Assembly: GCA_018268355.1 (NCBI GenBank)
Contig: JAFDWR010000002.1
Location: 124,001 to 188,000 of the forward strand
DNA length: 64,000 nucleotides
Direction of reading: 5' to 3'
Origin: Armatimonadota bacterium
Lineage (GTDB): Bacteria > Armatimonadota > Fimbriimonadia > Fimbriimonadales > Fimbriimonadaceae
The translations under genes were made by a program, and so were the position numbers. Shown piece by piece: positions 1-64,000 of this stretch; the stretch's first letter is position 1, and every line of letters begins with the position of its first letter. The notes beneath the pieces were generated by a model. That model was given only the letters and a program-made list of their open reading frames with translations. It was not told where the DNA came from and ran no database searches.

Positions 1-1
1 C

Positions 2-1156
2 GAAAGCCGCGCGAAGCGCTGCGCGAGCGTGATCCGCGAGGCGATCGGTGTCGATGCGGTCGTCTTGCGCCGCCTGGTCGGTGAGGAATTGATCATCCTC
101 GGAGCCGACGGAATCGCCGAAGAGCGACTCCTCCATTCCCTGCCCTCGAATCTTGGCCTTGGCGCGCGGATGATCAAGGAGCAGCAGGCGCTCGCCGTTC
201 CCGAAGTCCAGCTCTATGCCGGTCGCCGAGCGAGCATGATTCGCGGCGGCTACGAGTTCATTTCTTATGCCGGCGCGCCGATGGTTGTTGGCGGTGAAGT
301 TGTCGGCGTCGTTGGTGTTTACACCGAACGTGAGCCTCGCGAATTCAACGAATCGGAGCTCGCCCTCCTGCAGATCGTTGCCGACCACTTTGGCGTCGTC
401 CTCAAGAACGAATCGCTGTTCAAAGAGCTGATCTATTCGAACATGGAGCTCGACACCCGGGTGATGTCGCGCACCGCCGAGCTCGAGGTCGCGAACAAGG
501 AAATGGAGTCGTTCACCTACATGGTGGCCCACGACCTTCGCGGTCCTGTTCGAGCGATCAGCTCGACGAGCATGATCCTCCTCCAGGACCATGCCGAACA
601 GCTTTCTCCCGAGGCAAAATATGAGGTCGAGCGGCAGGTCCTTGCGACGCGGCGCCTTTCTGATCTCATCGACGACCTCTTGACCTTGGCACGGCTGGGC
701 CGCCGAAAGGCAGTGCCCGAACGGATCGATTTGTCCAAGATGGCCAACGATATCCTCGCCACATTGGAGAATCGCACCCAGCTCACCATCCAGTCAAAGG
801 TCGACCCCGACCTCGTCGTTCTCGCCGACCCCGAGCTTCTCGACCTGATGCTCACCAACCTCTTTGAGAACGCGATCAAGTTCCGAAAGCCGGGGCAGGC
901 GCCGTCGATCCACTTCGGAATGACCAATGCGGAAACGTTCTTTGTCGCCGACAAGGGCATCGGCTTCGACATGAAGTTCGCGAACAAGGTCTTTGAGCCC
1001 TTCGAGAGGCTCGTAAGCGACCGCGACTATGAAGGCACCGGCATCGGGCTGGCCAACGTCCGCCGCATCGTCCACCGCCATGGCGGGCAGATCTGGGTTG
1101 ACAGCAACCCCGGCGAAGGCACGACGTTCTACTTCGACCTGACGACGGTCCCTTAG
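2..1156 (+). CDS. GAF-domain sensor histidine kinase (5' end outside window)
   Basis: Partial gene: the frame is open to the first base of the window, so the true start lies upstream. Numbering from the GTG at 29, residues 1-130 read as a GAF-like sensor domain. A short coiled linker precedes a HisKA domain with the phospho-acceptor His168 (VAHDLRGPV). The HATPase domain follows: N box with Asn281, G1 box DKGIGF (308-313), G2 box GTGIGL (336-341). No membrane segment is seen in the visible part, so it is probably cytoplasmic or its membrane part is cut off. It autophosphorylates and passes phosphate to an unknown regulator; none is adjacent. Its stop overlaps the stop of the convergent esterase gene by 4 bp. 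Confidence 0.9.
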   Translation, partial: ESRAKRCASVIREAIGVDAVVLRRLVGEELIILGADGIAEERLLHSLPSNLGLGARMIKEQQALAVPEVQLYAGRRASMIRGGYEFISYAGAPMVVGGEVVGVVGVYTEREPREFNESELALLQIVADHFGVVLKNESLFKELIYSNMELDTRVMSRTAELEVANKEMESFTYMVAHDLRGPVRAISSTSMILLQDHAEQLSPEAKYEVERQVLATRRLSDLIDDLLTLARLGRRKAVPERIDLSKMANDILATLENRTQLTIQSKVDPDLVVLADPELLDLMLTNLFENAIKFRKPGQAPSIHFGMTNAETFFVADKGIGFDMKFANKVFEPFERLVSDRDYEGTGIGLANVRRIVHRHGGQIWVDSNPGEGTTFYFDLTTVP

Positions 1157-1761
1157 GTCCCTGCGCAGCGCAAGAAAAAGGCATCGAGATCGCGGATGGA
1201 TTCCCCGCTGATCTGGTGGGCCATCCGGTAGCTGCGAAAATCGACGTCGGCCCCGTCTTGCACCAGCTGGTCGGCCAGTTCGCGCCCGCGGTCAAACGAG
1301 ACGACCGGGTCCATGACCCCATGTTGAACGAGAAACGGCACCGTGCTGACCGGCCCTTCGACGACGCCGGGAAGGTAGGCACCGCTCATCAGTGCGACCC
1401 CCAGAAGTCCAGGAACCTCGCCCCTCGCCACTGCCGCGCTGATCATCGCCCCTTGGCTGAATCCAGCCAGCAGCCAACGCTTGCCCTCTAGCATCTCGCC
1501 GAGCGCGGCCGAGACCCCACGCGCGGCACCGACCGCCTCGGCAAGGTCGTACCGACGTGACTCCTCGGCCGTGAAGTCGATCGAGAACCAGGCCCGACCG
1601 CCGTAGGGCGTGGTTCCCGGCGCGGCGAGCGAGATCACCTCATAGTCCCGCGAGAGCTCATCGGCAATGGGAACGAGGTCGTGCTCGTCCGCGCCATAGC
1701 CATGGAGCAGAACCAGAGTCGGTTCTTCGGGATTGCCCGGTCGTCGGTAGTGCGGCCACAT
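1153..1761 (-). CDS. Phospholipase/carboxylesterase family alpha/beta hydrolase
   Basis: 202 aa, the usual length of the carboxylesterase type 2 / YpfH family. The nucleophile elbow GFSQG lies near residue 99, the oxyanion region LLHGYGADEHD near the N-terminus, and the His region (MAHQIS) near the C-terminus, with Asp in the VMDPVVS stretch. No signal peptide is visible, so it is probably a cytoplasmic esterase of small acyl esters; the natural substrate is unknown. It is convergent with the histidine kinase and divergent from the diguanylate cyclase. Confidence 0.85.
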   Translation of the reverse strand: MWPHYRRPGNPEEPTLVLLHGYGADEHDLVPIADELSRDYEVISLAAPGTTPYGGRAWFSIDFTAEESRRYDLAEAVGAARGVSAALGEMLEGKRWLLAGFSQGAMISAAVARGEVPGLLGVALMSGAYLPGVVEGPVSTVPFLVQHGVMDPVVSFDRGRELADQLVQDGADVDFRSYRMAHQISGESIRDLDAFFLRCAGT

Positions 1762-1831
1762 GAGGAACAGGGTTTTACCTTGCGCACTTTGTTAAGTTTT
1801 GTCGCCGAAACTCTAAAGTGCTCCGTTCGGT

Positions 1832-2797
1832 TTGCCGACGATTTTCTTACCGATGCGACGAATGGACAAGTGGCGATATCGGGCGGCAGAACTCCAACTT
1901 TGGTTGGCTTGCCAAGACCTGAACACCCTGAAGGGGTGGATTCGGTGGCAAGTCGCCCTGGCGAAGGATTGGCTCCAAGAGCGGCCCGCATTGCGGTCGT
2001 TCCTTGAGAGTCAGTACCTGCTCCTCGGCGTGCTCTTCCTCGATTGGTCGCTTGGGTTCTTGCCTTCGTTCCGACCGGTCTACCTGGTTCCCGTTTGGTG
2101 GGCCACCCTGCGCACCTCGAAGCCATTTGCCTTTGGCGCGATTGCGAGTGCAACGATCATCACTAGCCTCATCGATGGCTCGAACCATCACTTCGGCTGG
2201 GCCAAGTGGTGCCTGAACTTTGCGCTCAACGGCAGCATCCTCTACGTCCTGATGCGCGGCCTCGACGAGCTCGAAGCACGATTCCGCCAAGTCTCCCGTC
2301 AGGCCACCCAAGATGCGCTAACCGGTGCGCACAACCGCATCGCATTCACCGAATTCTGCGAGAAGGCGATCGCCCGAACCGCCGTCACCGGCGAGGGGTT
2401 TGTCGTCGCCTTGGTGGACTGTGACCAGTTCAAGGCTCTCAACGACACCTACGGCCACGCCTTCGGCGACCTCGTTTTGCAACACCTCACCCGTTCGCTC
2501 CGACGGAGCCTCCCAAACAATGCGATGGTCGCCCGCCTCGGCGGCGACGAGTTCGCGGTCGCGGTCCCGGGTCGGTCGGTGGAATGGGTCGAAAGCGCGC
2601 TTTTCATGGCTCGCCAACGGCTCCAGGTTTCCCACCAGTTGGAAGGCCGCTCGGTGGACTTCAGCTTCGGCGTCTCCCAGTGGCACGTCCAGCGCCAGAC
2701 CCTGAGCGAGATCCTGGGCGATGCCGACGCCAACCTTTACGAGCGGAAGCGATCGCGGGCAGGAATCTGGTTCGAGCCCTCAGCGATGGTGGTTTAG
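1832..2797 (+). CDS. Membrane-bound diguanylate cyclase (GGDEF)
   Basis: Up to 321 aa. The N-terminal half carries about three to four hydrophobic segments (residues 62-150), then a C-terminal GGDEF domain with intact active motif LGGDEF and the DALTGAHNR opening. It should make cyclic-di-GMP from two GTP at the inner membrane. The inhibitory I-site RxxD expected five residues before GGDEF is absent (PNNA occupies it), so product feedback is probably lost. The start is uncertain: the frame opens at TTG 1832, but ATG codons at 1853 and 1862 are plausible and no clear Shine-Dalgarno decides. No EAL domain or effector is nearby. Confidence 0.88.
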   Translation: MPTIFLPMRRMDKWRYRAAELQLWLACQDLNTLKGWIRWQVALAKDWLQERPALRSFLESQYLLLGVLFLDWSLGFLPSFRPVYLVPVWWATLRTSKPFAFGAIASATIITSLIDGSNHHFGWAKWCLNFALNGSILYVLMRGLDELEARFRQVSRQATQDALTGAHNRIAFTEFCEKAIARTAVTGEGFVVALVDCDQFKALNDTYGHAFGDLVLQHLTRSLRRSLPNNAMVARLGGDEFAVAVPGRSVEWVESALFMARQRLQVSHQLEGRSVDFSFGVSQWHVQRQTLSEILGDADANLYERKRSRAGIWFEPSAMVV

Positions 2798-2819
2798 GAC
2801 AGAAGTCCAAATTCTGAAG

Positions 2820-2845
2820 CGTGGGATTCCATTCCCACGTATAAT
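2820..2845 (+). promoter_or_regulatory. Promoter -10 box abutting an inverted repeat, upstream of the Bax-inhibitor-1 gene
   Basis: A perfect TATAAT sits at 2840-2845. Directly upstream is an inverted repeat with 7-bp arms CGTGGGA (2820-2826) and TCCCACG (2833-2839), spaced by 6 bp. The repeat fills the -35/-10 spacer, where a repressor or activator site would act. A strong Shine-Dalgarno (GGAGG) precedes ATG 2863. The -35 match is poor, which fits an activator-dependent promoter or an alternative sigma factor, but this is inference. Confidence 0.55.
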
Positions 2846-2862
2846 CTGAGTGTGGAGGGCAT

Positions 2863-3597
2863 ATGGCCGGAAATCCAACTCTAAATCAAAACAACCTCGA
2901 TCGATTTGCCGCAGACAATAATGGCGTCGCCATGACCGTGGAAGGTGCCGCGAACAAGGCACTCATCCTTTTCGGAATCATGCTGGCGAGCTCGATGGGC
3001 TCGTGGATCATCGCCGCTAGCAGCAAGGGCCTGGCGATCCCGATGATGTTCGCAGGCTTGATCGTGGGCTTCATCTTGTCGCTGGTAATGATCTTCAAGC
3101 CACCCACGGCTCCCGTCTTGGCTCCGGTCTACGCGGTTTGCGAAGGCTTGTTGCTTGGCGTCATCTCGATGGTCTTCAACGACAAGTACAGTGGCATCGT
3201 CTTCAACGCCGCGCTCATCACGTTGAGCCTCCTCGGTGGCTTGCTGTTCCTCTATCGAACGGGGATCGTTAAGGTCACGGAAAAGTTTCGCGCCATCGTG
3301 TTCGGAGCAACGGCAGCGATCGCGCTGACCTACTTGATCTCGATCCTGATGAGGGTGTTCTTCAAGTCGCCGATGCCGCTCATCCATGATTCAGGACCCA
3401 TTGGCATCGGATTTAGTTTGCTCGCCATTGTCATCGCGGGAATGAACTTCCTCGTCGATTTTGACAATTTCGAGCAGCTTGCGAACGCAAAAGCACCCAA
3501 GTACATGGAGTGGTATTGCGGATACGCGATCCTCGTTACCCTGGTTTGGATGTACCTGGAAGTGCTCCGCCTGCTCGCCAAGCTGCAGCGCAACTAA
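2863..3597 (+). CDS. Bax inhibitor-1 / YccA family membrane protein
   Basis: 244 aa with about seven hydrophobic segments from residue 30 on and a polar N-terminus, the size and pattern of the BI-1/YccA (TMBIM) family. Conserved-type features include the DFDNFEQLANAKAPKYMEWY region in the sixth to seventh segment, where the family has its acidic pH-sensing residues. Members are calcium leak channels or FtsH modulators in bacteria; which applies here is unknown. Good Shine-Dalgarno. The stop is followed directly by the ATG of the next gene, so they are probably co-transcribed. Confidence 0.88.
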   Translation: MAGNPTLNQNNLDRFAADNNGVAMTVEGAANKALILFGIMLASSMGSWIIAASSKGLAIPMMFAGLIVGFILSLVMIFKPPTAPVLAPVYAVCEGLLLGVISMVFNDKYSGIVFNAALITLSLLGGLLFLYRTGIVKVTEKFRAIVFGATAAIALTYLISILMRVFFKSPMPLIHDSGPIGIGFSLLAIVIAGMNFLVDFDNFEQLANAKAPKYMEWYCGYAILVTLVWMYLEVLRLLAKLQRN

Positions 3598-4047
3598 ATG
3601 AGTCAAGACCCTCCAACAGGCCATGCCCTCGGGGGCGATTCGATAGCCGGTCCAACGATGTTGGACCGGCTATTTGGCTGGTTCGTGGCGAGCCTGGCCA
3701 CCGTTCTCTTTGGCGTCGTCATCTACCGGGCGATCAAGCCGGAGACCACCCACGGCACCTACAACGCGGAAGGCGTGGCCCAAGAAATCATCCGGGCGAG
3801 CACGCCGGGCGAAGTTGCCCTTCGGGTTGGGATGGCCCTTGCGACCGTGCTCGGCTGCATCGCGATTGCCCAGTCCAGCCGCAAGGCGTTCTTTATCGCG
3901 CGCACGCTCTTCACCATCCGCGTTGCGGTGGACCTCGCGACCATCGTAACGAACCCCAAGGACCGTTTCGGGGCGATGGCCCTCGTCTTCGACCTCGTGC
4001 TCATCGGCTACTGCATCCTGCGGCTTCGCGATCCTAACCTGAAATGA
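3598..4047 (+). CDS. Hypothetical small membrane protein
   Basis: 149 aa, ATG directly after the TAA of the Bax-inhibitor-1 gene and overlapping the next gene by ATGA, so it is the middle of a three-gene operon. Hydrophobic segments are visible around residues 25-45, 75-95 and 125-140; a central loop is charged. I recognise no family. Tight coupling to a BI-1 protein and a pilin-like protein suggests envelope localisation but gives no function. Confidence 0.75.
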   Translation: MSQDPPTGHALGGDSIAGPTMLDRLFGWFVASLATVLFGVVIYRAIKPETTHGTYNAEGVAQEIIRASTPGEVALRVGMALATVLGCIAIAQSSRKAFFIARTLFTIRVAVDLATIVTNPKDRFGAMALVFDLVLIGYCILRLRDPNLK

Positions 4048-4718
4048 GACGAGGCTTTACGCTCCTCGAGCTGCTCGTTGTCATCGCGATCATCGCGATT
4101 CTCGCCGCAATCCTTTTCCCGCTCTATTCCCGCGCCAAGGAGCAGGCCAAAAAGACCAACTGCCTCTCCAACCAGCACCAGATTGGCGTCGGCTTTGCCG
4201 CCTATCTGATGGACAGCGACGACAAAATGCCTGACCGCCGCGACCTCAAGCAGGTGGGCTACCGACCCTGGAGCAGCTGGCCGCCGAGCGACCCTCGCGT
4301 CGGCTGGGCACCCGAGATTCTCTCGCTCTACGCCGGATCGTCCATCGACCTTTGGCGATGTCCGTCCATCCTCGGCACCCCGACCGGCCGCAGCGCGGCA
4401 GTGGTGGGCAAGAGCCCGCTCGGCGAGACGAACTACTGGATGTGGCGGTTCGACCGCTTCGAAAGTCCGGTGCCGCTCGACAACTTCTGGGGCAAGTCGC
4501 CCGAAGAGGCCCTCAGCGACCTCCTCAAGGCAAACAACCCCACCGTCGGCAAGCCCAATGGCATCGCCGACGTCGAGCTATTGGTGGATCCGTACTTCCC
4601 CAAGACCGCTCCCGGGGTCAACCCACAAGAAAGCGGCTACACCCCCCACACGGGAGGGCGTAACCGCCTTTATCTCGATACCCACGCGAAGTGGTTTCGA
4701 GACGTGCGGACGGACTAG
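4044..4718 (+). CDS. Type IV pilin-like N-terminal methylation domain protein
   Basis: 224 aa. The N-terminus is a class III signal: short basic leader, G4/F5 cleavage site followed by [21 protein letters not shown]. Glu at +5 after the prepilin peptidase site is kept. The C-terminal body has the DUF1559-like layout with a terminal HTGGRNRLYLDTHAKW stretch. Such pseudopilin-like proteins are greatly expanded in Planctomycetota and Armatimonadota; role uncertain (pseudopilin or surface protein). It overlaps the preceding gene (ATGA) and its stop overlaps the stop of the convergent tricorn gene by 4 bp. Confidence 0.88.
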   Translation: MRRGFTLLELLVVIAIIAILAAILFPLYSRAKEQAKKTNCLSNQHQIGVGFAAYLMDSDDKMPDRRDLKQVGYRPWSSWPPSDPRVGWAPEILSLYAGSSIDLWRCPSILGTPTGRSAAVVGKSPLGETNYWMWRFDRFESPVPLDNFWGKSPEEALSDLLKANNPTVGKPNGIADVELLVDPYFPKTAPGVNPQESGYTPHTGGRNRLYLDTHAKWFRDVRTD

Positions 4719-7700
4719 CGTCCGCCGCCCGAACTTCCCTTCAGCTTCACCGGGAACGGCGGTGGCGTCGGCTTCTTGGGCGGATTCTTCTTTAGCGAAT
4801 CCATTAGGTAGGCAATCGCGCGGTCGAGCTGCGGGTCCTTACCCTGAACCACGAGGTTCGGATCCTGGGCGACTTCCATATCGGGCACCGCGCCGGTTCC
4901 TTCGATGATCCACTTGCCCTCGTCGGCCGTCCAAGCGCCGTAGTTGGGGATGTAGATTTGGCCGCCGTCGACCAGGCTGTAGCCGCCGCCTGAGCCGACT
5001 TCACCGCCACCCGTTCGCTGGCCGATGAGCGGACCGAGCTTGTTCTTTCGCCAGAAGTAGCTGAAGTATTCGCCGTCCGAGAACGCGCCCGAGTTGGTGA
5101 TACAGGCGAGGCGCGCATCGGTTCCCCAGGCCTCACGTCGCCACGACTCACCGTAGCGCGGCTTGAAGTAGCCGCTCACGGGAATGAGTAGGTTCGACAT
5201 GATATTCATGGAGATATTGCCGCCGCCGTTGTTGCGAACGTCGACAATGATCGCGTTGGTGAACGCGCCCACTTGATAGTCCTTCCAGAAGCCGTTGTGA
5301 CCGTTCGCAGTCATGTCAGACATGTGGAGGTAAGTGATCTTTCCGCCCGAGGCCTTCTCGACGTACTCGCGGCGACGTTCGACACCATCGAAGTAGCGGA
5401 GCTGCCGTTCGTTGGCGATGGGGACGATGCGGACGTTTCGGGCGTCAACGCCGGCGGGCTTGCTGCCCACCTTGATCGAGATCGGGCGTCCAACCGCGCC
5501 GATGAGAAGCGCCTGCGGGTCCTCGTTCATCGAGACCGGCTTGCCGCCTATCGCGAAGATGACGTCGCCCTCCTTGATGTTCAATCCGGGCGCGCTGAGC
5601 GGCGAACGCGACTCGAGGTCCCACGAGCCAGCTCGGAGGATCGACTTGATCCGATAGCCCTGCATCGCGGGGTCCCATTCGAGGTCCGCGCCAAGCATGC
5701 CGAGCGGCTGGAGCGACTTCGCGAACGGTGAGGGGCCAGCCACGTAGCAGTGGCCGGTGTTCAGCTCCGCGACCATGTCGGAGCAGATGCGGGAGAGGTC
5801 GGTGCGGTCGCCCACTTGGCTGAGCATCGCCTCGTACTTCGCCTTCACCGCGTTCCAATTCACGCCGTGGAGGTTCGGATCATAGAAGAAGTCTCGGCCG
5901 ACGCGCCACGATTCGTAGAAGATTTGACGCCATTCCTTGACCGGATCGACGGTGACATTGACGTCGCTGATCTTCACGAGTCCTTGGTCGGGAGTTATCG
6001 GTCCTCCCCCGGCTTCGACCACTTGGAGCCCAGCGGGGCCCATGATGAGCGCCTTCGACCGGTCGGCGGTGACCTGCACCATCGAAACGCCTTCCTCGAC
6101 GAGCGCGAAGCCGCGGCTCGCAAGGTCGAACTGGAAGAGCGACGGGCCTCGGCCGTTCATGAACTGCGGGTCGGTGAAACCGAGGATGAGCAGCTTTCCG
6201 GGCAGGGCGACGATGCTAGCGTAGCGTCCGGTGCGCACCTTCGCGTCAAACGCGCGGGCTTGGATGCCGTCGAGGTCGATCTTGGTGATCGGGAGGCCGT
6301 TGGGTCCCTTCTTGACTTCTTCCGGCTTCGCCTCTTCCGCCCCTTCTTCGTCACTCTTCGGTGCGAAGAGCGATGGGGTGTTGGCGGCGAGCGGGAACGC
6401 GGTCACTCGCGAGATCGCGTCATAGCCGCTTGCCGACGTGACTGGCGACCAGACCGGTTCAAGCTGTCGGTCTTGCACGCAGAAGAGGTACTTGCCGTCC
6501 GGCGAGAAGGCCGGTCCCACGCTGTTGATGCGCGGATCGGTGACCAGAGTGATCTTCTTGGTGTCCAGCGAATAAAGGTGGACCCCGTTCACCCAGCCGT
6601 AGTTCAGCTTGCTAAAGGCGATCCAGCGACCGTCGGGTGAGAACGTGAAGTCGTTCGCAGGCGTGTCATAGCTGCCGTTTCGGTCGGGCTGGTCCACCAG
6701 GGTGACCTCGCCGGTGGTGGCATCGACAAGCTCGATATGCATGTTCCGGTCGCCGATGAGGATGTACTTGTTGTCGGGGCTCCAGATTGGCCGCGAGTGC
6801 TGGCCGGTCAGCTTGGTCGTGAGCTGCTTTTCTTTGCCGGTCGCAAAGTCGTAAAGGTAGAGCTGCTCTTCCCCACTTTCATCGCTCACATAGGCGAGCT
6901 TCTTGCCATCCGGCGACCACGCGCTGAGCTGAGCGCGCTCGCCCGAGTTGCCCTCGATCGTGCGGACCTCGCCTTGACCGGCAGGGACGCTGATGAGCTG
7001 GCCACGGGTTTCGAGGATGACGCGCTTGCCCGAGGGGCTGATCGAAGCACCGGTGAGGTTGGCCTCGGCAGGGATCGTTTGCACGCGGCGATGGATGAAG
7101 TCGCTGCTGAGGTCGAAGGTGATCGGCCCCCAGGTCTTCTTGCTCGGGTCGGCAAGGCCAAGGCCGCAGCCGAGTTCAAAAACCACCCGCTTGCCGTCGC
7201 TGCTCGGGTACTTGACCGCGATCTTCGAGTCGGTGAGAGCCTCGGTCTTTTTGGTGACCGGGTTCAGCCGATAGAGGTTGCGGATGCCGGTGCGCTCGCT
7301 GACAAAGGCGATGTCGTCGCCGATCCAAACCGGCGTCGTCTCGACCCCCTTCGTGTCGGTGAGCTTGGTGAACTTCTTGGACTCAAGGTCGGTGAGCCAG
7401 ATCTGGTCATTCGCGCCGCCTTCATAGCGGAACCAATTCATCCACTCGTTCGACTCTTGGACAAAGGCCACCCGGCGACCATCGGCGGCAATCGACCCAA
7501 AATGGGCCTCGGGAATCGGCAGCATCTTCGGGGCGCCACCCTTCACGGGAACCGTGAAGAGCTGATTGATGAAGTAGGTCTCGTGGCGATACGACGACCG
7601 AAAAAGGATGTTCTGGCCGTCGGGGGTCCAGCCCTGGACTTCGGCCCGGCGAGGGTTAAAGGTGAGCCGCTTTGAGGCGCCGCCGTCCACCGAGATCACA

Positions 7701-7969
7701 TAAACGTCGGTTCGACCCTCGTACTGGCCGGTGAACGCGATCCACTTGCCATCCGGCGAGAAGTGCGGCATCGTCTCCAGGCCCGAATCGGTGGTGAGTC
7801 GCCGCGCCTTCTTGGTGGTGAGGTCGCCAACCCAGATGTCGCCCTCGGCGACAAAGGCGACCTGGTCACCGTGGATATCCGGTCGAGATTGGAAGGTGAT
7901 GGAAGTCCCTTGGGCCTGAGTGAGGGCCACAGAGAGGCTTAGAATGACAATGGAATACGCCGCGCGCAT
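4715..7969 (-). CDS. Tricorn-like S41 family protease
   Basis: 1084 aa with a signal peptide (residues 1-19). Repeated SPDGKWIAF-type PD40/TolB blades fill residues 25-660. A C-terminal core follows with a PDZ domain (about 755-850) and the S41 protease domain. By position, His740, Ser964 (FSDGEYF) and Glu1023 match the tricorn catalytic His746, Ser965 and Glu1023. The serine that precedes the His in archaeal tricorn is Gly739 here. VRNNGGG at 911-917 is the oxyanion region. The signal peptide implies an exported peptidase, unlike cytoplasmic archaeal tricorn. It lies 26 bp downstream of holA and may be the last gene of that run. Confidence 0.92.
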   Translation of the reverse strand: MRAAYSIVILSLSVALTQAQGTSITFQSRPDIHGDQVAFVAEGDIWVGDLTTKKARRLTTDSGLETMPHFSPDGKWIAFTGQYEGRTDVYVISVDGGASKRLTFNPRRAEVQGWTPDGQNILFRSSYRHETYFINQLFTVPVKGGAPKMLPIPEAHFGSIAADGRRVAFVQESNEWMNWFRYEGGANDQIWLTDLESKKFTKLTDTKGVETTPVWIGDDIAFVSERTGIRNLYRLNPVTKKTEALTDSKIAVKYPSSDGKRVVFELGCGLGLADPSKKTWGPITFDLSSDFIHRRVQTIPAEANLTGASISPSGKRVILETRGQLISVPAGQGEVRTIEGNSGERAQLSAWSPDGKKLAYVSDESGEEQLYLYDFATGKEKQLTTKLTGQHSRPIWSPDNKYILIGDRNMHIELVDATTGEVTLVDQPDRNGSYDTPANDFTFSPDGRWIAFSKLNYGWVNGVHLYSLDTKKITLVTDPRINSVGPAFSPDGKYLFCVQDRQLEPVWSPVTSASGYDAISRVTAFPLAANTPSLFAPKSDEEGAEEAKPEEVKKGPNGLPITKIDLDGIQARAFDAKVRTGRYASIVALPGKLLILGFTDPQFMNGRGPSLFQFDLASRGFALVEEGVSMVQVTADRSKALIMGPAGLQVVEAGGGPITPDQGLVKISDVNVTVDPVKEWRQIFYESWRVGRDFFYDPNLHGVNWNAVKAKYEAMLSQVGDRTDLSRICSDMVAELNTGHCYVAGPSPFAKSLQPLGMLGADLEWDPAMQGYRIKSILRAGSWDLESRSPLSAPGLNIKEGDVIFAIGGKPVSMNEDPQALLIGAVGRPISIKVGSKPAGVDARNVRIVPIANERQLRYFDGVERRREYVEKASGGKITYLHMSDMTANGHNGFWKDYQVGAFTNAIIVDVRNNGGGNISMNIMSNLLIPVSGYFKPRYGESWRREAWGTDARLACITNSGAFSDGEYFSYFWRKNKLGPLIGQRTGGGEVGSGGGYSLVDGGQIYIPNYGAWTADEGKWIIEGTGAVPDMEVAQDPNLVVQGKDPQLDRAIAYLMDSLKKNPPKKPTPPPFPVKLKGSSGGGR

Positions 7970-7995
7970 ACCAAGAATTTAGCTGATAACGGCGA

Positions 7996-9030
7996 TCAGT
8001 GTTGGGCGAGTGTCAAGAAAAGTCGTTCAACGGTGTCAATCGCGTTGCTCGTCGAGGGCTTGAGCCCCTTCAGCTCGCAATCCGCGTCCGCAATCGCTTG
8101 CATCGCGCGGTTCAGGTGATCAAACGTGAGTCGCTTGGCGACGTCGGTGAGCCGCTTTTGGCGGTACGGTGGTTCCGCCCCGAAGTTGGGCTTTTCGAGG
8201 TACACGCCCTCGCCTTTGTAGCCCTCGAGGGTGGCCTTGGCTTGCCAAAGCAGCTTCAGGTACCGACTCGACATCGGTAGAATGCTCGAGAAGACCGTAC
8301 TCTCGGGGTTCTTCGTCCCGCCGAGAAGGATCTTGAGCTGAGTGAGAGCGGTGCGGGCGTCTTGGCTGATCGCGGCCTCGACCATCCGGAAGACGTTCCA
8401 CTCGGGGTTCGCACTCGTGACCTTGAGAATCACCCCTTCGCTGATCGTCTTGTCGTCGCCGAGGTAGAGGATGCACTTCTCCATCTCGTCGGTGCCGAGC
8501 GAAAGGCTGCCGCCTACGCGCTCGGTGAGGAGAAGCGCGGCGGTCGGGGAGAGCTTGTACCCGCGGTCCTTGGCCGCGTCGCGAAGGAGGTCAGGGACCT
8601 GCTTGGCATCAATCGCGAACTTCCAGACGAGCGCGCCGGGGAGTTTGCCCACCGCGTTTTGCCACTTGGTCCGCCGCCCCGAATGGCGGCGCTGGGCGTC
8701 GTCATCACCCGGCTCTTCGTCGGCCACAAGGACAATTCGCGCGGTCGAAGGCAGCGGGGCCATTGCCTTCAGCTCGTCGGCGGCATCGTTGCGGAGGAGG
8801 TGCCGGACGATGACGGTTCGACGATCGGAAAGGAACGGCGCGGTCCCTGCGCTCGCCCACCACTCCGCAATCGTGCTTGAATCCGCGTCAAACAGCTCAA
8901 CGTCAAAGTCGTCGCCATCGGGAGCGACCTTGGCGAGAAACTCGGAGAAGGATTCGCGAAAAAGCCTTGCTTCGTCAACGACGAAGAGCGAAAGGGGAGC
9001 CGCCAGGGCTTTATCGAGATCAAACTTCAA
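7996..9030 (-). CDS. holA: DNA polymerase III subunit delta
   Basis: 344 aa, the normal length of HolA. The N-terminal clamp-opening region (LFVVDEARLFRESFSEFL), the central AAA+-like fold without Walker motifs, and the C-terminal collar helices (SRYLKLLWQAKATLEG) match the family. Delta opens the beta sliding clamp within the clamp loader. The ATG overlaps the end of the upstream transglutaminase gene by 11 bp, so holA is translationally coupled to a moxR-DUF58-TgpA run, an unusual home for a replication gene. Confidence 0.9.
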   Translation of the reverse strand: MKFDLDKALAAPLSLFVVDEARLFRESFSEFLAKVAPDGDDFDVELFDADSSTIAEWWASAGTAPFLSDRRTVIVRHLLRNDAADELKAMAPLPSTARIVLVADEEPGDDDAQRRHSGRRTKWQNAVGKLPGALVWKFAIDAKQVPDLLRDAAKDRGYKLSPTAALLLTERVGGSLSLGTDEMEKCILYLGDDKTISEGVILKVTSANPEWNVFRMVEAAISQDARTALTQLKILLGGTKNPESTVFSSILPMSSRYLKLLWQAKATLEGYKGEGVYLEKPNFGAEPPYRQKRLTDVAKRLTFDHLNRAMQAIADADCELKGLKPSTSNAIDTVERLFLTLAQH

Positions 9031-11080
9031 CGGGCTTCTTCTTTGGCTCCTTTTGCCAAAGATCTTTTACCCGTTTCCATCGTTCCTTAAGGCTGGCAAC
9101 GTCGGGATCCTGGGGCTCGATGGGCCCGAACAGATAGCGCTCGGCTTCCGTGATGATCGCGGCCACTTCGTTGGCATGGGGCTCGGGGATTCGATCTCGG
9201 ACCGCAGCCACGAACTCGGCGGGGCTTTCATAGGCGAGCCTTCCGCGATCCACGCGCTTGCCGACCCAATCGGTGACATCGAAGACGAGGCCTTCCATGC
9301 CCCGCTGGGGATTCATCGACTTTCGCCAGCGCTGGAAGGCGCGGAGGCCTTGCCAGAGCGCGATGCAAACCGCGAGCGAGCCAACGCCGATCCAGAAGCT
9401 GGGATTTAGCCACCATTCGCCGCCCGAGGTGTTCGTCCGGCGGCCACGGCCCTCGGCCTCTTGCGCGCCTTCGGTGGCATCCATGACGACCCAGCCGGAA
9501 TCCTGCAGCAGGACCTCGGCCCACGCGTGGGAACCGTTCTCGCGGATGAGGAACCGGCCATCCGAATCGGGTTCGGTCGCATCGGGGATGAAGCCGGTGA
9601 CGTAGCGAGCGGGAATCCCGACTGCGCGGCACATGAGCACGACCGACGAGGCGAAGACGTCGCAGTAGCCGCGCTTCGCTTCAAAAAGCGTGTGCGAGAC
9701 GGCGTCGCTTCCCGCCGGGACCGCGCCCGCCTCGGTGTCATAAACAATCCGGTCGCGGACGGCCTCGCGGATTCGGTTCGCCTTCTCAAGGTCGGTTTTC
9801 GCGCCTTGGGTGACTTCCCTTGCCCAGTTGGCGACGTCCTCCGGCACCCGCGAGGCATCGGTGTAAGCCGCAAACTTCGTCTCTTGGAGCGGAACCGCGG
9901 GGCCGCTCGGCTCGCGGTTCGAGAACTCGGCCTCAATCGAGGTCACGGGGGGCACGTTGCCCGCCGTCGCGAACGACAGCGTGCCGTCCGATGCGGTTCG
10001 CGCCGCCATGCCGGGGACGTCAGCCTTCTCGCCTGCCACCGGCACCTGGTTGCTGCCCGAGGTGATCACCGTGATCTGGTAGCGCTCGACGCGGCGGTCG
10101 GGCATCGCGCGTTCGACCAGCCCGATGTAGTCGTTCTCATTGGCCCGGATAGACCCTGCCCAGCCCGAGCCCGTCCACCGGTCGTAGGTCTGCAGTCGGT
10201 AGTAGAGGAAGCGGTCGATGGTGACCTGATAAAGCGGGCTGTCGCCGAGCCGAACGGGGCCACGGCCCACCTGGACCGCCGATTGCTCGGTGCGGAAGTA
10301 GTTTCGATTGGGATTTGCGTTGGCGCGGTTGGGCAGGTTGAGCCGAACATTGCCCGCCACCGACTGGACCGAGAACTGAACCACGGGGGCGCCGATGAAC
10401 GACAGGAGCATGATCACCGCCGCCGAATAGAACGCCCATTGCGGTCCCGCCATCGCGCGCCAAGGACCCGCTTTGAGGGACTCATAGTTGTTCTGGCCCG
10501 CGCTCGCTTGGCCGTCGAGCACGCCAGAGTTCATCGCGAACTCGTAGTTGGTGCGCGTGTGAATCCGGGCGAAGAGGACGGCGATGCTGATCAGGAAGAA
10601 GCCGAACAGGATCGCCGCTTCGCGGAAGGTGTCGTAACACCCGACGAGGCCAAACAGCGCAATCGAGGGCACCGCCTGGAACAGCAGCGACGTGTCGCGG
10701 AAGCTGACAAACGAGAAGAAGATCAGGATGAACGACATCGTCCCCGCGACGAGGAAAACGCTGTCGAAGGTCTCGCCGAACGGCTTGACGAGGTTCTTGG
10801 TGCCGAACGCCGCGATGAGCGCGACCGTGAGGAGCAGCACGCCCTCGACCTTCACCCAGCTGGGCTTGGCAAACCGCGACATCACGAACGAAAACAGCGT
10901 GCCGACCGCGAAGGCACCAATGAAGTAGAGAATGACCTCGTTGGACTTCACTGCCATGCCGACGGAATAAAGCGCAAGGCTGCCGCCGATGAGCGACAAC
11001 AGATAGTCCTGCCAACCGAGTGCGATTCGCTTATCCAACGCCGACCTCCCTGCCCGTGAGCGACGGGACGCGGACGGCAT
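9020..11080 (-). CDS. TgpA-like membrane transglutaminase (DUF3488/transglutaminase core)
   Basis: 686 aa. About six to seven membrane segments (27-46, 49-69, 83-98, 107-126, 135-170, 213-235) precede a large non-cytoplasmic region with a transglutaminase-like core. The catalytic triad is Cys473 (GYCDVFASS), His518 (SHAWAEV) and Asp534 (VVMDATE). A further membrane segment (560-580) leads to a C-terminal DUF4129-like tail. This matches TgpA/YebA proteins, which travel with MoxR ATPases and DUF58 proteins. It overlaps DUF58 upstream by about 50 bp and holA downstream by 11 bp, so the genes are coupled. Substrate unknown, presumably an envelope protein. Confidence 0.92.
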   Translation of the reverse strand: MPSASRRSRAGRSALDKRIALGWQDYLLSLIGGSLALYSVGMAVKSNEVILYFIGAFAVGTLFSFVMSRFAKPSWVKVEGVLLLTVALIAAFGTKNLVKPFGETFDSVFLVAGTMSFILIFFSFVSFRDTSLLFQAVPSIALFGLVGCYDTFREAAILFGFFLISIAVLFARIHTRTNYEFAMNSGVLDGQASAGQNNYESLKAGPWRAMAGPQWAFYSAAVIMLLSFIGAPVVQFSVQSVAGNVRLNLPNRANANPNRNYFRTEQSAVQVGRGPVRLGDSPLYQVTIDRFLYYRLQTYDRWTGSGWAGSIRANENDYIGLVERAMPDRRVERYQITVITSGSNQVPVAGEKADVPGMAARTASDGTLSFATAGNVPPVTSIEAEFSNREPSGPAVPLQETKFAAYTDASRVPEDVANWAREVTQGAKTDLEKANRIREAVRDRIVYDTEAGAVPAGSDAVSHTLFEAKRGYCDVFASSVVLMCRAVGIPARYVTGFIPDATEPDSDGRFLIRENGSHAWAEVLLQDSGWVVMDATEGAQEAEGRGRRTNTSGGEWWLNPSFWIGVGSLAVCIALWQGLRAFQRWRKSMNPQRGMEGLVFDVTDWVGKRVDRGRLAYESPAEFVAAVRDRIPEPHANEVAAIITEAERYLFGPIEPQDPDVASLKERWKRVKDLWQKEPKKKPVEV

Positions 11081-12257
11081 GGACGCCTAGCCCATTCAAC
11101 TGCGACAAAAAGCCGGGCGATTGCGCGGACGTGGAGGCAAACTTCGGGTCCCAATCTTCGGTGGCATAAACCAAAGCAGCCACCGTCGCTCCGCGACGAA
11201 CGAACTCGCCCAGCGCGGCGGCGACATCATCGTTGGCCACCGCAACAAACGCAATCACCATCGCTCCCGCCTCGACGGTCGAAAGGTGGGCGCGCAGGTC
11301 ATCGGCATAGTTTTGGGTCGCCGAGGGTCGCCAGCGAGCCATCGCGAGGGCGGCTTCGCCCACGCGCTCCGAAGCGGCGGAGCGGCTTGCTTCGCCTTCC
11401 CACTGCGGGAACCTCGCGCTCGCGCCTTGGCGGACAAAGGTTTCCAGCAGGCTAAGCGCATGGCCGCAAATCCAGTCGACCGTCGAATAGATCACGCCTT
11501 CCTTCGGAAGCGGCTTCGGCTCGATGTCCGAGTCGGCATCGGACGGGATGAAGATCACCGCCTTGCCCTGACTTCCGGATTCAAATTCCTTGACGAGGAG
11601 CTGTCCGCGGCGGGCGGTTGAGGCCCAGTGGACATAACGCAGGCTGTCGCCGGGTCGGTACTCGCGAACGCCATACGGCTCGACGCCGGAGCCGCGATTC
11701 TGGCCGCTCGACATCTCGCTCATGCCCCACCCACCGCCGGTCGGCAGTTCGACATTCAGGGGAATGGGAATTGGCGCGACCGTCATCTCGACGGGCGGGG
11801 TCGAAAAGCCACCGTTCATCGTGATGAGGCCCATCGCGTCCGTCCCGTAGACGATCAGCTGTTGCCAGCGGTAAACGCCGCGCCGTCGAGCGACGAAGGA
11901 GTAGCCGGTCCGGATCGGGCGCGAGAACTCGGGTGCGATCGGAAGGCTGGGACCGACGTCGATCGCATGAAGTCGGCTGGGCAGGATGTCGCGGACGTAG
12001 ATGAGCGGACGGCGGACCTTGCGTTCGCTCCAGGCCACGATCTCGATCCGGACGGTTTGGCCGAGCTTGGCGACCGGCGGGGCAAATCGCTCGAATCGAA
12101 GCGACCGAACGCTCCAATAGGCCTGCAGCCGGGCAAGGCCCAGCGTGCCGATCAGCGCGGTCGACATGTAAAACAAGGCGGGCGAATTGATGAGCACCGC
12201 AACGATCGCAAGGAACACTGCGGACATCGTGAGCGCAAGCGTGGCAATCCTGCGCAT
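11031..12257 (-). CDS. DUF58 domain protein of the MoxR-associated set
   Basis: 408 aa. Two hydrophobic N-terminal segments (about 8-40), then a beta-rich region and the DUF58 signature GVREYRPGDSLRYVHWASTARRGQLLVKEFE at about 195-226, where the family diverges into a von Willebrand A-like fold. DUF58 proteins sit between a MoxR ATPase and a TgpA-type transglutaminase in many bacteria and are thought to link the chaperone to a membrane target. MoxR ends 6 bp upstream. The 3' end overlaps the transglutaminase gene by about 50 bp. Confidence 0.9.
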   Translation of the reverse strand: MRRIATLALTMSAVFLAIVAVLINSPALFYMSTALIGTLGLARLQAYWSVRSLRFERFAPPVAKLGQTVRIEIVAWSERKVRRPLIYVRDILPSRLHAIDVGPSLPIAPEFSRPIRTGYSFVARRRGVYRWQQLIVYGTDAMGLITMNGGFSTPPVEMTVAPIPIPLNVELPTGGGWGMSEMSSGQNRGSGVEPYGVREYRPGDSLRYVHWASTARRGQLLVKEFESGSQGKAVIFIPSDADSDIEPKPLPKEGVIYSTVDWICGHALSLLETFVRQGASARFPQWEGEASRSAASERVGEAALAMARWRPSATQNYADDLRAHLSTVEAGAMVIAFVAVANDDVAAALGEFVRRGATVAALVYATEDWDPKFASTSAQSPGFLSQLNGLGVHAVRVPSLTGREVGVG

Positions 12258-12263
12258 GAGGCC

Positions 12264-13232
12264 TTACTTCGAAACCGGCGGCGCGGGCACGCCCTGGATC
12301 ACGTGCTCAATGACTTGCTCGGCCGAGAGTCCGTGGGTCTTGGCGTCGGACCGCGTTTGGATGCGGTGAGCCAGAACCATCGGCGCGACCGACTTCACGT
12401 CGCTTGGCCCCACGTGGTTGTTGCCGTTCATCGCGGCGCGGGCCTGGGCGGCGCGCATGAGGTGGAGCGAGCCGCGCGGCGAAGCGCCCGTCGTGATTTG
12501 GCTGCTTGTCCGGGTGGCGGCGACGATGTCGACGATGTAGCTTCGAATTGCCTCGCTGACGTGGACTTCGCGCACCCAGTTTTGAAGCTGGACGAACTTT
12601 TCGGGGTCAACCACCTGCTGGCAATCGCCAATCGGGTTGCGAGACTGCTGGGCCTCGAGGATCCGCATCTCGCTCTCCTTCGACGGGTAGCCAAGGCTCA
12701 GGCGGCCAAAGAAGCGGTCGAGCTGGGCTTCGGGGAGCGGATAGGTGCCGGTGAGGTCGAGCGAGTTCTGGGTGGCGATGACGAAGAACGGGTTCGGAAG
12801 CGTCCGCGACACGCCGTCGGCCGAGGTCTGCCGCTCTTCCATCGCTTCAAGGAGCGCGCTTTGGGTCTTCGGGGTGGCGCGGTTGACCTCGTCGGCAAGG
12901 ATGACGTTGCCGAAGATCGGTCCCGGGCGGAATTCGAACTCGGAGGTGCGCTGGTTAAAGATGGAGGCACCCGTGATGTCGGCGGGAAGGAGGTCGGGCG
13001 TAAACTGGATTCGCCGGAACTCTCCGCCCATCGCTTGGGCGAGCGACTTCGCAAGCGTGGTCTTTCCGACGCCCGGGATGTCTTCGAGCAGCAGGTGACC
13101 TTCGCAAAGCAGGGTGAGGATCGCCTTTTCAATCACTTCTCGCTTTCCGACGATAACCTTTTCAACCTCAGCAACAAGGAGACTGGCAAAGCGAGCGAGT
13201 TCGGCAATGGGGGTTTGGGAGTCGGTAACCAA
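12264..13232 (-). CDS. MoxR family AAA+ ATPase
   Basis: 322 aa. Walker A GVGKTT (54-59), the FTPDLLPADITG motif (78-89), Walker B ILADEVNRA (111-119), sensor 1 region FVIATQN and the C-terminal lid domain are all present. The start is TTG at 13232 with an AGGAT-type Shine-Dalgarno. MoxR ATPases act as chaperones that insert metals or activate partner proteins; the usual partners DUF58 and TgpA follow in order. First gene of the minus-strand run, with the 121-bp space to the divergent cyclase gene holding its promoter. Confidence 0.94.
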   Translation of the reverse strand: MVTDSQTPIAELARFASLLVAEVEKVIVGKREVIEKAILTLLCEGHLLLEDIPGVGKTTLAKSLAQAMGGEFRRIQFTPDLLPADITGASIFNQRTSEFEFRPGPIFGNVILADEVNRATPKTQSALLEAMEERQTSADGVSRTLPNPFFVIATQNSLDLTGTYPLPEAQLDRFFGRLSLGYPSKESEMRILEAQQSRNPIGDCQQVVDPEKFVQLQNWVREVHVSEAIRSYIVDIVAATRTSSQITTGASPRGSLHLMRAAQARAAMNGNNHVGPSDVKSVAPMVLAHRIQTRSDAKTHGLSAEQVIEHVIQGVPAPPVSK

Positions 13233-13353
13233 GGTTGAATCCTATGTGACTTGACATTCTACGTCGTGAATATCAGAGTTGAATGCCATTCAGTTTGATG
13301 CTTGACGGTTTCAAAAGGTGAGCTAGATCGGACCAGTTCCATGTTTAGGCCCT

Positions 13354-15936
13354 TTGCCGCTAGAATTGGCCGTGCTGAGCGAGGCGTTGCCGGGTGGGGT
13401 TCTCACGTTCTGGATGTCTGACATCGAGGGCAGCACCGCGCTTTGGGAGTCGCACCGGGGAGCGATGGTCGAGGCGATCCAGGCTCACGAGGCGACGGTT
13501 CGGCGGCTCGTGAGCGACCTCGGGGGTCACCTCTTGCTCAGCCAAGGCGAAGGCGACTCGTGTTTTGCCGTCTTTGCCGACCCCAAGGCCGCGCTCGACG
13601 CCGCCCTTTCGGCCCACCGCGAGCTCGCCGCGATTGTCGTCGACGGGCGTCCGCTGAAGGTGCGGATCGGTCTCCACGCCGGGTTTGCCGACCTCATTAG
13701 CCACACCTACTTTGGGCCGGAGATCAACCGAACCGCGCGGATTCGGGCCGCTGCGTGTGGTGGCCAGACCCTCATCAGCGAGGTGGCGCGGCAGCTTGTC
13801 CGCGACCGGCTGCCCGCCGGCATCAGCCTTTATGACCACGGCAAGCACACCCTGAAGGACCTTCTTGAGCCCATCGGCCTCTTTGAGGTCCTCGGCGAGG
13901 GGCAGTCCAGTCCGGTCGCCGCGCCGAGATCGCTCGACGTGGTCAACCACAACCTGCCGACCTTCCTTTCGAGCTTCATCGGTCGCCGCGCTGAGCAGGA
14001 CGAGGTGATTGGCCTCCTGCATCATCACCGCCTCGTCACCCTCGCCGGGACGGGTGGGCTTGGGAAGTCGCGGCTGGCCTCGCGGGTTGCCGCTGAGCTT
14101 GCCGACCAGTTCGTCGAAGGCGTCGGCTATGTCGACTTCGGCGACTTTTCGGGCGACGATGCCCTCGGTGAGATCCGTCGCCAGCTTGGCGTGGCTGACC
14201 AGGCCCACTGGCTGCCTCGCGGCGAGACCCTTTTGCTCCTCGATACCTGCGAGGTGGCGGTGGATGCGATCGCGGAGACGGTGGCGACGCTGTTGCGGCG
14301 ATGCCCAGAGCTCAGGGTGCTCGCGACGAGCCGCGAGTGGCTGCGCATCGAGGGCGAGGTGGTCTACGACGTCCCGATGCTCAGCCTGCCCCCTGAGGGC
14401 GCAACGGGTGAACTCGCGACCCTTTCGGATGCGGTGAGCTTGTTCGTCGATCGATACCGATTGCGCCGACCGACCGAGGCGATCAGCGCGGATGCAGTTG
14501 GCAACATCGTCAAGATTGTTCGCCTCGTCGATGGCATTCCGCTCGCGATTGAACAGGCGGCGGCCCAAGCGGCGTTCCGGTCTTTGGCGGAAGTTGAGGT
14601 CGACCTGCGCGACCATCTGCGCGACCTCGCCGGACTCGAGCGCGGCGGCACCCGCCGCCATCGCACGATCCGCGCCTGCCTCGATTGGAGCCTTTCTAGC
14701 CTCACGCCCGAAGAGCAGGAAACCTTCACCCAGCTCGGCGTTTTTCGATCGCCCTGGACGGCGGAGTTGGCGGCCCACTTCATCGGCGGGCGCATGGCCA
14801 AGGATCGCCTCAGCGCGCTCGTGAGCAAGTCGCTCGTGGTGCGTTTTGGTCACACCGAGCCGCAGACCTACCGACTCCTCGATCCGGTAGCGGAGTTTGC
14901 CCGCGAGCAGCTTGGCGCACACCTCGCGGAGATGACCCAAAGGCTGGATGGCGTTGTCCTCGGGTTGGTTCGCGAGGCTCTGAATCGCCCCATCGACGAG
15001 GTCATGCCTGAGCTGAACCGACTCTTTCCTCATGCGCTGCCCGCTTTGGAGCGGCTGCTCGACGCGGACCCGGGGGCCGCGCTCAGCCTCACCTATGCCC
15101 TTCGCTACTACTGCCTTCGCGGCGGGCGTGTCCTGGAGGGGCGCTCGTTGCTGGAGGCCGGATTGCGGCGGGTCGATCATCATCCCGAATGGCTGAGCCT
15201 TTGGAATCTCCTCGGTGCATTTGCGTTTACCCACGGTGACTTCCCGGCCGCGACCAGCGCTTGGACCAAGGCACTTGAGCTGACCGATCCCGCCAAAGAG
15301 CCTTTGCGCGCGGCGGACCTCCAGCACAACCTCGCGGGGCTCCTCATAGTCCGCGAAGACTTTGCGCAGGCGCGCGGCCTTTTGGAGGCGTCGATTGCCC
15401 AGTACGAGGCCCTCGGTGAGGCGAGCAAACTCGCGATGGCCCACGGCACCCGCACCGCGTGGTTCTATCACTCGGGCGACTACGCGGGGTGCGTCCGCCA
15501 GGGCGGCGACGCCTTTGACCGCGCGGAAGTGATCGGCCTGGAGGCACGCGCGACCCTTTGCCTTTTTCTGGTTGCTATGGCCCACTTTGAGCTTGGCAAC
15601 CTCAACGAATCGAGACAGATGCTAGTCACTGGGTTGAACCGGTGGACCCGGGTTCCCGATTCCGGCGACCTCATCCTCGCCCTGATCCTTTCTGCCCAGC
15701 ACCTTGTCGATGAGCGGCCCGATGCCGCAGCTTATTCGCTGGGGCGAATCGATGCCCTCATGGCCACCGAAAGTCTTAAGCTTTCTGATGCTCAGCTTCA
15801 ACAAATCGAGCAAGTCGAGGCCAAGCTCGCCTCCAGTGGCACGAGGCGGCGACGGTCGGCGGGCTACCGGTCTTCGGACCTAGAGGCGGCGCGAAATCTG
15901 ATTGAGGCCTTGACAACTCTGCCCCCATCGGCCTAG
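13354..15936 (+). CDS. Class III adenylate/guanylate cyclase fused to a STAND (NB-ARC) ATPase with TPR-like C-terminus
   Basis: Up to 860 aa. Residues 15-180 form a class III cyclase domain with both metal Asp residues (Asp23 in SDIEGST, Asp68 in GEGDSC) and the Asn125/Arg129 transition-state pair, so it should be active. A STAND ATPase follows, with P-loop GTGGLGKS (232-239) and Walker B LLLLDTCE (293-300). The C-terminal 350 residues are helical, TPR-like. STAND modules usually oligomerise on ligand binding, so this may be a ligand-gated cyclic nucleotide source. The start is TTG 13354 or, more in line with homologue N-termini, GTG 13372. Eleven bases separate its stop from the His/Cys-rich gene. 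Confidence 0.9.
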   Translation: MPLELAVLSEALPGGVLTFWMSDIEGSTALWESHRGAMVEAIQAHEATVRRLVSDLGGHLLLSQGEGDSCFAVFADPKAALDAALSAHRELAAIVVDGRPLKVRIGLHAGFADLISHTYFGPEINRTARIRAAACGGQTLISEVARQLVRDRLPAGISLYDHGKHTLKDLLEPIGLFEVLGEGQSSPVAAPRSLDVVNHNLPTFLSSFIGRRAEQDEVIGLLHHHRLVTLAGTGGLGKSRLASRVAAELADQFVEGVGYVDFGDFSGDDALGEIRRQLGVADQAHWLPRGETLLLLDTCEVAVDAIAETVATLLRRCPELRVLATSREWLRIEGEVVYDVPMLSLPPEGATGELATLSDAVSLFVDRYRLRRPTEAISADAVGNIVKIVRLVDGIPLAIEQAAAQAAFRSLAEVEVDLRDHLRDLAGLERGGTRRHRTIRACLDWSLSSLTPEEQETFTQLGVFRSPWTAELAAHFIGGRMAKDRLSALVSKSLVVRFGHTEPQTYRLLDPVAEFAREQLGAHLAEMTQRLDGVVLGLVREALNRPIDEVMPELNRLFPHALPALERLLDADPGAALSLTYALRYYCLRGGRVLEGRSLLEAGLRRVDHHPEWLSLWNLLGAFAFTHGDFPAATSAWTKALELTDPAKEPLRAADLQHNLAGLLIVREDFAQARGLLEASIAQYEALGEASKLAMAHGTRTAWFYHSGDYAGCVRQGGDAFDRAEVIGLEARATLCLFLVAMAHFELGNLNESRQMLVTGLNRWTRVPDSGDLILALILSAQHLVDERPDAAAYSLGRIDALMATESLKLSDAQLQQIEQVEAKLASSGTRRRRSAGYRSSDLEAARNLIEALTTLPPSA

Positions 15937-15947
15937 GTTGGTCTCAA

Positions 15948-16538
15948 ATGGCGAACCATCACCAAGAACAGCACATTCACTACCACTATCACTGCTCGTG
16001 CGGTTCGGGATGCCAGTGCGGCAAGGGCGGTTGTGGCTGTTCTTGCGGCTGTGGCTGCGCCCAAAGCGGGGTTTGCAACTGCGGCCCGGAGTGCAAGTGT
16101 GGCTGTAGCTGTCACCGGAGTGGAGCCGATGGACGAGGCAACAGTGACATGATCGCGGGCACGATCCAGCCGATTGTTGGGGTCCAAAATCCAATTGCTG
16201 CCACAAGCGCAAGTCCGAAGGTGCTGGTTACATTCACGATCGGCAAGCCAGTCACCGAAGAAGAACTGAAACTCTTCCTCGCCGTTTACGAAGTTCGCCT
16301 AGACCCAAACGCCGGGACTCCTCCGTCTAACTTTACCTACAGGCCCGTACAGGCGAGCGATAATATCAAGTTCCCTTCGGAGTTATCGATCAAGCATGGG
16401 GGTCAGCAGGTCACGGCTGAGATCCAATTCAGCATCTTGCAAAAAACCAAGCAATACGCCGTATGCGTGACGAGCCAGCCAACTACTGACAAGCTCACAT
16501 ATCCCTACCTGATGTTCATCAGTGCGGACGACGCCTGA
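15948..16538 (+). CDS. Uncharacterised protein with His/Cys-rich metal-binding-like N-terminus
   Basis: 196 aa, no family recognised. Residues 4-15 hold six His in a mostly alternating pattern. Residues 16-55 hold fifteen Cys (16, 18, 22, 24, 29, 31, 33, 35, 37, 43, 45, 49, 51, 53, 55), nearly all in CxC pairs spaced by Gly, Ser or Lys, then His56. This density resembles metallothioneins and Cu(I)/Zn chelators. After a Gly/Ser linker, residues 65-196 form a separate, mostly beta-strand-like domain (PKVLVTFTIGKPV) with one Cys. No signal peptide or membrane segment. It starts 11 bp after the cyclase stop and is probably co-transcribed. Metal binding is an inference from composition. Confidence 0.8.
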   Translation: MANHHQEQHIHYHYHCSCGSGCQCGKGGCGCSCGCGCAQSGVCNCGPECKCGCSCHRSGADGRGNSDMIAGTIQPIVGVQNPIAATSASPKVLVTFTIGKPVTEEELKLFLAVYEVRLDPNAGTPPSNFTYRPVQASDNIKFPSELSIKHGGQQVTAEIQFSILQKTKQYAVCVTSQPTTDKLTYPYLMFISADDA

Positions 16539-16562
16539 TCCTTGTCCACCCAAAAACGAAAC

Positions 16563-16594
16563 GAGGGCCGGTGATCTCGCGATCACCGGCCCTC
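16563..16594 (-). terminator. Intrinsic terminator of rpmB
   Basis: Perfect 14-bp stem (arms 16563-16576 and 16581-16594) with a 4-base loop, 25 bp past the rpmB stop. On the minus strand it is followed by a T-rich run (CGTTTCGTTTTT). It may also stop transcription from the convergent His/Cys-rich gene. Confidence 0.85.
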
Positions 16595-16619
16595 GGTCAA
16601 TTCTTCTCAAAGGTCAGGC

Positions 16620-16892
16620 TTAGAGGTTGTAGCCCGGCTTCTTCAGCCAAGCCTTCGGGATCGGGCGGAGGCCACAAGCGACCGAGTTGAACATCGGGCT
16701 CTTGATCACCGAAGCCGCGACGGTCAGCGTGTAGGTGCCGGTCGGGGTCTTCAGACGAATCGTCTGAAGGTTCGGGTGCTGGGTTCGATTCTTGTGGGGT
16801 GCCTTGTACTTCCAACCCTGGGAGTGGCGGTTCCGAATGAACTTCGCCGTCGTATTGCCCTTCTTGCCCGTAACCTGACAGATCTTCGCCAT
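16620..16892 (-). CDS. rpmB: 50S ribosomal protein L28
   Basis: 90 aa. It begins MAKICQVTGKKG, the standard L28 opening, and is basic throughout (HKNRTQHPNLQTIRL), ending in PKAWLKKPGYNL. L28 binds 23S rRNA in the large subunit. The frame stays open far upstream, but the ATG at 16892, behind a GGGGAGG Shine-Dalgarno, gives the right family length. The four zinc cysteines of the C+ form are not present as two CxxC pairs. It is monocistronic with its own terminator. Confidence 0.93.
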   Translation of the reverse strand: MAKICQVTGKKGNTTAKFIRNRHSQGWKYKAPHKNRTQHPNLQTIRLKTPTGTYTLTVAASVIKSPMFNSVACGLRPIPKAWLKKPGYNL

Positions 16893-16997
16893 TGCTTGCC
16901 TCGCTATCCTCCCCGTAAGGGGCGCGGATGGAAAAGATACCCTGCCTTCTCCACAGAATGCAACATCCGTTGAGAAGGTCCGGTACCATTCCCCTCG

Positions 16998-17909
16998 GTG
17001 GAACATCAAACTCTTGGCAGAACCAATCGAGCGTTTCCGCCGATTTGGCTGAGTCCAGCCGCCCCCCAGTTTGCCCCCAAGGAGGGTTGGCGAGAGTCCC
17101 TGATCGAAGCCTGCGTTGAACTGGGTACCGTCATCGACATCTCCAAGGGTCCTGCGCTTTGGGGTTCTTTGCTTTCGAACAATGCCGCTCACCTGATGAC
17201 CCTCGGCGGCCACGAGATCGAAAATGCGGTCGACGATTCCCATGCCGCGAATCTGATCGAAGCCAATTTGATCGAAACCCTCAGCGCGGTTGGGCGAGAC
17301 TGCCTCGACTTCTACTTCCTCCAGGTCCGCCGCCGACTCGAAGAATTCCAGATTAATGGCGCGCTCGAAGCGCTGGAATCGGCCCGCCAAGAGGGCCACA
17401 TCAAGCACCTCGGCCTTTGTGTTGATGGTCCCGCGCTCGCGATTCTAGGTGTGTGGCAGTTCCACGATGCGTTCGACGTCGTGCTGATCCCGCGCAACCA
17501 CCAGGAATCCACCGACTACGAGGCGTTGGCGCCCCTTGCCCGCGAGCGGCGGGTTGGCATCGTCACCAGCAAGCCGCTGAACTGGGGCTACGGAATGCCG
17601 TTTGTGCGTATCCCGGTGCCGCTGAAGGTGGCCCTGCTCAGCCAAGGTGCGAGTCCGGAGGCGCTGGCTTCGTCGGTGTTGGCCGACCTCGCGAAGGACC
17701 ATCCGGTCGTCGTCGCGGTTCGCTCGGCGGAAGAAGCGCGAACCGCGTTTGCCGCCCCCCAACAGCCGATGTGCCCCGCCTTCGACGAGATGATCCAGTC
17801 GTATCGTAACTCGTGGAACTCCGACGAGGAGTGGGACCTTCTGCTCCGCGACCCTGATCCCATCGTACGAAAGGCGGCCGAGCGCCGGAAACGGGAGTTG
17901 GGGCGATGA
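16998..17909 (+). CDS. Aldo/keto reductase-like protein lacking the catalytic tetrad
   Basis: 303 aa from a GTG start. The overall AKR barrel is recognisable: MEHQTLGRTN opening, VIDISKG (strand 2), GRDCLDFYFLQ (strand 4), ALEALESARQEGHIKHLGL (strand 5), and the late cofactor strand VVVAVRSAEEA. Of the Asp-Tyr-Lys-His tetrad only Asp47 remains. The Tyr position lies in GPALWG, the Lys strand reads HLMTLGG, and the usual His after the fourth strand is Gln109. It is probably not a working reductase. It overlaps the next gene (ATGA) and heads a three-gene operon with a small membrane protein and an FAD amine oxidase. Confidence 0.72.
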   Translation: MEHQTLGRTNRAFPPIWLSPAAPQFAPKEGWRESLIEACVELGTVIDISKGPALWGSLLSNNAAHLMTLGGHEIENAVDDSHAANLIEANLIETLSAVGRDCLDFYFLQVRRRLEEFQINGALEALESARQEGHIKHLGLCVDGPALAILGVWQFHDAFDVVLIPRNHQESTDYEALAPLARERRVGIVTSKPLNWGYGMPFVRIPVPLKVALLSQGASPEALASSVLADLAKDHPVVVAVRSAEEARTAFAAPQQPMCPAFDEMIQSYRNSWNSDEEWDLLLRDPDPIVRKAAERRKRELGR

Positions 17910-18163
17910 CCCAGGCCGAGTTCTTCAAGTTTCTCAACTTCTTCTCCTTGGTGCTCGCCATCGTGGCGGTCGGGTCGCTCTTCCTGGTGAAGCGGCGCGG
18001 CACCCGAACCTACTGCCTCATCGTCGCTGAACTCTTCCTTGGCGCGGCGATCTATGCCTACACCCAAGGGACCTCGATGGCCATCGTGACCAGCTTGGGC
18101 GTCGTTGCCTTCCTCGGCCTTTGCGCCGACGCCGCGCTCGGCATGAAAGCGAGGGCGAAGTGA
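17906..18163 (+). CDS. Small two- to three-segment membrane protein
   Basis: 85 aa. Hydrophobic stretches at about 10-28, 38-52 and 56-75 leave only short charged loops (VKRRGTRTY; a basic C-terminus KARAK). No family recognised. ATGA overlap with the AKR-like gene upstream and GTGA overlap with the amine oxidase downstream mean it is translated from the same message. It may anchor or couple its partners. Confidence 0.75.
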   Translation: MTQAEFFKFLNFFSLVLAIVAVGSLFLVKRRGTRTYCLIVAELFLGAAIYAYTQGTSMAIVTSLGVVAFLGLCADAALGMKARAK

Positions 18164-19446
18164 AAATCGCCGTCGTGGGCGCGGGGATATCAGGTCTGCG
18201 CACCGCGATGCTGCTCGAACAAGCGGGCCACGAGGTCACCGTCATCGAAGCCCGCAACCGGCTCGGCGGTCGACTTTGGACTGCTGAACCTAGCGAAGGC
18301 ACCCTTTATGAAGCCGGAGGCGAGTGGATCGACGGCGACCACGTTCGGTGCCTCGCCCTGCTCTCCCATTTCGGCATGGAGCCGATCACCCCGCCCGACG
18401 GCCCGAGCCTGCTCTACTTCGGCGGTGAATCGGTGTACGAAGACGAGCCTTGGTCCAGCGCGCTGGAAGACATGGTCCGCATCGAGGCGGAGGCAAAGCT
18501 GCGCTGCCGTGAGCTCCTCGACCCGGTCTGGCGCACGGTGAAGCGAAAGGAGTGGGACGAGATCATCCTCGACGACTTCTTCCGTGAGAACTCGTCGTCT
18601 AGCAGCGGCTATTGGTACGTGAAGGCACGATTTCGCAGTGACGAGGGCGACGATCCCGACCGAGTCGGCCTCATGGGCTGGCTGAGCGGTTACAACCTGT
18701 ACTTGGATCGCGAATCCGACCTGATGAGCTCGTACAAGTTCCCAGGCGGGGTCTCGCGGCTGATCGAGGCGATGGCGAGTTCGCTGACCTCAGAGGTGCG
18801 CCTCCGCTGTCCGGTGACCCGAATCACGTCGAAGGACGAGGCCGTGCTCGTCGAGTGTGACGGTAAGGTCGAGAGCTTTGACCGGTGCGTGGTGACCCTG
18901 CCACCCGCCGCGCTCGAGCGGATCGTCTTTGAACCGGCCCTGAGGCCGGAGATGCGGTGCGCCATCGAAGCCACCCCGCTCTCCCGAACGATCAAGATCG
19001 CCCTACGATTCCAATCGAAGTGGTGGCTGCGCCGAGGTTGGGGCGGGCGGATGCTCTCCGATAACAATCTTCAACAAACCTGGGACGGGACCCTTGGCGA
19101 GAACCCGATCCTCATGATGTACGTCTGTGGCGACACTGCGGAGAACTGGAATCAGCTCGACGACCCCGTTCGCGCCGCCGTCCACGAGCTCAGCCAGCAG
19201 TTCCCCGAGGCAAGCGACGAATTCATCGAGGGTTGGCACCACGACTGGGTGCGCGACCCCTGGAGCCACGGCGGGTTCAGCTACCGACCACCGGGCTACG
19301 TCTTTGGCCACCTGCAGCACATCGCGGCGGCCCACCACCGCGTCCACTTTGGCGGTGAGCACACCGCGAAGTGGTACGGCTTCATCGAAGGGGCCCTCGA
19401 AAGCGCAGAGCGCGTGACCGAAGAGATCACGCGCTCTGCAGAGTAG
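18160..19446 (+). CDS. FAD-dependent amine oxidase family protein
   Basis: 428 aa. The Rossmann motif VVGAGISGLRTAMLLEQAGHEV with the following EARNRLGGRLWT marks the flavin amine oxidase/phytoene desaturase superfamily, and the C-terminal HFGGEHTAKWYGFIEGALES is the second FAD-contact motif. It should oxidise an amine or similar substrate and reduce O2; substrate unknown. I chose GTG 18160, which overlaps the stop of the preceding gene and places the FAD motif right at the N-terminus. The frame is open upstream to 18121, but those residues are basic and unlike the family. Confidence 0.88.
   Translation: MKIAVVGAGISGLRTAMLLEQAGHEVTVIEARNRLGGRLWTAEPSEGTLYEAGGEWIDGDHVRCLALLSHFGMEPITPPDGPSLLYFGGESVYEDEPWSSALEDMVRIEAEAKLRCRELLDPVWRTVKRKEWDEIILDDFFRENSSSSSGYWYVKARFRSDEGDDPDRVGLMGWLSGYNLYLDRESDLMSSYKFPGGVSRLIEAMASSLTSEVRLRCPVTRITSKDEAVLVECDGKVESFDRCVVTLPPAALERIVFEPALRPEMRCAIEATPLSRTIKIALRFQSKWWLRRGWGGRMLSDNNLQQTWDGTLGENPILMMYVCGDTAENWNQLDDPVRAAVHELSQQFPEASDEFIEGWHHDWVRDPWSHGGFSYRPPGYVFGHLQHIAAAHHRVHFGGEHTAKWYGFIEGALESAERVTEEITRSAE
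19405..19439. terminator. Strong hairpin at the 3' end of the amine oxidase gene
   Basis: Perfect 13-bp inverted repeat (19405-19417 and 19427-19439) with a 9-base loop, lying inside the last codons of the amine oxidase gene, just before its stop at 19446. There is no good T-run on the plus side. On the minus side a weak GCTTTC follows. It probably acts as a shared terminator or 3' stabiliser between two convergent genes. Confidence 0.55.
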
Positions 19447-19458
19447 CCCGAGGCTGGC

Positions 19459-20163
19459 TTATTCGTTGACGACGCTCGTTCGAGCGAGCGAGTCGCCGAG
19501 TCGCTTGCCGGTGGTGAGAACGAGGAACAGGTCGGCCACCATCGCGATGAGGAATGCCCACACCACGAAGAACTGGCTGACGTACTTGATCGAGATCAGC
19601 AGGAGCAGCGCAAACGGGATGTTGCGCATGACCGACTGGAGCAAGGTGATCGGCTGGCCCATCGAATTCACGACCTTGAGCTTGGCAATCCGCTTGCCCA
19701 CGCTCTGGCCCTTCAACCACGCGTCACGAGTGAGGAAGAATATCGCGGCGATCGGGCCGAGAGCATAGAGCAAGTAGCCAACCCACTCCATCGTGAAATA
19801 GGGGAAGAGGAGTGCGCGCCAGGACTCCAGGAGCGCCACCGCGCCGGTTCCCATCACGAGGTCGATAAAGAACCCAACGAATCGGGGGCCAAACTTCGGC
19901 ATCTTGCCCGACTCTTCCGAGCCTTGGAATCCGAACTGTTGGTTCGCGCCCGGGAACTGGGCGACCGGGGCAGGGCCACCCGCCGGTGCAGGCGGAAAGA
20001 GGCCAAGGTGGGCAAACGTTGTCCCCGCCGGACCCGATTGTCCGGTGGCGGGATCGACCAACGTCATGTCGGGGGTGAGCCGGTTTTCGGCAACCCATTG
20101 TCGGAGCACGTCGATGGAAACGGGGCCGTGGGTTTGACCCGCGCGATCGATGACCTGAAACAT
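19459..20163 (-). CDS. GYF_2 domain plus RDD family membrane protein
   Basis: 234 aa. Residues 1-52 (FQVIDRAGQTHGPVSIDVLRQWV) match the GYF_2 domain. A Pro/Gly/Gln-rich linker leads to an RDD domain from about residue 95, with Arg in PRFVGFFIDL, Asp in that segment and a further basic motif KGQSVGKRIAKLKVV. Four membrane segments are visible. RDD proteins may be ion antiporters or membrane scaffolds; function unknown. The frame is open far upstream opposite ubiX; ATG 20163 is chosen because the GYF_2 domain begins there. Confidence 0.85.
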   Translation of the reverse strand: MFQVIDRAGQTHGPVSIDVLRQWVAENRLTPDMTLVDPATGQSGPAGTTFAHLGLFPPAPAGGPAPVAQFPGANQQFGFQGSEESGKMPKFGPRFVGFFIDLVMGTGAVALLESWRALLFPYFTMEWVGYLLYALGPIAAIFFLTRDAWLKGQSVGKRIAKLKVVNSMGQPITLLQSVMRNIPFALLLLISIKYVSQFFVVWAFLIAMVADLFLVLTTGKRLGDSLARTSVVNE

Positions 20164-20232
20164 AGCACGTAGTCTAGCGAACTTAGTGTAAAAACGGTAG
20201 GACCTTGGGGTCCGTAGACCCAGAGGAAGCCT

Positions 20233-20835
20233 ATGAGCACCAAACGACTCGTTGTCGGCGTCACCGGCGCAAGCGGCGCAATCTATGCGCAACGATTTCT
20301 CGCCCGTGCGGTGGACCGGTTTGACGACGTCTGGCTGATCCTCAGCGACCAGGCGATCCAGGTCATCGACACGGAACTCGGCGTGACCCTTCGGCGCGAC
20401 GCCTTTGACCCCGAACTCTGGCTCGGCAAGCCCGCGCCAAACCTCCATCTCATCGGCTCGAAGAACTATTTCACCCCTCCCGCGAGCGGGAGCTATGTCC
20501 ACGACGGTATGGTCATCGTGCCGTGCAGCATGGGAACCGTGGGCCGGATCGCAAACGGGATTTCCGACGACCTGCTCTCTCGCGCTGCCGACGTGTGCCT
20601 CAAGGAAAAGCGCAAGCTCGTCGTGGTTCCGCGAGAGATGCCGATGCACTCGATCATGCTCCATAACATGGCGCGGCTCGCAGATGCCGGTGCCACCGTC
20701 CTCCCTGCCTGCCCCGCTTGGTACACCAATCCGAAGACGCTGGAGGAGCTTGCCGACACCGTCGTGGCGCGCATTTTCCAGTCGCTCGGCCTCGACCAAG
20801 ACATCCAGAAGCAGTGGATGGTCGAATCCGAATGA
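20233..20835 (+). CDS. ubiX: Flavin prenyltransferase UbiX
   Basis: 200 aa, typical length. The N-terminal GVTGASGAIYAQRFL flavin motif, the central SGSYVHDGMVIVPCSMGTVGRIANGISDDLLSRAADVCLKEKRKLVVVPREMP region and the late PACPAWYTNP region are all classic. UbiX joins dimethylallyl phosphate to FMN to make prenyl-FMN, the cofactor of UbiD decarboxylases; no ubiD is seen in the window. Good Shine-Dalgarno (GAGGAAG). The stop overlaps the epimerase start (ATGA). Confidence 0.93.
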   Translation: MSTKRLVVGVTGASGAIYAQRFLARAVDRFDDVWLILSDQAIQVIDTELGVTLRRDAFDPELWLGKPAPNLHLIGSKNYFTPPASGSYVHDGMVIVPCSMGTVGRIANGISDDLLSRAADVCLKEKRKLVVVPREMPMHSIMLHNMARLADAGATVLPACPAWYTNPKTLEELADTVVARIFQSLGLDQDIQKQWMVESE

Positions 20836-21716
20836 AGATCGTCGCCGCTGGCTGTTCGGGCATGCTCGGCACGCCGTGGGTGGATCAAATGCGCGCCGCT
20901 GGTCATGAGGTCGTCCTCCTGAGTCGGAGCGGCAAAGGCGGCGTCCAGTGGGACGGCCGCACGCTGGGCGACTGGGCCAAGGAGCTGCGCACCGCCGATG
21001 CGGTCATCAACCTCAGCGGATCGACGATTCAGCAGCGATGGAATGAGGCGGGCCGCAAGTCGATTTTGGATTCGCGAGTTGAATCGACCCGCGTGATCGC
21101 CCAGGCGCTTCGCGAGGGTCCAACGACCGTGCGCACGTGGATCAACGCGAGCGCGGTTGGCTACTACGGCAACGACTTCGTGAACCTGAAGGACGAGTCG
21201 TCGCTGCCGGGGACCGGGTTCCTCGCCGACGTCTCCGCGGCGTGGGAAAGGGAGCTGTTCGCGCCGGATCTGCCCGAGATCAGGCGAGTTGCGCTTCGGA
21301 CCGGCGTCGTGCTGGGTCGCGAGGGCGGCGCCTTCCCGGTTTGGAAGAAGCTGACGAAGTTCTTCCTCGGGGGCCAGGTTGCGGACGGAAAGACCCCGAT
21401 CCCTTGGATTCACGAGGCGGATTGGCTGGGGATGGCCAACCACGTCCTGACGAGCGAATCCGCCGAAGGCCCTTGGAACCTCGTCGGACCCGAGTCGAAC
21501 ACCAACGCGGAAGTCATGGCCGCGATGCGAAAGGCACTCCACCGACCATGGAGTCCTCCTGCGCCGAAGTTTGGGATCAAACTCGTCGAGGCGGTTTTCG
21601 GTGTGCCAAGTGCCCTATCGCTCGAAGGCGCAAGGGTTGTCCCGAAAGCTGCCAACGATGCTGGGTACAAGTTTCAGTTCCCGACCCTCCAGGCGAGCAT
21701 CGCCGATCTCTGTTGA
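20832..21716 (+). CDS. TIGR01777 family NAD(P)-dependent epimerase (YfcH/SulA-like)
   Basis: 294 aa. The nucleotide-binding start is KIVAAGCSGMLGTPWVDQM. SRSGKGGVQWDGR, NLSGSTIQQRW, the NASAVGYYG motif and the C-terminal PAPKFGIKLVEAVFG stretch (DUF1731-like) define the TIGR01777 subgroup of short-chain dehydrogenase-like proteins. Function is unproven in bacteria. The start is ATG 20832, overlapping the ubiX stop, rather than the longer open frame upstream. Forms an operon with ubiX. Confidence 0.88.
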   Translation: MKIVAAGCSGMLGTPWVDQMRAAGHEVVLLSRSGKGGVQWDGRTLGDWAKELRTADAVINLSGSTIQQRWNEAGRKSILDSRVESTRVIAQALREGPTTVRTWINASAVGYYGNDFVNLKDESSLPGTGFLADVSAAWERELFAPDLPEIRRVALRTGVVLGREGGAFPVWKKLTKFFLGGQVADGKTPIPWIHEADWLGMANHVLTSESAEGPWNLVGPESNTNAEVMAAMRKALHRPWSPPAPKFGIKLVEAVFGVPSALSLEGARVVPKAANDAGYKFQFPTLQASIADLC

Positions 21717-21793
21717 TCCTTGCGCTTTGGGCCGCAAAGACAAGAGGCCAGGGGGAACAACGCGCAAGAATATTGCATCATAAAACAGAGCTT

Positions 21794-21816
21794 CAATAGT
21801 GTAGATTACACTATTG
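21794..21816. promoter_or_regulatory. Perfect 10-bp inverted repeat, candidate operator
   Basis: Arms CAATAGTGTA (21794-21803) and TACACTATTG (21807-21816) flank a 3-bp centre in the space before the small zinc-ribbon gene and tig. It is AT-rich in a GC-rich genome, the form of a dimeric repressor site. A TTGCAT at 21773-21778 could be a -35 with the repeat covering the -10. No regulator gene is adjacent. Confidence 0.5.
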
Positions 21817-21830
21817 TTGCTTGGTCAAGA

Positions 21831-22013
21831 ATGGAACGAAAGGAAGCCTCATCCTCACACTTTTGCTCGTATTGCCGTGGGCCGCTCTCCCAGCAAGAAC
21901 GGGACGGCATCACGCTCTGGATTTGCCCAGTCTGCTGCGTGGCCGAACTTTCGCAACAGGATCGGGCACCGGATTCGGCGAGAGAACCGAAGGAACCGGC
22001 TGAATCAGGGTAG
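21831..22013 (+). CDS. Possible small zinc-ribbon protein
   Basis: 60 aa from ATG 21831. It contains HFCSYCRGPL and, 16 residues on, CPVCC, giving a CxxC...CxxC zinc ribbon, then an acidic/proline tail. The frame is open upstream, but only this ATG gives a compact domain. No good Shine-Dalgarno is seen. It lies 15 bp after the inverted repeat and 41 bp before tig. Rated as a possible gene because the spacing of the cysteines is unlikely by chance, though the length is short. Confidence 0.5.
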   Translation: MERKEASSSHFCSYCRGPLSQQERDGITLWICPVCCVAELSQQDRAPDSAREPKEPAESG

Positions 22014-22054
22014 ACTTCACAGCAATGGCCTAGTGTCCAGGGCCTTTTCACGTC

Positions 22055-23437
22055 ATGCAAGTCACCCGAGAAGATTTGAACCCCTGCACGGTTAAGCTGA
22101 ACGTCGTTTGCAGCACCGAGCAAGTGAAGGAAGGCTTCAACAAGGCCTTCAAGAGCATCGCCAAGCAAGTTCGTGTTCCTGGCTTTCGGCCCGGCACCGC
22201 ACCCCGCGCCGTCCTCGAGAAGTTCATTCCGAAGGAGCAGGTTGCCGAGGAAGCCGCCGACAGCGTGATCCGATCCGCCGTGAAGCAGGCGATCCAGGGT
22301 GAGAAGATTGAAGCCGATCAGTCGACCGCTCCGATCGTTGACCTCCTGAAGTTCAGCCACGACGACCTCGCCTGTGAGTTCACGGTCAAGGTTCCCCTCC
22401 CCGCTCAGGTTGAGCTTGGCGACTACAACGGTCTCAGTGCCGAAAAGCCCCAGCTCGACGTGACCGAAGACGAGGTCAACCACCAGATCGAAGAGCTCCG
22501 ACGCCGCAAGGCCACCCGCGAAGCGGTCACCGACCGAGGCGTCCAGAAGGGCGACCTCGTTGTCGTCGACCTCAAGGCGGACGAAGGCGATGCCAAGCGA
22601 TTCATGGTCCTCGTCGGTGAGACCTTCCCTGCGCTCGATGACGCACTCGTCGGACTCAAGCAAGAAGAGTTCAAGAGCGTCAACGCCGAGTTCCCGGAGA
22701 ACTTCCAGGACAAGGATTGGGCGGGCAAGAAGATGAAGGTTCGCGCCACCGTGGTTTCAATCAACGCGATGAACCTCCCCGAGCTCAACGACGCGTTTGC
22801 CCAGGGCTACGAGTCGAGCAACGTGGACGAACTCAAGTCGCGCATGCGCGATTCGATCCTCGCCGCCAAGTCGCAGATGGTCGAAGAAGTCATCCAGGAC
22901 GCACTCTACAAGGGCCTTCTCGACCGCAGCAAGGTCGCGGTCAGCGACAACCTCTGGGAGAACCTCGCCAATCAGCGACTCAACGAGCAGGCCAACGAGC
23001 AGGCTCAGCAGGGTCGCAGCCTCGAGCAGTTTGCCCAGCAGAACGGCATGTCGATCGAGCAGTTCGTTGAAGCCCAGCGACAAAGCGCTCGCGAGAGCGT
23101 CATCCGAGCCCTCCTGATCAAGGAGATCTTCATCAAGGAAAAGATGCAGATCTCGAACAACGATCTAAACCAGGCGCTTGTTTCGATGGCGATTGAATAC
23201 GGCCTCCCGCCCCAGCAGATGCTCGAAGTTATCCAGAAGAACAATGCGTTCCAGGAGCTTCAGTATCGAGCGATGGCGAAGATGGTCGGCGACCTGCTGA
23301 TCAGCAAGGCCAGCCTCACCGACGGCGCAGGTGAAGCCAAGCCGGCAAAGGCATCGAAGGCAAAGAAGTCGGAAGAAGCTCCCGCCGAAGAGGCTCCGAA
23401 GCCGAAGAAGGCTCCCGCCAAGAAGAAGTCGGAGTAG
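22055..23437 (+). CDS. tig: Trigger factor (ribosome-associated chaperone, peptidyl-prolyl isomerase)
   Basis: 460 aa. The N-terminal ribosome-binding domain carries GFRPGTAPRAVLEKF, the signature loop with the usual Lys replaced by Thr. The FKBP-like domain lies around residues 150-240 (GDLVVVDLKADEGDAKRFMVLVGE). The helical C-terminal domain holds KEIFIKEKMQISNNDLNQALV. The last 45 residues are a low-complexity Ala/Lys/Pro/Glu tail. It holds nascent chains at the ribosome exit. clpP/clpX do not follow as they often do; a terminator and convergent mutM come next. Confidence 0.94.
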   Translation: MQVTREDLNPCTVKLNVVCSTEQVKEGFNKAFKSIAKQVRVPGFRPGTAPRAVLEKFIPKEQVAEEAADSVIRSAVKQAIQGEKIEADQSTAPIVDLLKFSHDDLACEFTVKVPLPAQVELGDYNGLSAEKPQLDVTEDEVNHQIEELRRRKATREAVTDRGVQKGDLVVVDLKADEGDAKRFMVLVGETFPALDDALVGLKQEEFKSVNAEFPENFQDKDWAGKKMKVRATVVSINAMNLPELNDAFAQGYESSNVDELKSRMRDSILAAKSQMVEEVIQDALYKGLLDRSKVAVSDNLWENLANQRLNEQANEQAQQGRSLEQFAQQNGMSIEQFVEAQRQSARESVIRALLIKEIFIKEKMQISNNDLNQALVSMAIEYGLPPQQMLEVIQKNNAFQELQYRAMAKMVGDLLISKASLTDGAGEAKPAKASKAKKSEEAPAEEAPKPKKAPAKKKSE

Positions 23438-23453
23438 TCTCCTCCGAAAACGA

Positions 23454-23484
23454 AAGGCCGGTCTCGATGAGGCCGGCCTTTTTT
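23454..23484 (+). terminator. Intrinsic terminator of tig
   Basis: Stem of 8 bp (AAGGCCGG at 23454-23461, CCGGCCTT at 23473-23480), 11-base loop, then a run of T to 23484. It lies 17 bp after the tig stop and overlaps the end of convergent mutM. Confidence 0.88.
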
Positions 23485-24316
23485 ACTTCTGAAGGTCGGG
23501 ACACCAGGCGGTGGTTCGACCGCCGACGGTCTCGCGGATGATCGAATGGCCGTCGATGAACTCCGCGCCCTTGCCGCCGCCCCAGCGGTGGTGGAACATC
23601 CACCCGGCGGGAAACTGCGCCGAATCTGCCCCCACGCGCACTGCATGATCTAGGACCTCGGCAAGCGCGCCCTGGAGCGCGGTCCACTCGGCGGGCTTGA
23701 GCTCATTGCAAGGCCGCGAGGGGCGAATTCTCGCCTGATAAAGCACTTCGTCGGCAATCCAGTTGCCAATCCCGCTCACGATCGCCTGATCCATGAGGAT
23801 CGCCTTGATCGGAGCCTTTCGCTTTTCCATGAGGGGGCGCAGGTCGGGCTGCTCCAACCAGGCGTCGGGTCCCAACTTCTCGAGGGCGGGTTCGCGCGAG
23901 GAATGCGCGCCGATCCAAAGCCGGGCAAGCCGGCGGCCATCGGTGAGGGCCACGCGCCGTCCCGATTCGGCGGTGAGGAGGAGCTTGAGGAACCGGGGCC
24001 GACCGTCTGAGTCGTCGAGAGGCGCCTCGCCATGCTCCTTCAGTCGAATCGTCGGCGCGCCGAGCTCGCGGATCCAGCCGCTCATGCCGAGGTGGCCATA
24101 AAGCCAGGGCTCGTCGCCGAACTCGATCCACCAGGTCTTCCCTTTTCGGCCGGTGCCGCTCACGGTGCGACCGACGAGTTGTTCGCGCACGGACGAGGCC
24201 GTGGCCCCCTTGAGGACAATCGAATCTTCGAGGACTTCGGCGTCGACGATGCGCTGTCCGGCAAGGACGGAGTCCAGGCACCGGCGGACGGTCTCGACTT
24301 CGGGTAGCTCAGGCAT
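23483..24316 (-). CDS. mutM: Formamidopyrimidine-DNA glycosylase without a zinc finger
   Basis: 277 aa. N-terminal PELPEVETVRR includes the catalytic Pro2 and Glu3; the GRKGKTWW stretch supplies the conserved Lys. The helix-two-turn-helix (GIGNWIADEVLYQARIRPSRP) and the C-terminal GGRTTAWC loop with its Arg are present. It excises 8-oxoguanine and ring-opened purines. Odd feature: the zinc finger normally has four Cys; here only Cys272 remains and CPDLQK replaces CxxCQ, while the first CxxC pair is gone. The gene probably shares a message with the aromatic amino acid hydroxylase gene, whose stop lies 4 bp upstream. Confidence 0.9.
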   Translation of the reverse strand: MPELPEVETVRRCLDSVLAGQRIVDAEVLEDSIVLKGATASSVREQLVGRTVSGTGRKGKTWWIEFGDEPWLYGHLGMSGWIRELGAPTIRLKEHGEAPLDDSDGRPRFLKLLLTAESGRRVALTDGRRLARLWIGAHSSREPALEKLGPDAWLEQPDLRPLMEKRKAPIKAILMDQAIVSGIGNWIADEVLYQARIRPSRPCNELKPAEWTALQGALAEVLDHAVRVGADSAQFPAGWMFHHRWGGGKGAEFIDGHSIIRETVGGRTTAWCPDLQK

Positions 24317-24320
24317 GGGG

Positions 24321-25226
24321 TCAGCGGACCGTCCGGTGCAGGAAGCTCAGGAGGTCGGCTTCGTTGACTTCGGGCTCGCCGGGGGAAACGTTGTTGAGCT
24401 TCCCTTCCTTCATCCAATTCTCGAGCTGACCGACGAGGTCGAACAGGTGGTCAAACCCATCGACCCAGAAGAGGAGCGGCTGATAATGGTCGATCTCGAA
24501 ATACTGGTTGATGACCCACTCCAGCTGGATCGGGTAGCGCTGCACGTCAGGTGACTCGATGCAGTGCTGAATCTCGCCATAGCTGCTGAGGAGACCGCTG
24601 CCGTAGACGGTGAGCCGGTTGCCTTCCTTCATGAGGCCGAATTCGACCGTGAACCAGAAGAACCGGGCCATCGCCTTGATGATGCTCGTGAGCCGCATCG
24701 CCCGCTCGTGCTCGTCCTTGATCTCGCTGACAATCTCAGCGGCGGTCTGGGCGCACTCACCAAAGCGGACCAGGGTGTCGGCGAAGGCACGATCGGTGTG
24801 CATCGGGACGTGGCCGGCGATGTCGTGGAAGATGTCTGGTTCGGGAAGGTAGTCGAGGGTGTCCTTGCTGCGAATCGTGATCGTGGTCGGGAATTCGCGA
24901 TTGCGCAAGCAATCGAAGAACATGTAGGCGGGTACGTAGCCCGCGACGGCCTTTGCGCCAAAACCGGTCAGCGGGTTGAGGAACTTGTTGACGTCGTCGA
25001 GCCGAGGCACGCGGTTGGGGTCGAGGCAGAGATTCTCGATGCCCTTGAGGAAGTGGCGGTTCGCGTACTTCTCCCACAGCGGCAACATCCGCTCGTACAG
25101 CCGAGCCCATGCCTCGTGATTGTCGGGGATGTAAAGGTCGTACGGCTGTTGAATGTAGAGGTCGCCAGCGATGCGAGCCTCTTCGATAAACGGAGCTTGG
25201 GTGGTGGTCAATCCCGCGGCAGTCAT
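24321..25226 (-). CDS. phhA: Aromatic amino acid hydroxylase (phenylalanine 4-monooxygenase type)
   Basis: 301 aa, the size of bacterial single-domain enzymes without a regulatory ACT domain. The non-haem iron ligands are His134 and His139 (FHDIAGHVPMH) and Glu195 (FTVEFGLMKEG). Pterin-contact residues in the SKDTLDYLPEPD region are present. It hydroxylates phenylalanine to tyrosine using tetrahydropterin and O2; substrate preference (Phe or Trp) cannot be told. mutM follows 4 bp downstream. Confidence 0.9.
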   Translation of the reverse strand: MTAAGLTTTQAPFIEEARIAGDLYIQQPYDLYIPDNHEAWARLYERMLPLWEKYANRHFLKGIENLCLDPNRVPRLDDVNKFLNPLTGFGAKAVAGYVPAYMFFDCLRNREFPTTITIRSKDTLDYLPEPDIFHDIAGHVPMHTDRAFADTLVRFGECAQTAAEIVSEIKDEHERAMRLTSIIKAMARFFWFTVEFGLMKEGNRLTVYGSGLLSSYGEIQHCIESPDVQRYPIQLEWVINQYFEIDHYQPLLFWVDGFDHLFDLVGQLENWMKEGKLNNVSPGEPEVNEADLLSFLHRTVR

Positions 25227-25350
25227 GATCGGATAGTGAATTCTTCGTTGAATTCAATCAAAAGGATACTCATTCCGGCGGAATTACGAGGAGGTTTGGC
25301 ACCGAGGTTGTTAGAGAGGTAGGCATAGAAGCCTTCCCACGGAGAACAAC

Positions 25351-25614
25351 ATGTCCCTCAGCCGCACTCTTGACCATCTCGCTCCGCGCATCGCTCGACC
25401 TTCGCGAGCCAAGCTCAACGTTCCGACGTTCGACTCCATCCAAGAGAAGATCTGGTTCGCCAAGGAACGATTCATGACCCGCGAACAATCGACGCGGACC
25501 AAGGTGACGGCGGTGACCTGCACGGTGCTCGTGCTTGGCCTCCTCTGGCTTGCGGGAATCGCCGCTTTCGCGGGTTCGACGACGACCACGATGCCCGCCG
25601 TCAAGACGATCTAA
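25351..25614 (+). CDS. Small single-span membrane protein, unknown
   Basis: 87 aa. Residues 1-45 are polar and basic (LDHLAPRIARPSRAKLNVP), then one hydrophobic segment at about 54-74 (VTCTVLVLGLLWLAGIAAFAG), then a short Thr-rich tail. A Shine-Dalgarno (GGAG) precedes the ATG and a terminator with a T-run follows, so it is a plausible real gene. No family recognised. Orientation is probably N-in. Confidence 0.65.
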   Translation: MSLSRTLDHLAPRIARPSRAKLNVPTFDSIQEKIWFAKERFMTREQSTRTKVTAVTCTVLVLGLLWLAGIAAFAGSTTTTMPAVKTI

Positions 25615-25632
25615 CGACTTCTATATCCCCAC

Positions 25633-25708
25633 GAGGGGGCGCAACAATTCCGCTGATCTGGGCCTGGGCGGTTGGCCCGGTGAATGCGAAGCGCCCCCTC
25701 TTTCTTTT
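25633..25708 (+). terminator. Terminator with a long structured loop between the small membrane gene and pgl
   Basis: Ten-bp arms GAGGGGGCGC (25633-25642) and GCGCCCCCTC (25691-25700) followed by a T-rich run (TTTCTTTT). The 48-base loop contains its own GGGC/GCCC hairpin. It lies just 14 bp before the pgl start, so it may attenuate pgl as well as end the small gene. Confidence 0.7.
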
Positions 25709-25722
25709 ACACTTGGGGGTGG

Positions 25723-26394
25723 ATGAACCACTTCCACCTCCTGGCCGACAAGGCCGAGATGATCCACGTTGTCGCCTCGTCGGTGGCCGAGCTGATACGC
25801 GCCGCTGAGGGCCCCTTCACGCTCGCCCTAAGCGGCGGCTCCACCCCAGAGCCCATCTATGCCCGCCTTGCCGAGCTGGACCTGCCGTGGGAGCGTGTGA
25901 CCGTGATTCAGGTGGATGAGCGCTGGGTCCCCGAAACTGACCCCGCGAGCAACGCTGCGATGATCCGACGGTCGTTGGTGGTCGCGACAGGCGTGAAGTT
26001 CCTCGCTTTCCCTGTGCATGGGCCGACCTCACAGGTGCAGGAGTATGGCGAGTGGGTGGCTGCGCTGCCGAGCTTCGACCTCGCCTTGCTTGGCATGGGC
26101 GCTGATGGTCACACCGCGTCGCTCTTCCCGGGCGATGCGGCCCTGCAGGCGGATGGCTGGGCCACGACGGGGACCGCGCCCGTTCAACCTCAGACGCGCG
26201 GGACATTGACCCTGGGTGCGCTCCAGCGGTTCGAGCGCGCGATGGTCCTCATCGACGGAGCGGACAAAACCGAGACCCTTCAGAAGATTGCCGCCGACAA
26301 GGGTTTCCCGATTCGCCGGGTGACGGATGGGATTGCGCAGGTTGATTGGTTCATCACCCAAGCCGCCGCTGGAAAAACTATTCAACTTTTCTAG
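25723..26394 (+). CDS. pgl: 6-phosphogluconolactonase
   Basis: 223 aa, the length of DevB/SOL-type lactonases. ALSGGSTPEPIYARL, VIQVDERWVPETDPASNAAMIRRSLV and the LLGMGADGHTASLFPG active-site motif with its His are all in place. It hydrolyses 6-phosphogluconolactone in the oxidative pentose phosphate pathway. Start ATG 25723 follows a G-rich Shine-Dalgarno-like stretch. zwf and gnd are not nearby. Confidence 0.92.
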   Translation: MNHFHLLADKAEMIHVVASSVAELIRAAEGPFTLALSGGSTPEPIYARLAELDLPWERVTVIQVDERWVPETDPASNAAMIRRSLVVATGVKFLAFPVHGPTSQVQEYGEWVAALPSFDLALLGMGADGHTASLFPGDAALQADGWATTGTAPVQPQTRGTLTLGALQRFERAMVLIDGADKTETLQKIAADKGFPIRRVTDGIAQVDWFITQAAAGKTIQLF

Positions 26395-26426
26395 AAAACT
26401 CTTTCAAACTAGTAGACAAGTTTCTG

Positions 26427-26432
26427 TATACT
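26427..26432 (+). promoter_or_regulatory. Putative -10 box of the DinB-like gene
   Basis: TATACT in an AT-rich stretch after the pgl stop, 35 bp before ATG 26468 and ahead of a GGGGGAGAG ribosome site. A 12-bp palindrome TTTTCTAGAAAA (26385-26396) lies upstream across the pgl stop. No -35 hexamer at ideal spacing. Confidence 0.4.
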
Positions 26433-26467
26433 GTTTCCACCCCGCGATTCAGGGGGAGAGTTTGACC

Positions 26468-26938
26468 ATGCAATATCAGTCCTATCTTATCGATGCGACC
26501 CGCCACGCCGGTTCGCGATTCTTTGACTTCGCCCGGGCGGTCCCTGCCGACAAGCTGGAGTGGGCTCCCGCCGAAGGTGCCCGCACGACCCTCGACATTG
26601 CCCGCGAGATCGCGATGTGCCCGCAATGGGGCATCGACACCGTGGAAGGCATGCCCGAATGGGACGAGGCGGTGATGGCTGAGTACGAGCGGCAGACCAA
26701 GGCCCTCGTCACCCTCGACGATTGCCAGACTGAGTTCAACCGACGGATGGACAAGCTTGCCGAGTACGTGTCAGGCTTGGACGACGAGTTCCTGAAGGAA
26801 GAGCGCGACCTCATCTTCACCCCGGGTCGAAAGTGGAAGGTCGCCGATCTGATTGACTTCCCGCGCTGGAATTGCACGTATCACATCGGCCAGGTCGCCT
26901 ATATCCAGACCTGCTACGGCGACAAGGACATGCACTAA
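26468..26938 (+). CDS. DinB-like four-helix protein
   Basis: 156 aa. The pattern of four helices and the motif CTYHIGQVAYIQTCYGD near the C-terminus resemble the DinB/DUF664 superfamily, whose members bind a metal through three His and include thiol transferases. Here the first helix-2 His is not evident (CPQWG) and only one His is kept in the last motif, so metal binding is doubtful. GGGGGAGAG Shine-Dalgarno. Convergent with tsf across a strong hairpin. Confidence 0.7.
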   Translation: MQYQSYLIDATRHAGSRFFDFARAVPADKLEWAPAEGARTTLDIAREIAMCPQWGIDTVEGMPEWDEAVMAEYERQTKALVTLDDCQTEFNRRMDKLAEYVSGLDDEFLKEERDLIFTPGRKWKVADLIDFPRWNCTYHIGQVAYIQTCYGDKDMH

Positions 26939-26948
26939 GCAACGAAAA

Positions 26949-26980
26949 AGGTCCTCCTCATCGGCTGATGAGGAGGACCT
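26949..26980 (-). terminator. Intrinsic terminator of the rpsB-tsf operon
   Basis: Perfect 14-bp stem (26949-26962 and 26967-26980) with a GGCT loop. On the minus strand it is followed by a run of T, and it lies 18 bp after the tsf stop. It may also stop the convergent DinB-like gene. Confidence 0.88.
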
Positions 26981-26998
26981 GAACGGTTCGAAACAGCT

Positions 26999-27826
26999 TT
27001 AGCTGTTCTGGCCGACCGCGAAGTAGTGGAACTTCGTGATCGTGGTGCCCTTCGCTTCTTCCGAAACGTACTGGCTGACCGTCTTGCTCGGGTCGAGGTA
27101 GAACGGCTGCTCGAGAAGCACGATCTGCTTGACGTAGTCCTTGTTCACGCGGCCCTGAGCGATGTTGCGAGCGATGTTCTCGGGCTTGCCTTCGTCCATC
27201 GCGCGCTTGGTCTCGATTTCGATTTCCTTGTCGAGCATCTCCTGGCTCAGGTCGCTCTTAGCGAGAACCTGGGGCGGGAACGCAGCAGCGTGGACGGCAA
27301 CCTTTCGGACCGACTCCGCACCAGCGTTGTCACCTTCGGAAAAGATGACGGTGCCGCTCTTGCGGTCGTGGTGAATGTAGGTCGCGATCGGATTGGCATC
27401 CGACTCTCGAACCGCCTTCGTGATCTGGACGTTCTCTCGGAACTTGGCGACGATCTCCGCCGCGAATTCCTTGAACTTGTCGTCGTCCATCGGGCTGCCG
27501 GCAGGACCGCCATTGGCGAGAACGTAGTCAGCAACGGCCTGCGACATCGAAACGAAGTCTTCGTTCTTGCTGACGAAGTCGGTTTCGCACTCAACGACGG
27601 CGATGCCGATCTTCTTGCGATCTTCCGAAACGGCGAACGCGACGACGCCTTCCGAGGTCGCGCGTCCGGCCTTCTTGCCGGCGGCGGCCATGCCCTTCTC
27701 GCGAAGGATGGTTTTGGCTCGCTCGAAATCGCCTTCTGCTTCGTCGAGAGCCGACTTGCACTCCATCATCGGAGCGCCGGTGTCTTCTCGGAGTCGCTTG
27801 ACGTCAGCTGCGGTGTAACCTGCCAT
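26999..27826 (-). CDS. tsf: Elongation factor Ts
   Basis: 275 aa. The N-terminal UBA-like domain holds the contact motif REDTGAPMMECKSALDEAEGDFERA, and the core holds VVECETDFVSKNEDF. EF-Ts swaps GDP for GTP on EF-Tu. The start is ATG 27826 (MAGYTAADVKRLRE); the frame is open further into rpsB but that is not coding. Four bases separate it from rpsB, so the two are co-transcribed as usual. Confidence 0.95.
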   Translation of the reverse strand: MAGYTAADVKRLREDTGAPMMECKSALDEAEGDFERAKTILREKGMAAAGKKAGRATSEGVVAFAVSEDRKKIGIAVVECETDFVSKNEDFVSMSQAVADYVLANGGPAGSPMDDDKFKEFAAEIVAKFRENVQITKAVRESDANPIATYIHHDRKSGTVIFSEGDNAGAESVRKVAVHAAAFPPQVLAKSDLSQEMLDKEIEIETKRAMDEGKPENIARNIAQGRVNKDYVKQIVLLEQPFYLDPSKTVSQYVSEEAKGTTITKFHYFAVGQNS

Positions 27827-27830
27827 GGAT

Positions 27831-28649
27831 TTACTTAGCTTCCTCCACTGCTTCCTCGGCACCAAAGGCGCGAAGGAGTTCGGCGTCGATCGGAGCGGCG
27901 TAGTCGAGAGCTTGAGTCTCTTCGTCGAGTTCCGTCGTGTCGATGATGCCTTCGGTGAGCGCTTCGCTGAGCGGTCGCGCTTCGAGGATCGTGTCGGCAA
28001 TCTTCTGGGTGACGAGTCGGATCGCGCGGATCGCGTCGTCGTTGCCCGGGATCACGACATCAGCGAGGTCGGGATCGCAGTTCGTGTCGCAGATGGCGAC
28101 GATCGGAATACCGAGCTTCTTGGCTTCGGCAACCGCAATCGACTCCTTGATGAGGTCGACGACGAACATGCAGGTCGGCATCGCATTCATGTTGCGTACG
28201 CCTTCGAGGAATCGGTTGAGCTGGTCTCGCTCTTCGCGTCGCTTCAGGGCTTCCTTCTTCGGAAGTCGATCGAAGAAGCCATCGGCCTCCATTCGGTCGA
28301 GTTCCTTCAGACGGTTGACGCGGAGTTGAACGGTCTTCCAGTTGGTGAGGAGTCCGCCGAGCCATCGCTCGCTGATCCAGCACTGGCCGCTTCGTTGGGC
28401 CGCTTCGCGGATCGCCGCTTGGGCTTGCTTCTTGGTGCCCACAAAGAGGATGGTCCCGCCATCTTCGATTTGCTTGCGGACATAGTCGAGGGCATCCTCG
28501 AACATCTTGATCGTCTGGTGCAGATCGATGATGTAGATGCCATTGCGAGCGCCATAGATGTAGCGCTTCATTTTCGGGTTCCATCGGCGGGTTGGGTGCC
28601 CAAAGTGCACGCCCGACTCGAGGAGCTCTTTCATGCTCAGTTCAGCCAT
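27831..28649 (-). CDS. rpsB: 30S ribosomal protein S2
   Basis: 272 aa. [41 protein letters not shown] is the classic S2 opening; [24 protein letters not shown] is the late signature. It ends in an Ala/Glu-rich tail. S2 joins last in the small-subunit body. First gene of rpsB-tsf; the leader is about 100 nt from the putative promoter at 28760. Confidence 0.96.
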
Positions 28650-28759
28650 ATATTCTCCAGGTTAATCCTCCGAAAGTGGGTTTTCTGCTGGGTGTCAGTG
28701 AGCTCGCCCGTGGGCAAGACCTGGCGACACCGCCCTTCCTTCCGTGTGGAATGCAGAGG

Positions 28760-28765
28760 ATTGTA
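28760..28765 (-). promoter_or_regulatory. Putative -10 box of the rpsB-tsf operon
   Basis: TACAAT on the minus strand, 111 bp upstream of the rpsB start. The -35 is weak. The leader between them (28650-28755) is long enough for S2-mediated autoregulation, as known in other bacteria, though I cannot confirm the structure. Confidence 0.4.
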
Positions 28766-28782
28766 CCCGAAGCAAGCCAAAA

Positions 28783-28812
28783 GGCCACCGAGAACGCTCG
28801 TTCTCGATGGCC
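28783..28812 (-). terminator. Intrinsic terminator of gapA
   Basis: Stem of 13 bp with one mismatch (28783-28795 and 28800-28812) and a 4-base loop, 22 bp past the gapA stop. The minus-strand side continues into TTTTGG. Confidence 0.75.
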
Positions 28813-28834
28813 CATAACAGACTAGCGGAGAGCC

Positions 28835-29845
28835 TTAGAGGCCCTTTTGCGCGAGGAAGTGGCAGATGTCGGCGATGCGGCAGCTGTAGCCCCACTCGTT
28901 GTCGTACCAGCTGACGACCTTCACGAGGTTGCCCATGCCGATCGTGTCGACCGCGCTGAAGATCGAGCTGTGGTGGTCGCCGCGCAGGTCGGTCGAAACG
29001 AGCTCTTCTTCGGTGTAGCGGAGGATGCCCTTCATGGGGCCTTCGGCGTATTCCTTCATCGCGGCGTTGATCTCCTCGGGGCTTGCTTCCTTGTTGAGGA
29101 CGGCGGTGAAGTCGACGACCGAGACCGTCGGCGTGGGGACGCGGAAGGCCATGCCGGTGAACTTGCCCTTCAGCTCGGGGATGACGAGGCCGACGGCCTT
29201 CGCCGCACCCGTGCTGCTCGGGACGATGTTCTGCGAGGCCGCGCGTGCGTCGCGGAGGTCCTTGCTCGCGGTGTCTTGGGTCTTCTGCGAGTTGGTGAAA
29301 GCGTGGACCGTGGTGAGGAGGCCGCGCTCGATGCCAAATCGGTCGTGGAGGACCTTGGCGACGGGGGCAAGGCCGTTCGTCGTGCAGCTCGCGTTCGAGA
29401 TGACGTGGTGCTTAGCGGGATCGTACATCTCGTCGTTCACGCCGAGGACGATGGTGACGTCTTCGTTCTTCGCGGGGGCGGAGATGACGACCTTCTTGAC
29501 GCCGTTCTCAAGGTGGCCCTTGGCGAGGTTGGCGTCGGTGAATCGACCCGTACATTCGAGAACGACGTCCACGCCGGACGAGTCCCAATTGATCTTGGCG
29601 GGGTCAGTCTCGGCAAAGCAGCGGATCGGGTTGCCGTTGACGTGGATGTAAGCGCCATCGGTGGAGACGTCGCCCTTGAAGTCGCCATAGGTGGAGTCGT
29701 GCTTAAACAGGTGGGCGTTCGTCTTCGTGTCGGTCAGATCGTTGACCGCAACGACTTCGAGTTCGGTCGGAAATCGCTCCAGGATTGTCCGCAAAGAGAG
29801 CCGTCCGATGCGGCCAAAACCGTTGATGCCAATGCGCGTCGCCAT
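28835..29845 (-). CDS. gap: Glyceraldehyde-3-phosphate dehydrogenase
   Basis: 336 aa. NAD motif GINGFGRIGR, active-site SNASCTTNGLAPV with the catalytic Cys, and the late WYDNEWGYSCRI are all standard for the class I enzyme. It interconverts glyceraldehyde-3-phosphate and 1,3-bisphosphoglycerate. pgk and tpi do not follow. It starts 18 bp after the MFS stop, so it may be read from the MFS promoter or from one inside that gene. Confidence 0.96.
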   Translation of the reverse strand: MATRIGINGFGRIGRLSLRTILERFPTELEVVAVNDLTDTKTNAHLFKHDSTYGDFKGDVSTDGAYIHVNGNPIRCFAETDPAKINWDSSGVDVVLECTGRFTDANLAKGHLENGVKKVVISAPAKNEDVTIVLGVNDEMYDPAKHHVISNASCTTNGLAPVAKVLHDRFGIERGLLTTVHAFTNSQKTQDTASKDLRDARAASQNIVPSSTGAAKAVGLVIPELKGKFTGMAFRVPTPTVSVVDFTAVLNKEASPEEINAAMKEYAEGPMKGILRYTEEELVSTDLRGDHHSSIFSAVDTIGMGNLVKVVSWYDNEWGYSCRIADICHFLAQKGL

Positions 29846-29863
29846 GCTGGCGAGTTTACCGGT

Positions 29864-31168
29864 TTAGGCCTCGACGGCGGGGGCGGGTTCGGGCTCGTGC
29901 AAGATCTTGAGTCCCAGCAGGAACCCGACGAGGATGCACGCGCCACAGGCGACAAACGGGAAGTAGCGGCCGAAGTCGCGCCCGAGGCCCATGTTCACTC
30001 CGACCGGCTGCAACGCTTCATAAAGCTTTGCGCCGACCGGTGCGCCGATGATCGCGCCGATCCCTTGGGCGGTCATCACCGCGCCGATGTTCACACCGCG
30101 CCGGCGCGGGTCGATCTCCGAGACGCTCGCCATCCAGGCGGGGATCGCGAGGAGGAAGCCAACCCCGATCGGGATCGCGCCCACCGCGAGGATCCACCAA
30201 AGCCGTAGCGCGGGCACAAACGCACCCGACGAGATGACGCCGAGGCCAATCACGCAGAGCAGCATGCCCACGTGGACCGCCTTGATCCGTCCAATCCGTT
30301 CGCCGAACTTGCTGACAGGCACGCTCAAAAGCGCAAGCGCGAGCGCGCCGGGAGCGATCAAGATCGCCACCTTGGACTCGGTCCAGCCGAATTGGTCAAT
30401 CGGGAAGAGTTTGAAGATCGCGAGCGGGAACCCGATCCCCATGAAGGTGACAAACGCGAGGATGAGGAACTGCGGGATCTGGCGCAGGCTGGTGGCGAAG
30501 TCCTTGAGGTTGAACTGGCCGTGCGCGGCTTCGTCATCGTGGTGTACCGGCTTGCTATCCGGGACGCAAAACGCAACCAGCAGGGCTGCCGCACCAAAAA
30601 GCACAGCTGCCAGGATCAAACCCGCCGCCTTCGAGCCAAACAGGTCGTTCGCGCCGCCACCAATCGGGAACGCGAGGGCAAGGCCGAGCATGTAGCAGAG
30701 GTTCAGGTAGCTCAGGCCTTCTTGGCGCTCATGGTCGCCGAGCTCGCTGCCCACGGCCACAAACAAAGCGGGCCAGAGCAACGCGGAACCCACGCCGTCG
30801 ATGAGGCGAAGGACAAAGAAGATCGCAACCTCACCAAAGGCCGCGTTCATCATTGGGACAAAGAGGCTCAGGGTCGCCGTGCCCACCGAAAGGAGGGGCC
30901 CAATCAGCATGAGCTTCTTGGGGCCAATCCGGTCGGCAAGATGGCCAAACGGACCCTTGAAGACCGCCTCAGAAAGCAGAAAGCCGACGATGATGACGCC
31001 CACGAGGCCCTCGCCGAAGTGGCGCTCGTCCCGGAGGTAGAGCGGCATCGTCGACAGGTTCATTGTCGCGAGGGCGATTTCGCCGAGGAGCGCAACGAGG
31101 ATAAGCCGAAGCACATTCCACCGACGCAAGATGGATATTGGCTTGGGGCTTCGCTCCGATGGACTCAT
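29864..31168 (-). CDS. Major facilitator superfamily transporter
   Basis: 434 aa with about twelve hydrophobic segments. Motif A between segments 2 and 3 reads GHLADRIGPKKLML. A cytoplasmic loop after segment 6 is His/Asp-rich (PDSKPVHHDDEAAHG). Substrate unknown; the layout is drug-efflux or sugar-type. It precedes gapA by 18 bp on the same strand. Confidence 0.85.
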   Translation of the reverse strand: MSPSERSPKPISILRRWNVLRLILVALLGEIALATMNLSTMPLYLRDERHFGEGLVGVIIVGFLLSEAVFKGPFGHLADRIGPKKLMLIGPLLSVGTATLSLFVPMMNAAFGEVAIFFVLRLIDGVGSALLWPALFVAVGSELGDHERQEGLSYLNLCYMLGLALAFPIGGGANDLFGSKAAGLILAAVLFGAAALLVAFCVPDSKPVHHDDEAAHGQFNLKDFATSLRQIPQFLILAFVTFMGIGFPLAIFKLFPIDQFGWTESKVAILIAPGALALALLSVPVSKFGERIGRIKAVHVGMLLCVIGLGVISSGAFVPALRLWWILAVGAIPIGVGFLLAIPAWMASVSEIDPRRRGVNIGAVMTAQGIGAIIGAPVGAKLYEALQPVGVNMGLGRDFGRYFPFVACGACILVGFLLGLKILHEPEPAPAVEA

Positions 31169-31212
31169 ACGGGTCCAACCATTGTACAGAAACTTGCAGG
31201 TCAGCGTTTGGG

Positions 31213-31686
31213 CTAGCGTAGGCCGTTCACGTACTGCAACAAGTTGAACCCAACGACGAGGATGGTGAGGTCAAGCGCGATGACGAGTCCACAGAAGACT
31301 GCGCCGACCGATCCCGCCATGTTTCCGGCGCGTCCCGACTTCGCGCCGAGATAGAATCCGATGCCCGCGACGACGATCGAAAGGTAGATGCCGAAGGGCG
31401 CACAGCACGCAAAGAGCGAGAAGCCTCCGAGCAGAAAGGCGGTGAGTGCCTGGTTCTGGGCGGTGTAGTTCTGGGGTTGAAAGGCTTGCTGGCCGGTATG
31501 GTAGGCGGCGAAGAGACCCGGAACTTGTCCTGCCGTGAGGCGCTGGTGGGTGATTGCGCTTTCTAGCCATGTGTGGGGGTGGATTCGTCCTTCCCTGGCC
31601 CATGCACTGAGGTCATTCAGGTCCGCAGGACCGTACTTGTTCCCGTCATCGCCGATGACGTAATAGGCCGACTCAGTTGGCTGCAT
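31213..31686 (-). CDS. GYF_2 domain plus small membrane domain (DUF4190-like)
   Basis: 157 aa. Residues 5-60 (YYVIGDDGNKYGPADLNDLSAWAREGRI) form a GYF_2 domain. After a Gln-rich linker come two to three membrane segments (about 82-155) of DUF4190 type, with CC in the first. Function unknown. Same N-terminal domain as the RDD protein at 19459-20163. Confidence 0.8.
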   Translation of the reverse strand: MQPTESAYYVIGDDGNKYGPADLNDLSAWAREGRIHPHTWLESAITHQRLTAGQVPGLFAAYHTGQQAFQPQNYTAQNQALTAFLLGGFSLFACCAPFGIYLSIVVAGIGFYLGAKSGRAGNMAGSVGAVFCGLVIALDLTILVVGFNLLQYVNGLR

Positions 31687-31725
31687 GCTCGAAATAGGCT
31701 ACCCAAACCTGCCGATTGAAGGCAG

Positions 31726-31774
31726 AAAGAAGGCCCAGCCACCTCCCATGCGAGGAGTGGCCGGGCCCTTCTTT
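31726..31774 (-). terminator. Terminator of the pilin-like gene
   Basis: Stem of about 17 bp with one bulge and one mismatch (31726-31742 and 31757-31774), 15-base loop, 14 bp past the stop, followed by T-rich sequence on the minus strand. Confidence 0.8.
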
Positions 31775-31787
31775 GGTGCGATGGATG

Positions 31788-32744
31788 TTAGTTGGTGACC
31801 GGGTTGCCCGATTGATCGAGGATCACGCCACCGCCGCCACCGTAGTTGCGAGTGCCCCACTGGAAGCGAGCCGGGTTAAGGGTCGCATCAAGCTTGGTGT
31901 TCTTCGCGTGGGTGTCAGCGTAGGTGTAGTTCGAGTTACCGCCGAGCACGTTGCCCTGCTTGTTGAATCGGCTGGGCTGGATGTAGGCGAGGTGCGAAAG
32001 ACCAGCAGCCGAAGCGGTCTGGCAGTTCGTGAGGACGACGGTCGCGGCAGCGACGGTCATCGCGTAGTACGACGGGAGACCGATTTCAGCAGCCACTTCA
32101 CCCGCGTAGGGGGTAGTGAGACCGACGTTCAGCATGAACGCGTTGGTCGATCGGTGCGACTTGAAGGCCACGCCCGAAGCAGCCGAGCTGTCGTTGATAC
32201 AAGCAGGAACGTCGGTGAGCGGAGCGAGCAGGATGGTGTTCGCGCCGTTGTCGACGACGGTAGCGTTCACCACGGTCGACGGGTCGATCGTTCGTCGCTT
32301 TCGCGGCATGAGCGCAGCGTTCGCGGTGTAGCTGAGTCGCGGAGCCTGGTTGTCCTGAACCGGGTTCTGGGTGACCTGGCCGCCCGGAGCGCCTGCGCCC
32401 CCGTTACCATTGATGAAGTTCGTCGGAGCGAGACCACCGATTCGGTCGGAAGGCGACACGAAGATCTGGAGGTTCTTGACGTACGGCATGATCATGCCCG
32501 ACCAGTGGGTGTAGCCATTGTTCGAGTTGAGATCATTGTTGTAGTAGTAGGCCGACGGGTAGGTGTCGTCGTAGTCTCCGAGGTAGATCTGCATTGAGGT
32601 GCCGATCTGCTTCATGCTGCTGAGGTCCGAGCTCTTCTTCGCGGCTTCCTTCGCCTGCGCGAAGACCGGGAAAAGGATGGCGGCAAGAATTGCGATGATC
32701 GCAATGACGACAAGAAGTTCAATGAGTGTAAAGGCTTTCTTCAT
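31788..32744 (-). CDS. Type IV pilin-like protein, DUF1559-type
   Basis: 318 aa. [19 protein letters not shown] is the class III signal with Phe after the Ala cleavage site and Glu at +5. The body holds [33 protein letters not shown], Gly/Asn-rich turns and a C-terminal [15 protein letters not shown] motif shared in style with the protein at 4044-4718. Probably surface-exposed, secreted through a pilus or type II-like machine. Monocistronic with its own terminator. No clear Shine-Dalgarno. Confidence 0.9.
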
Positions 32745-32853
32745 GGCAGTGGGTGTCCCCGACAGTCGGTAAGTTTCCGGCTGGACCCATTTCGGGATGG
32801 TTAAGAAACCGTTGTCTTAACCCAAGGTTCACGCGGCCTTAACTTGGAGGCCT

Positions 32854-33468
32854 TTGACCCACGCAAGGTTGCCGAACTTTCAGGCCCGCAGCAGGCCTCC
32901 TTTCATCAAGGGAATGAAGGGAAAAGACCGCTCGCTCACCGGAGTCACGATGATCCTCATGGGGGTGGGGGGAGCGATCCTCTATGGCTGGGCGCTCGAC
33001 TTTGTCACCGCCCACTTCTGCATCGAATACTTCACCGAATGGCACCCCGATATCGGCGTGCCGCCGGTCGGCTGGATGATCGCGCTGGCGTGGGGCGTCG
33101 TCGCGTCGTGGCATGTCGGGCTGATCGGGGCGATCATCGTGACGACTGCCGCCCGATATGGGCAGCTCCCCAAGCTCGACGAGCGGTGGCTCGGACCCCG
33201 GCTCATGGGCGGACTTGCCGTTTGCTATGCGCTTTCCCATTCGATTGGCTGGGTGCGCCACTTCACGGTCATCCCCAACGATGACCCGGTTTACCACCGG
33301 CTCCAGACGTGCCTCTATATCCACAACGCGACCTATGCGACGACGGGTCTGCTCGCATTCGTCCTCGCCGGATGGGCCGTGGTCACTCGGTTCAACCTCG
33401 GGATGGCGGAGTCGCGGCGGTCGATCCTTGCGGAAATGAGATCGATGCTCCCTCCCGGCTCGGAGTGA
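32854..33468 (+). CDS. Hypothetical integral membrane protein
   Basis: 204 aa if TTG 32854 (GGAGG just upstream) is used; ATG 32914 gives 184 aa. Four hydrophobic segments at about 31-52, 72-98, 115-135 and 160-182. A loop after the first segment reads CIEYFTEWHPDIG, and HSIGWVRHF and YHRLQTCLYIHNATY carry His in or near membranes, which could suit haem or metal binding, but no family is recognised. Confidence 0.75.
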   Translation: MTHARLPNFQARSRPPFIKGMKGKDRSLTGVTMILMGVGGAILYGWALDFVTAHFCIEYFTEWHPDIGVPPVGWMIALAWGVVASWHVGLIGAIIVTTAARYGQLPKLDERWLGPRLMGGLAVCYALSHSIGWVRHFTVIPNDDPVYHRLQTCLYIHNATYATTGLLAFVLAGWAVVTRFNLGMAESRRSILAEMRSMLPPGSE

Positions 33469-33526
33469 GGTCGAGAATTGGGATTTGAGGCGGGGCGAGC
33501 CAGGATGGCGAGCCCCCAAAGGGGGT

Positions 33527-33549
33527 GGATCGACCGGGAAGGTCGATCC
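33527..33549. terminator. Hairpin between convergent genes
   Basis: Perfect 9-bp arms GGATCGACC (33527-33535) and GGTCGATCC (33541-33549) with a 5-base loop in the 139-bp space between the membrane protein and the M60 gene. No T-run. Confidence 0.45.
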
Positions 33550-33607
33550 GGGTGGGCGGGAACGCGTCAACGGAAAAGTCCGCCAAACTCGCTCGCTCAA
33601 GCAGGGC

Positions 33608-35698
33608 TCACCAGCCCTTCGGCGTCCACATCGGCCAGGCCGCACACTTCCCTGCCGCGTCCTCGCTCACCTTCGCGCCCCACGCCCTGAAGTAGGGGGC
33701 AAAGTTGCGCTTCAACAGTGTGGAGAGTCGCACACAAAGCTCGTCCTGCTTCTCCTGCTCGTTCCGAGGCTGAGGGCCCGATTCGAACCCACGGAAGATC
33801 GTCGTGAAGGCCGACCACCCGAACTCCCGCTGAATCGCAGCGAGCATCGTGAGTCCGTACCAAGGGTCCTTGTCAAAGTATCGCTCCGCGCCCGGCTTGC
33901 TGCGGACGAGGTCGAGCCGCTTCTGGCGTTCGGCCTCATTCATCGCGCCGTGGGCGGTCGATTTGTCCCCGTTGATGACCTCCGCACCATAGAGGCTGAA
34001 GAGGTTGTTCGTCGTCTCGCCCCATCCGCTCCAGGTCCAAGCGGACTTCTGGAAGTTGTGGCCCATCTCGTGATAGAAGCCCCAAAGCGGCCCACCCGAA
34101 TTGCCTCGGAGGACCTTTACATCCACGAACCGGGCACTGACGTCCTCCCACGTCATGATCGGGTAACCCGCGTGCATGTAGCCCGCCACGATCTGCCGGT
34201 CAACCTGATAACGTTGGTCGCCCCGGCCGTGCGGCACCGCGTAGAGGTCTTCGCAGTGGCGCACGACCTCATCCCAGTAGTCCGCGACCGCTTGCGGGTC
34301 GTCGAGGGTGCGGAGCACGTCGCTCGGAACGCTGACCACGCAATACTTGCCCGCGATTTCGCCCCAAGGCGCGGGGGCTTGGCGGCGGCGCGACCAATCG
34401 GAACGCGGCGTCACTCCAGCCTCAAAAACAGGGGCCTCGACCGATCCCGCGATCTTCACTTCGGCGGCAGGGACCGAGCCATCCGCCACAAGGTAGATCA
34501 GCCCTCCGAACGGATTGGCAACCTCAATGGACCGGCCTTCAATCGGCTTTTCGAGGGTGATGCTTGGCCATCGCTCCCACTTCTCGAGGTCCCAGTTGTC
34601 GTCGCGGTGTCCGCCGATCCGGGCTCGAACGCCCTTTCCTTCCCAGCTTGCGGGAATCTCGATGCGGACGACCTCACCGGGCGCGGCATAGCGTCCGGTG
34701 CTCATCCATCGTCGGGGGTTGGTCCCCACCTTCACGACCACGGTCTCGCGCTTCGCCTGGGCGGGGACCGCGCCGGGGAAGGTTGCCGCCGCGGGGTGGG
34801 CCTTCACCTTGTTCGGGGCCTGGCTGCGCCACATCGCATCGAACTGGCGAGCGGCGAGGCGAGCAAGGGGCTCCGAGCGGGTGGTCGGCTTCTCCTTTGT
34901 GGGGTTCACGTCGCCCGCGACGGGAATTGCCGCTTCCAGCTGCTTTCGGAACCCCGAGGCGAGGCTCAGCGAGTTGAACGCATCTTCTAGCGACGACGAG
35001 GCGGCGAGGAGGTCGGCCCCGCTCAGCGATCCCGCCTTCAGCATCCGCAGGGCGTCCCCGGCGTGGTCCGCCGCGACGGGGGTGCGAATCTTCCACTTCC
35101 CGCGGCCATCGCCATCGACGGTGCCGAGCCCGAGCGCGACGCCCATCGGGGCGACGACCTGCTGGGCCGACATGTCGAATTCAAACTTCTTGCCGGGGTT
35201 CAGCTGGGCCCAACCCCATCCCGGTCCGGAGACGATCAGCCCGCCGCCTGCCTTCACGTAGGCTCGCACCTTCTCCACCTCGTCGGGTCGATTGTCGAGG
35301 GTGCCCATGCCCAGGTTCAGCACCGCGACGCCCTCCAGGCTGTCACCCGGGCGCCAGTCCTTGTACTCGAGTCCGGTGGCGGCGGAGGTCGGGAAGCGGC
35401 CACCCGCGACCACTTTGCCACCGTTGCCGACCCAAAGAATCAGCCGATCGGCGACGGCCTGGTTGCCCGGATTGGAGAGCAACGCACCGTGGCCACAGAC
35501 GATCACGCGCCCTTTTCCGTAAGTCGCGGCGGCAAGGATCGGCCGGTTCTGGCTCCCATCTTTGGCGCAGGCGAGGACCGTCGCCTCGGGCCCGAACGCG
35601 ATGACGGTGCCGGGGAGGGCGCCGGGCGCAGAGAGGGGGACGGCATCGGGAACGGCGGGAAAGACGCGCTGACCGAGAAGGCAAATCGCGAGAAACAT
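33608..35698 (-). CDS. M60-like (gluzincin/enhancin-type) secreted metalloprotease
   Basis: 696 aa. The N-terminus is a short hydrophobic stretch of signal-peptide type. Residues 20-230 form a glutamine-amidotransferase-like/ThuA-type beta-alpha fold (GKGRVIVCGHGALLSN, KAGGGLIVSGPGWGWAQ). The zinc site HEMGH (543-547) is followed by Glu561, the HExxH...E spacing of M60 peptidases, which cut mucin-like O-glycoproteins in studied cases. Substrate here unknown. Single gene. Confidence 0.85.
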   Translation of the reverse strand: MFLAICLLGQRVFPAVPDAVPLSAPGALPGTVIAFGPEATVLACAKDGSQNRPILAAATYGKGRVIVCGHGALLSNPGNQAVADRLILWVGNGGKVVAGGRFPTSAATGLEYKDWRPGDSLEGVAVLNLGMGTLDNRPDEVEKVRAYVKAGGGLIVSGPGWGWAQLNPGKKFEFDMSAQQVVAPMGVALGLGTVDGDGRGKWKIRTPVAADHAGDALRMLKAGSLSGADLLAASSSLEDAFNSLSLASGFRKQLEAAIPVAGDVNPTKEKPTTRSEPLARLAARQFDAMWRSQAPNKVKAHPAAATFPGAVPAQAKRETVVVKVGTNPRRWMSTGRYAAPGEVVRIEIPASWEGKGVRARIGGHRDDNWDLEKWERWPSITLEKPIEGRSIEVANPFGGLIYLVADGSVPAAEVKIAGSVEAPVFEAGVTPRSDWSRRRQAPAPWGEIAGKYCVVSVPSDVLRTLDDPQAVADYWDEVVRHCEDLYAVPHGRGDQRYQVDRQIVAGYMHAGYPIMTWEDVSARFVDVKVLRGNSGGPLWGFYHEMGHNFQKSAWTWSGWGETTNNLFSLYGAEVINGDKSTAHGAMNEAERQKRLDLVRSKPGAERYFDKDPWYGLTMLAAIQREFGWSAFTTIFRGFESGPQPRNEQEKQDELCVRLSTLLKRNFAPYFRAWGAKVSEDAAGKCAAWPMWTPKGW

Positions 35699-35850
35699 GC
35701 TGTTAGTTTAGAGGCTTTGCGCGGGTTGGATGGTTCGAGTTCTTTTGAATCGACTTTCGGCGAGGAAAATGCTCCCGCCCGCCCTGCTCGGCCATCGTGG
35801 CCTCGCCCCCCCATTGGATGCGGACCATCCAGGCCCGCATCACCGACCAA

Positions 35851-36936
35851 CTACTCGCGCTCGAACCAGCCAGGCACCGCGTCGATCTTCGCCGCCAAAC
35901 CCGCCGGTAACACGCATGTCTCACGGTGGCCCTGCGATGGCACCTTCAGACGAGGCTCACGACCCCCGCGCAGGCATGCCACCCAATCCGGCTCGCTGAT
36001 CGCCGCTCGGCCGACCGCGACCAGATCCAGTCCATGCGCAAGAGCGGCATCCACATCCGCCGCCGTCTTCACCCCACCCGCCGCCATCAGCGGCAGCCGA
36101 CCGCCGAGGTGCCGAACCAGCCGGTCGATCACTGCCTCGTCGCCGTCGCCACGAAGCGACTTCTGGTCAATCTTCCCTAGCGAAACATGCAGAAAATCGA
36201 GGCTCCGCGCGCAAAGGGCGTCGATCAGGCGCTCGGTGCGAGGGAGATCGATGCCCCCTGGCTCGGCCTCCTCGGGCGAGAACCGGTAGCCGACCACGAA
36301 GGTCGGCCCCACCGCCGCGCGGACCGCATCGACGACGGCGAGCGGGAACGCAAACCCATCCGGCCCCCATTCGTCTTGCCGCAGGTTGGTCGCGGGACTC
36401 ACGAACTGCTGGAGCAGGTAGGTGTTCGCGCCGTGGATCTCGACACCATCAAAACCTGCCTGCTTGGCCCGGCGAGCGGCGTCACCAAAGGACTGAATGA
36501 CTTCATGAATTTCCTCTTCGGTCATCGGCGAAGGGGTTTCTGCGGTTGGACGGTCGGCCTTCACGTCGCTCGCGGAAAGCACCTTTCCACACAGGCGAGA
36601 AGGGGCCATCCGGCCGCCGTGGTGAATCTGGAGTACCGCCATCGAACCGCCATCGTGAATTGCCTGGGCGGCCGCGGCGAGCGAGTCGAGCTTGTCATCC
36701 GCATCCGCTCCCCATTGCCCGTCAAACGCCTTGCCGGTCGGGTGGACATAGCAAGCGGCGGTGATGATCATTCCAAAGCCGGTTTGGGCGCGGTGCCGAA
36801 GGTAGTCAAGCTCGTCGTCGGCAATCGTCCCGTCGTCGTGGCTCGAATAGGTGGTCATTGGCGCAAGGACGAGCCGATTTGGCACCTGCATCGGAACCCC
36901 AGCGGCGGGCGAACCAAGTGAAAAGGGAGCGAACAT
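35851..36936 (-). CDS. Old yellow enzyme family NADH:flavin oxidoreductase
   Basis: 361 aa. The FMN barrel motifs are present: PNRLVLAPMTTYSS, LQIHHGGRMA with the substrate His pair, FDGVEIHGANTYLLQQFVSP, and the C-terminal VGRAAISEPDW phosphate site. It reduces electron-poor alkenes in known cases. Start at ATG 36936; the frame is open to 37020, but that stretch lacks family features. It is divergent from feoA. Confidence 0.88.
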   Translation of the reverse strand: MFAPFSLGSPAAGVPMQVPNRLVLAPMTTYSSHDDGTIADDELDYLRHRAQTGFGMIITAACYVHPTGKAFDGQWGADADDKLDSLAAAAQAIHDGGSMAVLQIHHGGRMAPSRLCGKVLSASDVKADRPTAETPSPMTEEEIHEVIQSFGDAARRAKQAGFDGVEIHGANTYLLQQFVSPATNLRQDEWGPDGFAFPLAVVDAVRAAVGPTFVVGYRFSPEEAEPGGIDLPRTERLIDALCARSLDFLHVSLGKIDQKSLRGDGDEAVIDRLVRHLGGRLPLMAAGGVKTAADVDAALAHGLDLVAVGRAAISEPDWVACLRGGREPRLKVPSQGHRETCVLPAGLAAKIDAVPGWFERE

Positions 36937-37081
36937 CACGTCCCATCCTACGTCCTGATGTCGTAGGAAATCATGACTTGAAAGGATTCCGCTGGTCGCC
37001 CATGCTGAAAACATGGCCAAACCGACGGTCTACGAAGGGTCCGCGCAACCAATCCATACTTTTTTGGGTAGATTGAAAGGG

Positions 37082-37330
37082 ATGACCAAGATGGCAGCAC
37101 CGATCACCGCTATGTCTCACCTCAAGCGAGGGATGCATGCGCGAATCGTGGCCATGCGAGAGTGCCCGTGCGAGCTCCAGCGCTTCGCCGAGATGGGCCT
37201 CACCGAGGGTGTCGAGTTTCATGTGGTGAAAGTCGCTCCTTTCGGCGATCCGGTCGAGATTGAAGTTCGCGGTTATCGACTCTGCCTTCGACGGAAGGAA
37301 GCCTCGTGTTTCGAGGTTGAAGTCCTCTAA
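37082..37330 (+). CDS. feoA: Ferrous iron transport protein A
   Basis: 82 aa from ATG 37082 behind AAAGGG. SH3-like FeoA fold: MRECPCELQRFAEMGLTEGVEF, VKVAPFGDPVEIEVRGYRLCLRRKEA. FeoA assists the FeoB channel. It is directly followed by feoB with no gap, so they are co-translated. The CPC motif in the first strand is not a family hallmark. Confidence 0.9.
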   Translation: MTKMAAPITAMSHLKRGMHARIVAMRECPCELQRFAEMGLTEGVEFHVVKVAPFGDPVEIEVRGYRLCLRRKEASCFEVEVL

Positions 37331-39454
37331 TTGAGCCGCCCGCTTGTCGCCATTGTCGGCAACCCCAACGCGGGTAAAACCAGCCTTTTTAACTCCCTCA
37401 CAGGCTCCCACCAGAAGGTCGGCAACTATCCCGGCGTGACCGTTGAGAAGGCGGAAGGCGTCTGCCGCCTTGAGTCGATGACGGTCGACATGGTCGACGT
37501 TCCTGGCCTATATTCGATGAACCCGGTTTCGGAAGACGAGCGGGTCGCCGCGCGCGTCGTCCACGGCAACCTGGAAGGCGAGCAAGAACCCGACCTCCTT
37601 GTTTGCGTCATCGACGCCAGCGCGCTCGAACGTAACCTCTTTCTCTTCACTCAAATGGCCGAGGTGCAGCGCCCCACCCTGGTCGCTTTGACGATGGTCG
37701 ACCGGCTGGAATCGAAGGGCCTTTCGGTTGACGTGCCCAAGCTTTCCAATCTGCTCGGCACCGAGGTGGTGGTTGTCGAGGGCCACAAGTCGCGCGGACT
37801 CGAAGACCTCAAGCAGGCGATCCAGCGCAACCTCGAGGAGCCAAAAATCCCCTCCGAGGTCGCGCCGCTGCCGACTGCGCTGGAGGCCAAGGTTTCATCG
37901 CTCCGCGAAAGCCTGCAACGTTCGGGCATGGACGTTTTGCGCAGCGAGGTCCGCCACACCCTGCTGCTCACCGAACCCGAGTTCGTCGCCACGATTGCGG
38001 CTTATCCGAGCTTGAACGACGAGTTTCGCGCCGCCCGGAAGGAGCTGGAGAGCCTCGGCATCGCCCGCCCGGCGGTGGAATCAAAAGCACGCTATGACTG
38101 GGCGGAGATGGTCAAGCGGGCGACGATCCGCGAAGAGGGCCCGCGAACGAAGAGTCTCACCGACCGGATCGACGGCGTCCTCACCAACCGGGTCTTTGGG
38201 TTCGGCGTTTTTGTCGGCGTCATGTACGTCGTCTTCCTGAGCATCTACACCTTCTCAAAGCCGCTCATGGAGTGGATCGACAACGGTTTTGGCGCGATCA
38301 GCGGCTGGGTTGAGCCTAAGCTCGCCGGGGTGCCGATGCTGCAGTCGATGGTGGTTGACGGCCTGATCAAGGGCGTGGGCAGCGTGATGGTGTTCCTGCC
38401 TCAGATCCTGATTCTGTTCTTCTTTATCGCGGTGCTCGAGGGCACCGGGTACCTTGCGCGCGCGGCGTTCCTCATGGACCGGCTGCTCGGATGGTGCGGA
38501 CTCAACGGCCGCGCGTTTATTCCGCTGTTGAGCTCGTTCGCGTGTGCAATTCCGGGCATCATGGCGGCGCGGGTCATGCCCGACCAGAAGTCACGCCTCG
38601 CGACGATCCTCGTTGCACCGCTCATGTCGTGTTCGGCCCGACTCCCGGTCTATCTGGTCATCATCTCCACCTTCATCGAGCCGCAATTTGGCGCCCTTTG
38701 GGCCGGGGTCGCGCTGTTTGCGATGCACCTCATTGGCCTCGTGCTCGCGATCCCGATCATCTGGTTCTTGAACCGAAAGATCCTCAAGGGCCGCCGACTT
38801 CCCTTCCTTCTGGAGCTACCGCCGTACCAATGGCCGCGGCTCAAGGACATCTGGATGACGATGTGGTTCCGGGGCAAGGTGTTTGTCCAAACCGCAGGAA
38901 CGATCATCGTGGTGATGTCGATCTTCATTTGGGCGGCCACCTATTTCCCGCGGCTCAGCCCCGCCGCCGAGGCCAAAATCCGCGCCACCGTCCCCGCCGA
39001 ACAAGCCGATGCCCGCGTGCAATACGCCCAACTTGAACAGTCCGCCCTCGGACGCTTCGGCAAGGCGATTGAGCCGGTGTTTGTGCCCGCCGGGTTTGAC
39101 TGGCGAATCACGACTTCGATCCTCGCCGCCTTCCCCGCCCGCGAGGTCGTGGTTCCTTCAATGGGCATCGTGTTCTCGCTTGGAAAGGACGTGGAGGGCG
39201 AGGATTCCAAGCTCCATTCTGCCTTACGCAAGGCAACCTGGCCCGATGGCCGCCCGCTCTTCACGCCGTGGGTTGGCGTCGGGCTGATGGTGTTCTTTGC
39301 GCTTTGCTGCCAATGCACGTCCACGCTTGCGACGATCAAGAGAGAGACCAACACGTGGAAATGGCCCACCTTTGTGTTCGTTTACATGACGATCCTGGCC
39401 TACGTTTTTGCGGTGGGCATCCACCAGCTCGCCCGATGGCTCGGAAAAGCCTGA
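37331..39454 (+). CDS. feoB: Ferrous iron transporter B
   Basis: 707 aa from a TTG directly after the feoA stop. N-terminal G-domain: G1 GNPNAGKTS (10-18), G3 DVPG (56-59). The G4 motif, normally NxxD, reads TMVD (121-124), so guanine specificity may differ. A C-terminal region of about eight to ten membrane segments follows, with the Gate motifs (SSFACAIPG; CSARLPVYLV) and Cys near the end (CCQCTSTL). It imports Fe2+. No feoC. Confidence 0.93.
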   Translation: MSRPLVAIVGNPNAGKTSLFNSLTGSHQKVGNYPGVTVEKAEGVCRLESMTVDMVDVPGLYSMNPVSEDERVAARVVHGNLEGEQEPDLLVCVIDASALERNLFLFTQMAEVQRPTLVALTMVDRLESKGLSVDVPKLSNLLGTEVVVVEGHKSRGLEDLKQAIQRNLEEPKIPSEVAPLPTALEAKVSSLRESLQRSGMDVLRSEVRHTLLLTEPEFVATIAAYPSLNDEFRAARKELESLGIARPAVESKARYDWAEMVKRATIREEGPRTKSLTDRIDGVLTNRVFGFGVFVGVMYVVFLSIYTFSKPLMEWIDNGFGAISGWVEPKLAGVPMLQSMVVDGLIKGVGSVMVFLPQILILFFFIAVLEGTGYLARAAFLMDRLLGWCGLNGRAFIPLLSSFACAIPGIMAARVMPDQKSRLATILVAPLMSCSARLPVYLVIISTFIEPQFGALWAGVALFAMHLIGLVLAIPIIWFLNRKILKGRRLPFLLELPPYQWPRLKDIWMTMWFRGKVFVQTAGTIIVVMSIFIWAATYFPRLSPAAEAKIRATVPAEQADARVQYAQLEQSALGRFGKAIEPVFVPAGFDWRITTSILAAFPAREVVVPSMGIVFSLGKDVEGEDSKLHSALRKATWPDGRPLFTPWVGVGLMVFFALCCQCTSTLATIKRETNTWKWPTFVFVYMTILAYVFAVGIHQLARWLGKA

Positions 39455-39575
39455 GATTTTTTACAGGGGTTGTCACAAACTGGTCGCCTCGTGCTGATAG
39501 AGAGGTGGCTGTGCACTAAAGACTTCCAAGGCAACAAAGGACGCAACCCAAGAGGCACAACCTCTCCTCTCCTTC

Positions 39576-39606
39576 AACCCCCCGGCAACACGGGGGTTCT
39601 TTTTTT
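39576..39606 (+). terminator. Intrinsic terminator downstream of feoB
   Basis: Stem AACCCCC (39576-39582) with GGGGGTT (39592-39598), 9-base loop, then CTTTTTTT. It lies 121 bp after the feoB stop, far enough that the space may hold a small RNA. Confidence 0.88.
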
Positions 39607-39607
39607 G

Positions 39608-40240
39608 TCAGCCTTCCTCCTTCGCGACGCAAAGTCCAAACATCACCGACCAGGCACAAAGGGCCAGCACGAGGAGACCGAAGCTCTTGACGTTTAGGAC
39701 ATTCACCCCGAAGGCGATTGCTGTCGCCGAGGTGACAGACACGATCCCGCCGAACCAGCCGGTGACGCGGGTGAGCTTCTTGCCCTTGAATAGCTCGGAG
39801 GAGACGGTGGCGATCATCGCCATCGCGGCGAGCAGGAACACCTTGTCGAGGGTGCGATTGAAGGCAAAGAAGGCGTGAATCATCGAATCCGCAGCGGTGA
39901 GGTCGGTGCCGTTTTCAGTCGCCCGGACCGCGATGCTGGGCACGACAAATCCGTTGATCGTGCCCGCGAAGAAGGCGGCGATCATGCTCATGCCGCCGGT
40001 GACCTGAGCCATCAAGCGCACCGGCTCAGACTTCAGCTTTACCGCAAGCGAGGCGAAGAGACCAAAGGTCCAAAGGCCGATCAGGGCAAGGGCGACGCCG
40101 TGCATCGTGTTCATTGGGCCCGCCATCTTTGCGATCTTCTCGATGGACCCGCCCACGGGATGCATCGCGACCGCCAGGATCGAAAGAACGCTTCCGAGCA
40201 CGAGCGACCAACCAGCGAGACGAGGGGAAAGGGTTGTCAT
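39608..40240 (-). CDS. Four- to six-span membrane protein under TetR control
   Basis: 210 aa from ATG 40240. Hydrophobic segments at about 9-27, 45-66, 79-100, 135-152, 160-180 and 185-205, of the DUF4386-like type. Family uncertain. It is divergent from a TetR gene across a palindromic operator, so it is probably the regulator's main target and is induced by a small ligand. Confidence 0.8.
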   Translation of the reverse strand: MTTLSPRLAGWSLVLGSVLSILAVAMHPVGGSIEKIAKMAGPMNTMHGVALALIGLWTFGLFASLAVKLKSEPVRLMAQVTGGMSMIAAFFAGTINGFVVPSIAVRATENGTDLTAADSMIHAFFAFNRTLDKVFLLAAMAMIATVSSELFKGKKLTRVTGWFGGIVSVTSATAIAFGVNVLNVKSFGLLVLALCAWSVMFGLCVAKEEG

Positions 40241-40271
40241 GCGGCGATTCTCCCCTCGTGCCGCCCCTAAC

Positions 40272-40302
40272 AACTATACAAATCGCCCTTGACTGTATAG
40301 TT
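40272..40302. promoter_or_regulatory. Palindromic TetR operator with divergent overlapping promoters
   Basis: AACTATACA (40272-40280) and TGTATAGTT (40294-40302) are perfect inverted arms 13 bp apart. Each arm contains TATAGT, a -10 hexamer reading outward: plus strand at 40296-40301, minus strand at 40273-40278. Seven bases after the plus -10 comes ATG 40309, so the TetR mRNA would be leaderless. The two -10 boxes are 17 bp apart. A dimer here would shut off both genes. Confidence 0.65.
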
Positions 40303-40308
40303 CAGATT

Positions 40309-40881
40309 ATGAATCGTGAGATTTACGGTGCCCATCCCCGGCTCAGGCTCCGCCGCGCGCTCATCCAGACCGCGACGGAGGTGAGGTTCGATGCGATCAC
40401 CGTCCAACAGGTGCTGGACCGCGCGGACGTCTCAAGAGGGACGTTTTATGCGCACTACCGGAACCTCGATGACCTGTTTCTCGGGTGTTTGCAAGACCTC
40501 ACGGACTACCTGCTCGGCGAGTGGCGGAAGGCGCTGCTTCGGAGGATTACGCACCACGGCGAACTCGGATTTATGCGCCCCATGCTCGCCCACGTGATCT
40601 CCCACCGCTGGCTGTGGGATGCGCTGCGTGGCACGCGGGCGGAAGCGATTCTGCTGGAGAGATTGGATTGGCTACTCCGGCGGTGGGTGAGCCAAGACAT
40701 GCGGCGGCTGGGCCGTCCGGTCCATGGTGTGGAATTGGCTACGCTGGTCGGCGGTTTGAAGTCGCTCGTGGTCTTCGCGGGAATCGGTCCGGAGCCGGTG
40801 GAGCTGAGCGATGCGGTAAGGGTCGTCCAGGGTCTCGCGCGACAATTTGGCGGGCCATGGATGCCCGCCGTGCCAAAATAG
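40309..40881 (+). CDS. TetR/AcrR family transcriptional regulator
   Basis: 190 aa. N-terminal helix-turn-helix: RLRLRRALIQTATEV...ITVQQVLDRADVSRGTFYAHYRNLDDLFLGC. The C-terminal ligand domain is diverse. Start at ATG 40309 gives a normal N-terminus just after the operator. It probably represses itself and the divergent membrane protein gene. The trhO gene starts 7 bp after its stop. Confidence 0.9.
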   Translation: MNREIYGAHPRLRLRRALIQTATEVRFDAITVQQVLDRADVSRGTFYAHYRNLDDLFLGCLQDLTDYLLGEWRKALLRRITHHGELGFMRPMLAHVISHRWLWDALRGTRAEAILLERLDWLLRRWVSQDMRRLGRPVHGVELATLVGGLKSLVVFAGIGPEPVELSDAVRVVQGLARQFGGPWMPAVPK

Positions 40882-40888
40882 GCCAGTG

Positions 40889-41809
40889 ATGGATGCGGTT
40901 CAACCCCAATCGGAGGCCCCGGCGATGCCGTGGCATGTGACCGCGTTCTACCGGTTCCAGCCCTTCAATGAGGCCGACCTCCCTGCGATGAAGGAGCGAC
41001 TCCGCGAGGTCATGGAGGCTTCGGGCGTGCTTGGGTTGGTGATCCTTGCTCCGGAGGGCTTCAACGGGACCGTCGCCGGACCCACTGACGGGATCGAAGC
41101 GTTAAAGGCGTTTGTGCAAAGCTGGGTGGAGGATGCGCCGGTCCGGTTCAAGGATTCGTTCTCGAACGAAGCGCCGTTCCACCGCGTGAGCATTGACCTT
41201 CGCAAGGAGATCGTGGGTCTCAAGCGCACCGACCTCGCCCCCGAGGCGGAAGACAACCGCCACCTTTCGCCGGCCGAGTGGCACGCGATGCTCCTGAGCG
41301 ACGAGCCAAAGATCATCATCGACACCCGCAACGACTACGAGACTAAGATTGGCAAGTTCCGAGGCGCGATCGACCCAGGGATCAAGAAGTTCTCCGATTG
41401 GAAGACCTACCTCCAGTCGACCGACCTCCCCAAAGACATCCCGGTGATGATCTATTGCACGGGCGGGATCCGGTGCGAAAAGGCGATCTTGGAGATGGAC
41501 GAGGAGGGCTTCCAGCGCGTGGTTCAGCTTCGCGATGGCATTCTCGGCTACCTCGCGGAGTATCCCGACGGCGAGTATGAGGGTGAGTGTTACGTCTTTG
41601 ATGATCGGACGGCGGTGGACGCCCACCTCCAACCTTCCGCGCTGTATTCGACGTGCCCGGGCTGCGGGCTCGCGGGTGACCGGGCCTACACCTGCGAGTG
41701 GTGCGGCGACGAATTCAAGGTTTGCGCCGAGTGTGAGCCGAAGTGGAAGCGGCACTGTTCGAAGACGTGCCGCGACCGCGTGTTGCGACGCGATCGGAAG
41801 AAGGCTTGA
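40889..41809 (+). CDS. trhO: tRNA uridine(34) hydroxylase TrhO (rhodanese family)
   Basis: 306 aa. An N-terminal acylphosphatase-like domain (VTAFYRFQPF...GFNGTVAGPTDGI) and a rhodanese domain with catalytic Cys in YCTGGIRCEKA are the YceA/TrhO layout. The C-terminus has a Cys-rich zinc stretch (CPGC, CEWC, CAEC, HCSKTC). It makes the 5-hydroxyuridine of wobble position 34 in tRNA. ATG 40889 is used; ATG 40925 is also possible. Just after the tetR gene, but the functions are not related. Confidence 0.9.
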   Translation: MDAVQPQSEAPAMPWHVTAFYRFQPFNEADLPAMKERLREVMEASGVLGLVILAPEGFNGTVAGPTDGIEALKAFVQSWVEDAPVRFKDSFSNEAPFHRVSIDLRKEIVGLKRTDLAPEAEDNRHLSPAEWHAMLLSDEPKIIIDTRNDYETKIGKFRGAIDPGIKKFSDWKTYLQSTDLPKDIPVMIYCTGGIRCEKAILEMDEEGFQRVVQLRDGILGYLAEYPDGEYEGECYVFDDRTAVDAHLQPSALYSTCPGCGLAGDRAYTCEWCGDEFKVCAECEPKWKRHCSKTCRDRVLRRDRKKA

Positions 41810-42238
41810 CGTCGGTCTCTGCGCTTAACAGCGCGTGCTGTAGGGCCGGTCACCCCCCTGTCTCCGCCCGCGCCTCGCCCTCGTCGCTTCGCTCCTTCGC
41901 CCAGAGACAGGGGGATAGGGCGGCCGCCCTCGACTCCGAGCTGGTCGTGAGTCCAAGAATGAGCATGGTCAGAACCAAGGTCGGCTCCCGTTTCCCCAGC
42001 CTCGAGGGCGGAACAGTCCCCTTGGTCACCCTATCGTCAGCGAGCGGGCGGGTGTCGACTGCGATTGGTTCATCAGACGCCGATCGAGGGCGAACCGGTC
42101 CTAGGCTCCTATTGTCGCCCGCGCGTGATGGGGTGCCGGCTGCGATTGAATCGGCAGACGCCGACCGAGGGCGGAGCCGAGCGCAGCGAGGCGAGGGATT
42201 GGCCTCGGGCGAGGTCGGCGTCAAGTAACCTTCACCCC
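41810..42238. repeat. Repeat-bearing intergenic region
   Basis: No gene seen in 429 bp. It holds (i) a hairpin element 41854-41914 with 11-bp perfect arms (CCCCCTGTCTC/GAGACAGGGGG), nearly identical in sequence and loop to 44344-44403; and (ii) two 33-bp direct copies at 42060-42092 and 42141-42173 (five mismatches, 81 bp apart). The end carries a GGCGGAGCCGAGCG motif also seen near 48825. Short open frames here lack domain features. Confidence 0.75.
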
Positions 42239-42823
42239 GTGCCCCACCAGAACCGTGTGAACCCGTTCGGCGAGCTCGTCGCCACCCCCCAGCGCGGCGC
42301 ATGGTTCGGCAACAAGGGCGTTCTCCACAACGCCAAGGGCGCCCTCGTGCGCGCCTACGGCTGGAAGGCGTGGATCATCTGCGAGCTCAACTACAAGGAC
42401 TGGCGCAGGCCGCTCCTCCAGCCGGGGCGGTACACCGAGCTCTTCTTCATGGACGAGGCGACCGCGATGGCGGCGGGTCATCGGCCGTGTCACTTCTGCC
42501 GGCGACCCTCGGCCCGGCAGTTCAGGGAGCTGGCGGGGTTCACGCGGGTCGGCCCACTCGACGACCAACTCCACCTTGAGCGAACGGGTCCTCGTCCGCG
42601 GGTGGCGGACGTCGCCAGCCTCCCGACCGGCGCCTTCGTGGAGATAAACGGCGAGGCTTTCCTATGGTGCGATGGGGAGCTGCTTCGATGGAGCTTTGAT
42701 GGCTACAACCGCACAGGAATTGACGCGCAAAACGTCAAAGACGCCCGGCTCATCACTCCGCCGACGACCGTGGAGGTCCTGCGCAAGGGCTACCCGGTCC
42801 AGATCGACCCCAGGCGAGTCTGA
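42239..42823 (+). CDS. Conserved uncharacterised protein
   Basis: 194 aa from GTG 42239. NRVNPFGELVATPQRGAWFGNKGVLHN, ELFFMDEATAMAAGHRPCHFCRR and VEINGEAFLWCDGELLRWSFDGY are the strongest blocks. I recall similar proteins in proteobacteria as hypothetical, with the same opening and CxxC, but no function. The HRPCxxCRR stretch could bind zinc. The frame is open upstream into repeat sequence, which is not coding. Confidence 0.8.
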   Translation: MPHQNRVNPFGELVATPQRGAWFGNKGVLHNAKGALVRAYGWKAWIICELNYKDWRRPLLQPGRYTELFFMDEATAMAAGHRPCHFCRRPSARQFRELAGFTRVGPLDDQLHLERTGPRPRVADVASLPTGAFVEINGEAFLWCDGELLRWSFDGYNRTGIDAQNVKDARLITPPTTVEVLRKGYPVQIDPRRV

Positions 42824-42861
42824 AGCGAACTTCGGCGGCTTTCCTCCGTCATTAGCTCAAG

Positions 42862-44136
42862 ATGTCATTACTCTCGCTTGCAGCGTGGGCGCTTGTTGCT
42901 GGCCAAGGCGGCCCGACGAGCGGCCCCTTTGTTCCCGAAGCCGCCTATGCCCGTCCGCGCAACCGAGTCGCCTCCGACAAGGCGATCAAGATCTACTTCC
43001 TGCGCACGAGCTTCGAAAACGATGCCGATCCCACCGTCTCTCGCCACACCGAAGAGGCGATCCAGGGCGTCGGGCGCGACCTCGACAAGTACTTCCAGAT
43101 TCAATCCTATGGCCTCATGCGCGTGGACAAGTTCGAGGTCTCACCGGTCATCAAGCTGAAGGACAGCAAGCTCTATGAGCTGACCGACGCGAGCGGCAAG
43201 GAGACCCCGACCCAGGGGCGGCGCAACCTGATCCGAGATGCGATCTCGACCGCGAACACGCAGCTCAGCCGCACCCTCGCCAAGGAGTTCGACTTCATTT
43301 GTGTCCTCGTGAACGAGTCGCCGACCAAGGGGCGGCTCCAGAAGGCCAACACCGCCGCTTATGCGACGGGCCCGCAGAACTCCATCTTTTTTGCCCGTGC
43401 CCCGCGCTGGACGGTGTTCTCCCACGAGATCGGCCACAACTTCGGGTTTCCGCACGCATGGTCGGTGAGCCCGAAGGCGGGCGACCAGGTTCCGCCGAAG
43501 CCCGACGACCGCACCTTCCGCGAGTATGGCGACCCGGGGTCGCCGATGGGGCGGGGCATGAACTCCTACTCGATTGTCGAGAAGTACCGGATGGGCTGGA
43601 TCGGAAGTTCGCCTTCCGATGCGCGCTATATCCAGCGCCTTTCGCCGGGAAACCTGCGGTTCATGGCCTACGACCAGGCGAACGCCAAGGGCCTCGTCGG
43701 CGGCTACCTTGAGGGCGACTTTGGCATCGCTGCGAAGGAGCTCGTGGGTCGCAATGACGACGGCGACAAGCTTGCCGAGATGCAGATTGCCGAGAATCCC
43801 GGTCCCAGCCGGCTGTGGCTCTCCGTGATCTCGCGGGGGAACTATGCGCAGGGCGCGATGCCCGACCTTGACAAGCCGATCCTTGTCGCCCACCTTTCGT
43901 CGCTGACACCGAACGCAACCGGCCCTTCTCGCGCGACGATGACGGTGAGCCTTGATCTGAAGCCGGGCGGTCAGGCCCGGACTCGCGAGCGGATGGAGGA
44001 CCGAGGACTTGGCGTCGGCGAGTCGAGCTCGATCACGCTGAAGGACGGTCGGGTGCTGAAGATCAGGTTTGCTGGGTTTGATCCGGTGAGCAAGATGGCG
44101 AGTGTCGAGGCCGTGTTCGCGGGTTCTCGTCCGTAG
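42862..44136 (+). CDS. Secreted metzincin-type zinc metallopeptidase
   Basis: 424 aa. The N-terminus is a signal peptide. The catalytic HEIGHNFGFPH (188-198) is the metzincin HExxHxxGxxH zinc motif; a downstream Met (GSPMGRG) may be the Met-turn. The C-terminal half is beta-rich. A close subfamily (M12/M11-like) cannot be assigned. No adjacent secretion or inhibitor gene. Confidence 0.85.
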   Translation: MSLLSLAAWALVAGQGGPTSGPFVPEAAYARPRNRVASDKAIKIYFLRTSFENDADPTVSRHTEEAIQGVGRDLDKYFQIQSYGLMRVDKFEVSPVIKLKDSKLYELTDASGKETPTQGRRNLIRDAISTANTQLSRTLAKEFDFICVLVNESPTKGRLQKANTAAYATGPQNSIFFARAPRWTVFSHEIGHNFGFPHAWSVSPKAGDQVPPKPDDRTFREYGDPGSPMGRGMNSYSIVEKYRMGWIGSSPSDARYIQRLSPGNLRFMAYDQANAKGLVGGYLEGDFGIAAKELVGRNDDGDKLAEMQIAENPGPSRLWLSVISRGNYAQGAMPDLDKPILVAHLSSLTPNATGPSRATMTVSLDLKPGGQARTRERMEDRGLGVGESSSITLKDGRVLKIRFAGFDPVSKMASVEAVFAGSRP

Positions 44137-44711
44137 TTTAGGATGGCCCCCTCTCGCTGTCTGCTGTTCCCGAGTTGGTGAGCGGGTTAACGCGTGCTAT
44201 GGCGCAGCTTGTCCCCCTGTCTCTGCCCGCTGTCCCCGAGGTAGTCAGTGGGCTAAAGCGTGCTATGGGGCAGGCGGCCCCCCTGTCTCTGCCCGCTGTC
44301 CCCGAGGTAGTCAGTGGGCTAAAGCGTGCTATGGGGCAGGCGGCCCCCTGTCTCTGCCCGTCCTCGCCCTCGTCGCTTCGCTCCTTCGCCCAGAGACAGG
44401 GGGTGAGGGCGGTCGCCCTCCTAGGGCCTTTATATGCCCTGCGCTGACTGAACTGGGGGGGCAGGCGGCAGCTTGATCCCCGCGACCGGGCGGAGCCCCG
44501 GCTTGCCGGGGTGAGGGTTTGGCCCGGGCGGGCGCGGGTCGCCTCCACTTCAAAATCCGCCCGCCCAACACCACCAGGCCACCCAAAAGCCCCCGAATCT
44601 GAACAGTTCCTGAACACAAGCCCAATCTCGTCGAAAAGGACTAGTCCTCAAGTTACAGTGCTCCTTGAGGGGAGGCTGTCTCTCCTCAAATTCGTTTGGA
44701 GAGGAGACTCT
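44137..44711. repeat. Tandem 66-bp repeats and hairpin element, then the PEP-CTERM gene leader
   Basis: No gene seen in 575 bp. Unit starts at 44192, 44258 and 44324 are 66 bp apart; a more decayed unit lies before them. The last copy runs into the hairpin element 44344-44403 (13-bp arms CCCCCTGTCTCTG/CAGAGACAGGGGG) shared with 41854-41914. The 66-bp period keeps a frame open, giving a 22-residue repeat, but there is no ribosome site. Positions 44637-44707 are the leader of the next gene, with a palindrome (44637-44648) and hairpins. Confidence 0.75.
44664..44703 (+). promoter_or_regulatory. Leader hairpins that may mask the ribosome site of the PEP-CTERM gene
   Basis: CTCTCC at 44680-44685 can pair with GGAGAG (44698-44703), part of the Shine-Dalgarno, or with upstream GGAG (44671-44674). 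CTCAAG (44647-44652) can pair with CTTGAG (44664-44669). The choices are mutually exclusive, as in a translational switch. Computed folding would be needed to confirm. Confidence 0.35.
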
Positions 44712-45593
44712 ATGAAAGTCATTCATTATGCCAGCCTGTCTGTCGGGCTGCTACTCATCCTGGCCGCTGCCGCGCCGGCGGTCCCCGTGATCGCCCTGTC
44801 GACGAGGGACCAATTGGTGTCCTTCGATTCATCCACGCCGGGCACCTTGTCATCGGCCGTGTTCATCTCGGGCCTGAGTGCCAACGAGAGCCTCGTCGGG
44901 ATCGACTATCGACCCGCCACGGGCGAACTCTATGGCCTCGGTTCGCAGGCGCGCCTTTACAAGCTCAACGCCACCACCGGAGCCGCGACGTTTGTCGCAG
45001 GTCTGACCACGGCGGGCGGATCGCCGCTCGCCCTCAACGGGGTCGAGTTTGGCGTGGACTTCAATCCGGTCCCCGACCGGATGCGAGTCACGAGCAACCT
45101 GGGCCAAAACCTCCGGATCGACGTCACCACGGGCATCACGACGGTGGACTTGAGCCTTAACGGCGTGGGAACCCATGTGGTCAGCTCGGCCTACACCAAT
45201 AGTTTCGCGGGGGCGACCAGCACCACGCTCTACAACATCGAATCGCAGCTGGACCTGCTGACGATCCAGAATCCGCCGAACAACGGGACCCAGGTCTCGG
45301 TCGGCGCGTTGGGGTTGGATGTCACCGCCCTTGCTGGGTTCGACATCCTCACCGTGGGAAGCACGAACACCGCCTATGCTGCACTACAGCCCGCGGGTTC
45401 GCAAGGTTCGCGGTTCTACACGATCGACCTGACCACCGGCGCGGCAACCCTCGTCGGCGCGATCGGAGCGAACCAAAGCTCGGATTCCCTCGCGATTCGG
45501 GACATCACGGTCACGCCCGTGCCGGAGCCTACCGTCATGGTGAGCCTTGGCCTCGGTGCGATGGCGCTACTGCGGCGACGTCGCCGCTCATAA
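44712..45593 (+). CDS. DUF4394 protein with PEP-CTERM sorting signal
   Basis: 293 aa. Signal peptide (1-24), DUF4394 body with GIDYRPATGELYGLGSQARLY and FGVDFNPVPDRMRVTSNLGQNLRI blocks, and a C-terminal VPEPTVMVSLGLGAMALLRRRRRS, the PEP-hydrophobic-Arg tripartite signal for exosortase. The exosortase gene is not in the window. It is probably secreted and anchored or released by exosortase. GGAGAGGAG Shine-Dalgarno. Confidence 0.9.
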   Translation: MKVIHYASLSVGLLLILAAAAPAVPVIALSTRDQLVSFDSSTPGTLSSAVFISGLSANESLVGIDYRPATGELYGLGSQARLYKLNATTGAATFVAGLTTAGGSPLALNGVEFGVDFNPVPDRMRVTSNLGQNLRIDVTTGITTVDLSLNGVGTHVVSSAYTNSFAGATSTTLYNIESQLDLLTIQNPPNNGTQVSVGALGLDVTALAGFDILTVGSTNTAYAALQPAGSQGSRFYTIDLTTGAATLVGAIGANQSSDSLAIRDITVTPVPEPTVMVSLGLGAMALLRRRRRS

Positions 45594-45599
45594 CTGCAG

Positions 45600-45623
45600 T
45601 CGGGCCGGCGCGAGCCGGCCCGA
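45600..45623. terminator. Hairpin between convergent genes
   Basis: Perfect 10-bp arms TCGGGCCGGC (45600-45609) and GCCGGCCCGA (45614-45623) with a GCGA loop, 6 bp past the PEP-CTERM gene stop and ending at the YCII gene stop. No T-run; probably a bidirectional stop. Confidence 0.65.
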
Positions 45624-45624
45624 T

Positions 45625-45984
45625 TCACCCCTGCACGGGACGAACTTCGATCCCAAATCCATACTCGCCGCCGAGCTGGGCCGCGGGGTGCAGCGATGCC
45701 ACCGCGACCGCCTCTTCGAGGCTGTCTGCCTCGACGATGAAGAACGCCCCGAGCTGGAGCGGCGAATCCACAAACGCCCCTTCCGTCACCACCGGACCGG
45801 ACGCTGATGGACGGATGGAACGCGCCTCCGAAGGGGCCACGAGGCCGTATTCCATCGTCACCTTGCCGGTTGCGCGGAACGGGCCGAGAAGGTCGCCACA
45901 GCGGGCCAAAACCTCTCCCTTCACCGTGTCGGGAAGGGCGTCAAACCGAGCGATGTCGAGGTAGCCAAGGCACAAAAAGGTCAC
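45625..45984 (-). CDS. YCII-related (DGPF) domain protein
   Basis: 119 aa from GTG 45984. VTEGAFVDSPLQLGAFFIVEADSLEEAVAVASLHP is a clear YCII/DGPF block; Asp and His there are the family's proposed catalytic pair. Role unknown. Its start overlaps the stop of the serine hydrolase gene (GTGA), so they form an operon. Confidence 0.85.
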   Translation of the reverse strand: MTFLCLGYLDIARFDALPDTVKGEVLARCGDLLGPFRATGKVTMEYGLVAPSEARSIRPSASGPVVTEGAFVDSPLQLGAFFIVEADSLEEAVAVASLHPAAQLGGEYGFGIEVRPVQG

Positions 45985-46970
45985 TCGCCGAGCCTACCAG
46001 GCACGAGTTTCTCCAGGAACTCGCGGTCATCCCAGCCTCGGCTGCCCGTCGATCCCCGGCCCATGCGCACGACGACCATGTTCTCGGACGGGATGATGTA
46101 GAGCCGCTGCTTGCCTGCGCCCGCCGCCATCCGGAAGCCGTTGCCAACCGCGGTGCCGCGCGCCCGCATCATCTGCATCTCGTCATCCACGCCGAGCCAA
46201 AAGCTCATGCCATACGCCGGGTTCGATGTCGTCGGTTGGTAAAGCTCCTTCATCAGGGTAGCGTCGATCAGCTGCTTGCCCTTCCACTTCCCTTCGAGCC
46301 GGACGAACTCGCCAAACGTCGCCCAATCCCGGGGCCGGATGTAGCCGCCACCCGCGAGCTGCGGCTTGCCGTCGGCGCACCTCATGCGGTAGTCCACCTT
46401 GATCCCGAGCGGGTCGAGCACGCGCTTGGCGAGGTAGCTCTCCCACGTCTGGTTTTTCAGCTTCGCCTCGATCAGCGCGCCAAAGATGTTGAACGGGTTG
46501 GGCCCGTAGGCGAACTTTGTGCCCGGTTCGGCGATCGCGCGGACCTTCTTGGCGTCCTCCCATCCGAGTCGGGTGCCGCCGAGGTTGTCCTCCCCCGCGT
46601 CGCGCGGCGCCTGGCGTTGGGCGAGGCCCATCGGCTGGAGGCCGCAGTTCAACGAGAGCAAGTTGCGCACCGTGATCTTCGACTTCAGCGGGTCGGACTT
46701 CCACTCGGTGAAGGTGTCCGCGGCTTTCTCGTCGTAGGTGAGGAGTCCGTCCGTTGCTGCCGCCGCCGCGACCACTCCGCAGAAGCTCTTCGACCCGCTC
46801 GCCATCATGAGCAGCTTTTCGGGGTCGGCGCCGCTCGCATACTTCTCGAACACGACCTTGTGGTTGACCATCACGATTACCGCCTGGGAGTTGAACTTTT
46901 CGGCGTACGCCCATGCGGAGTCGAAGTCGGGTCCACGAGAGAGGAGGAGCGTCAAAATCGGGGCAAGCAT
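45981..46970 (-). CDS. Serine hydrolase, class C beta-lactamase/DD-peptidase family
   Basis: 329 aa from ATG 46970. The SxxK motif is SGSK (near residue 65), and the second Tyr motif is YGPNPFN; a terminal HxG/KxG-type site is not obvious. N-terminus has a weak signal sequence. Related to esterase EstB and penicillin-binding-like proteins; substrate unknown. The frame is open to 47141, but that part overlaps the receiver-like gene. Confidence 0.85.
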   Translation of the reverse strand: MLAPILTLLLSRGPDFDSAWAYAEKFNSQAVIVMVNHKVVFEKYASGADPEKLLMMASGSKSFCGVVAAAAATDGLLTYDEKAADTFTEWKSDPLKSKITVRNLLSLNCGLQPMGLAQRQAPRDAGEDNLGGTRLGWEDAKKVRAIAEPGTKFAYGPNPFNIFGALIEAKLKNQTWESYLAKRVLDPLGIKVDYRMRCADGKPQLAGGGYIRPRDWATFGEFVRLEGKWKGKQLIDATLMKELYQPTTSNPAYGMSFWLGVDDEMQMMRARGTAVGNGFRMAAGAGKQRLYIIPSENMVVVRMGRGSTGSRGWDDREFLEKLVPGRLGE

Positions 46971-47001
46971 GTCCCGAGAGACGAGATTGCGGCCGCAGAG
47001 T

Positions 47002-47304
47002 TCAGTCCGAAAGAGGCCCGAGCGCCTCGGCAAGCTGCCTGAACAGGCTTTCGGGATGGGCGTGGATGATCTTGATCTCCGGCTGGGCGGTGCGGAAAGC
47101 TGCTGAGATCGCCTCGCGGCTCGCAGGCTCGACTCCGCCACCGATCACCAGCGCGTCCCAGGTGCCCTCCGATAGAGAGAGGGCCTCCTCGTCGGTGGAG
47201 ACCCCTGTTGCGTCGTAACCCTGATCCCGGAGCCGCTGGATCACCGAGGCCAGCAAACCCGGATGACGCCCGACGACAAGAACCCGAAACAGAGGTGAAG
47301 TCAT
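47002..47304 (-). CDS. Receiver-like domain without phospho-acceptor Asp
   Basis: 100 aa from ATG 47304. The fold pattern matches a CheY-like receiver: FRVLVVGRHPGLLASVIQRLRDQGYDATGVSTDEEAL. The strand that should end in the phospho-Asp reads DALVIGGGV (50-58), with Gly in place of Asp, and the first acidic pair is also missing. It cannot be phosphorylated in the usual way. Its start is 37 bp from the divergent GH53 start. Confidence 0.7.
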   Translation of the reverse strand: MTSPLFRVLVVGRHPGLLASVIQRLRDQGYDATGVSTDEEALSLSEGTWDALVIGGGVEPASREAISAAFRTAQPEIKIIHAHPESLFRQLAEALGPLSD

Positions 47305-47341
47305 GCCCTTCCTACGCCGGACTTCCGCTAATCTGGAGGCG

Positions 47342-48394
47342 ATGATCCCGCTGATTGCCGCCCTCGTTCTCGCCGGTCCCGCCATGCCCTATCTCGGCGG
47401 CGACCCCAGCGAGATCCCCGAAGTCGAGGCCACCGGCGGCAAGTTCAAGGTGAACGGCAAGGCGGTCGACCCCATCGAGGCGATGAAGGCGGCGGGCTGG
47501 ACCGCGGTCAGACTGCGCGTTTGGAACCAGCCGAAGGCCGGATTTTGCGACAAGGCCCACACCCTCGCGATGGCGAAGCGGATTCACCGCGCGGGGCTGA
47601 AGCTGATGATCGACTTCCACTATTCAGATGATTGGGCCGACCCCGCCAAGCAATACAAGCCTGCCGCATGGGAGAAGCTCGGGTTCGAGGACCTGAAGAA
47701 GGCGGTCCACGACTACACGTTCGACGTGGTCAAGGCGCTTGTTGACCAAGGGACGCCTCCCGACGTTGTCCAGCCCGGCAACGAGGTCACCAACGGCATG
47801 CTTTGGCCCGATGCGCGGCTGAACATCAACACCGATGGATGGGACAAGTTCATGGCGCTCAACCGCGCCGCGATCAAGGCCATCCGCGAGGCGAGCAGCA
47901 AGCGGCAGCCGAAGATCATGATGCACATCGACCAAGGCGGTCGAAATGTGGTCTCGCGCTACTGGTTCGACATGTACTTTGCGCGCGGGGGCGAGGCCGA
48001 TATTCTGGGCCTGAGCTACTACCCGTTCTGGCACGGCACCCTCGCCGAGCTGAAGGCGAACCTCGATGACCTTGCAAGGCGGTATCGGCGCGAGGTGCTC
48101 ATCGCGGAGACCGCCTATCCGTATCTCGGCTGGAACGACGTCACCAAGCGGTACGACCCCGATGCGGTACCGATTTCGAAGTTCAAGGCGACGCCGACCG
48201 GCCAGCGGGATTACCTTCGCGAGCTCCTGCGAGTGGTCCGGGGTACGGCGGACGGTCGCGGGGTTGGGGTGCTGTGGTGGGCACCGACGTGGATCGGCGA
48301 ACCGGGCCGCAAGGGCGGCTGGGAGCGGTACACGCTGTTCGAGAATGGATCGGGCGAGGCCCTGCCGGGGTTCTTCGCGTTCGGCGGGGGTTAG
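47342..48394 (+). CDS. Arabinogalactan endo-beta-1,4-galactanase (GH53)
   Basis: 350 aa from ATG 47342 behind GGAGG. N-terminal signal peptide. GH53 motifs: HYSDDWADPAKQ (93-104), acid/base Glu148 (PGNEVTNGMLW), and nucleophile Glu256 (IAETAYPY). It cuts beta-1,4-galactan side chains of pectin. No other pectin genes nearby. Single gene. Confidence 0.93.
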   Translation: MIPLIAALVLAGPAMPYLGGDPSEIPEVEATGGKFKVNGKAVDPIEAMKAAGWTAVRLRVWNQPKAGFCDKAHTLAMAKRIHRAGLKLMIDFHYSDDWADPAKQYKPAAWEKLGFEDLKKAVHDYTFDVVKALVDQGTPPDVVQPGNEVTNGMLWPDARLNINTDGWDKFMALNRAAIKAIREASSKRQPKIMMHIDQGGRNVVSRYWFDMYFARGGEADILGLSYYPFWHGTLAELKANLDDLARRYRREVLIAETAYPYLGWNDVTKRYDPDAVPISKFKATPTGQRDYLRELLRVVRGTADGRGVGVLWWAPTWIGEPGRKGGWERYTLFENGSGEALPGFFAFGGG

Positions 48395-49042
48395 GGCTTG
48401 TCGCCGTGTTGAGGCCGATTGGTCGAGGCACCGTAATCCGTTGGCTGGTGGTCTCCGTCGGCGTGTCCGGAATCTGCGAAACTGCCTCCGAGGGAAGGAC
48501 CGCCGAAGTCCGTTGGCTGGTGGCGGACTCGTGTACGGAATCTGCGAGACTGCCTCCGAGGGAAGGACCACCCCAGTCCGTTGGCTGGTGGCGGAGCAGC
48601 CTTGGTATTGCAGGTCAGCAATGGGACCTGGGCAACCCAGTCCGTTGGCTGGTGGCATTGACGGCGCTGCCTCCAAGGGAAGGACCACCCGAGTCCGTTG
48701 GCTGGTGGCGGAGCAGCCTTGGTTCTGCAGGTCAGCACTGGGACCTGGTCATCCAAGTCCGTTGGCTGGTGGCATTGGCGGGGCTACCTCCTAGGGAAGG
48801 ACCACCCAAGTCCGTTGGCTGGTGGCGGAGCCGAGCGAAGCGAGGTGAGGGCCAGGCACCGGGACCAGCCAATGGACCCCTCGCAAACCTCACTCAGGAA
48901 CAGGACCAGCCATTGGCCCCCGGCAGAAACCTCCACGAAGGAAAGAGACCAGCCAATGGACCCTTCGCAAGCCTCACTCGGAAAAGGGACAACCCAGATC
49001 CTCCAAAAGAGCCCAAACCGTCAAAGGGGAAAAAGGGAAAAG
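48395..49042. repeat. Array of seven direct and three inverted copies of a short motif
   Basis: No gene is seen in 648 bp. Seven copies of CCGTTGGCTGGTGG start at 48438, 48510, 48578, 48642, 48695, 48759 and 48812 (steps 72, 68, 64, 53, 64, 53). The last five lie in a 117-bp higher-order unit repeated twice. Three inverted copies of the form CCAGCCAWTGG start at 48865, 48906 and 48949. Spacers are of two recurring kinds; the longer has a conserved CAGGTC/GACCTG hairpin. Several frames are open by chance, with no ribosome site. Confidence 0.85.
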
Positions 49043-49129
49043 TGGTGCCCAGGAAAGGACTCGAACCTTCACTCCCTTGCGAGAACTAGTACCTGAAACT
49101 AGCGCGTCTACCAATTCCGCCACCTGGGC
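49043..49129 (-). tRNA. tRNA-Leu (CAG)
   Basis: 87 bases including an encoded CCA (positions 49045-49043). Acceptor GCCCAGG pairs with CCTGGGC; D arm GCGGAATTGGTAGACGC; anticodon stem CTAGT/ACTAG with loop TTCAGGT, anticodon CAG; long variable arm of a class II tRNA; T loop TTCGAGT. It decodes CUG. Confidence 0.95.
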
Positions 49130-49165
49130 ACAGGTGAACGAAGAATCTACCTCAGGCCGCGGTGA

Positions 49166-49951
49166 CTAGGCAAGGCCCAGCCACTTTCGGATGCGGTAAA
49201 CCGTCGTGTCGCGGTTGAGCTGGGCAATCGCACGGGTGAGCGGAACGCCCTTCGGACACACCTTCACGCAGTTCTGAGCGTTGCCACAGCCGGTGATGCC
49301 GCTCTCGCCCGTCATCTGGTCGAAGCGGTCCTCGCGCAGGGTCTGTCCGACCGGGTGGAGGTTAAACAGCAGGGCCTGGGCAAGCGCGGCCGGGCCGATG
49401 AACGGCGACTTGTCGTTCACCTGCGGGCAGGCTTCCATGCAACATCCACACGTCATGCAGCGCGAAAGCGCATAGCGAAGCTGGCGAACGTGGTCGTCCT
49501 GCGGGGCAGCCATGCCGAGGTCATACGAGCCGTCGATCGGCACCCATGCCGACATCTTGATGAGGTTGTCGAACATCTTCGAGCGGTCAACGACGAGGTC
49601 GCGGACCACCGGAAACTTCTTCATCGGCTCAAGGGTGAGCATGTAGGTGTCACCGACAAGGTCGGCGACTTCTTCGATGAGCGCGGTGCATGCCTGGCGG
49701 ATCATGCCATTGATGTTCATCGTGCAGCTACCGCAGACTTCCTCAAGGCAGGCGGCCTCCCAGCTCGGGGGCGTGGTGTCCTTGCCCTCGGCGGTGACCG
49801 GATTCTTTCGAATCTCCATGAGCGCGGAAATCACGTTCAGCTTGTCTTTATAGGGAATCTCATAGGTTTCCCAATAGCTGCGGCCCTTTGGATCGGCCTG
49901 GCGGAGAATCGTGATCCGAATCTTGCTACCCACGGTGATCGCCGTATTCAT
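49166..49951 (-). CDS. sdhB: Succinate dehydrogenase/fumarate reductase iron-sulfur subunit
   Basis: 261 aa from ATG 49951. The 2Fe-2S set is CLEEVCGSC plus a later Cys; the 4Fe-4S and 3Fe-4S sets are CMTCGCCMEAC and CGNAQNCVKVC. It passes electrons from flavoprotein SdhA to quinone. The sdhA and sdhC genes are not next to it, though they usually are. A TTG-start lipoprotein gene begins 32 bp away in the other direction. Confidence 0.93.
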   Translation of the reverse strand: MNTAITVGSKIRITILRQADPKGRSYWETYEIPYKDKLNVISALMEIRKNPVTAEGKDTTPPSWEAACLEEVCGSCTMNINGMIRQACTALIEEVADLVGDTYMLTLEPMKKFPVVRDLVVDRSKMFDNLIKMSAWVPIDGSYDLGMAAPQDDHVRQLRYALSRCMTCGCCMEACPQVNDKSPFIGPAALAQALLFNLHPVGQTLREDRFDQMTGESGITGCGNAQNCVKVCPKGVPLTRAIAQLNRDTTVYRIRKWLGLA

Positions 49952-49983
49952 GCTAAAACATTCTACGTGGGGAGTCCCCCGAA

Positions 49984-51342
49984 TTGCTGAAGGTTCACCC
50001 ATCCAAGACCCTCGTTTGCGCCCTTTTTCTCGTCGGAACCGCCACTCTTACCGGCTGCCGACATTCCAAGGTGGGCCAGCTACGCCAAGAACTCGAGTCC
50101 GTCCAGGCGAGAATCAAGAGCAAATACGGCGTCGAAAAGCCGGTTGACCTCGTTGGCGAGCGCATTCCCGCGAAGGACAACGGCGTGGCGATGCTCGCCG
50201 CCGCAATGCGGGTGGGGCGAGGCGACAACAAGATGTTCGACGCGGAGGCGCTGTATCTCAGCCCAAGGTCGAACCGCCAATCGCCGGAATACCTTGAGGC
50301 CGAACGCCTCCTCAAGCCGAAGTTCGACAAGCTCATGGAGGCATCACGGGCCAACTGTTGGCGGACGATGTCCGACCTCGCGACCCCCATCACGACGAAC
50401 TATCCCGAGCTCTCGCAGGCGCGGCTCGGCGTCCGGCTGCTGATCACCCGAGCCCGACAGTCCGCTTCCCGAGGCGATGTCACCGCCGCTTGGTCGGACT
50501 TCACCGCTGGCTACCGGCTCGCTAAGCTGCTTTCCAATAGTCCGTCCATTGAGGGCGTCCTCACCCAGATCGACTGCTGGTCGATGGTTTTGCGAGGCTT
50601 CGAGATCCTGCTTCCGCTACGGGACAAGTTCCCCGACTACCAGGCCCTATTGGAGTCGGTCCCCGACGAGCTTGATTGGCGGACCGCGCTCAAGTTCGAA
50701 TACACGTCGGAAATGGCCTATCGCGAGACGCTGCGCCGGAACGGGGTGCGGCCGATTCTTGCTGTTCTCCAATACGTCCCCGACACCGTGAAGGAGGCCG
50801 ACCTTGTGCCTTCCGAGTTCACCCGCGACGAGTGGATCTACACGAACTTCATCTACCTGGGGCAAAAGTGGGAAGAGACCCTTGGCTGGGCGAACGAGAA
50901 GGGCATCACGATGGACGAAGTCCGACGACGGTGGAAAAAGACCGACGAACACGTCCGCAGCCAGCCCGACCGGCTTCGGATCGCGGGCGCGGTCTTCCCT
51001 TCCCTCTCCGATGTATTCATTTCGCTGATGCGGTTCTCAGCCCAGAAGGCGGCGACGCGCGGCTTGGTCCGAGTCGTGGCATTCCAGGGCAAAAACGGCC
51101 GGTGGCCGAATCCCGGCGAGATCGAAGTGGGCACCGATCCGTTCATGAATCAGCCGCTCCGGGTGGCTTATGGCGACGGGGCGTGCGTCGTTTATTCGCT
51201 CGACATCAATCGGCAGGACGACGGTGGCTACGACAGCACGGGCTCGACGTCAATCGACACGACCGCGGTCTATCCGCCCGACCTGCGCCGTCGCCGGTTC
51301 AGGAACCAACAAGCTCCTTCGACCGCGCCCCAGGGCCGGTAA
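49984..51342 (+). CDS. Hypothetical lipoprotein
   Basis: 452 aa from TTG 49984. The N-terminal signal ends in a lipobox LTGC with Cys25, so it is a probable lipoprotein. The body is helical with many Arg/Glu/Asp residues; a late segment (VFISLMRFSAQKAATRGLVRVVAFQGKNGRWPNPGE) is followed by a YSLDINRQDDGG stretch, style of a general-secretion-pathway G-like end. No family recognised. Its stop abuts the stop of convergent NadR-like gene with zero gap. Confidence 0.8.
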   Translation: MLKVHPSKTLVCALFLVGTATLTGCRHSKVGQLRQELESVQARIKSKYGVEKPVDLVGERIPAKDNGVAMLAAAMRVGRGDNKMFDAEALYLSPRSNRQSPEYLEAERLLKPKFDKLMEASRANCWRTMSDLATPITTNYPELSQARLGVRLLITRARQSASRGDVTAAWSDFTAGYRLAKLLSNSPSIEGVLTQIDCWSMVLRGFEILLPLRDKFPDYQALLESVPDELDWRTALKFEYTSEMAYRETLRRNGVRPILAVLQYVPDTVKEADLVPSEFTRDEWIYTNFIYLGQKWEETLGWANEKGITMDEVRRRWKKTDEHVRSQPDRLRIAGAVFPSLSDVFISLMRFSAQKAATRGLVRVVAFQGKNGRWPNPGEIEVGTDPFMNQPLRVAYGDGACVVYSLDINRQDDGGYDSTGSTSIDTTAVYPPDLRRRRFRNQQAPSTAPQGR

Positions 51343-52308
51343 CTACCCCTTCGTTGATGGCGGTTTGAGGCCGAATCGACGTTCAGTCTCGGCAAGCGCC
51401 GCGCTCATTCGCGCCTCGTGCGGGCCACCAAGCCGAATGAACGGGATGCCGCGCGATTCGAGCCGCTCCACGAACCACTCGTGCATTTCCATCCGGATAT
51501 GCTCACCATCCCTTGTTCCATCTTGCACAAAACCGAAGTCGGGCATGGTCAGAAGATAAAGGTCGGGGCGGCTCCGGTAGCCGATCTCGTTCACCTCTGG
51601 CGAGTCATGGCCGACGTACCGCCGGTGCCAAATCGTGGTGGCGAGGGCGTCGGTGTCGCAGATGAGGACCTTGTTGGCCCGCCGGGCGGCGGCGTCTTCG
51701 CGCTGCTGCTGGGTCGTTGCCACGGTGATGAAGTCGTCGGTTCTCCACTCGTCGGTCTTCGCGAGGGAGTATTCGCGGCCATATTCCGGCACCCATTCGG
51801 TCTGAAACGTCTTCGCGAGGGCTTCCGCAAGGGTGGTCGTGCCGCTGGATTCAACCCCGATGGCGACAATCCGCTTGACAAAATGAGCCCGAACGCAAGG
51901 CTCTAGGAACTCGAGGTGGTCGAGCGGCGACTGCCGGATCCGCGTCGCTGAAATCGGCACCCTGAGGCGATCCGGGTCCACGAAAACGTGCTCCGCGCCC
52001 ATCGCGGCGGCATAGCCCGGCCCGTAGTCTTCGCTCGTGAAGACGAGGTCCGGTCGCCGCCCGAGGATCTCCACCGTCCGCGCCGCCCAGGGGCCCGGTT
52101 CGTCCGGGAGGTCGTCGGGCGTCACCACCACCCGCACGGAAGGATGAATCTCCTGGAGCCATGCCTGCCGCAGCGCACCCGCAATCTCCTGGGATGGGTG
52201 CTCGCAGATGATGACGGTCAAGTCGCTCGCCGCTGATGCGGTGTCGATCAGCAGTTTGTGCCCGCGATGGGGCGGATAGAACTTGCCGATGACGACGCCA
52301 GTCTTCAC
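51343..52308 (-). CDS. NadR-like bifunctional NMN adenylyltransferase/ribosylnicotinamide kinase
   Basis: 321 aa. N-terminal adenylyltransferase: GKFYPPHRGHKLL with the HxGH motif, ISATRIR near residue 120. C-terminal kinase: P-loop GVESSGTTT (151-159). The usual Lys of GxxxxGK[ST] is Thr here; similar T-type loops occur in actinobacterial NadR-like proteins as I recall, so this may be a family variant. It salvages nicotinamide riboside to NAD. No DNA-binding domain of the enterobacterial type. Confidence 0.85.
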   Translation of the reverse strand: MKTGVVIGKFYPPHRGHKLLIDTASAASDLTVIICEHPSQEIAGALRQAWLQEIHPSVRVVVTPDDLPDEPGPWAARTVEILGRRPDLVFTSEDYGPGYAAAMGAEHVFVDPDRLRVPISATRIRQSPLDHLEFLEPCVRAHFVKRIVAIGVESSGTTTLAEALAKTFQTEWVPEYGREYSLAKTDEWRTDDFITVATTQQQREDAAARRANKVLICDTDALATTIWHRRYVGHDSPEVNEIGYRSRPDLYLLTMPDFGFVQDGTRDGEHIRMEMHEWFVERLESRGIPFIRLGGPHEARMSAALAETERRFGLKPPSTKG

Positions 52309-52361
52309 TCCTTGAGTTTATCGTCCCCGGTCATCCCCGCGATTCCGGTTAAAATGCCCAC

Positions 52362-53849
52362 ATGGTCTTTACCGCGATTTATGCCCTTGCTCGTCTCCAA
52401 GCCAGCCCCGCCGACCTGCTGCGAGCGGCCGCCCGAAAAGAGCTTGGCGTCATCGAAGACAACCAGACATGGGTCATGCGCGGAACCTCAAACTTTTACG
52501 GCGCAACGCAAAGCTTTCAGTTCATCTTCGACAACAAGAGCAACTGGCTGCAGACCGCGACGGGGCCGATCTCGATGGAGGAGGGCGACAATGGCACGAT
52601 GGTGTGGACGCGAGGGCTCAGCGGCGTCCCCCACGAAGAGTTTCGCCACGAAAAGGAGATCAGCCGCATTCGTGCTTTTGTCGTGAACGGCGAATGGACC
52701 AACCCCGACGGGCGGGTCGAGATCCTCGACCTCCAAGATGGCAGGACCTGCAACCTACGCCTCAAGGGTGGCAATGCGATGGTCAAGATGACCTTCGACC
52801 CCGTCACGTTCCAGGCTCAGCAGCTCTCGAACTGGTCGCCCGATGGCGACGAAACCTGGACCTTTAGCCAATGGACGCGGATGAACAACCTGCACATCCC
52901 GAAGAAGTGGGTCCACGTCCAGGGTGGCGAAACCGATACGATCACGGTCAGCGAGGTGCGCCTCCAACGGTCGTATCGACCGGGCTACGGCATGCCGAAG
53001 CCACTCGCAGGCACGGGCAGCTTCGACGTAAAGGCCCCACGAGAGGTGAAGGTCATGCGGCGATTCGGCTACGTTTTCGTTCGACCGCTGATCAATGGCC
53101 AAGACCTTGGCTGGTTCTTCCTCGACACCGGCGCGGACCTCTTGGTGCTCGACCCGACGATCATTGCGAAGTTCAAGATGCAGACGGTCGGCAAGGCCCC
53201 CGTTGCGGGCGTCGTCGCTTCTCAGTCGTACGACTTTGTGAAGGGGATTGACTTTGAACTCGGCGGCATCAAGCTCAACAAGCCGATTGGAATCGGGCTG
53301 GACCTCCAGCCGTTTGCGAAGGCCCTCAACATGCCGATCGTCGGCATCTGCGGCTACGATGTGTTCTGCCGCAGTGTCATCACAATCCCTGCGAAGGGCG
53401 ACACGATCCGGATCGATCCGCCGGTCCCGATGGCGGAGGCCAAGGGGGTCGAGATGGAGTTCCACGGCAATGCTCCCGCCCTCGAATGCGAGTTCGAAGG
53501 TGGCCGAAAGGCGTGGTTTACGCTCGACACCGGATCGGGCAGTACGGTGGACTTCTTCTCGCCGCTCGTGGCATCGGCCAAGCTGCTGGAGGGTCGAAAG
53601 ACGAGCCGCATCATGTCGGGCGGCGCGGGCGGAAGTGCGGAGTCGTTCGCGGGACCGCTGGAGTACTTCGTCCTCGGCCCGAAGCGATTCGAGAAGACGC
53701 AGGCGGGCTTTCAGGTCGTCAAGAAAGGCGGATTCAGCAGCCCGTGGGTGGGTGGCAACGTCGGCGCAGGGTTCCTCGGCAAGTTCGACATGACCTACGA
53801 CTACGCGAACCGCAGGCTCAACTTCGGAATCCCGGCGAGCTCAAACTAG
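52362..53849 (+). CDS. Retropepsin-like aspartyl protease family protein with two active-site motifs
   Basis: 495 aa. The N-terminus has a weak signal. A region of about 200 aa resembles outer-membrane lipoprotein-sorting type beta folds (KKWVHVQGGETDTITV). Two DTG motifs lie at Asp255 (FLDTGADLL) and Asp389 (TLDTGSGST) in two tandem retropepsin-like folds, so a single chain may form its own active pair. Family members are secreted or periplasmic. Its stop overlaps the stop of the next, convergent gene. Confidence 0.85.
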   Translation: MVFTAIYALARLQASPADLLRAAARKELGVIEDNQTWVMRGTSNFYGATQSFQFIFDNKSNWLQTATGPISMEEGDNGTMVWTRGLSGVPHEEFRHEKEISRIRAFVVNGEWTNPDGRVEILDLQDGRTCNLRLKGGNAMVKMTFDPVTFQAQQLSNWSPDGDETWTFSQWTRMNNLHIPKKWVHVQGGETDTITVSEVRLQRSYRPGYGMPKPLAGTGSFDVKAPREVKVMRRFGYVFVRPLINGQDLGWFFLDTGADLLVLDPTIIAKFKMQTVGKAPVAGVVASQSYDFVKGIDFELGGIKLNKPIGIGLDLQPFAKALNMPIVGICGYDVFCRSVITIPAKGDTIRIDPPVPMAEAKGVEMEFHGNAPALECEFEGGRKAWFTLDTGSGSTVDFFSPLVASAKLLEGRKTSRIMSGGAGGSAESFAGPLEYFVLGPKRFEKTQAGFQVVKKGGFSSPWVGGNVGAGFLGKFDMTYDYANRRLNFGIPASSN

Positions 53850-54595
53850 GGCCGCAAGGGGTCGTTGCGCCAGCGATAGGGGTTGGGCCCGAAAACCGAC
53901 TCGATGAGCCGGTAAACGCGCGGATCGTAGGCCTTCAGCTTTTCGGGCGAGGCCACGTCGTTGTGGATCCCGTTGGGCGGATCGACGATCATGTTGCAGT
54001 CAAAGTAGCTCTGCACCGCTTCGGCCCAGTACTCGCTGGGGTTCGTGGCGGCGTAAGTCTTTGCCCAGAGCTTTTCTTTCATCGCCTGGTCGTAACAGGA
54101 CTTCACCTCGTTGAGAAAGCCCTTGCGCACGGGACCGAGGCCCATCTCCATGATCGCGTGGGAAAACTCGTGGATGAAGATGCTCTCACCGCGGTAGCGA
54201 TCTCCGGGTAGCCGGAGAAGGTTCTCTTCCGCCGCGCTGATTGCGGGCCGCTCGGCGGTTGGTCCGAGGCCTCGCGCGCGCTTGTTCCAGTCCGTCTGGG
54301 GGAAGACGCGCTGGAGGTCGCTGTGCTCCGGGATGTCGAGCGTCTGCTCGGAGACCGCCATGACTGCGATGCGGACCTTTTGTCGGATGAGCTCCTTGCG
54401 CGCTTCGGGGATGCGGGCAAGCATGATCTTGGCGAGGCGATAAGCCTCTTCCAATGCCCGGTCGGAGACCTTGTCACTTGAGATGATGGGCAGGCCCTCG
54501 AGCATGATGCACTTCTTGTAGAACGGGCTCAGCTTCCAGTCGGCGGGTGGCTTCCCGACCGTCGGCCCAAAAAGAAGCAGGGCGAGGAGCGTCAT
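53846..54595 (-). CDS. Putative secreted HExxH zinc metallopeptidase
   Basis: 249 aa from ATG 54595. Signal peptide, then helical body. HEFSHAIME (142-150) gives the HExxH zinc site with Glu192 (YWAEAVQSYF) as likely third ligand, gluzincin spacing. Family not recognised; a link to lethal-factor-type or M90-type peptidases is only a guess. It overlaps the end of the symporter gene by ATGA and is in its operon. Confidence 0.75.
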   Translation of the reverse strand: MTLLALLLFGPTVGKPPADWKLSPFYKKCIMLEGLPIISSDKVSDRALEEAYRLAKIMLARIPEARKELIRQKVRIAVMAVSEQTLDIPEHSDLQRVFPQTDWNKRARGLGPTAERPAISAAEENLLRLPGDRYRGESIFIHEFSHAIMEMGLGPVRKGFLNEVKSCYDQAMKEKLWAKTYAATNPSEYWAEAVQSYFDCNMIVDPPNGIHNDVASPEKLKAYDPRVYRLIESVFGPNPYRWRNDPLRP

Positions 54596-55812
54596 GTTGC
54601 GGCCTCCGCCAGCGGCTCGGCGGGGGTTTTTCCGTCGAGGATGCAGGTGCTCGCGAGGTCTCCGACAACGTTGATCGTGGTGCGACAACGGTCGAGGAAC
54701 CAGTCGAGCGGCAACAGGAGCGGGATGTACTCGATCGGTAGGTGGACGGCGTTGAAGACCGCGATCATCGTCACCAGTCCAGCCTCGGGGATGCCCGCCG
54801 CGCCGACCGACGCGATCACCGCCATGAGGACAACGACCATCTGTTGCGAGAACGAAAGGTGTTGGCCAATCGCCTGGGAAATGAAGAGCGCGGCCATCGC
54901 CTCGTAAAGCGCGGTGCCGTCGTGGTTGAAGGTGCCGCCAACCATGACGCCAAGGCTCGCTGACTCCTCGCGTAGCTTCAACTTCTCCTTCGCGCAGGCA
55001 TAGGTGACGGGCAGGGTCGCCGCCGAGCTCGCGGTCGAGAACGCCATCGCAAAGGCGTCTGCCGCGCCGACGAAGAACTGCTTGATTGAGACCCACGATC
55101 CCAGCCGGAGTCGAATCACGTAGACCACGCACATCAGCAGCAGCGCGAGGATCACGCTAACCACGAACCAGCCCATCTTGATCAGCGGCTCAAAGCCGGT
55201 CGTACCGACCACTCGGGCCACAACGGCGAGAACCGCGAGCGGGACGAGGGCAAAGACCCAGTGGAGCATCTTGAGCGTGATCTGGAGTCCGAAGTCGACC
55301 CAAGTCTCAAGGCTCTTGATCTGGGCGTCAAACTTCCCGCCCTTGAGCATCTTGATCGCAAGGGCAAGGCCAACGCCGATGCAGATGACACCGATGATGT
55401 CGTTCGTGCTGAACGGGCCGAGGAAGTCCTTGGGAATCTTGCCCAGGAGGTCGTTCACGGGGTCAAAGGGCTTCTTATCGGGGGCAGCGGCAGCTGCCGG
55501 GAGCTTCACGTGCTGGCCCGGCATGAGGAGGTTGGCGACCCCGATACCGATGAGGATCGCAATCACCGTGTTGCTCATGAGGATCCACATCATCCGGCCC
55601 GCAAGGCGACCCTTGATGTTCGTGGTCAGGATCGCGTGGAACAGGCTAAGGAAGATCAGCGGAGTGGCGAGCAGGCGCAGGAGCTGCAGGATTAGGTCGG
55701 AAACCAGCTTGAGTTGCCCGGCGTCCTTGCCCAGAAGAAGGCCAAGGGGCACGCCCAGGACCAGACCGATCACGATCTGGACGACCAAAGGGACACGTTG
55801 AAGAAAGCCCAT
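54592..55812 (-). CDS. Dicarboxylate/amino acid:cation symporter (DAACS family)
   Basis: 406 aa with about eight membrane segments and two re-entrant loops. The MGGTFNHDGTALYEA-type loop (here VGGTFNHDGTALYE), ASVGAAGIPEAGLVTM, and DWFLDRCRTTINVVGD are hallmark motifs of GltP/DctA. Substrate is glutamate, aspartate or C4-dicarboxylate. Downstream HExxH gene overlaps. Confidence 0.92.
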   Translation of the reverse strand: MGFLQRVPLVVQIVIGLVLGVPLGLLLGKDAGQLKLVSDLILQLLRLLATPLIFLSLFHAILTTNIKGRLAGRMMWILMSNTVIAILIGIGVANLLMPGQHVKLPAAAAAPDKKPFDPVNDLLGKIPKDFLGPFSTNDIIGVICIGVGLALAIKMLKGGKFDAQIKSLETWVDFGLQITLKMLHWVFALVPLAVLAVVARVVGTTGFEPLIKMGWFVVSVILALLLMCVVYVIRLRLGSWVSIKQFFVGAADAFAMAFSTASSAATLPVTYACAKEKLKLREESASLGVMVGGTFNHDGTALYEAMAALFISQAIGQHLSFSQQMVVVLMAVIASVGAAGIPEAGLVTMIAVFNAVHLPIEYIPLLLPLDWFLDRCRTTINVVGDLASTCILDGKTPAEPLAEAAT

Positions 55813-55851
55813 GAGTTGGGCTCAATTCTAAGTGATTTGCATCACGGCGTG

Positions 55852-56802
55852 CTAGCCGCGGAGCCGCTTAACTTCTTCGAGCGTCATCCGGACGCCGTCC
55901 ATCACCGGCGTGGGGGCCTCGTTGTAACCCGCATCGCGGAGCTTGGTGAGGTCGGCCTCGGTGAACGCTTGGTACTTGCCCTTCAGGTCCTCAGGGAACG
56001 GAACGTACTCGATCCGACCCCGACCTTCGGCGGCAATCACCGCGTTGGCGAGGTCGTTGAAGCTGGCCGATTGGCCGCTGCCGGCGTTGAATATCCCCGC
56101 CGGGTGGTTGCCTTCGCCGAAGAAGAGGTTGATCTTGACGATGTCGCCGACATAGACGAAGTCGCGTCGCTGCTCGCCGGGCCCATAGCCGTGGGAACCC
56201 TCAAAGAGCTTGACGACGTCGCCCTGTTGGAGCTGGCGGCGGAAGTGGTGCACGAGCGAAGCCATGCGGTTCTTATGCTGCTCGCGCGGGCCATAGACGT
56301 TGAAGTAGCGAAGGCCGACGACCGGTGCGCGCAGCTTGCTCATGCGGGCCCGGACATGCTGGTCAAAGGCGAGTTTGCTGTAGCCATAGACGTTCAGCGG
56401 TCGCTCGTTTTCGGGCGACTCGGTGAAGGCGGTGCTCGCACCATAGGTCGCCGCGCTGGAGGCGTAAACCATCGGCACCATGTGGTGCTGGCAGTAGTCG
56501 AGGAGCTCGCGGCTGAACGCGAAGTTCCAGTACATCATGTAGTGGCCGTCGGATTCGACCGTGTCGCTGCACGCGCCCTGGTGGAAGACGTGGCTGAAGT
56601 GAGTCGGCGCCCGATTGGCAAGGAGCCGATCAAAGAACTCCTGCTTATCGAAGTAGTCCGCAATCGTGCAGTCGCCGAGGTTGAGGTGCTTCTCAGATCG
56701 CTTGAGGTTATCGACCACCACGATGTCGGTGTGGCCCTGGTCGTTGAGTGCCTTGACCAAATTAGAGCCGATAAAGCCTGCGCCGCCGGTGACAAGAATC
56801 AT
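55852..56802 (-). CDS. hldD: ADP-L-glycero-D-manno-heptose 6-epimerase
   Basis: 316 aa. ILVTGGAGFIGSNLVKALND Rossmann start, NLKRSEKHLNLGDCTIADYFDK, YASSAATYG and YGYSKLAFDQ catalytic Tyr-Lys, and RYFNVYGPREQHKNRMASLV are characteristic of HldD. It makes the L-form heptose for LPS inner core. The start overlaps the stop of the heptose kinase gene, so the two are coupled. Confidence 0.92.
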   Translation of the reverse strand: MILVTGGAGFIGSNLVKALNDQGHTDIVVVDNLKRSEKHLNLGDCTIADYFDKQEFFDRLLANRAPTHFSHVFHQGACSDTVESDGHYMMYWNFAFSRELLDYCQHHMVPMVYASSAATYGASTAFTESPENERPLNVYGYSKLAFDQHVRARMSKLRAPVVGLRYFNVYGPREQHKNRMASLVHHFRRQLQQGDVVKLFEGSHGYGPGEQRRDFVYVGDIVKINLFFGEGNHPAGIFNAGSGQSASFNDLANAVIAAEGRGRIEYVPFPEDLKGKYQAFTEADLTKLRDAGYNEAPTPVMDGVRMTLEEVKRLRG

Positions 56803-58100
56803 GATTGTTTTCCTTCCAGAGTTTGGCCGTAGGCCTCGATGATGCGCTCGGCGACGTCTTGGGCCAAATGGGCGACGGCGTCGAGTTCGTTGATCGCCAT
56901 CGCGACCCGCGCATCGGCAATGTCGCCGACCGCGAGGCCCACGAGTCGGCCTTGGCCGAGCTTCGCCTTTGCCGCGCGAATTTCGCTCAGTTGAATCGGG
57001 TCAAACGAGCTCAGGTAAAGCCCGACATCCTTGCCCGACTTCGTCCAGGTTTCAATCGCGAGCCGAAGCCCCTCTTCATCGAGGACGTCGTCAACCTGGG
57101 CATCGTCGAGAGAGTCGAGGACGCCAAGCAGTTCGTCCATCGAGATCGCATAGGTGCCGAGTTTCGCGACGACAAAACCTGCAGCCAGGTTCGCCATGCG
57201 CACCGACTGCTCCATCGGCAAGCCGATCGCCGCCATGAACGCGAGGGTGGCGATGACGGTGTCGCCCGCGCCAGAAACGTCGAAGACTTCCCTTGCCTGG
57301 GTTGCGTAGCGCCGAACCCGGCCGGGTTCGAGCAGAGCCATGCCGAGCTCGCCGAGCGTGGCGAGCAAGAAGTCGAGTTGGAGATCGGTTCGCAGGGTTT
57401 CGCCCGCCGAGATCAGCGACTCGAGGTCGCCTTCGCCAAGATGGACGGCTGCCGCGAGCTCCTTTCGGTTGGGCGAGAGGCAGGTCGCCTGGGTGTACTT
57501 TCGATAGTCGATGCCCTTCGGGTCGACAAAGACGGGAATGTTCTTGGCGCGGGCAAGCCGGATGACTTCGTCGCACACGGCGTCGCTGAGGACGCCCTTG
57601 GCATAGTCGGAAAGGACGACGGCATCGAGGCCGCGGTCCATCACGCCTTTGACTTGGGCCAGCAGTTCGGCCTCGGCAGAAGCGGGCACCGCATCGACCT
57701 CTTCGTGGTCGATGCGCAGCATCTGTTGGCGCGAACCCACCACGCGCGTCTTCGTGATTGTCGGGAACTGGGGTCCGGGCGAGGTGAGCACCGGTTCCAT
57801 GCCCTCGGCGAGCATCGCGGTGAGCAGTTCGCGTCCGTGGGCGTCGTCCCCGACGTAACCCGAGACAATCGTTTCTGCACCGAGCCGCGCGAGGTTCAGG
57901 GCGACGTTCGCGGCACCGCCCGCAACTTGGCGCTGACGTCGAACGCGGACGACGGGCACGGGCGCTTCGGGGCTGATCCGCTCCGCCTCACCATAAAGGT
58001 AGCGATCGAGCATGATGTCGCCGAGCACGAGGATGCGCGGCGGGGCGGCTCGCTCGCCCAGCGTGGCTCGCAGCCTCTGGCCTTCACCAAACGACAGCAC
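56799..58100 (-). CDS. D-glycero-beta-D-manno-heptose-7-phosphate kinase with decayed nucleotidyltransferase domain
   Basis: 433 aa. The kinase domain (1-325) is RfaE1-type: LGDIMLDRYLYGEAERISPEAPVPVV, GGAANVALNLARLG, and the GAGDT anion hole (277-281). Residues 345-433 align to the RfaE2 domain, but the HxGH core is gone: SSFDPIQLSEI (364-374) stands where GCFDxxHxGH should be, and the RPVNPLE and C-terminal TTxII sites are missing. Kinase only, by sequence. A separate transferase would have to finish the ADP-heptose path. Overlaps the glycosyltransferase by one base and hldD by ATGA. Confidence 0.88.
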   Translation of the reverse strand: MLSFGEGQRLRATLGERAAPPRILVLGDIMLDRYLYGEAERISPEAPVPVVRVRRQRQVAGGAANVALNLARLGAETIVSGYVGDDAHGRELLTAMLAEGMEPVLTSPGPQFPTITKTRVVGSRQQMLRIDHEEVDAVPASAEAELLAQVKGVMDRGLDAVVLSDYAKGVLSDAVCDEVIRLARAKNIPVFVDPKGIDYRKYTQATCLSPNRKELAAAVHLGEGDLESLISAGETLRTDLQLDFLLATLGELGMALLEPGRVRRYATQAREVFDVSGAGDTVIATLAFMAAIGLPMEQSVRMANLAAGFVVAKLGTYAISMDELLGVLDSLDDAQVDDVLDEEGLRLAIETWTKSGKDVGLYLSSFDPIQLSEIRAAKAKLGQGRLVGLAVGDIADARVAMAINELDAVAHLAQDVAERIIEAYGQTLEGKQS

Positions 58101-59026
58101 TAGCGGTACACCAACCTGTCGTGGACCTTTTTCCAGAACGACCGCTTGCCGAATTGCTGTCTTTCCGTGAAGTCGTCAGCGGCGGCGTTCCGAATCTTGG
58201 TCGCCGGGTGGACGAGCGGAAACTGGATGGGCGTGACCGGCATCTCGGCGAGCTCGCTCTTGCGGTGGGTGTGGGTGGCGTCGCCGGAGATGAAGCCGAT
58301 GTTTTGCACCAGGTTCACGTTTGGCATCGCGTTCATCACCCCTTGCTTCAGGCAAGCGAAGAAGAACTGGTAGTCCCAGGCGTCGATGTGCTCGGCCTTT
58401 TGGAGTTCGGGATCGAGCATGACGTCGAAGCGGCGCGTCCAATAGGCCTTGGCTCGCTCGTCATCGCCAAACATCTTGCTGAGCCCGCCGGCATCGCGGA
58501 AGGCGGGCCAATCCTTGACTTCGTAGTCGAAGTGCTTCCACATCCGGCGCCAGGTCGCCCAGCCCCAACAGTGCATGTAGCGGCTCCAGTAGTAGCTCTC
58601 CGGGGTCTTGTTCTTTCCGAACTGGAAATTGGAGCCCGCGATGATGCCGACCGAATCATCATGCCGGTAGCGCGCGAGGAGTTCGGCCGCGAACGGGAAG
58701 AAGCTTGGATCGGGCACGCAATCATCTTCGAGGATGATCCCTTCCTCTTCGTGTTCAAAGAACCAGGTGATGCCGCCCGCAATCGCGCGGCCACAACCAA
58801 CGTTCTCATCGCGAAAGAGAGTCTTCACCTCGCACGGCCAGTCGATCTGCTCGACGATCGCCCGAGTTTGTTGAACTCGCTCAAATTCACCCTCTTTGTG
58901 CGCCCTTGGGCCGTCCGATGATATATACAGTCTGGAAGGCTTGGCTTGGCGAATACGCTCAAAGACCCGTACCGTCGTTTGGGGCCGGTTGAAGATGAGG
59001 AAAAGGACGGCGGGTGTTTCTGGCAT
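58100..59026 (-). CDS. Glycosyltransferase, GT2/GT-A-like
   Basis: 308 aa. FLIFNRPQTTVRVFERIRQ start, a RDENVGCGRAIAGGITWFFEHEEEGIILEDDCVPDPSFF nucleotide/metal site with acidic DD, and WGWATWRRMWKHFDYEV acceptor region are common to hypothetical GT-A enzymes near polysaccharide loci. Sugar unknown. It overlaps the heptose kinase by one base and is first of the minus-strand run. A 92-bp gap to the divergent GT4 gene holds the promoters. Confidence 0.82.
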   Translation of the reverse strand: MPETPAVLFLIFNRPQTTVRVFERIRQAKPSRLYISSDGPRAHKEGEFERVQQTRAIVEQIDWPCEVKTLFRDENVGCGRAIAGGITWFFEHEEEGIILEDDCVPDPSFFPFAAELLARYRHDDSVGIIAGSNFQFGKNKTPESYYWSRYMHCWGWATWRRMWKHFDYEVKDWPAFRDAGGLSKMFGDDERAKAYWTRRFDVMLDPELQKAEHIDAWDYQFFFACLKQGVMNAMPNVNLVQNIGFISGDATHTHRKSELAEMPVTPIQFPLVHPATKIRNAAADDFTERQQFGKRSFWKKVHDRLVYR

Positions 59027-59118
59027 GAGTCGTGCTTCTCTTCCTATTATGGGGTTCTGCGTCGCCGATCCTCAATTGGTGCAGGGAGTAGAATTCGTAC
59101 TCGGCGAGTGAAGGTGCA

Positions 59119-60216
59119 TTGAAGGTCCTAACGATTTTTCAAGGAGGAGGAGCGGGTGGCGACTACACCATGGCCATGCAGCTCCACAAAGCGTTGCTCG
59201 CTGAGGGCGCGCATTCCACCTTGTTTCACGTTCGGCGCTCCCCGCGCCGCGAAGGCACCTACGAACAGATTGAACCCCGTGCAGAGCACGAAGGCGTGGA
59301 AATTCACATTGCTCGGGGTCGGCGCGACTTCCGGCGCAAGGCGCTTGCAATTGAACCCAAGTGGGACCTCATGCACGTCCACACCGGGGACAAATTGCCG
59401 AGCCTGGACGACGTTCTTGGGTTTCGGATTGCCCTTCCCGGCGTTCCCATCGTTTTGACCGCCCACGGCACCGAAGACATTCGCCGGGGCGAAGACCTGC
59501 GCTGGACGTTCCCCTATGCCGAGCGACTTTTGGCCCGGTTCCTGGTCCCCAGCGAACACAAGCGCCAAGTGGTGGCAAAGATCAGCCGCATCGGCAACCG
59601 ATTGATGGCGGTGCCGAACCTGGTCATTACGCCGCCGCCGATGGACCGCGTTCAAGCGCGAAACGAGCTGGGACTGCCTCTCGATCTGCCCGTCATCACG
59701 TTTGTGGCGTTGATTCGCCGTTCCAAGCGCGCCCACGAGGTCGTTGCCCTCATTCCGAAGCTGCGCGCCATGGGGCTTGACCCGATTGTGGTGATTGCGG
59801 GCGACGGTCCCGACTTTCCGTCGCTGAAAGCCCTTGCTGAGCCGTACGGTGACCGCGTTCGGCTCCTTGGCTATCGCACCGAGACTCGGCCGATTTTCTC
59901 GGCCGCAAACGCCTTTGTTTATCCCAGCGAGATCGAGAGCTTTGGCCTCAGCATGATTGAGGCGGGCCGCTATGGCAATCCAGTCATCAGCGCGGACATT
60001 CCGATCACCAAGAACGAGTTTGCCGGCCTTCCCGGCTATCACCACTTCCCCCTCGGCGACGTCGATGCGATGGCTGAGGCCACCTATGCCGCGCTAAAGT
60101 CGCACACCGCCGAAGAAGGCGAGCGCATGAAGGTGGAGATTGAGCACCGGTTTGGTGCAAGGGCGGTCGCCCAGCGTCACCTCGCGATCTACGAGGACGT
60201 CATCCGGCGTCGATAG
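59119..60216 (+). CDS. Glycosyltransferase family 4
   Basis: 365 aa from TTG 59119 behind AAGG. GT-B fold: an N-terminal GGDYTMAMQLHKALLAEG, then the C-terminal LIRRSKRAHEVVALIPKLRA, and the donor-site Ex7E motif in PSEIESFGLSMIEAG. Uses a nucleotide sugar to extend a glycan; sugar unknown. Its 3' end overlaps the convergent FkbM gene by 28 bp. Confidence 0.88.
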   Translation: MKVLTIFQGGGAGGDYTMAMQLHKALLAEGAHSTLFHVRRSPRREGTYEQIEPRAEHEGVEIHIARGRRDFRRKALAIEPKWDLMHVHTGDKLPSLDDVLGFRIALPGVPIVLTAHGTEDIRRGEDLRWTFPYAERLLARFLVPSEHKRQVVAKISRIGNRLMAVPNLVITPPPMDRVQARNELGLPLDLPVITFVALIRRSKRAHEVVALIPKLRAMGLDPIVVIAGDGPDFPSLKALAEPYGDRVRLLGYRTETRPIFSAANAFVYPSEIESFGLSMIEAGRYGNPVISADIPITKNEFAGLPGYHHFPLGDVDAMAEATYAALKSHTAEEGERMKVEIEHRFGARAVAQRHLAIYEDVIRRR

Positions 60217-60899
60217 ACCCGGTTGTTTCCGAAGGTCTTTTCGACTTCGAAGCCGCCGCTCAGCAGCTCCTTGAGCGCCTCTTCGTCCGCAACTGCGCCG
60301 TCCGACGACATCTCAACGCAGAGGTAAGTCGTGCGCTTGAGGGTTTCCGTGGCCCCACGCAGGACCTCGATGTCATAGCCCTCGGTGTCGACGCTCATGA
60401 AGAAGATCGGCTGGGTGTTGTTCTTGAGGATCTCATCGACCTTCACGATGGGGAGCACTTCAATGCGCGCATCGGGCGGGATCTGCTGGCCCGCGGACCG
60501 GATATAGCTATTTTCGTGGTCGGGAAGGTGGACAAATTCAACGATGCCCGCTTCGGCGCCGCAACCGCATTGGACCGCCGAATCGCCTGGTCGAATCATG
60601 CGATGGAGCTCGACGAGGGTCGCGTTTGGCTCGATGATGTAGCCGCGCATGCCATGCCGATAAAGCCGGTAGGTGTTCGACATGTTGATCGGGTGGTTGC
60701 CGCCGACCTCGACGTAGATCTGTCCCTTGGTGACCTCGGGCGTGAGCTGCTCAATCAGGAAGGTGTCGAGTCCAAATTCCGCGTACTCGCGCTCGGGCTT
60801 GGCGCTATCCGCCTTTGCCTTGACCCGGCGAGCCCACCGCTCCAAACCAGGGAAGCGAGGATAGACGTAGCGGCGCAGAAAGGACGGTTGATGACTCAT
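60189..60899 (-). CDS. FkbM family methyltransferase
   Basis: 236 aa. A SAM-binding start IYVEVGGNHPINMSNTYRLYRHGMRGYIIEPN, a FMSVDTEGYDIEVLRGA motif (Asp-Glu pair), and CVEMSSDG match the FkbM domain. It O-methylates sugars or small molecules. Its position among glycan genes suggests sugar methylation. Confidence 0.88.
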   Translation of the reverse strand: MSHQPSFLRRYVYPRFPGLERWARRVKAKADSAKPEREYAEFGLDTFLIEQLTPEVTKGQIYVEVGGNHPINMSNTYRLYRHGMRGYIIEPNATLVELHRMIRPGDSAVQCGCGAEAGIVEFVHLPDHENSYIRSAGQQIPPDARIEVLPIVKVDEILKNNTQPIFFMSVDTEGYDIEVLRGATETLKRTTYLCVEMSSDGAVADEEALKELLSGGFEVEKTFGNNRVYRRRMTSS

Positions 60900-60908
60900 A
60901 GCAAAGCA

Positions 60909-62006
60909 CTAAGGGCTAGATTCTAAGGCTACCTTGCGGCGACCCCGGAAGGAACTGGCGATGCGCTGCCCCACGCGGATCATCGGCTGTTCGATGAGGT
61001 GGAACGAGGCCACCGACGCGATCCCGGTGCAAACCAGGGCAATTCCAAGCGGGAGGAAGACGGCGGCGTCTTTGACCGGTTGGCCCTCGGTGTAGCCGAA
61101 AACGCGCAGGACAAAGAAGCGGAAAAAGAGCTCGTGGAAGAGGTAGATGCCGTACGAGTAGGTAGCGACTTGCTTGGCGGTGCGGCTGAGCCATCCCGTC
61201 GGCATGTCCTTTGCAAAGGCAAGAATGAAGCCCAAACCTATACACATCGGTGCACCCGCGACGCCCCGCATCCCCGTCTTCGCATAGAACGCCATGTAGG
61301 CGACAACGGCGACGAGGAGGTAAATCGGCACCCACCACCACGCCAGGAACCGCTTCGACTTGAACCACAGCGAGTAAGCGAGAATGCCGCCCATGAAGCA
61401 GGGCGCATAGGCAAAGAACTGGTTGAGTTTGAACTTGTGCTCAAGGTAAGCCCCCGCGAAGGCGAGCACGGTGGCACCGATTGCAACCGGGAAGGCGCGC
61501 TTCTTCATCGCGAAGAAGAAGATCGGGAGAAGAAGGTACATCGCCATCTCGAGCGGCAGGCTCCAGAGCGGCACGAGCACGTTTTCGTAGCCGATGAAGT
61601 TCTGGACGAGGGCGAGATTGGCGAGGAGCGCGGGGATCGTCTGCGCTTCCTTCATCGCCACGCCAAACACGAAGTAGGCGAGGAGAATCGCGAGCATCGA
61701 GAGAGGATAAATACGAAAAATCCGCCGAATCATGAACGAAACGTAGGCGCGCGTCCCGGTCTGAGCCTCCTTTGCCTCCGATCGCATCATCGAGAACATA
61801 AGCACGAGGCTGGTGTGGACAAAGAAGATCAGAACGCCGGACGTCCCGAAGGGCCATTCCTGGAACCAGGCGGTCTCGTGGACCTTGTAGTACTCAAAAA
61901 CGTGGCGGAAGACGACGAGCAGGACCGCGATGGACCGGACAAGGTCGAGAATCCGGTAATCGGCCGAAGCTTTGGGCTCGGCTTGGAGTGCGGCGTTTTC
62001 CTGCAT
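60909..62006 (-). CDS. Membrane acyltransferase (acyltransferase 3 / OafA-like)
   Basis: 365 aa with about ten membrane segments. RILDLVRSIAVLLVVFRHVFEYYK near the N-terminus carries the conserved Arg and His of acyltransferase-3 proteins, and RRIFRIYPLSML the second Arg motif. It transfers acetyl or other acyl groups to cell-surface glycan. It lies 10 bp after the FkbM gene start. Confidence 0.88.
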   Translation of the reverse strand: MQENAALQAEPKASADYRILDLVRSIAVLLVVFRHVFEYYKVHETAWFQEWPFGTSGVLIFFVHTSLVLMFSMMRSEAKEAQTGTRAYVSFMIRRIFRIYPLSMLAILLAYFVFGVAMKEAQTIPALLANLALVQNFIGYENVLVPLWSLPLEMAMYLLLPIFFFAMKKRAFPVAIGATVLAFAGAYLEHKFKLNQFFAYAPCFMGGILAYSLWFKSKRFLAWWWVPIYLLVAVVAYMAFYAKTGMRGVAGAPMCIGLGFILAFAKDMPTGWLSRTAKQVATYSYGIYLFHELFFRFFVLRVFGYTEGQPVKDAAVFLPLGIALVCTGIASVASFHLIEQPMIRVGQRIASSFRGRRKVALESSP

Positions 62007-62047
62007 GGAGTCAGGCCCCTGGAGTTACAAGGTCCGTGCCAAAGCGC

Positions 62048-63514
62048 TTAGTTCCAGCCACTTGCACGCGGATCGCGCTTGATCGACTTGAGCGCACGTC
62101 GCAGGCGGTCGAACTGGTTTCGGACGGGCATGATCTTTTCCTTTCGGTGCGGTGCCACGATTCCGAGGATGAACGCAGCCGGGAAGGTCAGGGTCTCCGC
62201 GCCGAGACAGTTGGTCACGAGGAGCAAGATTGAGATCGAAACGCCGTAAATGAAGCCTGCAAACGCGGCGACACGTCTTTCGGGCGTAGCGGTATTCATC
62301 CTCATGAGCCCAAAAGCACCCGCAATGGTGCCAAAGACCATGATGAGCAGGATCATGAAGCCCGGGAAGCCCGACGTGACGAGCATGAGGCGATAACCCG
62401 ACTCGGTGTACATCGCCGTCCAGCGCGAGGGCAGCACGTTACCGTTACCCATAACGCCCGGGTTCGGGCCGATGCCAGTGGCGGGAAACTCGGCAACGAT
62501 GTTGTTCGCCGATTCCCAGTTGTTGATACGCGATCCGGTGATCGTGTTCGGACCACGCAAGCCGTATTCGAGCTGGTGCTGGAAGAGGCCGAGCAGGATG
62601 GTCATGCCGATCGCGACCATCGCAAGGACGGTCATTCCCTGCTTCTTGTCCCGCTTGAAGACGTAATAGAGCACGAACGGCGCGGTGAACAGCCACGTGA
62701 AGTAGAAGGTTCTCGATTGCGCGGTGATGAGCGCCATCGTGCAAAGCAGCATGACGCCGACTTCCCACCACTTCAGCTTGCGGACCATGAGCTGGCCCGC
62801 GCAAAGCGCGATGCCAAGGATGCACATCGCCGAAAGGTCGTAGGCGTGGGCACCGAGGCCGACGGTTCGATCCTTGTTGGCATCAACCCAGGCTTGGCCA
62901 AGGCTCGTGTCGACGAACTGCGAGTAGTACGTGTACTGCCACTTGAACCCGGGGATCTTAAAGAACTGCCCAAGGCCGACGAAGGCATGGAGAGCGGCAA
63001 GCCCAATCAAAACGTTGATCAGCCGCTTACGCCACAGCTCGTTGAGGGTGCAGAGTGAATAGAAGACGAGGAACGGAATCGCAAGCAGAATCGGCCAATA
63101 CAAGTGACGCCCAATGGGGATGTCTTGGGCGATCTTGGGCACGATGATCAGGTACGAAGCGACGATCCACACCTGGAGCATGCCAAGCGCAACGACGGGG
63201 AACGGTAGGTACATCGTCGTTCGGCCATAGAGCAAGCTCACGAGCACGAACAGGATGCCAAATCCCGCCATGACGATGGTCGTGGTCTGATTTCCTCGGA
63301 TCGAGCCGGGGACGATCAGATAGAGCATGTAGGCGACGGCGACAATGAGCCCCCACCATTGCAAAACGGAGTGGCCAGCAAAGGCTCGGCTGGGCAGCCG
63401 GTCGCGGCCGAGGTTGGTGCGGAGTGCCCGCTGCTTGTCCACCCGGACTTCGGTGCGAAGAGGCAGCCGGACTTTGTCCTGCTGCCTCTTTGCACGACCG
63501 GGAAGAGTTGCCAT
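62048..63514 (-). CDS. O-antigen ligase/polymerase family membrane protein
   Basis: 488 aa with about eleven to twelve hydrophobic segments and a long external loop around residues 300-370 (RGPNTITGSRINNWESANNIVAEFPATGIGPNPG). The GxGPN-like loop and layout match Wzy_C/WaaL proteins. It ligates or polymerises glycan on lipid carrier. Three bases separate its start from the CpsD-like stop, so the two are in one operon. Confidence 0.88.
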   Translation of the reverse strand: MATLPGRAKRQQDKVRLPLRTEVRVDKQRALRTNLGRDRLPSRAFAGHSVLQWWGLIVAVAYMLYLIVPGSIRGNQTTTIVMAGFGILFVLVSLLYGRTTMYLPFPVVALGMLQVWIVASYLIIVPKIAQDIPIGRHLYWPILLAIPFLVFYSLCTLNELWRKRLINVLIGLAALHAFVGLGQFFKIPGFKWQYTYYSQFVDTSLGQAWVDANKDRTVGLGAHAYDLSAMCILGIALCAGQLMVRKLKWWEVGVMLLCTMALITAQSRTFYFTWLFTAPFVLYYVFKRDKKQGMTVLAMVAIGMTILLGLFQHQLEYGLRGPNTITGSRINNWESANNIVAEFPATGIGPNPGVMGNGNVLPSRWTAMYTESGYRLMLVTSGFPGFMILLIMVFGTIAGAFGLMRMNTATPERRVAAFAGFIYGVSISILLLVTNCLGAETLTFPAAFILGIVAPHRKEKIMPVRNQFDRLRRALKSIKRDPRASGWN

Positions 63515-63517
63515 GCT

Positions 63518-64000
63518 TTAGTTGGCGTGCTTGTATCCGAGGGAATACAGCGCCTGCTTGCTGAGGCCTTCTTCGCCCATGCTGGCGTGGGTGAAGATGA
63601 ACTTCACTTCCTTCGCGCCGGCTTGGGTGAGAACGTCGATACCAGCGGCGACGAGCTTGAGCGTCGCGTGCTTCGCGCTGACGACAAGGTAGACCTCGTC
63701 GACGAACGGGACGAGACGCGTGGCATCCGAAGCGATGGTGCAGGGCGGGCTGTCGAAGACCACGACGTTCTGGCCTTGGCTCAGGAGCTGGACCAGTGCT
63801 TCAATCGAGGGCGTTTGGGCGTCCTTGATCGTCGTCGGGCTTTCCTTACCGGCGGGCATCACGCGGAGGTTCGGGTGAACCGTTGCCTTGCCGAGAGGTT
63901 CGCCGGTGCCACCGATCATCGTCTTGGCGAGGATGTCGCCAACGCCGACGATGTTCTCGGCTTCAAACACGCGGGTGATCGTTTGGCTCTGCAGGTCGGC
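63518..64000 (-). CDS. CpsD/CapB-like tyrosine-protein kinase, C-terminal part
   Basis: 161 residues seen; the start is beyond the window. NVVVFDSPPCTIASDATRLVPFVDEVYLVVSAKHATLKLV is the Walker B/switch region of BY-kinases (Wzc/CpsD). The Walker A motif is in the missing N-terminal part. The C-terminus is short (SLGYKHAN) with few Tyr, unlike the Tyr cluster of many kinases, so it may rely on other sites. It regulates polysaccharide chain length with the adjacent Wzy/WaaL-type gene. Confidence 0.85.
   Translation of the reverse strand, partial: ADLQSQTITRVFEAENIVGVGDILAKTMIGGTGEPLGKATVHPNLRVMPAGKESPTTIKDAQTPSIEALVQLLSQGQNVVVFDSPPCTIASDATRLVPFVDEVYLVVSAKHATLKLVAAGIDVLTQAGAKEVKFIFTHASMGEEGLSKQALYSLGYKHAN

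Follow-up and report, generated by a model that had tools for sequence, protein, structure and literature searches.

A His- and Cys-rich orphan protein as a tentative occupant of a variable partner slot behind an Armatimonadota cyclase-STAND gene

Directly behind a gene for a class III nucleotide cyclase-STAND NTPase-TPR protein, the window (the whole stretch of 64,000 nucleotides that was analyzed) carries an orphan gene whose product opens with a run of His followed by a dense array of Cys. We tentatively regard this reading frame, with a confidence that falls a little short of even, as a lineage-specific gene that occupies a variable slot for STAND partners and has acquired a soft-metal-binding tail. 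On the evidence from sequence set out below, the orphan is probably not a plain metal buffer but a metal-binding version of a fast-changing STAND partner. The features of the locus are collected in Table 1.

Table 1. Coordinates of the orphan gene, its parts, and its surroundings (positions within the window)
Feature	Position	Strand	Remarks
Class III nucleotide cyclase-STAND NTPase-TPR protein, 860 aa	13354..15936	+	start TTG; exact start uncertain
Codon of Leu62 in the cyclase	13537..13539	+	19/20 relatives have the purine-specifying Lys (alignment)
Codon of Thr118 in the cyclase	13705..13707	+	20/20 relatives have the purine-specifying Asp (alignment)
Intergenic gap, 11 bp	15937..15947	+	between cyclase stop and orphan ATG
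Orphan protein with His/Cys N-terminus, 196 aa	15948..16538	+	start ATG
His/Cys segment, residues 1-56	15948..16115	+	6 His then 15 Cys, 10 CxC
C-terminal domain, residues 68-196	16149..16535	+	mostly strands by prediction; no known family
TIQPIVGV, residues 72-79	16161..16184	+	resembles the xPIVG motif of other small slot proteins (suggestive only)
Hairpin, 15-bp stem, z -5.5	16562..16595		between orphan gene and rpmB
rpmB (ribosomal protein L28)	16620..16892	-	convergent; landmark common to three other genomes

The unusual N-terminus had been picked out by a sequence-only reading as six His and then fifteen Cys, nearly all in CxC steps, and this description is confirmed. Within residues 1 to 56, His occupies positions 4, 5, 9, 11, 13, and 15 and Cys positions 16, 18, 22, 24, 29, 31, 33, 35, 37, 43, 45, 49, 51, 53, and 55, a Cys share of 15/56 (27%). 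Such a density is far above chance: the peak of 15 Cys in 40 codons marks the sole stretch of the window with at least 9 Cys per 40 codons in any frame, and the top count in 844 kb of related DNA, compared as 7,258 stop-free segments of at least 60 aa from six frames, was 9 per 40 residues. No tandem DNA repeat accounts for the cluster. Because the thiol content is so high, soft-metal binding appears to be the most likely chemistry of the cluster. Inspection of the sequence ahead of it revealed no hydrophobic signal sequence, and the cluster is thus predicted to be cytosolic.

Codon scores over the reading frame are highest for the plus frame among all six, and an antisense ORF at 15880-16212, which overlaps the end of the cyclase gene, has a per-codon score about equal to that of the orphan. 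GC3 is 0.65 versus 0.77-0.82 in the neighboring genes, and synonymous usage is atypical, as expected for an orphan or recently changed gene.

Searches for relatives returned little. The orphan protein had no family match in Pfam, NCBIfam, PHROGs, or PADLOC, and residues 1 to 56 on their own matched no Pfam family. With the whole protein and, as the earlier reading had proposed, the N-terminus and the C-terminus separately as queries, relatives and 291 phylum genomes yielded hits in the orphan's own genome only; the further N-terminal matches in phylum genomes were weak and compositional, many of them with internal stops. Peptide-pattern scans of GTDB species genomes, in which the N-terminus was covered by short peptides only, and of IMG/VR gave no relative. 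A viral DNA-pattern scan for the N-terminus produced 70 matches, which were judged unrelated after their frames had been read, and matches in plasmids and phages were at chance level only. The PDB returned only Resistin-like beta (E 9.7), and no RNA family was matched. Within the databases and genomes searched, the orphan protein is by these comparisons known from one genome only.

For the C-terminal part, the proposal of a beta-rich domain of unknown family holds in that no family was found, while its beta-rich character is only a prediction from low-confidence models. Two AlphaFold2 models consist mostly of strands, with a mean pLDDT of 38 (protein alone) and 41 (6-row alignment), values at which the models are too poor for a fold search.

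The upstream gene is easier to place. It matches Guanylate_cyc (E 1.4e-5), nSTAND_NTPase5, and TPR in Pfam, its cyclase has a PDB relative in the Ma1120 cyclase (E 7e-15), and it is one member of a large family of paralogs in the phylum (45/61 relatives). In alignment with relatives the cyclase keeps the metal residues Asp23 and Asp68 and the transition-state residues Asn125 and Arg129. Positions 62 and 118, the purine-recognizing sites of class III cyclases, are altered; because K62L and D118T replace both purine-specifying residues, synthesis of ordinary cAMP or cGMP by this cyclase is doubtful. Mycobacterial Rv0386 is likewise a cyclase-AAA/STAND-TPR protein with noncanonical substrate residues. 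The domain order of the window's gene is similar to it; unlike Rv0386, it has no detected LuxR-type DNA-binding end, and a partner gene follows it.

The two genes are closely joined. Their 11-bp gap, noted earlier and verified here from the ORF coordinates, is consistent with cotranscription and translational coupling, and the hairpin beyond the orphan gene is likely a terminator separating it from convergent rpmB.

Evidence that this position behind the cyclase is a recurrent slot comes from related genomes. Three of them (G012, G019, and G139), which represent two further genera of the family, have a cyclase-STAND gene, then one or more slot genes, and then convergent rpmB, as in the window. 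The first possible start codon of the slot lies within about 12 bp of the cyclase-STAND gene, the one or two slot proteins begin with stretches that resemble signal peptides, and at E <= 1e-35 each of the three genomes has no cyclase match other than the one on the rpmB side. Among 85 genomes, the 449-aa slot protein of G139 is recognizable in G019 only (42% identity), and from such comparisons the slot product is judged to be fast-evolving.

A reading of the genes that follow some 80 cyclase-STAND homologues turned up, no more than 50 bp behind a number of them, small proteins with an x-P-I motif early in the domain (GYDPIVGVQ in G004, GYVPIVGVE in G033, GYVPIIVEP in G040, GFDPIIGM in G012, and TIQPIVGVQ in the window). 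Of the six cyclases nearest to that of the window, five have such a neighbor (P 4e-4, post hoc). A small gene is absent behind many cyclase-STAND genes. The other strong cyclase-STAND match of the window genome, L174 (G000:C1:650125-652374), is not directly followed by an x-P-I protein. In G040, two tandem proteins with GYVPII and LPGYVPII follow one cyclase-STAND gene; the second gene behind the cyclase, at locus L169 (about +416 to +1421 from the cyclase stop), encodes a protein whose long tail is rich in Lys and Ala and resembles histone H1, a further low-complexity appendage on a protein of this kind.

Other slots are filled by larger proteins. TPR-CHAT proteases start 21-34 bp behind the cyclase-STAND gene at L154 (G016), L162 (G007), and L199 (G147), which suggests that they are caspase-like effectors of the preceding STAND proteins, and a SEFIR-TPR protein (PADLOC bSEFIR, E 1.3e-63) lies 111 bp behind it at L203 (G131). 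The layout recalls bacterial STAND conflict operons, whose effectors are of the CHAT or TIR/SEFIR type, as related slots of the phylum sometimes hold TPR-CHAT or SEFIR-TPR proteins; it differs from them in that the slot gene of the window has neither an effector domain nor a PADLOC match. One slot protein of another genus, the 237-aa L148 (G009), has a signal peptide and then a His-rich and a Cys-rich stretch (HEEMRSCCKHGCSCCCSC), with GPIPITG preceding its domain. By its sequence L148 is a second case of a His-then-Cys N-terminus on a slot protein and is probably exported; as a query it recovered no credible second relative. Recurrence of the pair is accordingly borne out in one respect, in that genes stand directly behind cyclase-STAND genes in other genera and one of them is His/Cys-rich, but the same protein pair occurs nowhere else among the genomes compared. 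The recurrent element, as judged from these loci, is the architecture and not the sequence.

Kinship of the orphan's C-terminal domain to the other slot proteins is only suggestive. TIQPIVGV fits the loose x-P-I form alone, at a score that 4.5% of control ORFs reach, and pairwise scores of the window domain against 17 slot domains are mostly chance. An hhalign comparison with the G004/G033 pair aligned the PIVGVQ region with P 0.006 and a probability of only 6%, and profile comparison with the G019/G139 repeats gave nothing. One motif drawn from the discovery loci, G.{1,3}P[IV][IVTDMP], failed on held-out loci from other families (2/22 versus a shuffle mean of 3.4). A stricter form, [YF][VID]PI, fixed after both the discovery and the held-out sets had been seen, occurs in 4/158 segments from other phylum families versus 1/786 controls (p 0.003); the window's IQPI does not match it. 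An unbiased tetrapeptide test for slot-protein kinship was not significant.

The composition of the tail raises the question of how the orphan relates to metallothioneins. The prokaryotic metallothionein profile PF02069 did not match it, although the bias filters of HMMER may make it less sensitive to a composition of this kind; the same profile found nothing in the orphan's own genome and nothing over the cutoff among 85 family genomes. By the broad definition of a metallothionein, the N-terminus has the expected Cys content (about 15-35%, with CxC), but the protein is not a stand-alone chain of about 100 aa or less, since at 196 aa it includes a separate domain. We therefore consider it metallothionein-like by composition only, and on these matches not a PF02069 member. 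Like SmtA/BmtA (PF02069) and PflQ2MT of Pseudomonas, it combines high Cys, His as likely extra ligands, and a predicted cytosolic location. In contrast to them, it places six His before the Cys block and a domain of about 130 aa after it; known bacterial metallothioneins are short and stand-alone, and the orphan is neither. Folded proteins with His- or Cys-rich metal-binding tails are exemplified by SlyD, HypB, and HspA of Helicobacter pylori. The orphan similarly has a low-complexity, putatively metal-binding end on an ordinary domain, yet its tail is denser in Cys, its body is of no known family, and none of these families was matched. A bufferin-type RiPP precursor processed by an MNIO/DUF692 enzyme was considered and rejected, as DUF692 (PF05114) had no match in the own genome while control genomes were positive. 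No metal homeostasis genes linked to the locus were found.

Alternative explanations differ in what they ask of the tail and of the cyclase. A metallothionein-like buffer that sits behind the cyclase by accident, its tail storing soft metals and its body only stabilizing or localizing the tail, is possible but rather unlikely. The Cys density and CxC spacing are as in metallothioneins, and the niche for such a protein would be vacant because no PF02069 protein was found in the own genome, with none over the cutoff in the family genomes either. His ligands, too, are widespread in the metallothioneins of bacteria and plants (PMC10612145). A body twice the length of the tail is nonetheless awkward for a mere buffer, as are the repeated use of the slot by proteins without a metal-binding tail and the lack of a metal-resistance gene among the scanned neighbors. 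The earlier reading had instead proposed a cyclic-nucleotide and metal-buffering pair, in which nucleotide from the cyclase governs how the metal protein responds, or the other way around. The genes are indeed adjacent, and the four catalytic residues listed above are kept. The idea of a cyclic nucleotide as the shared currency of the pair is not supported, given the loss of both substrate-specifying residues in a cyclase whose relatives retain them almost without exception, and we regard the model as very improbable.

The tail may also serve thiol chemistry or cross-linking, as a redox switch or a disulfide-linked oligomer and not for metal. Regular CxC steps are able to form disulfides, and L148, the other His/Cys-rich slot protein, is the one with a signal peptide; the orphan lacks an export signal, cytosolic thiols are normally reduced, and the adjoining His run has no disulfide role, so that this explanation is quite unlikely. 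As for a young, decaying, or nonfunctional ORF with a Cys-rich part of chance origin in GGC/TGY-rich DNA, the absence of a homologue in any search and the atypical codon usage would fit. A Cys count well beyond the maximum of the 7,258 segments, the superiority of the plus frame, the short gap and putative terminator fitting a real gene, and the lack of a tandem repeat all argue the other way, and there is very little likelihood that the ORF is of this kind.

Under the slot-occupant reading that we favor, the orphan would fill the variable partner slot directly behind the cyclase-STAND-TPR signaling gene. The body of a small slot protein may have gained a cytosolic His/Cys tail, or may have the tail in place of an export signal, and the tail would bind ions of soft metals, for example Zn(II), Cu(I), or Cd(II). 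Once loaded with metal, or once its thiols were oxidized, the tail could put the orphan protein into a different state, and the STAND-TPR protein would read this tail-dependent state or be modulated by it, its cyclase part probably making no ordinary cAMP or cGMP. A bolder form of this proposal, that the phylum's cyclase-STAND genes have a hypervariable slot that here holds a metal-loaded switch, with STAND reading soft-metal or thiol status via its partner's tail, is an unlikely one on present evidence.

If true, it would join metallothionein-type metal binding with STAND-type signaling, which are usually separate. We found no description of a layout in which a cyclase-STAND gene is paired with a fast-changing partner, whether that partner is a CHAT protease, a SEFIR protein, or a small protein that is either secreted or cytosolic, and this layout could be mined for what the numerous cyclase-STAND proteins sense or trigger.
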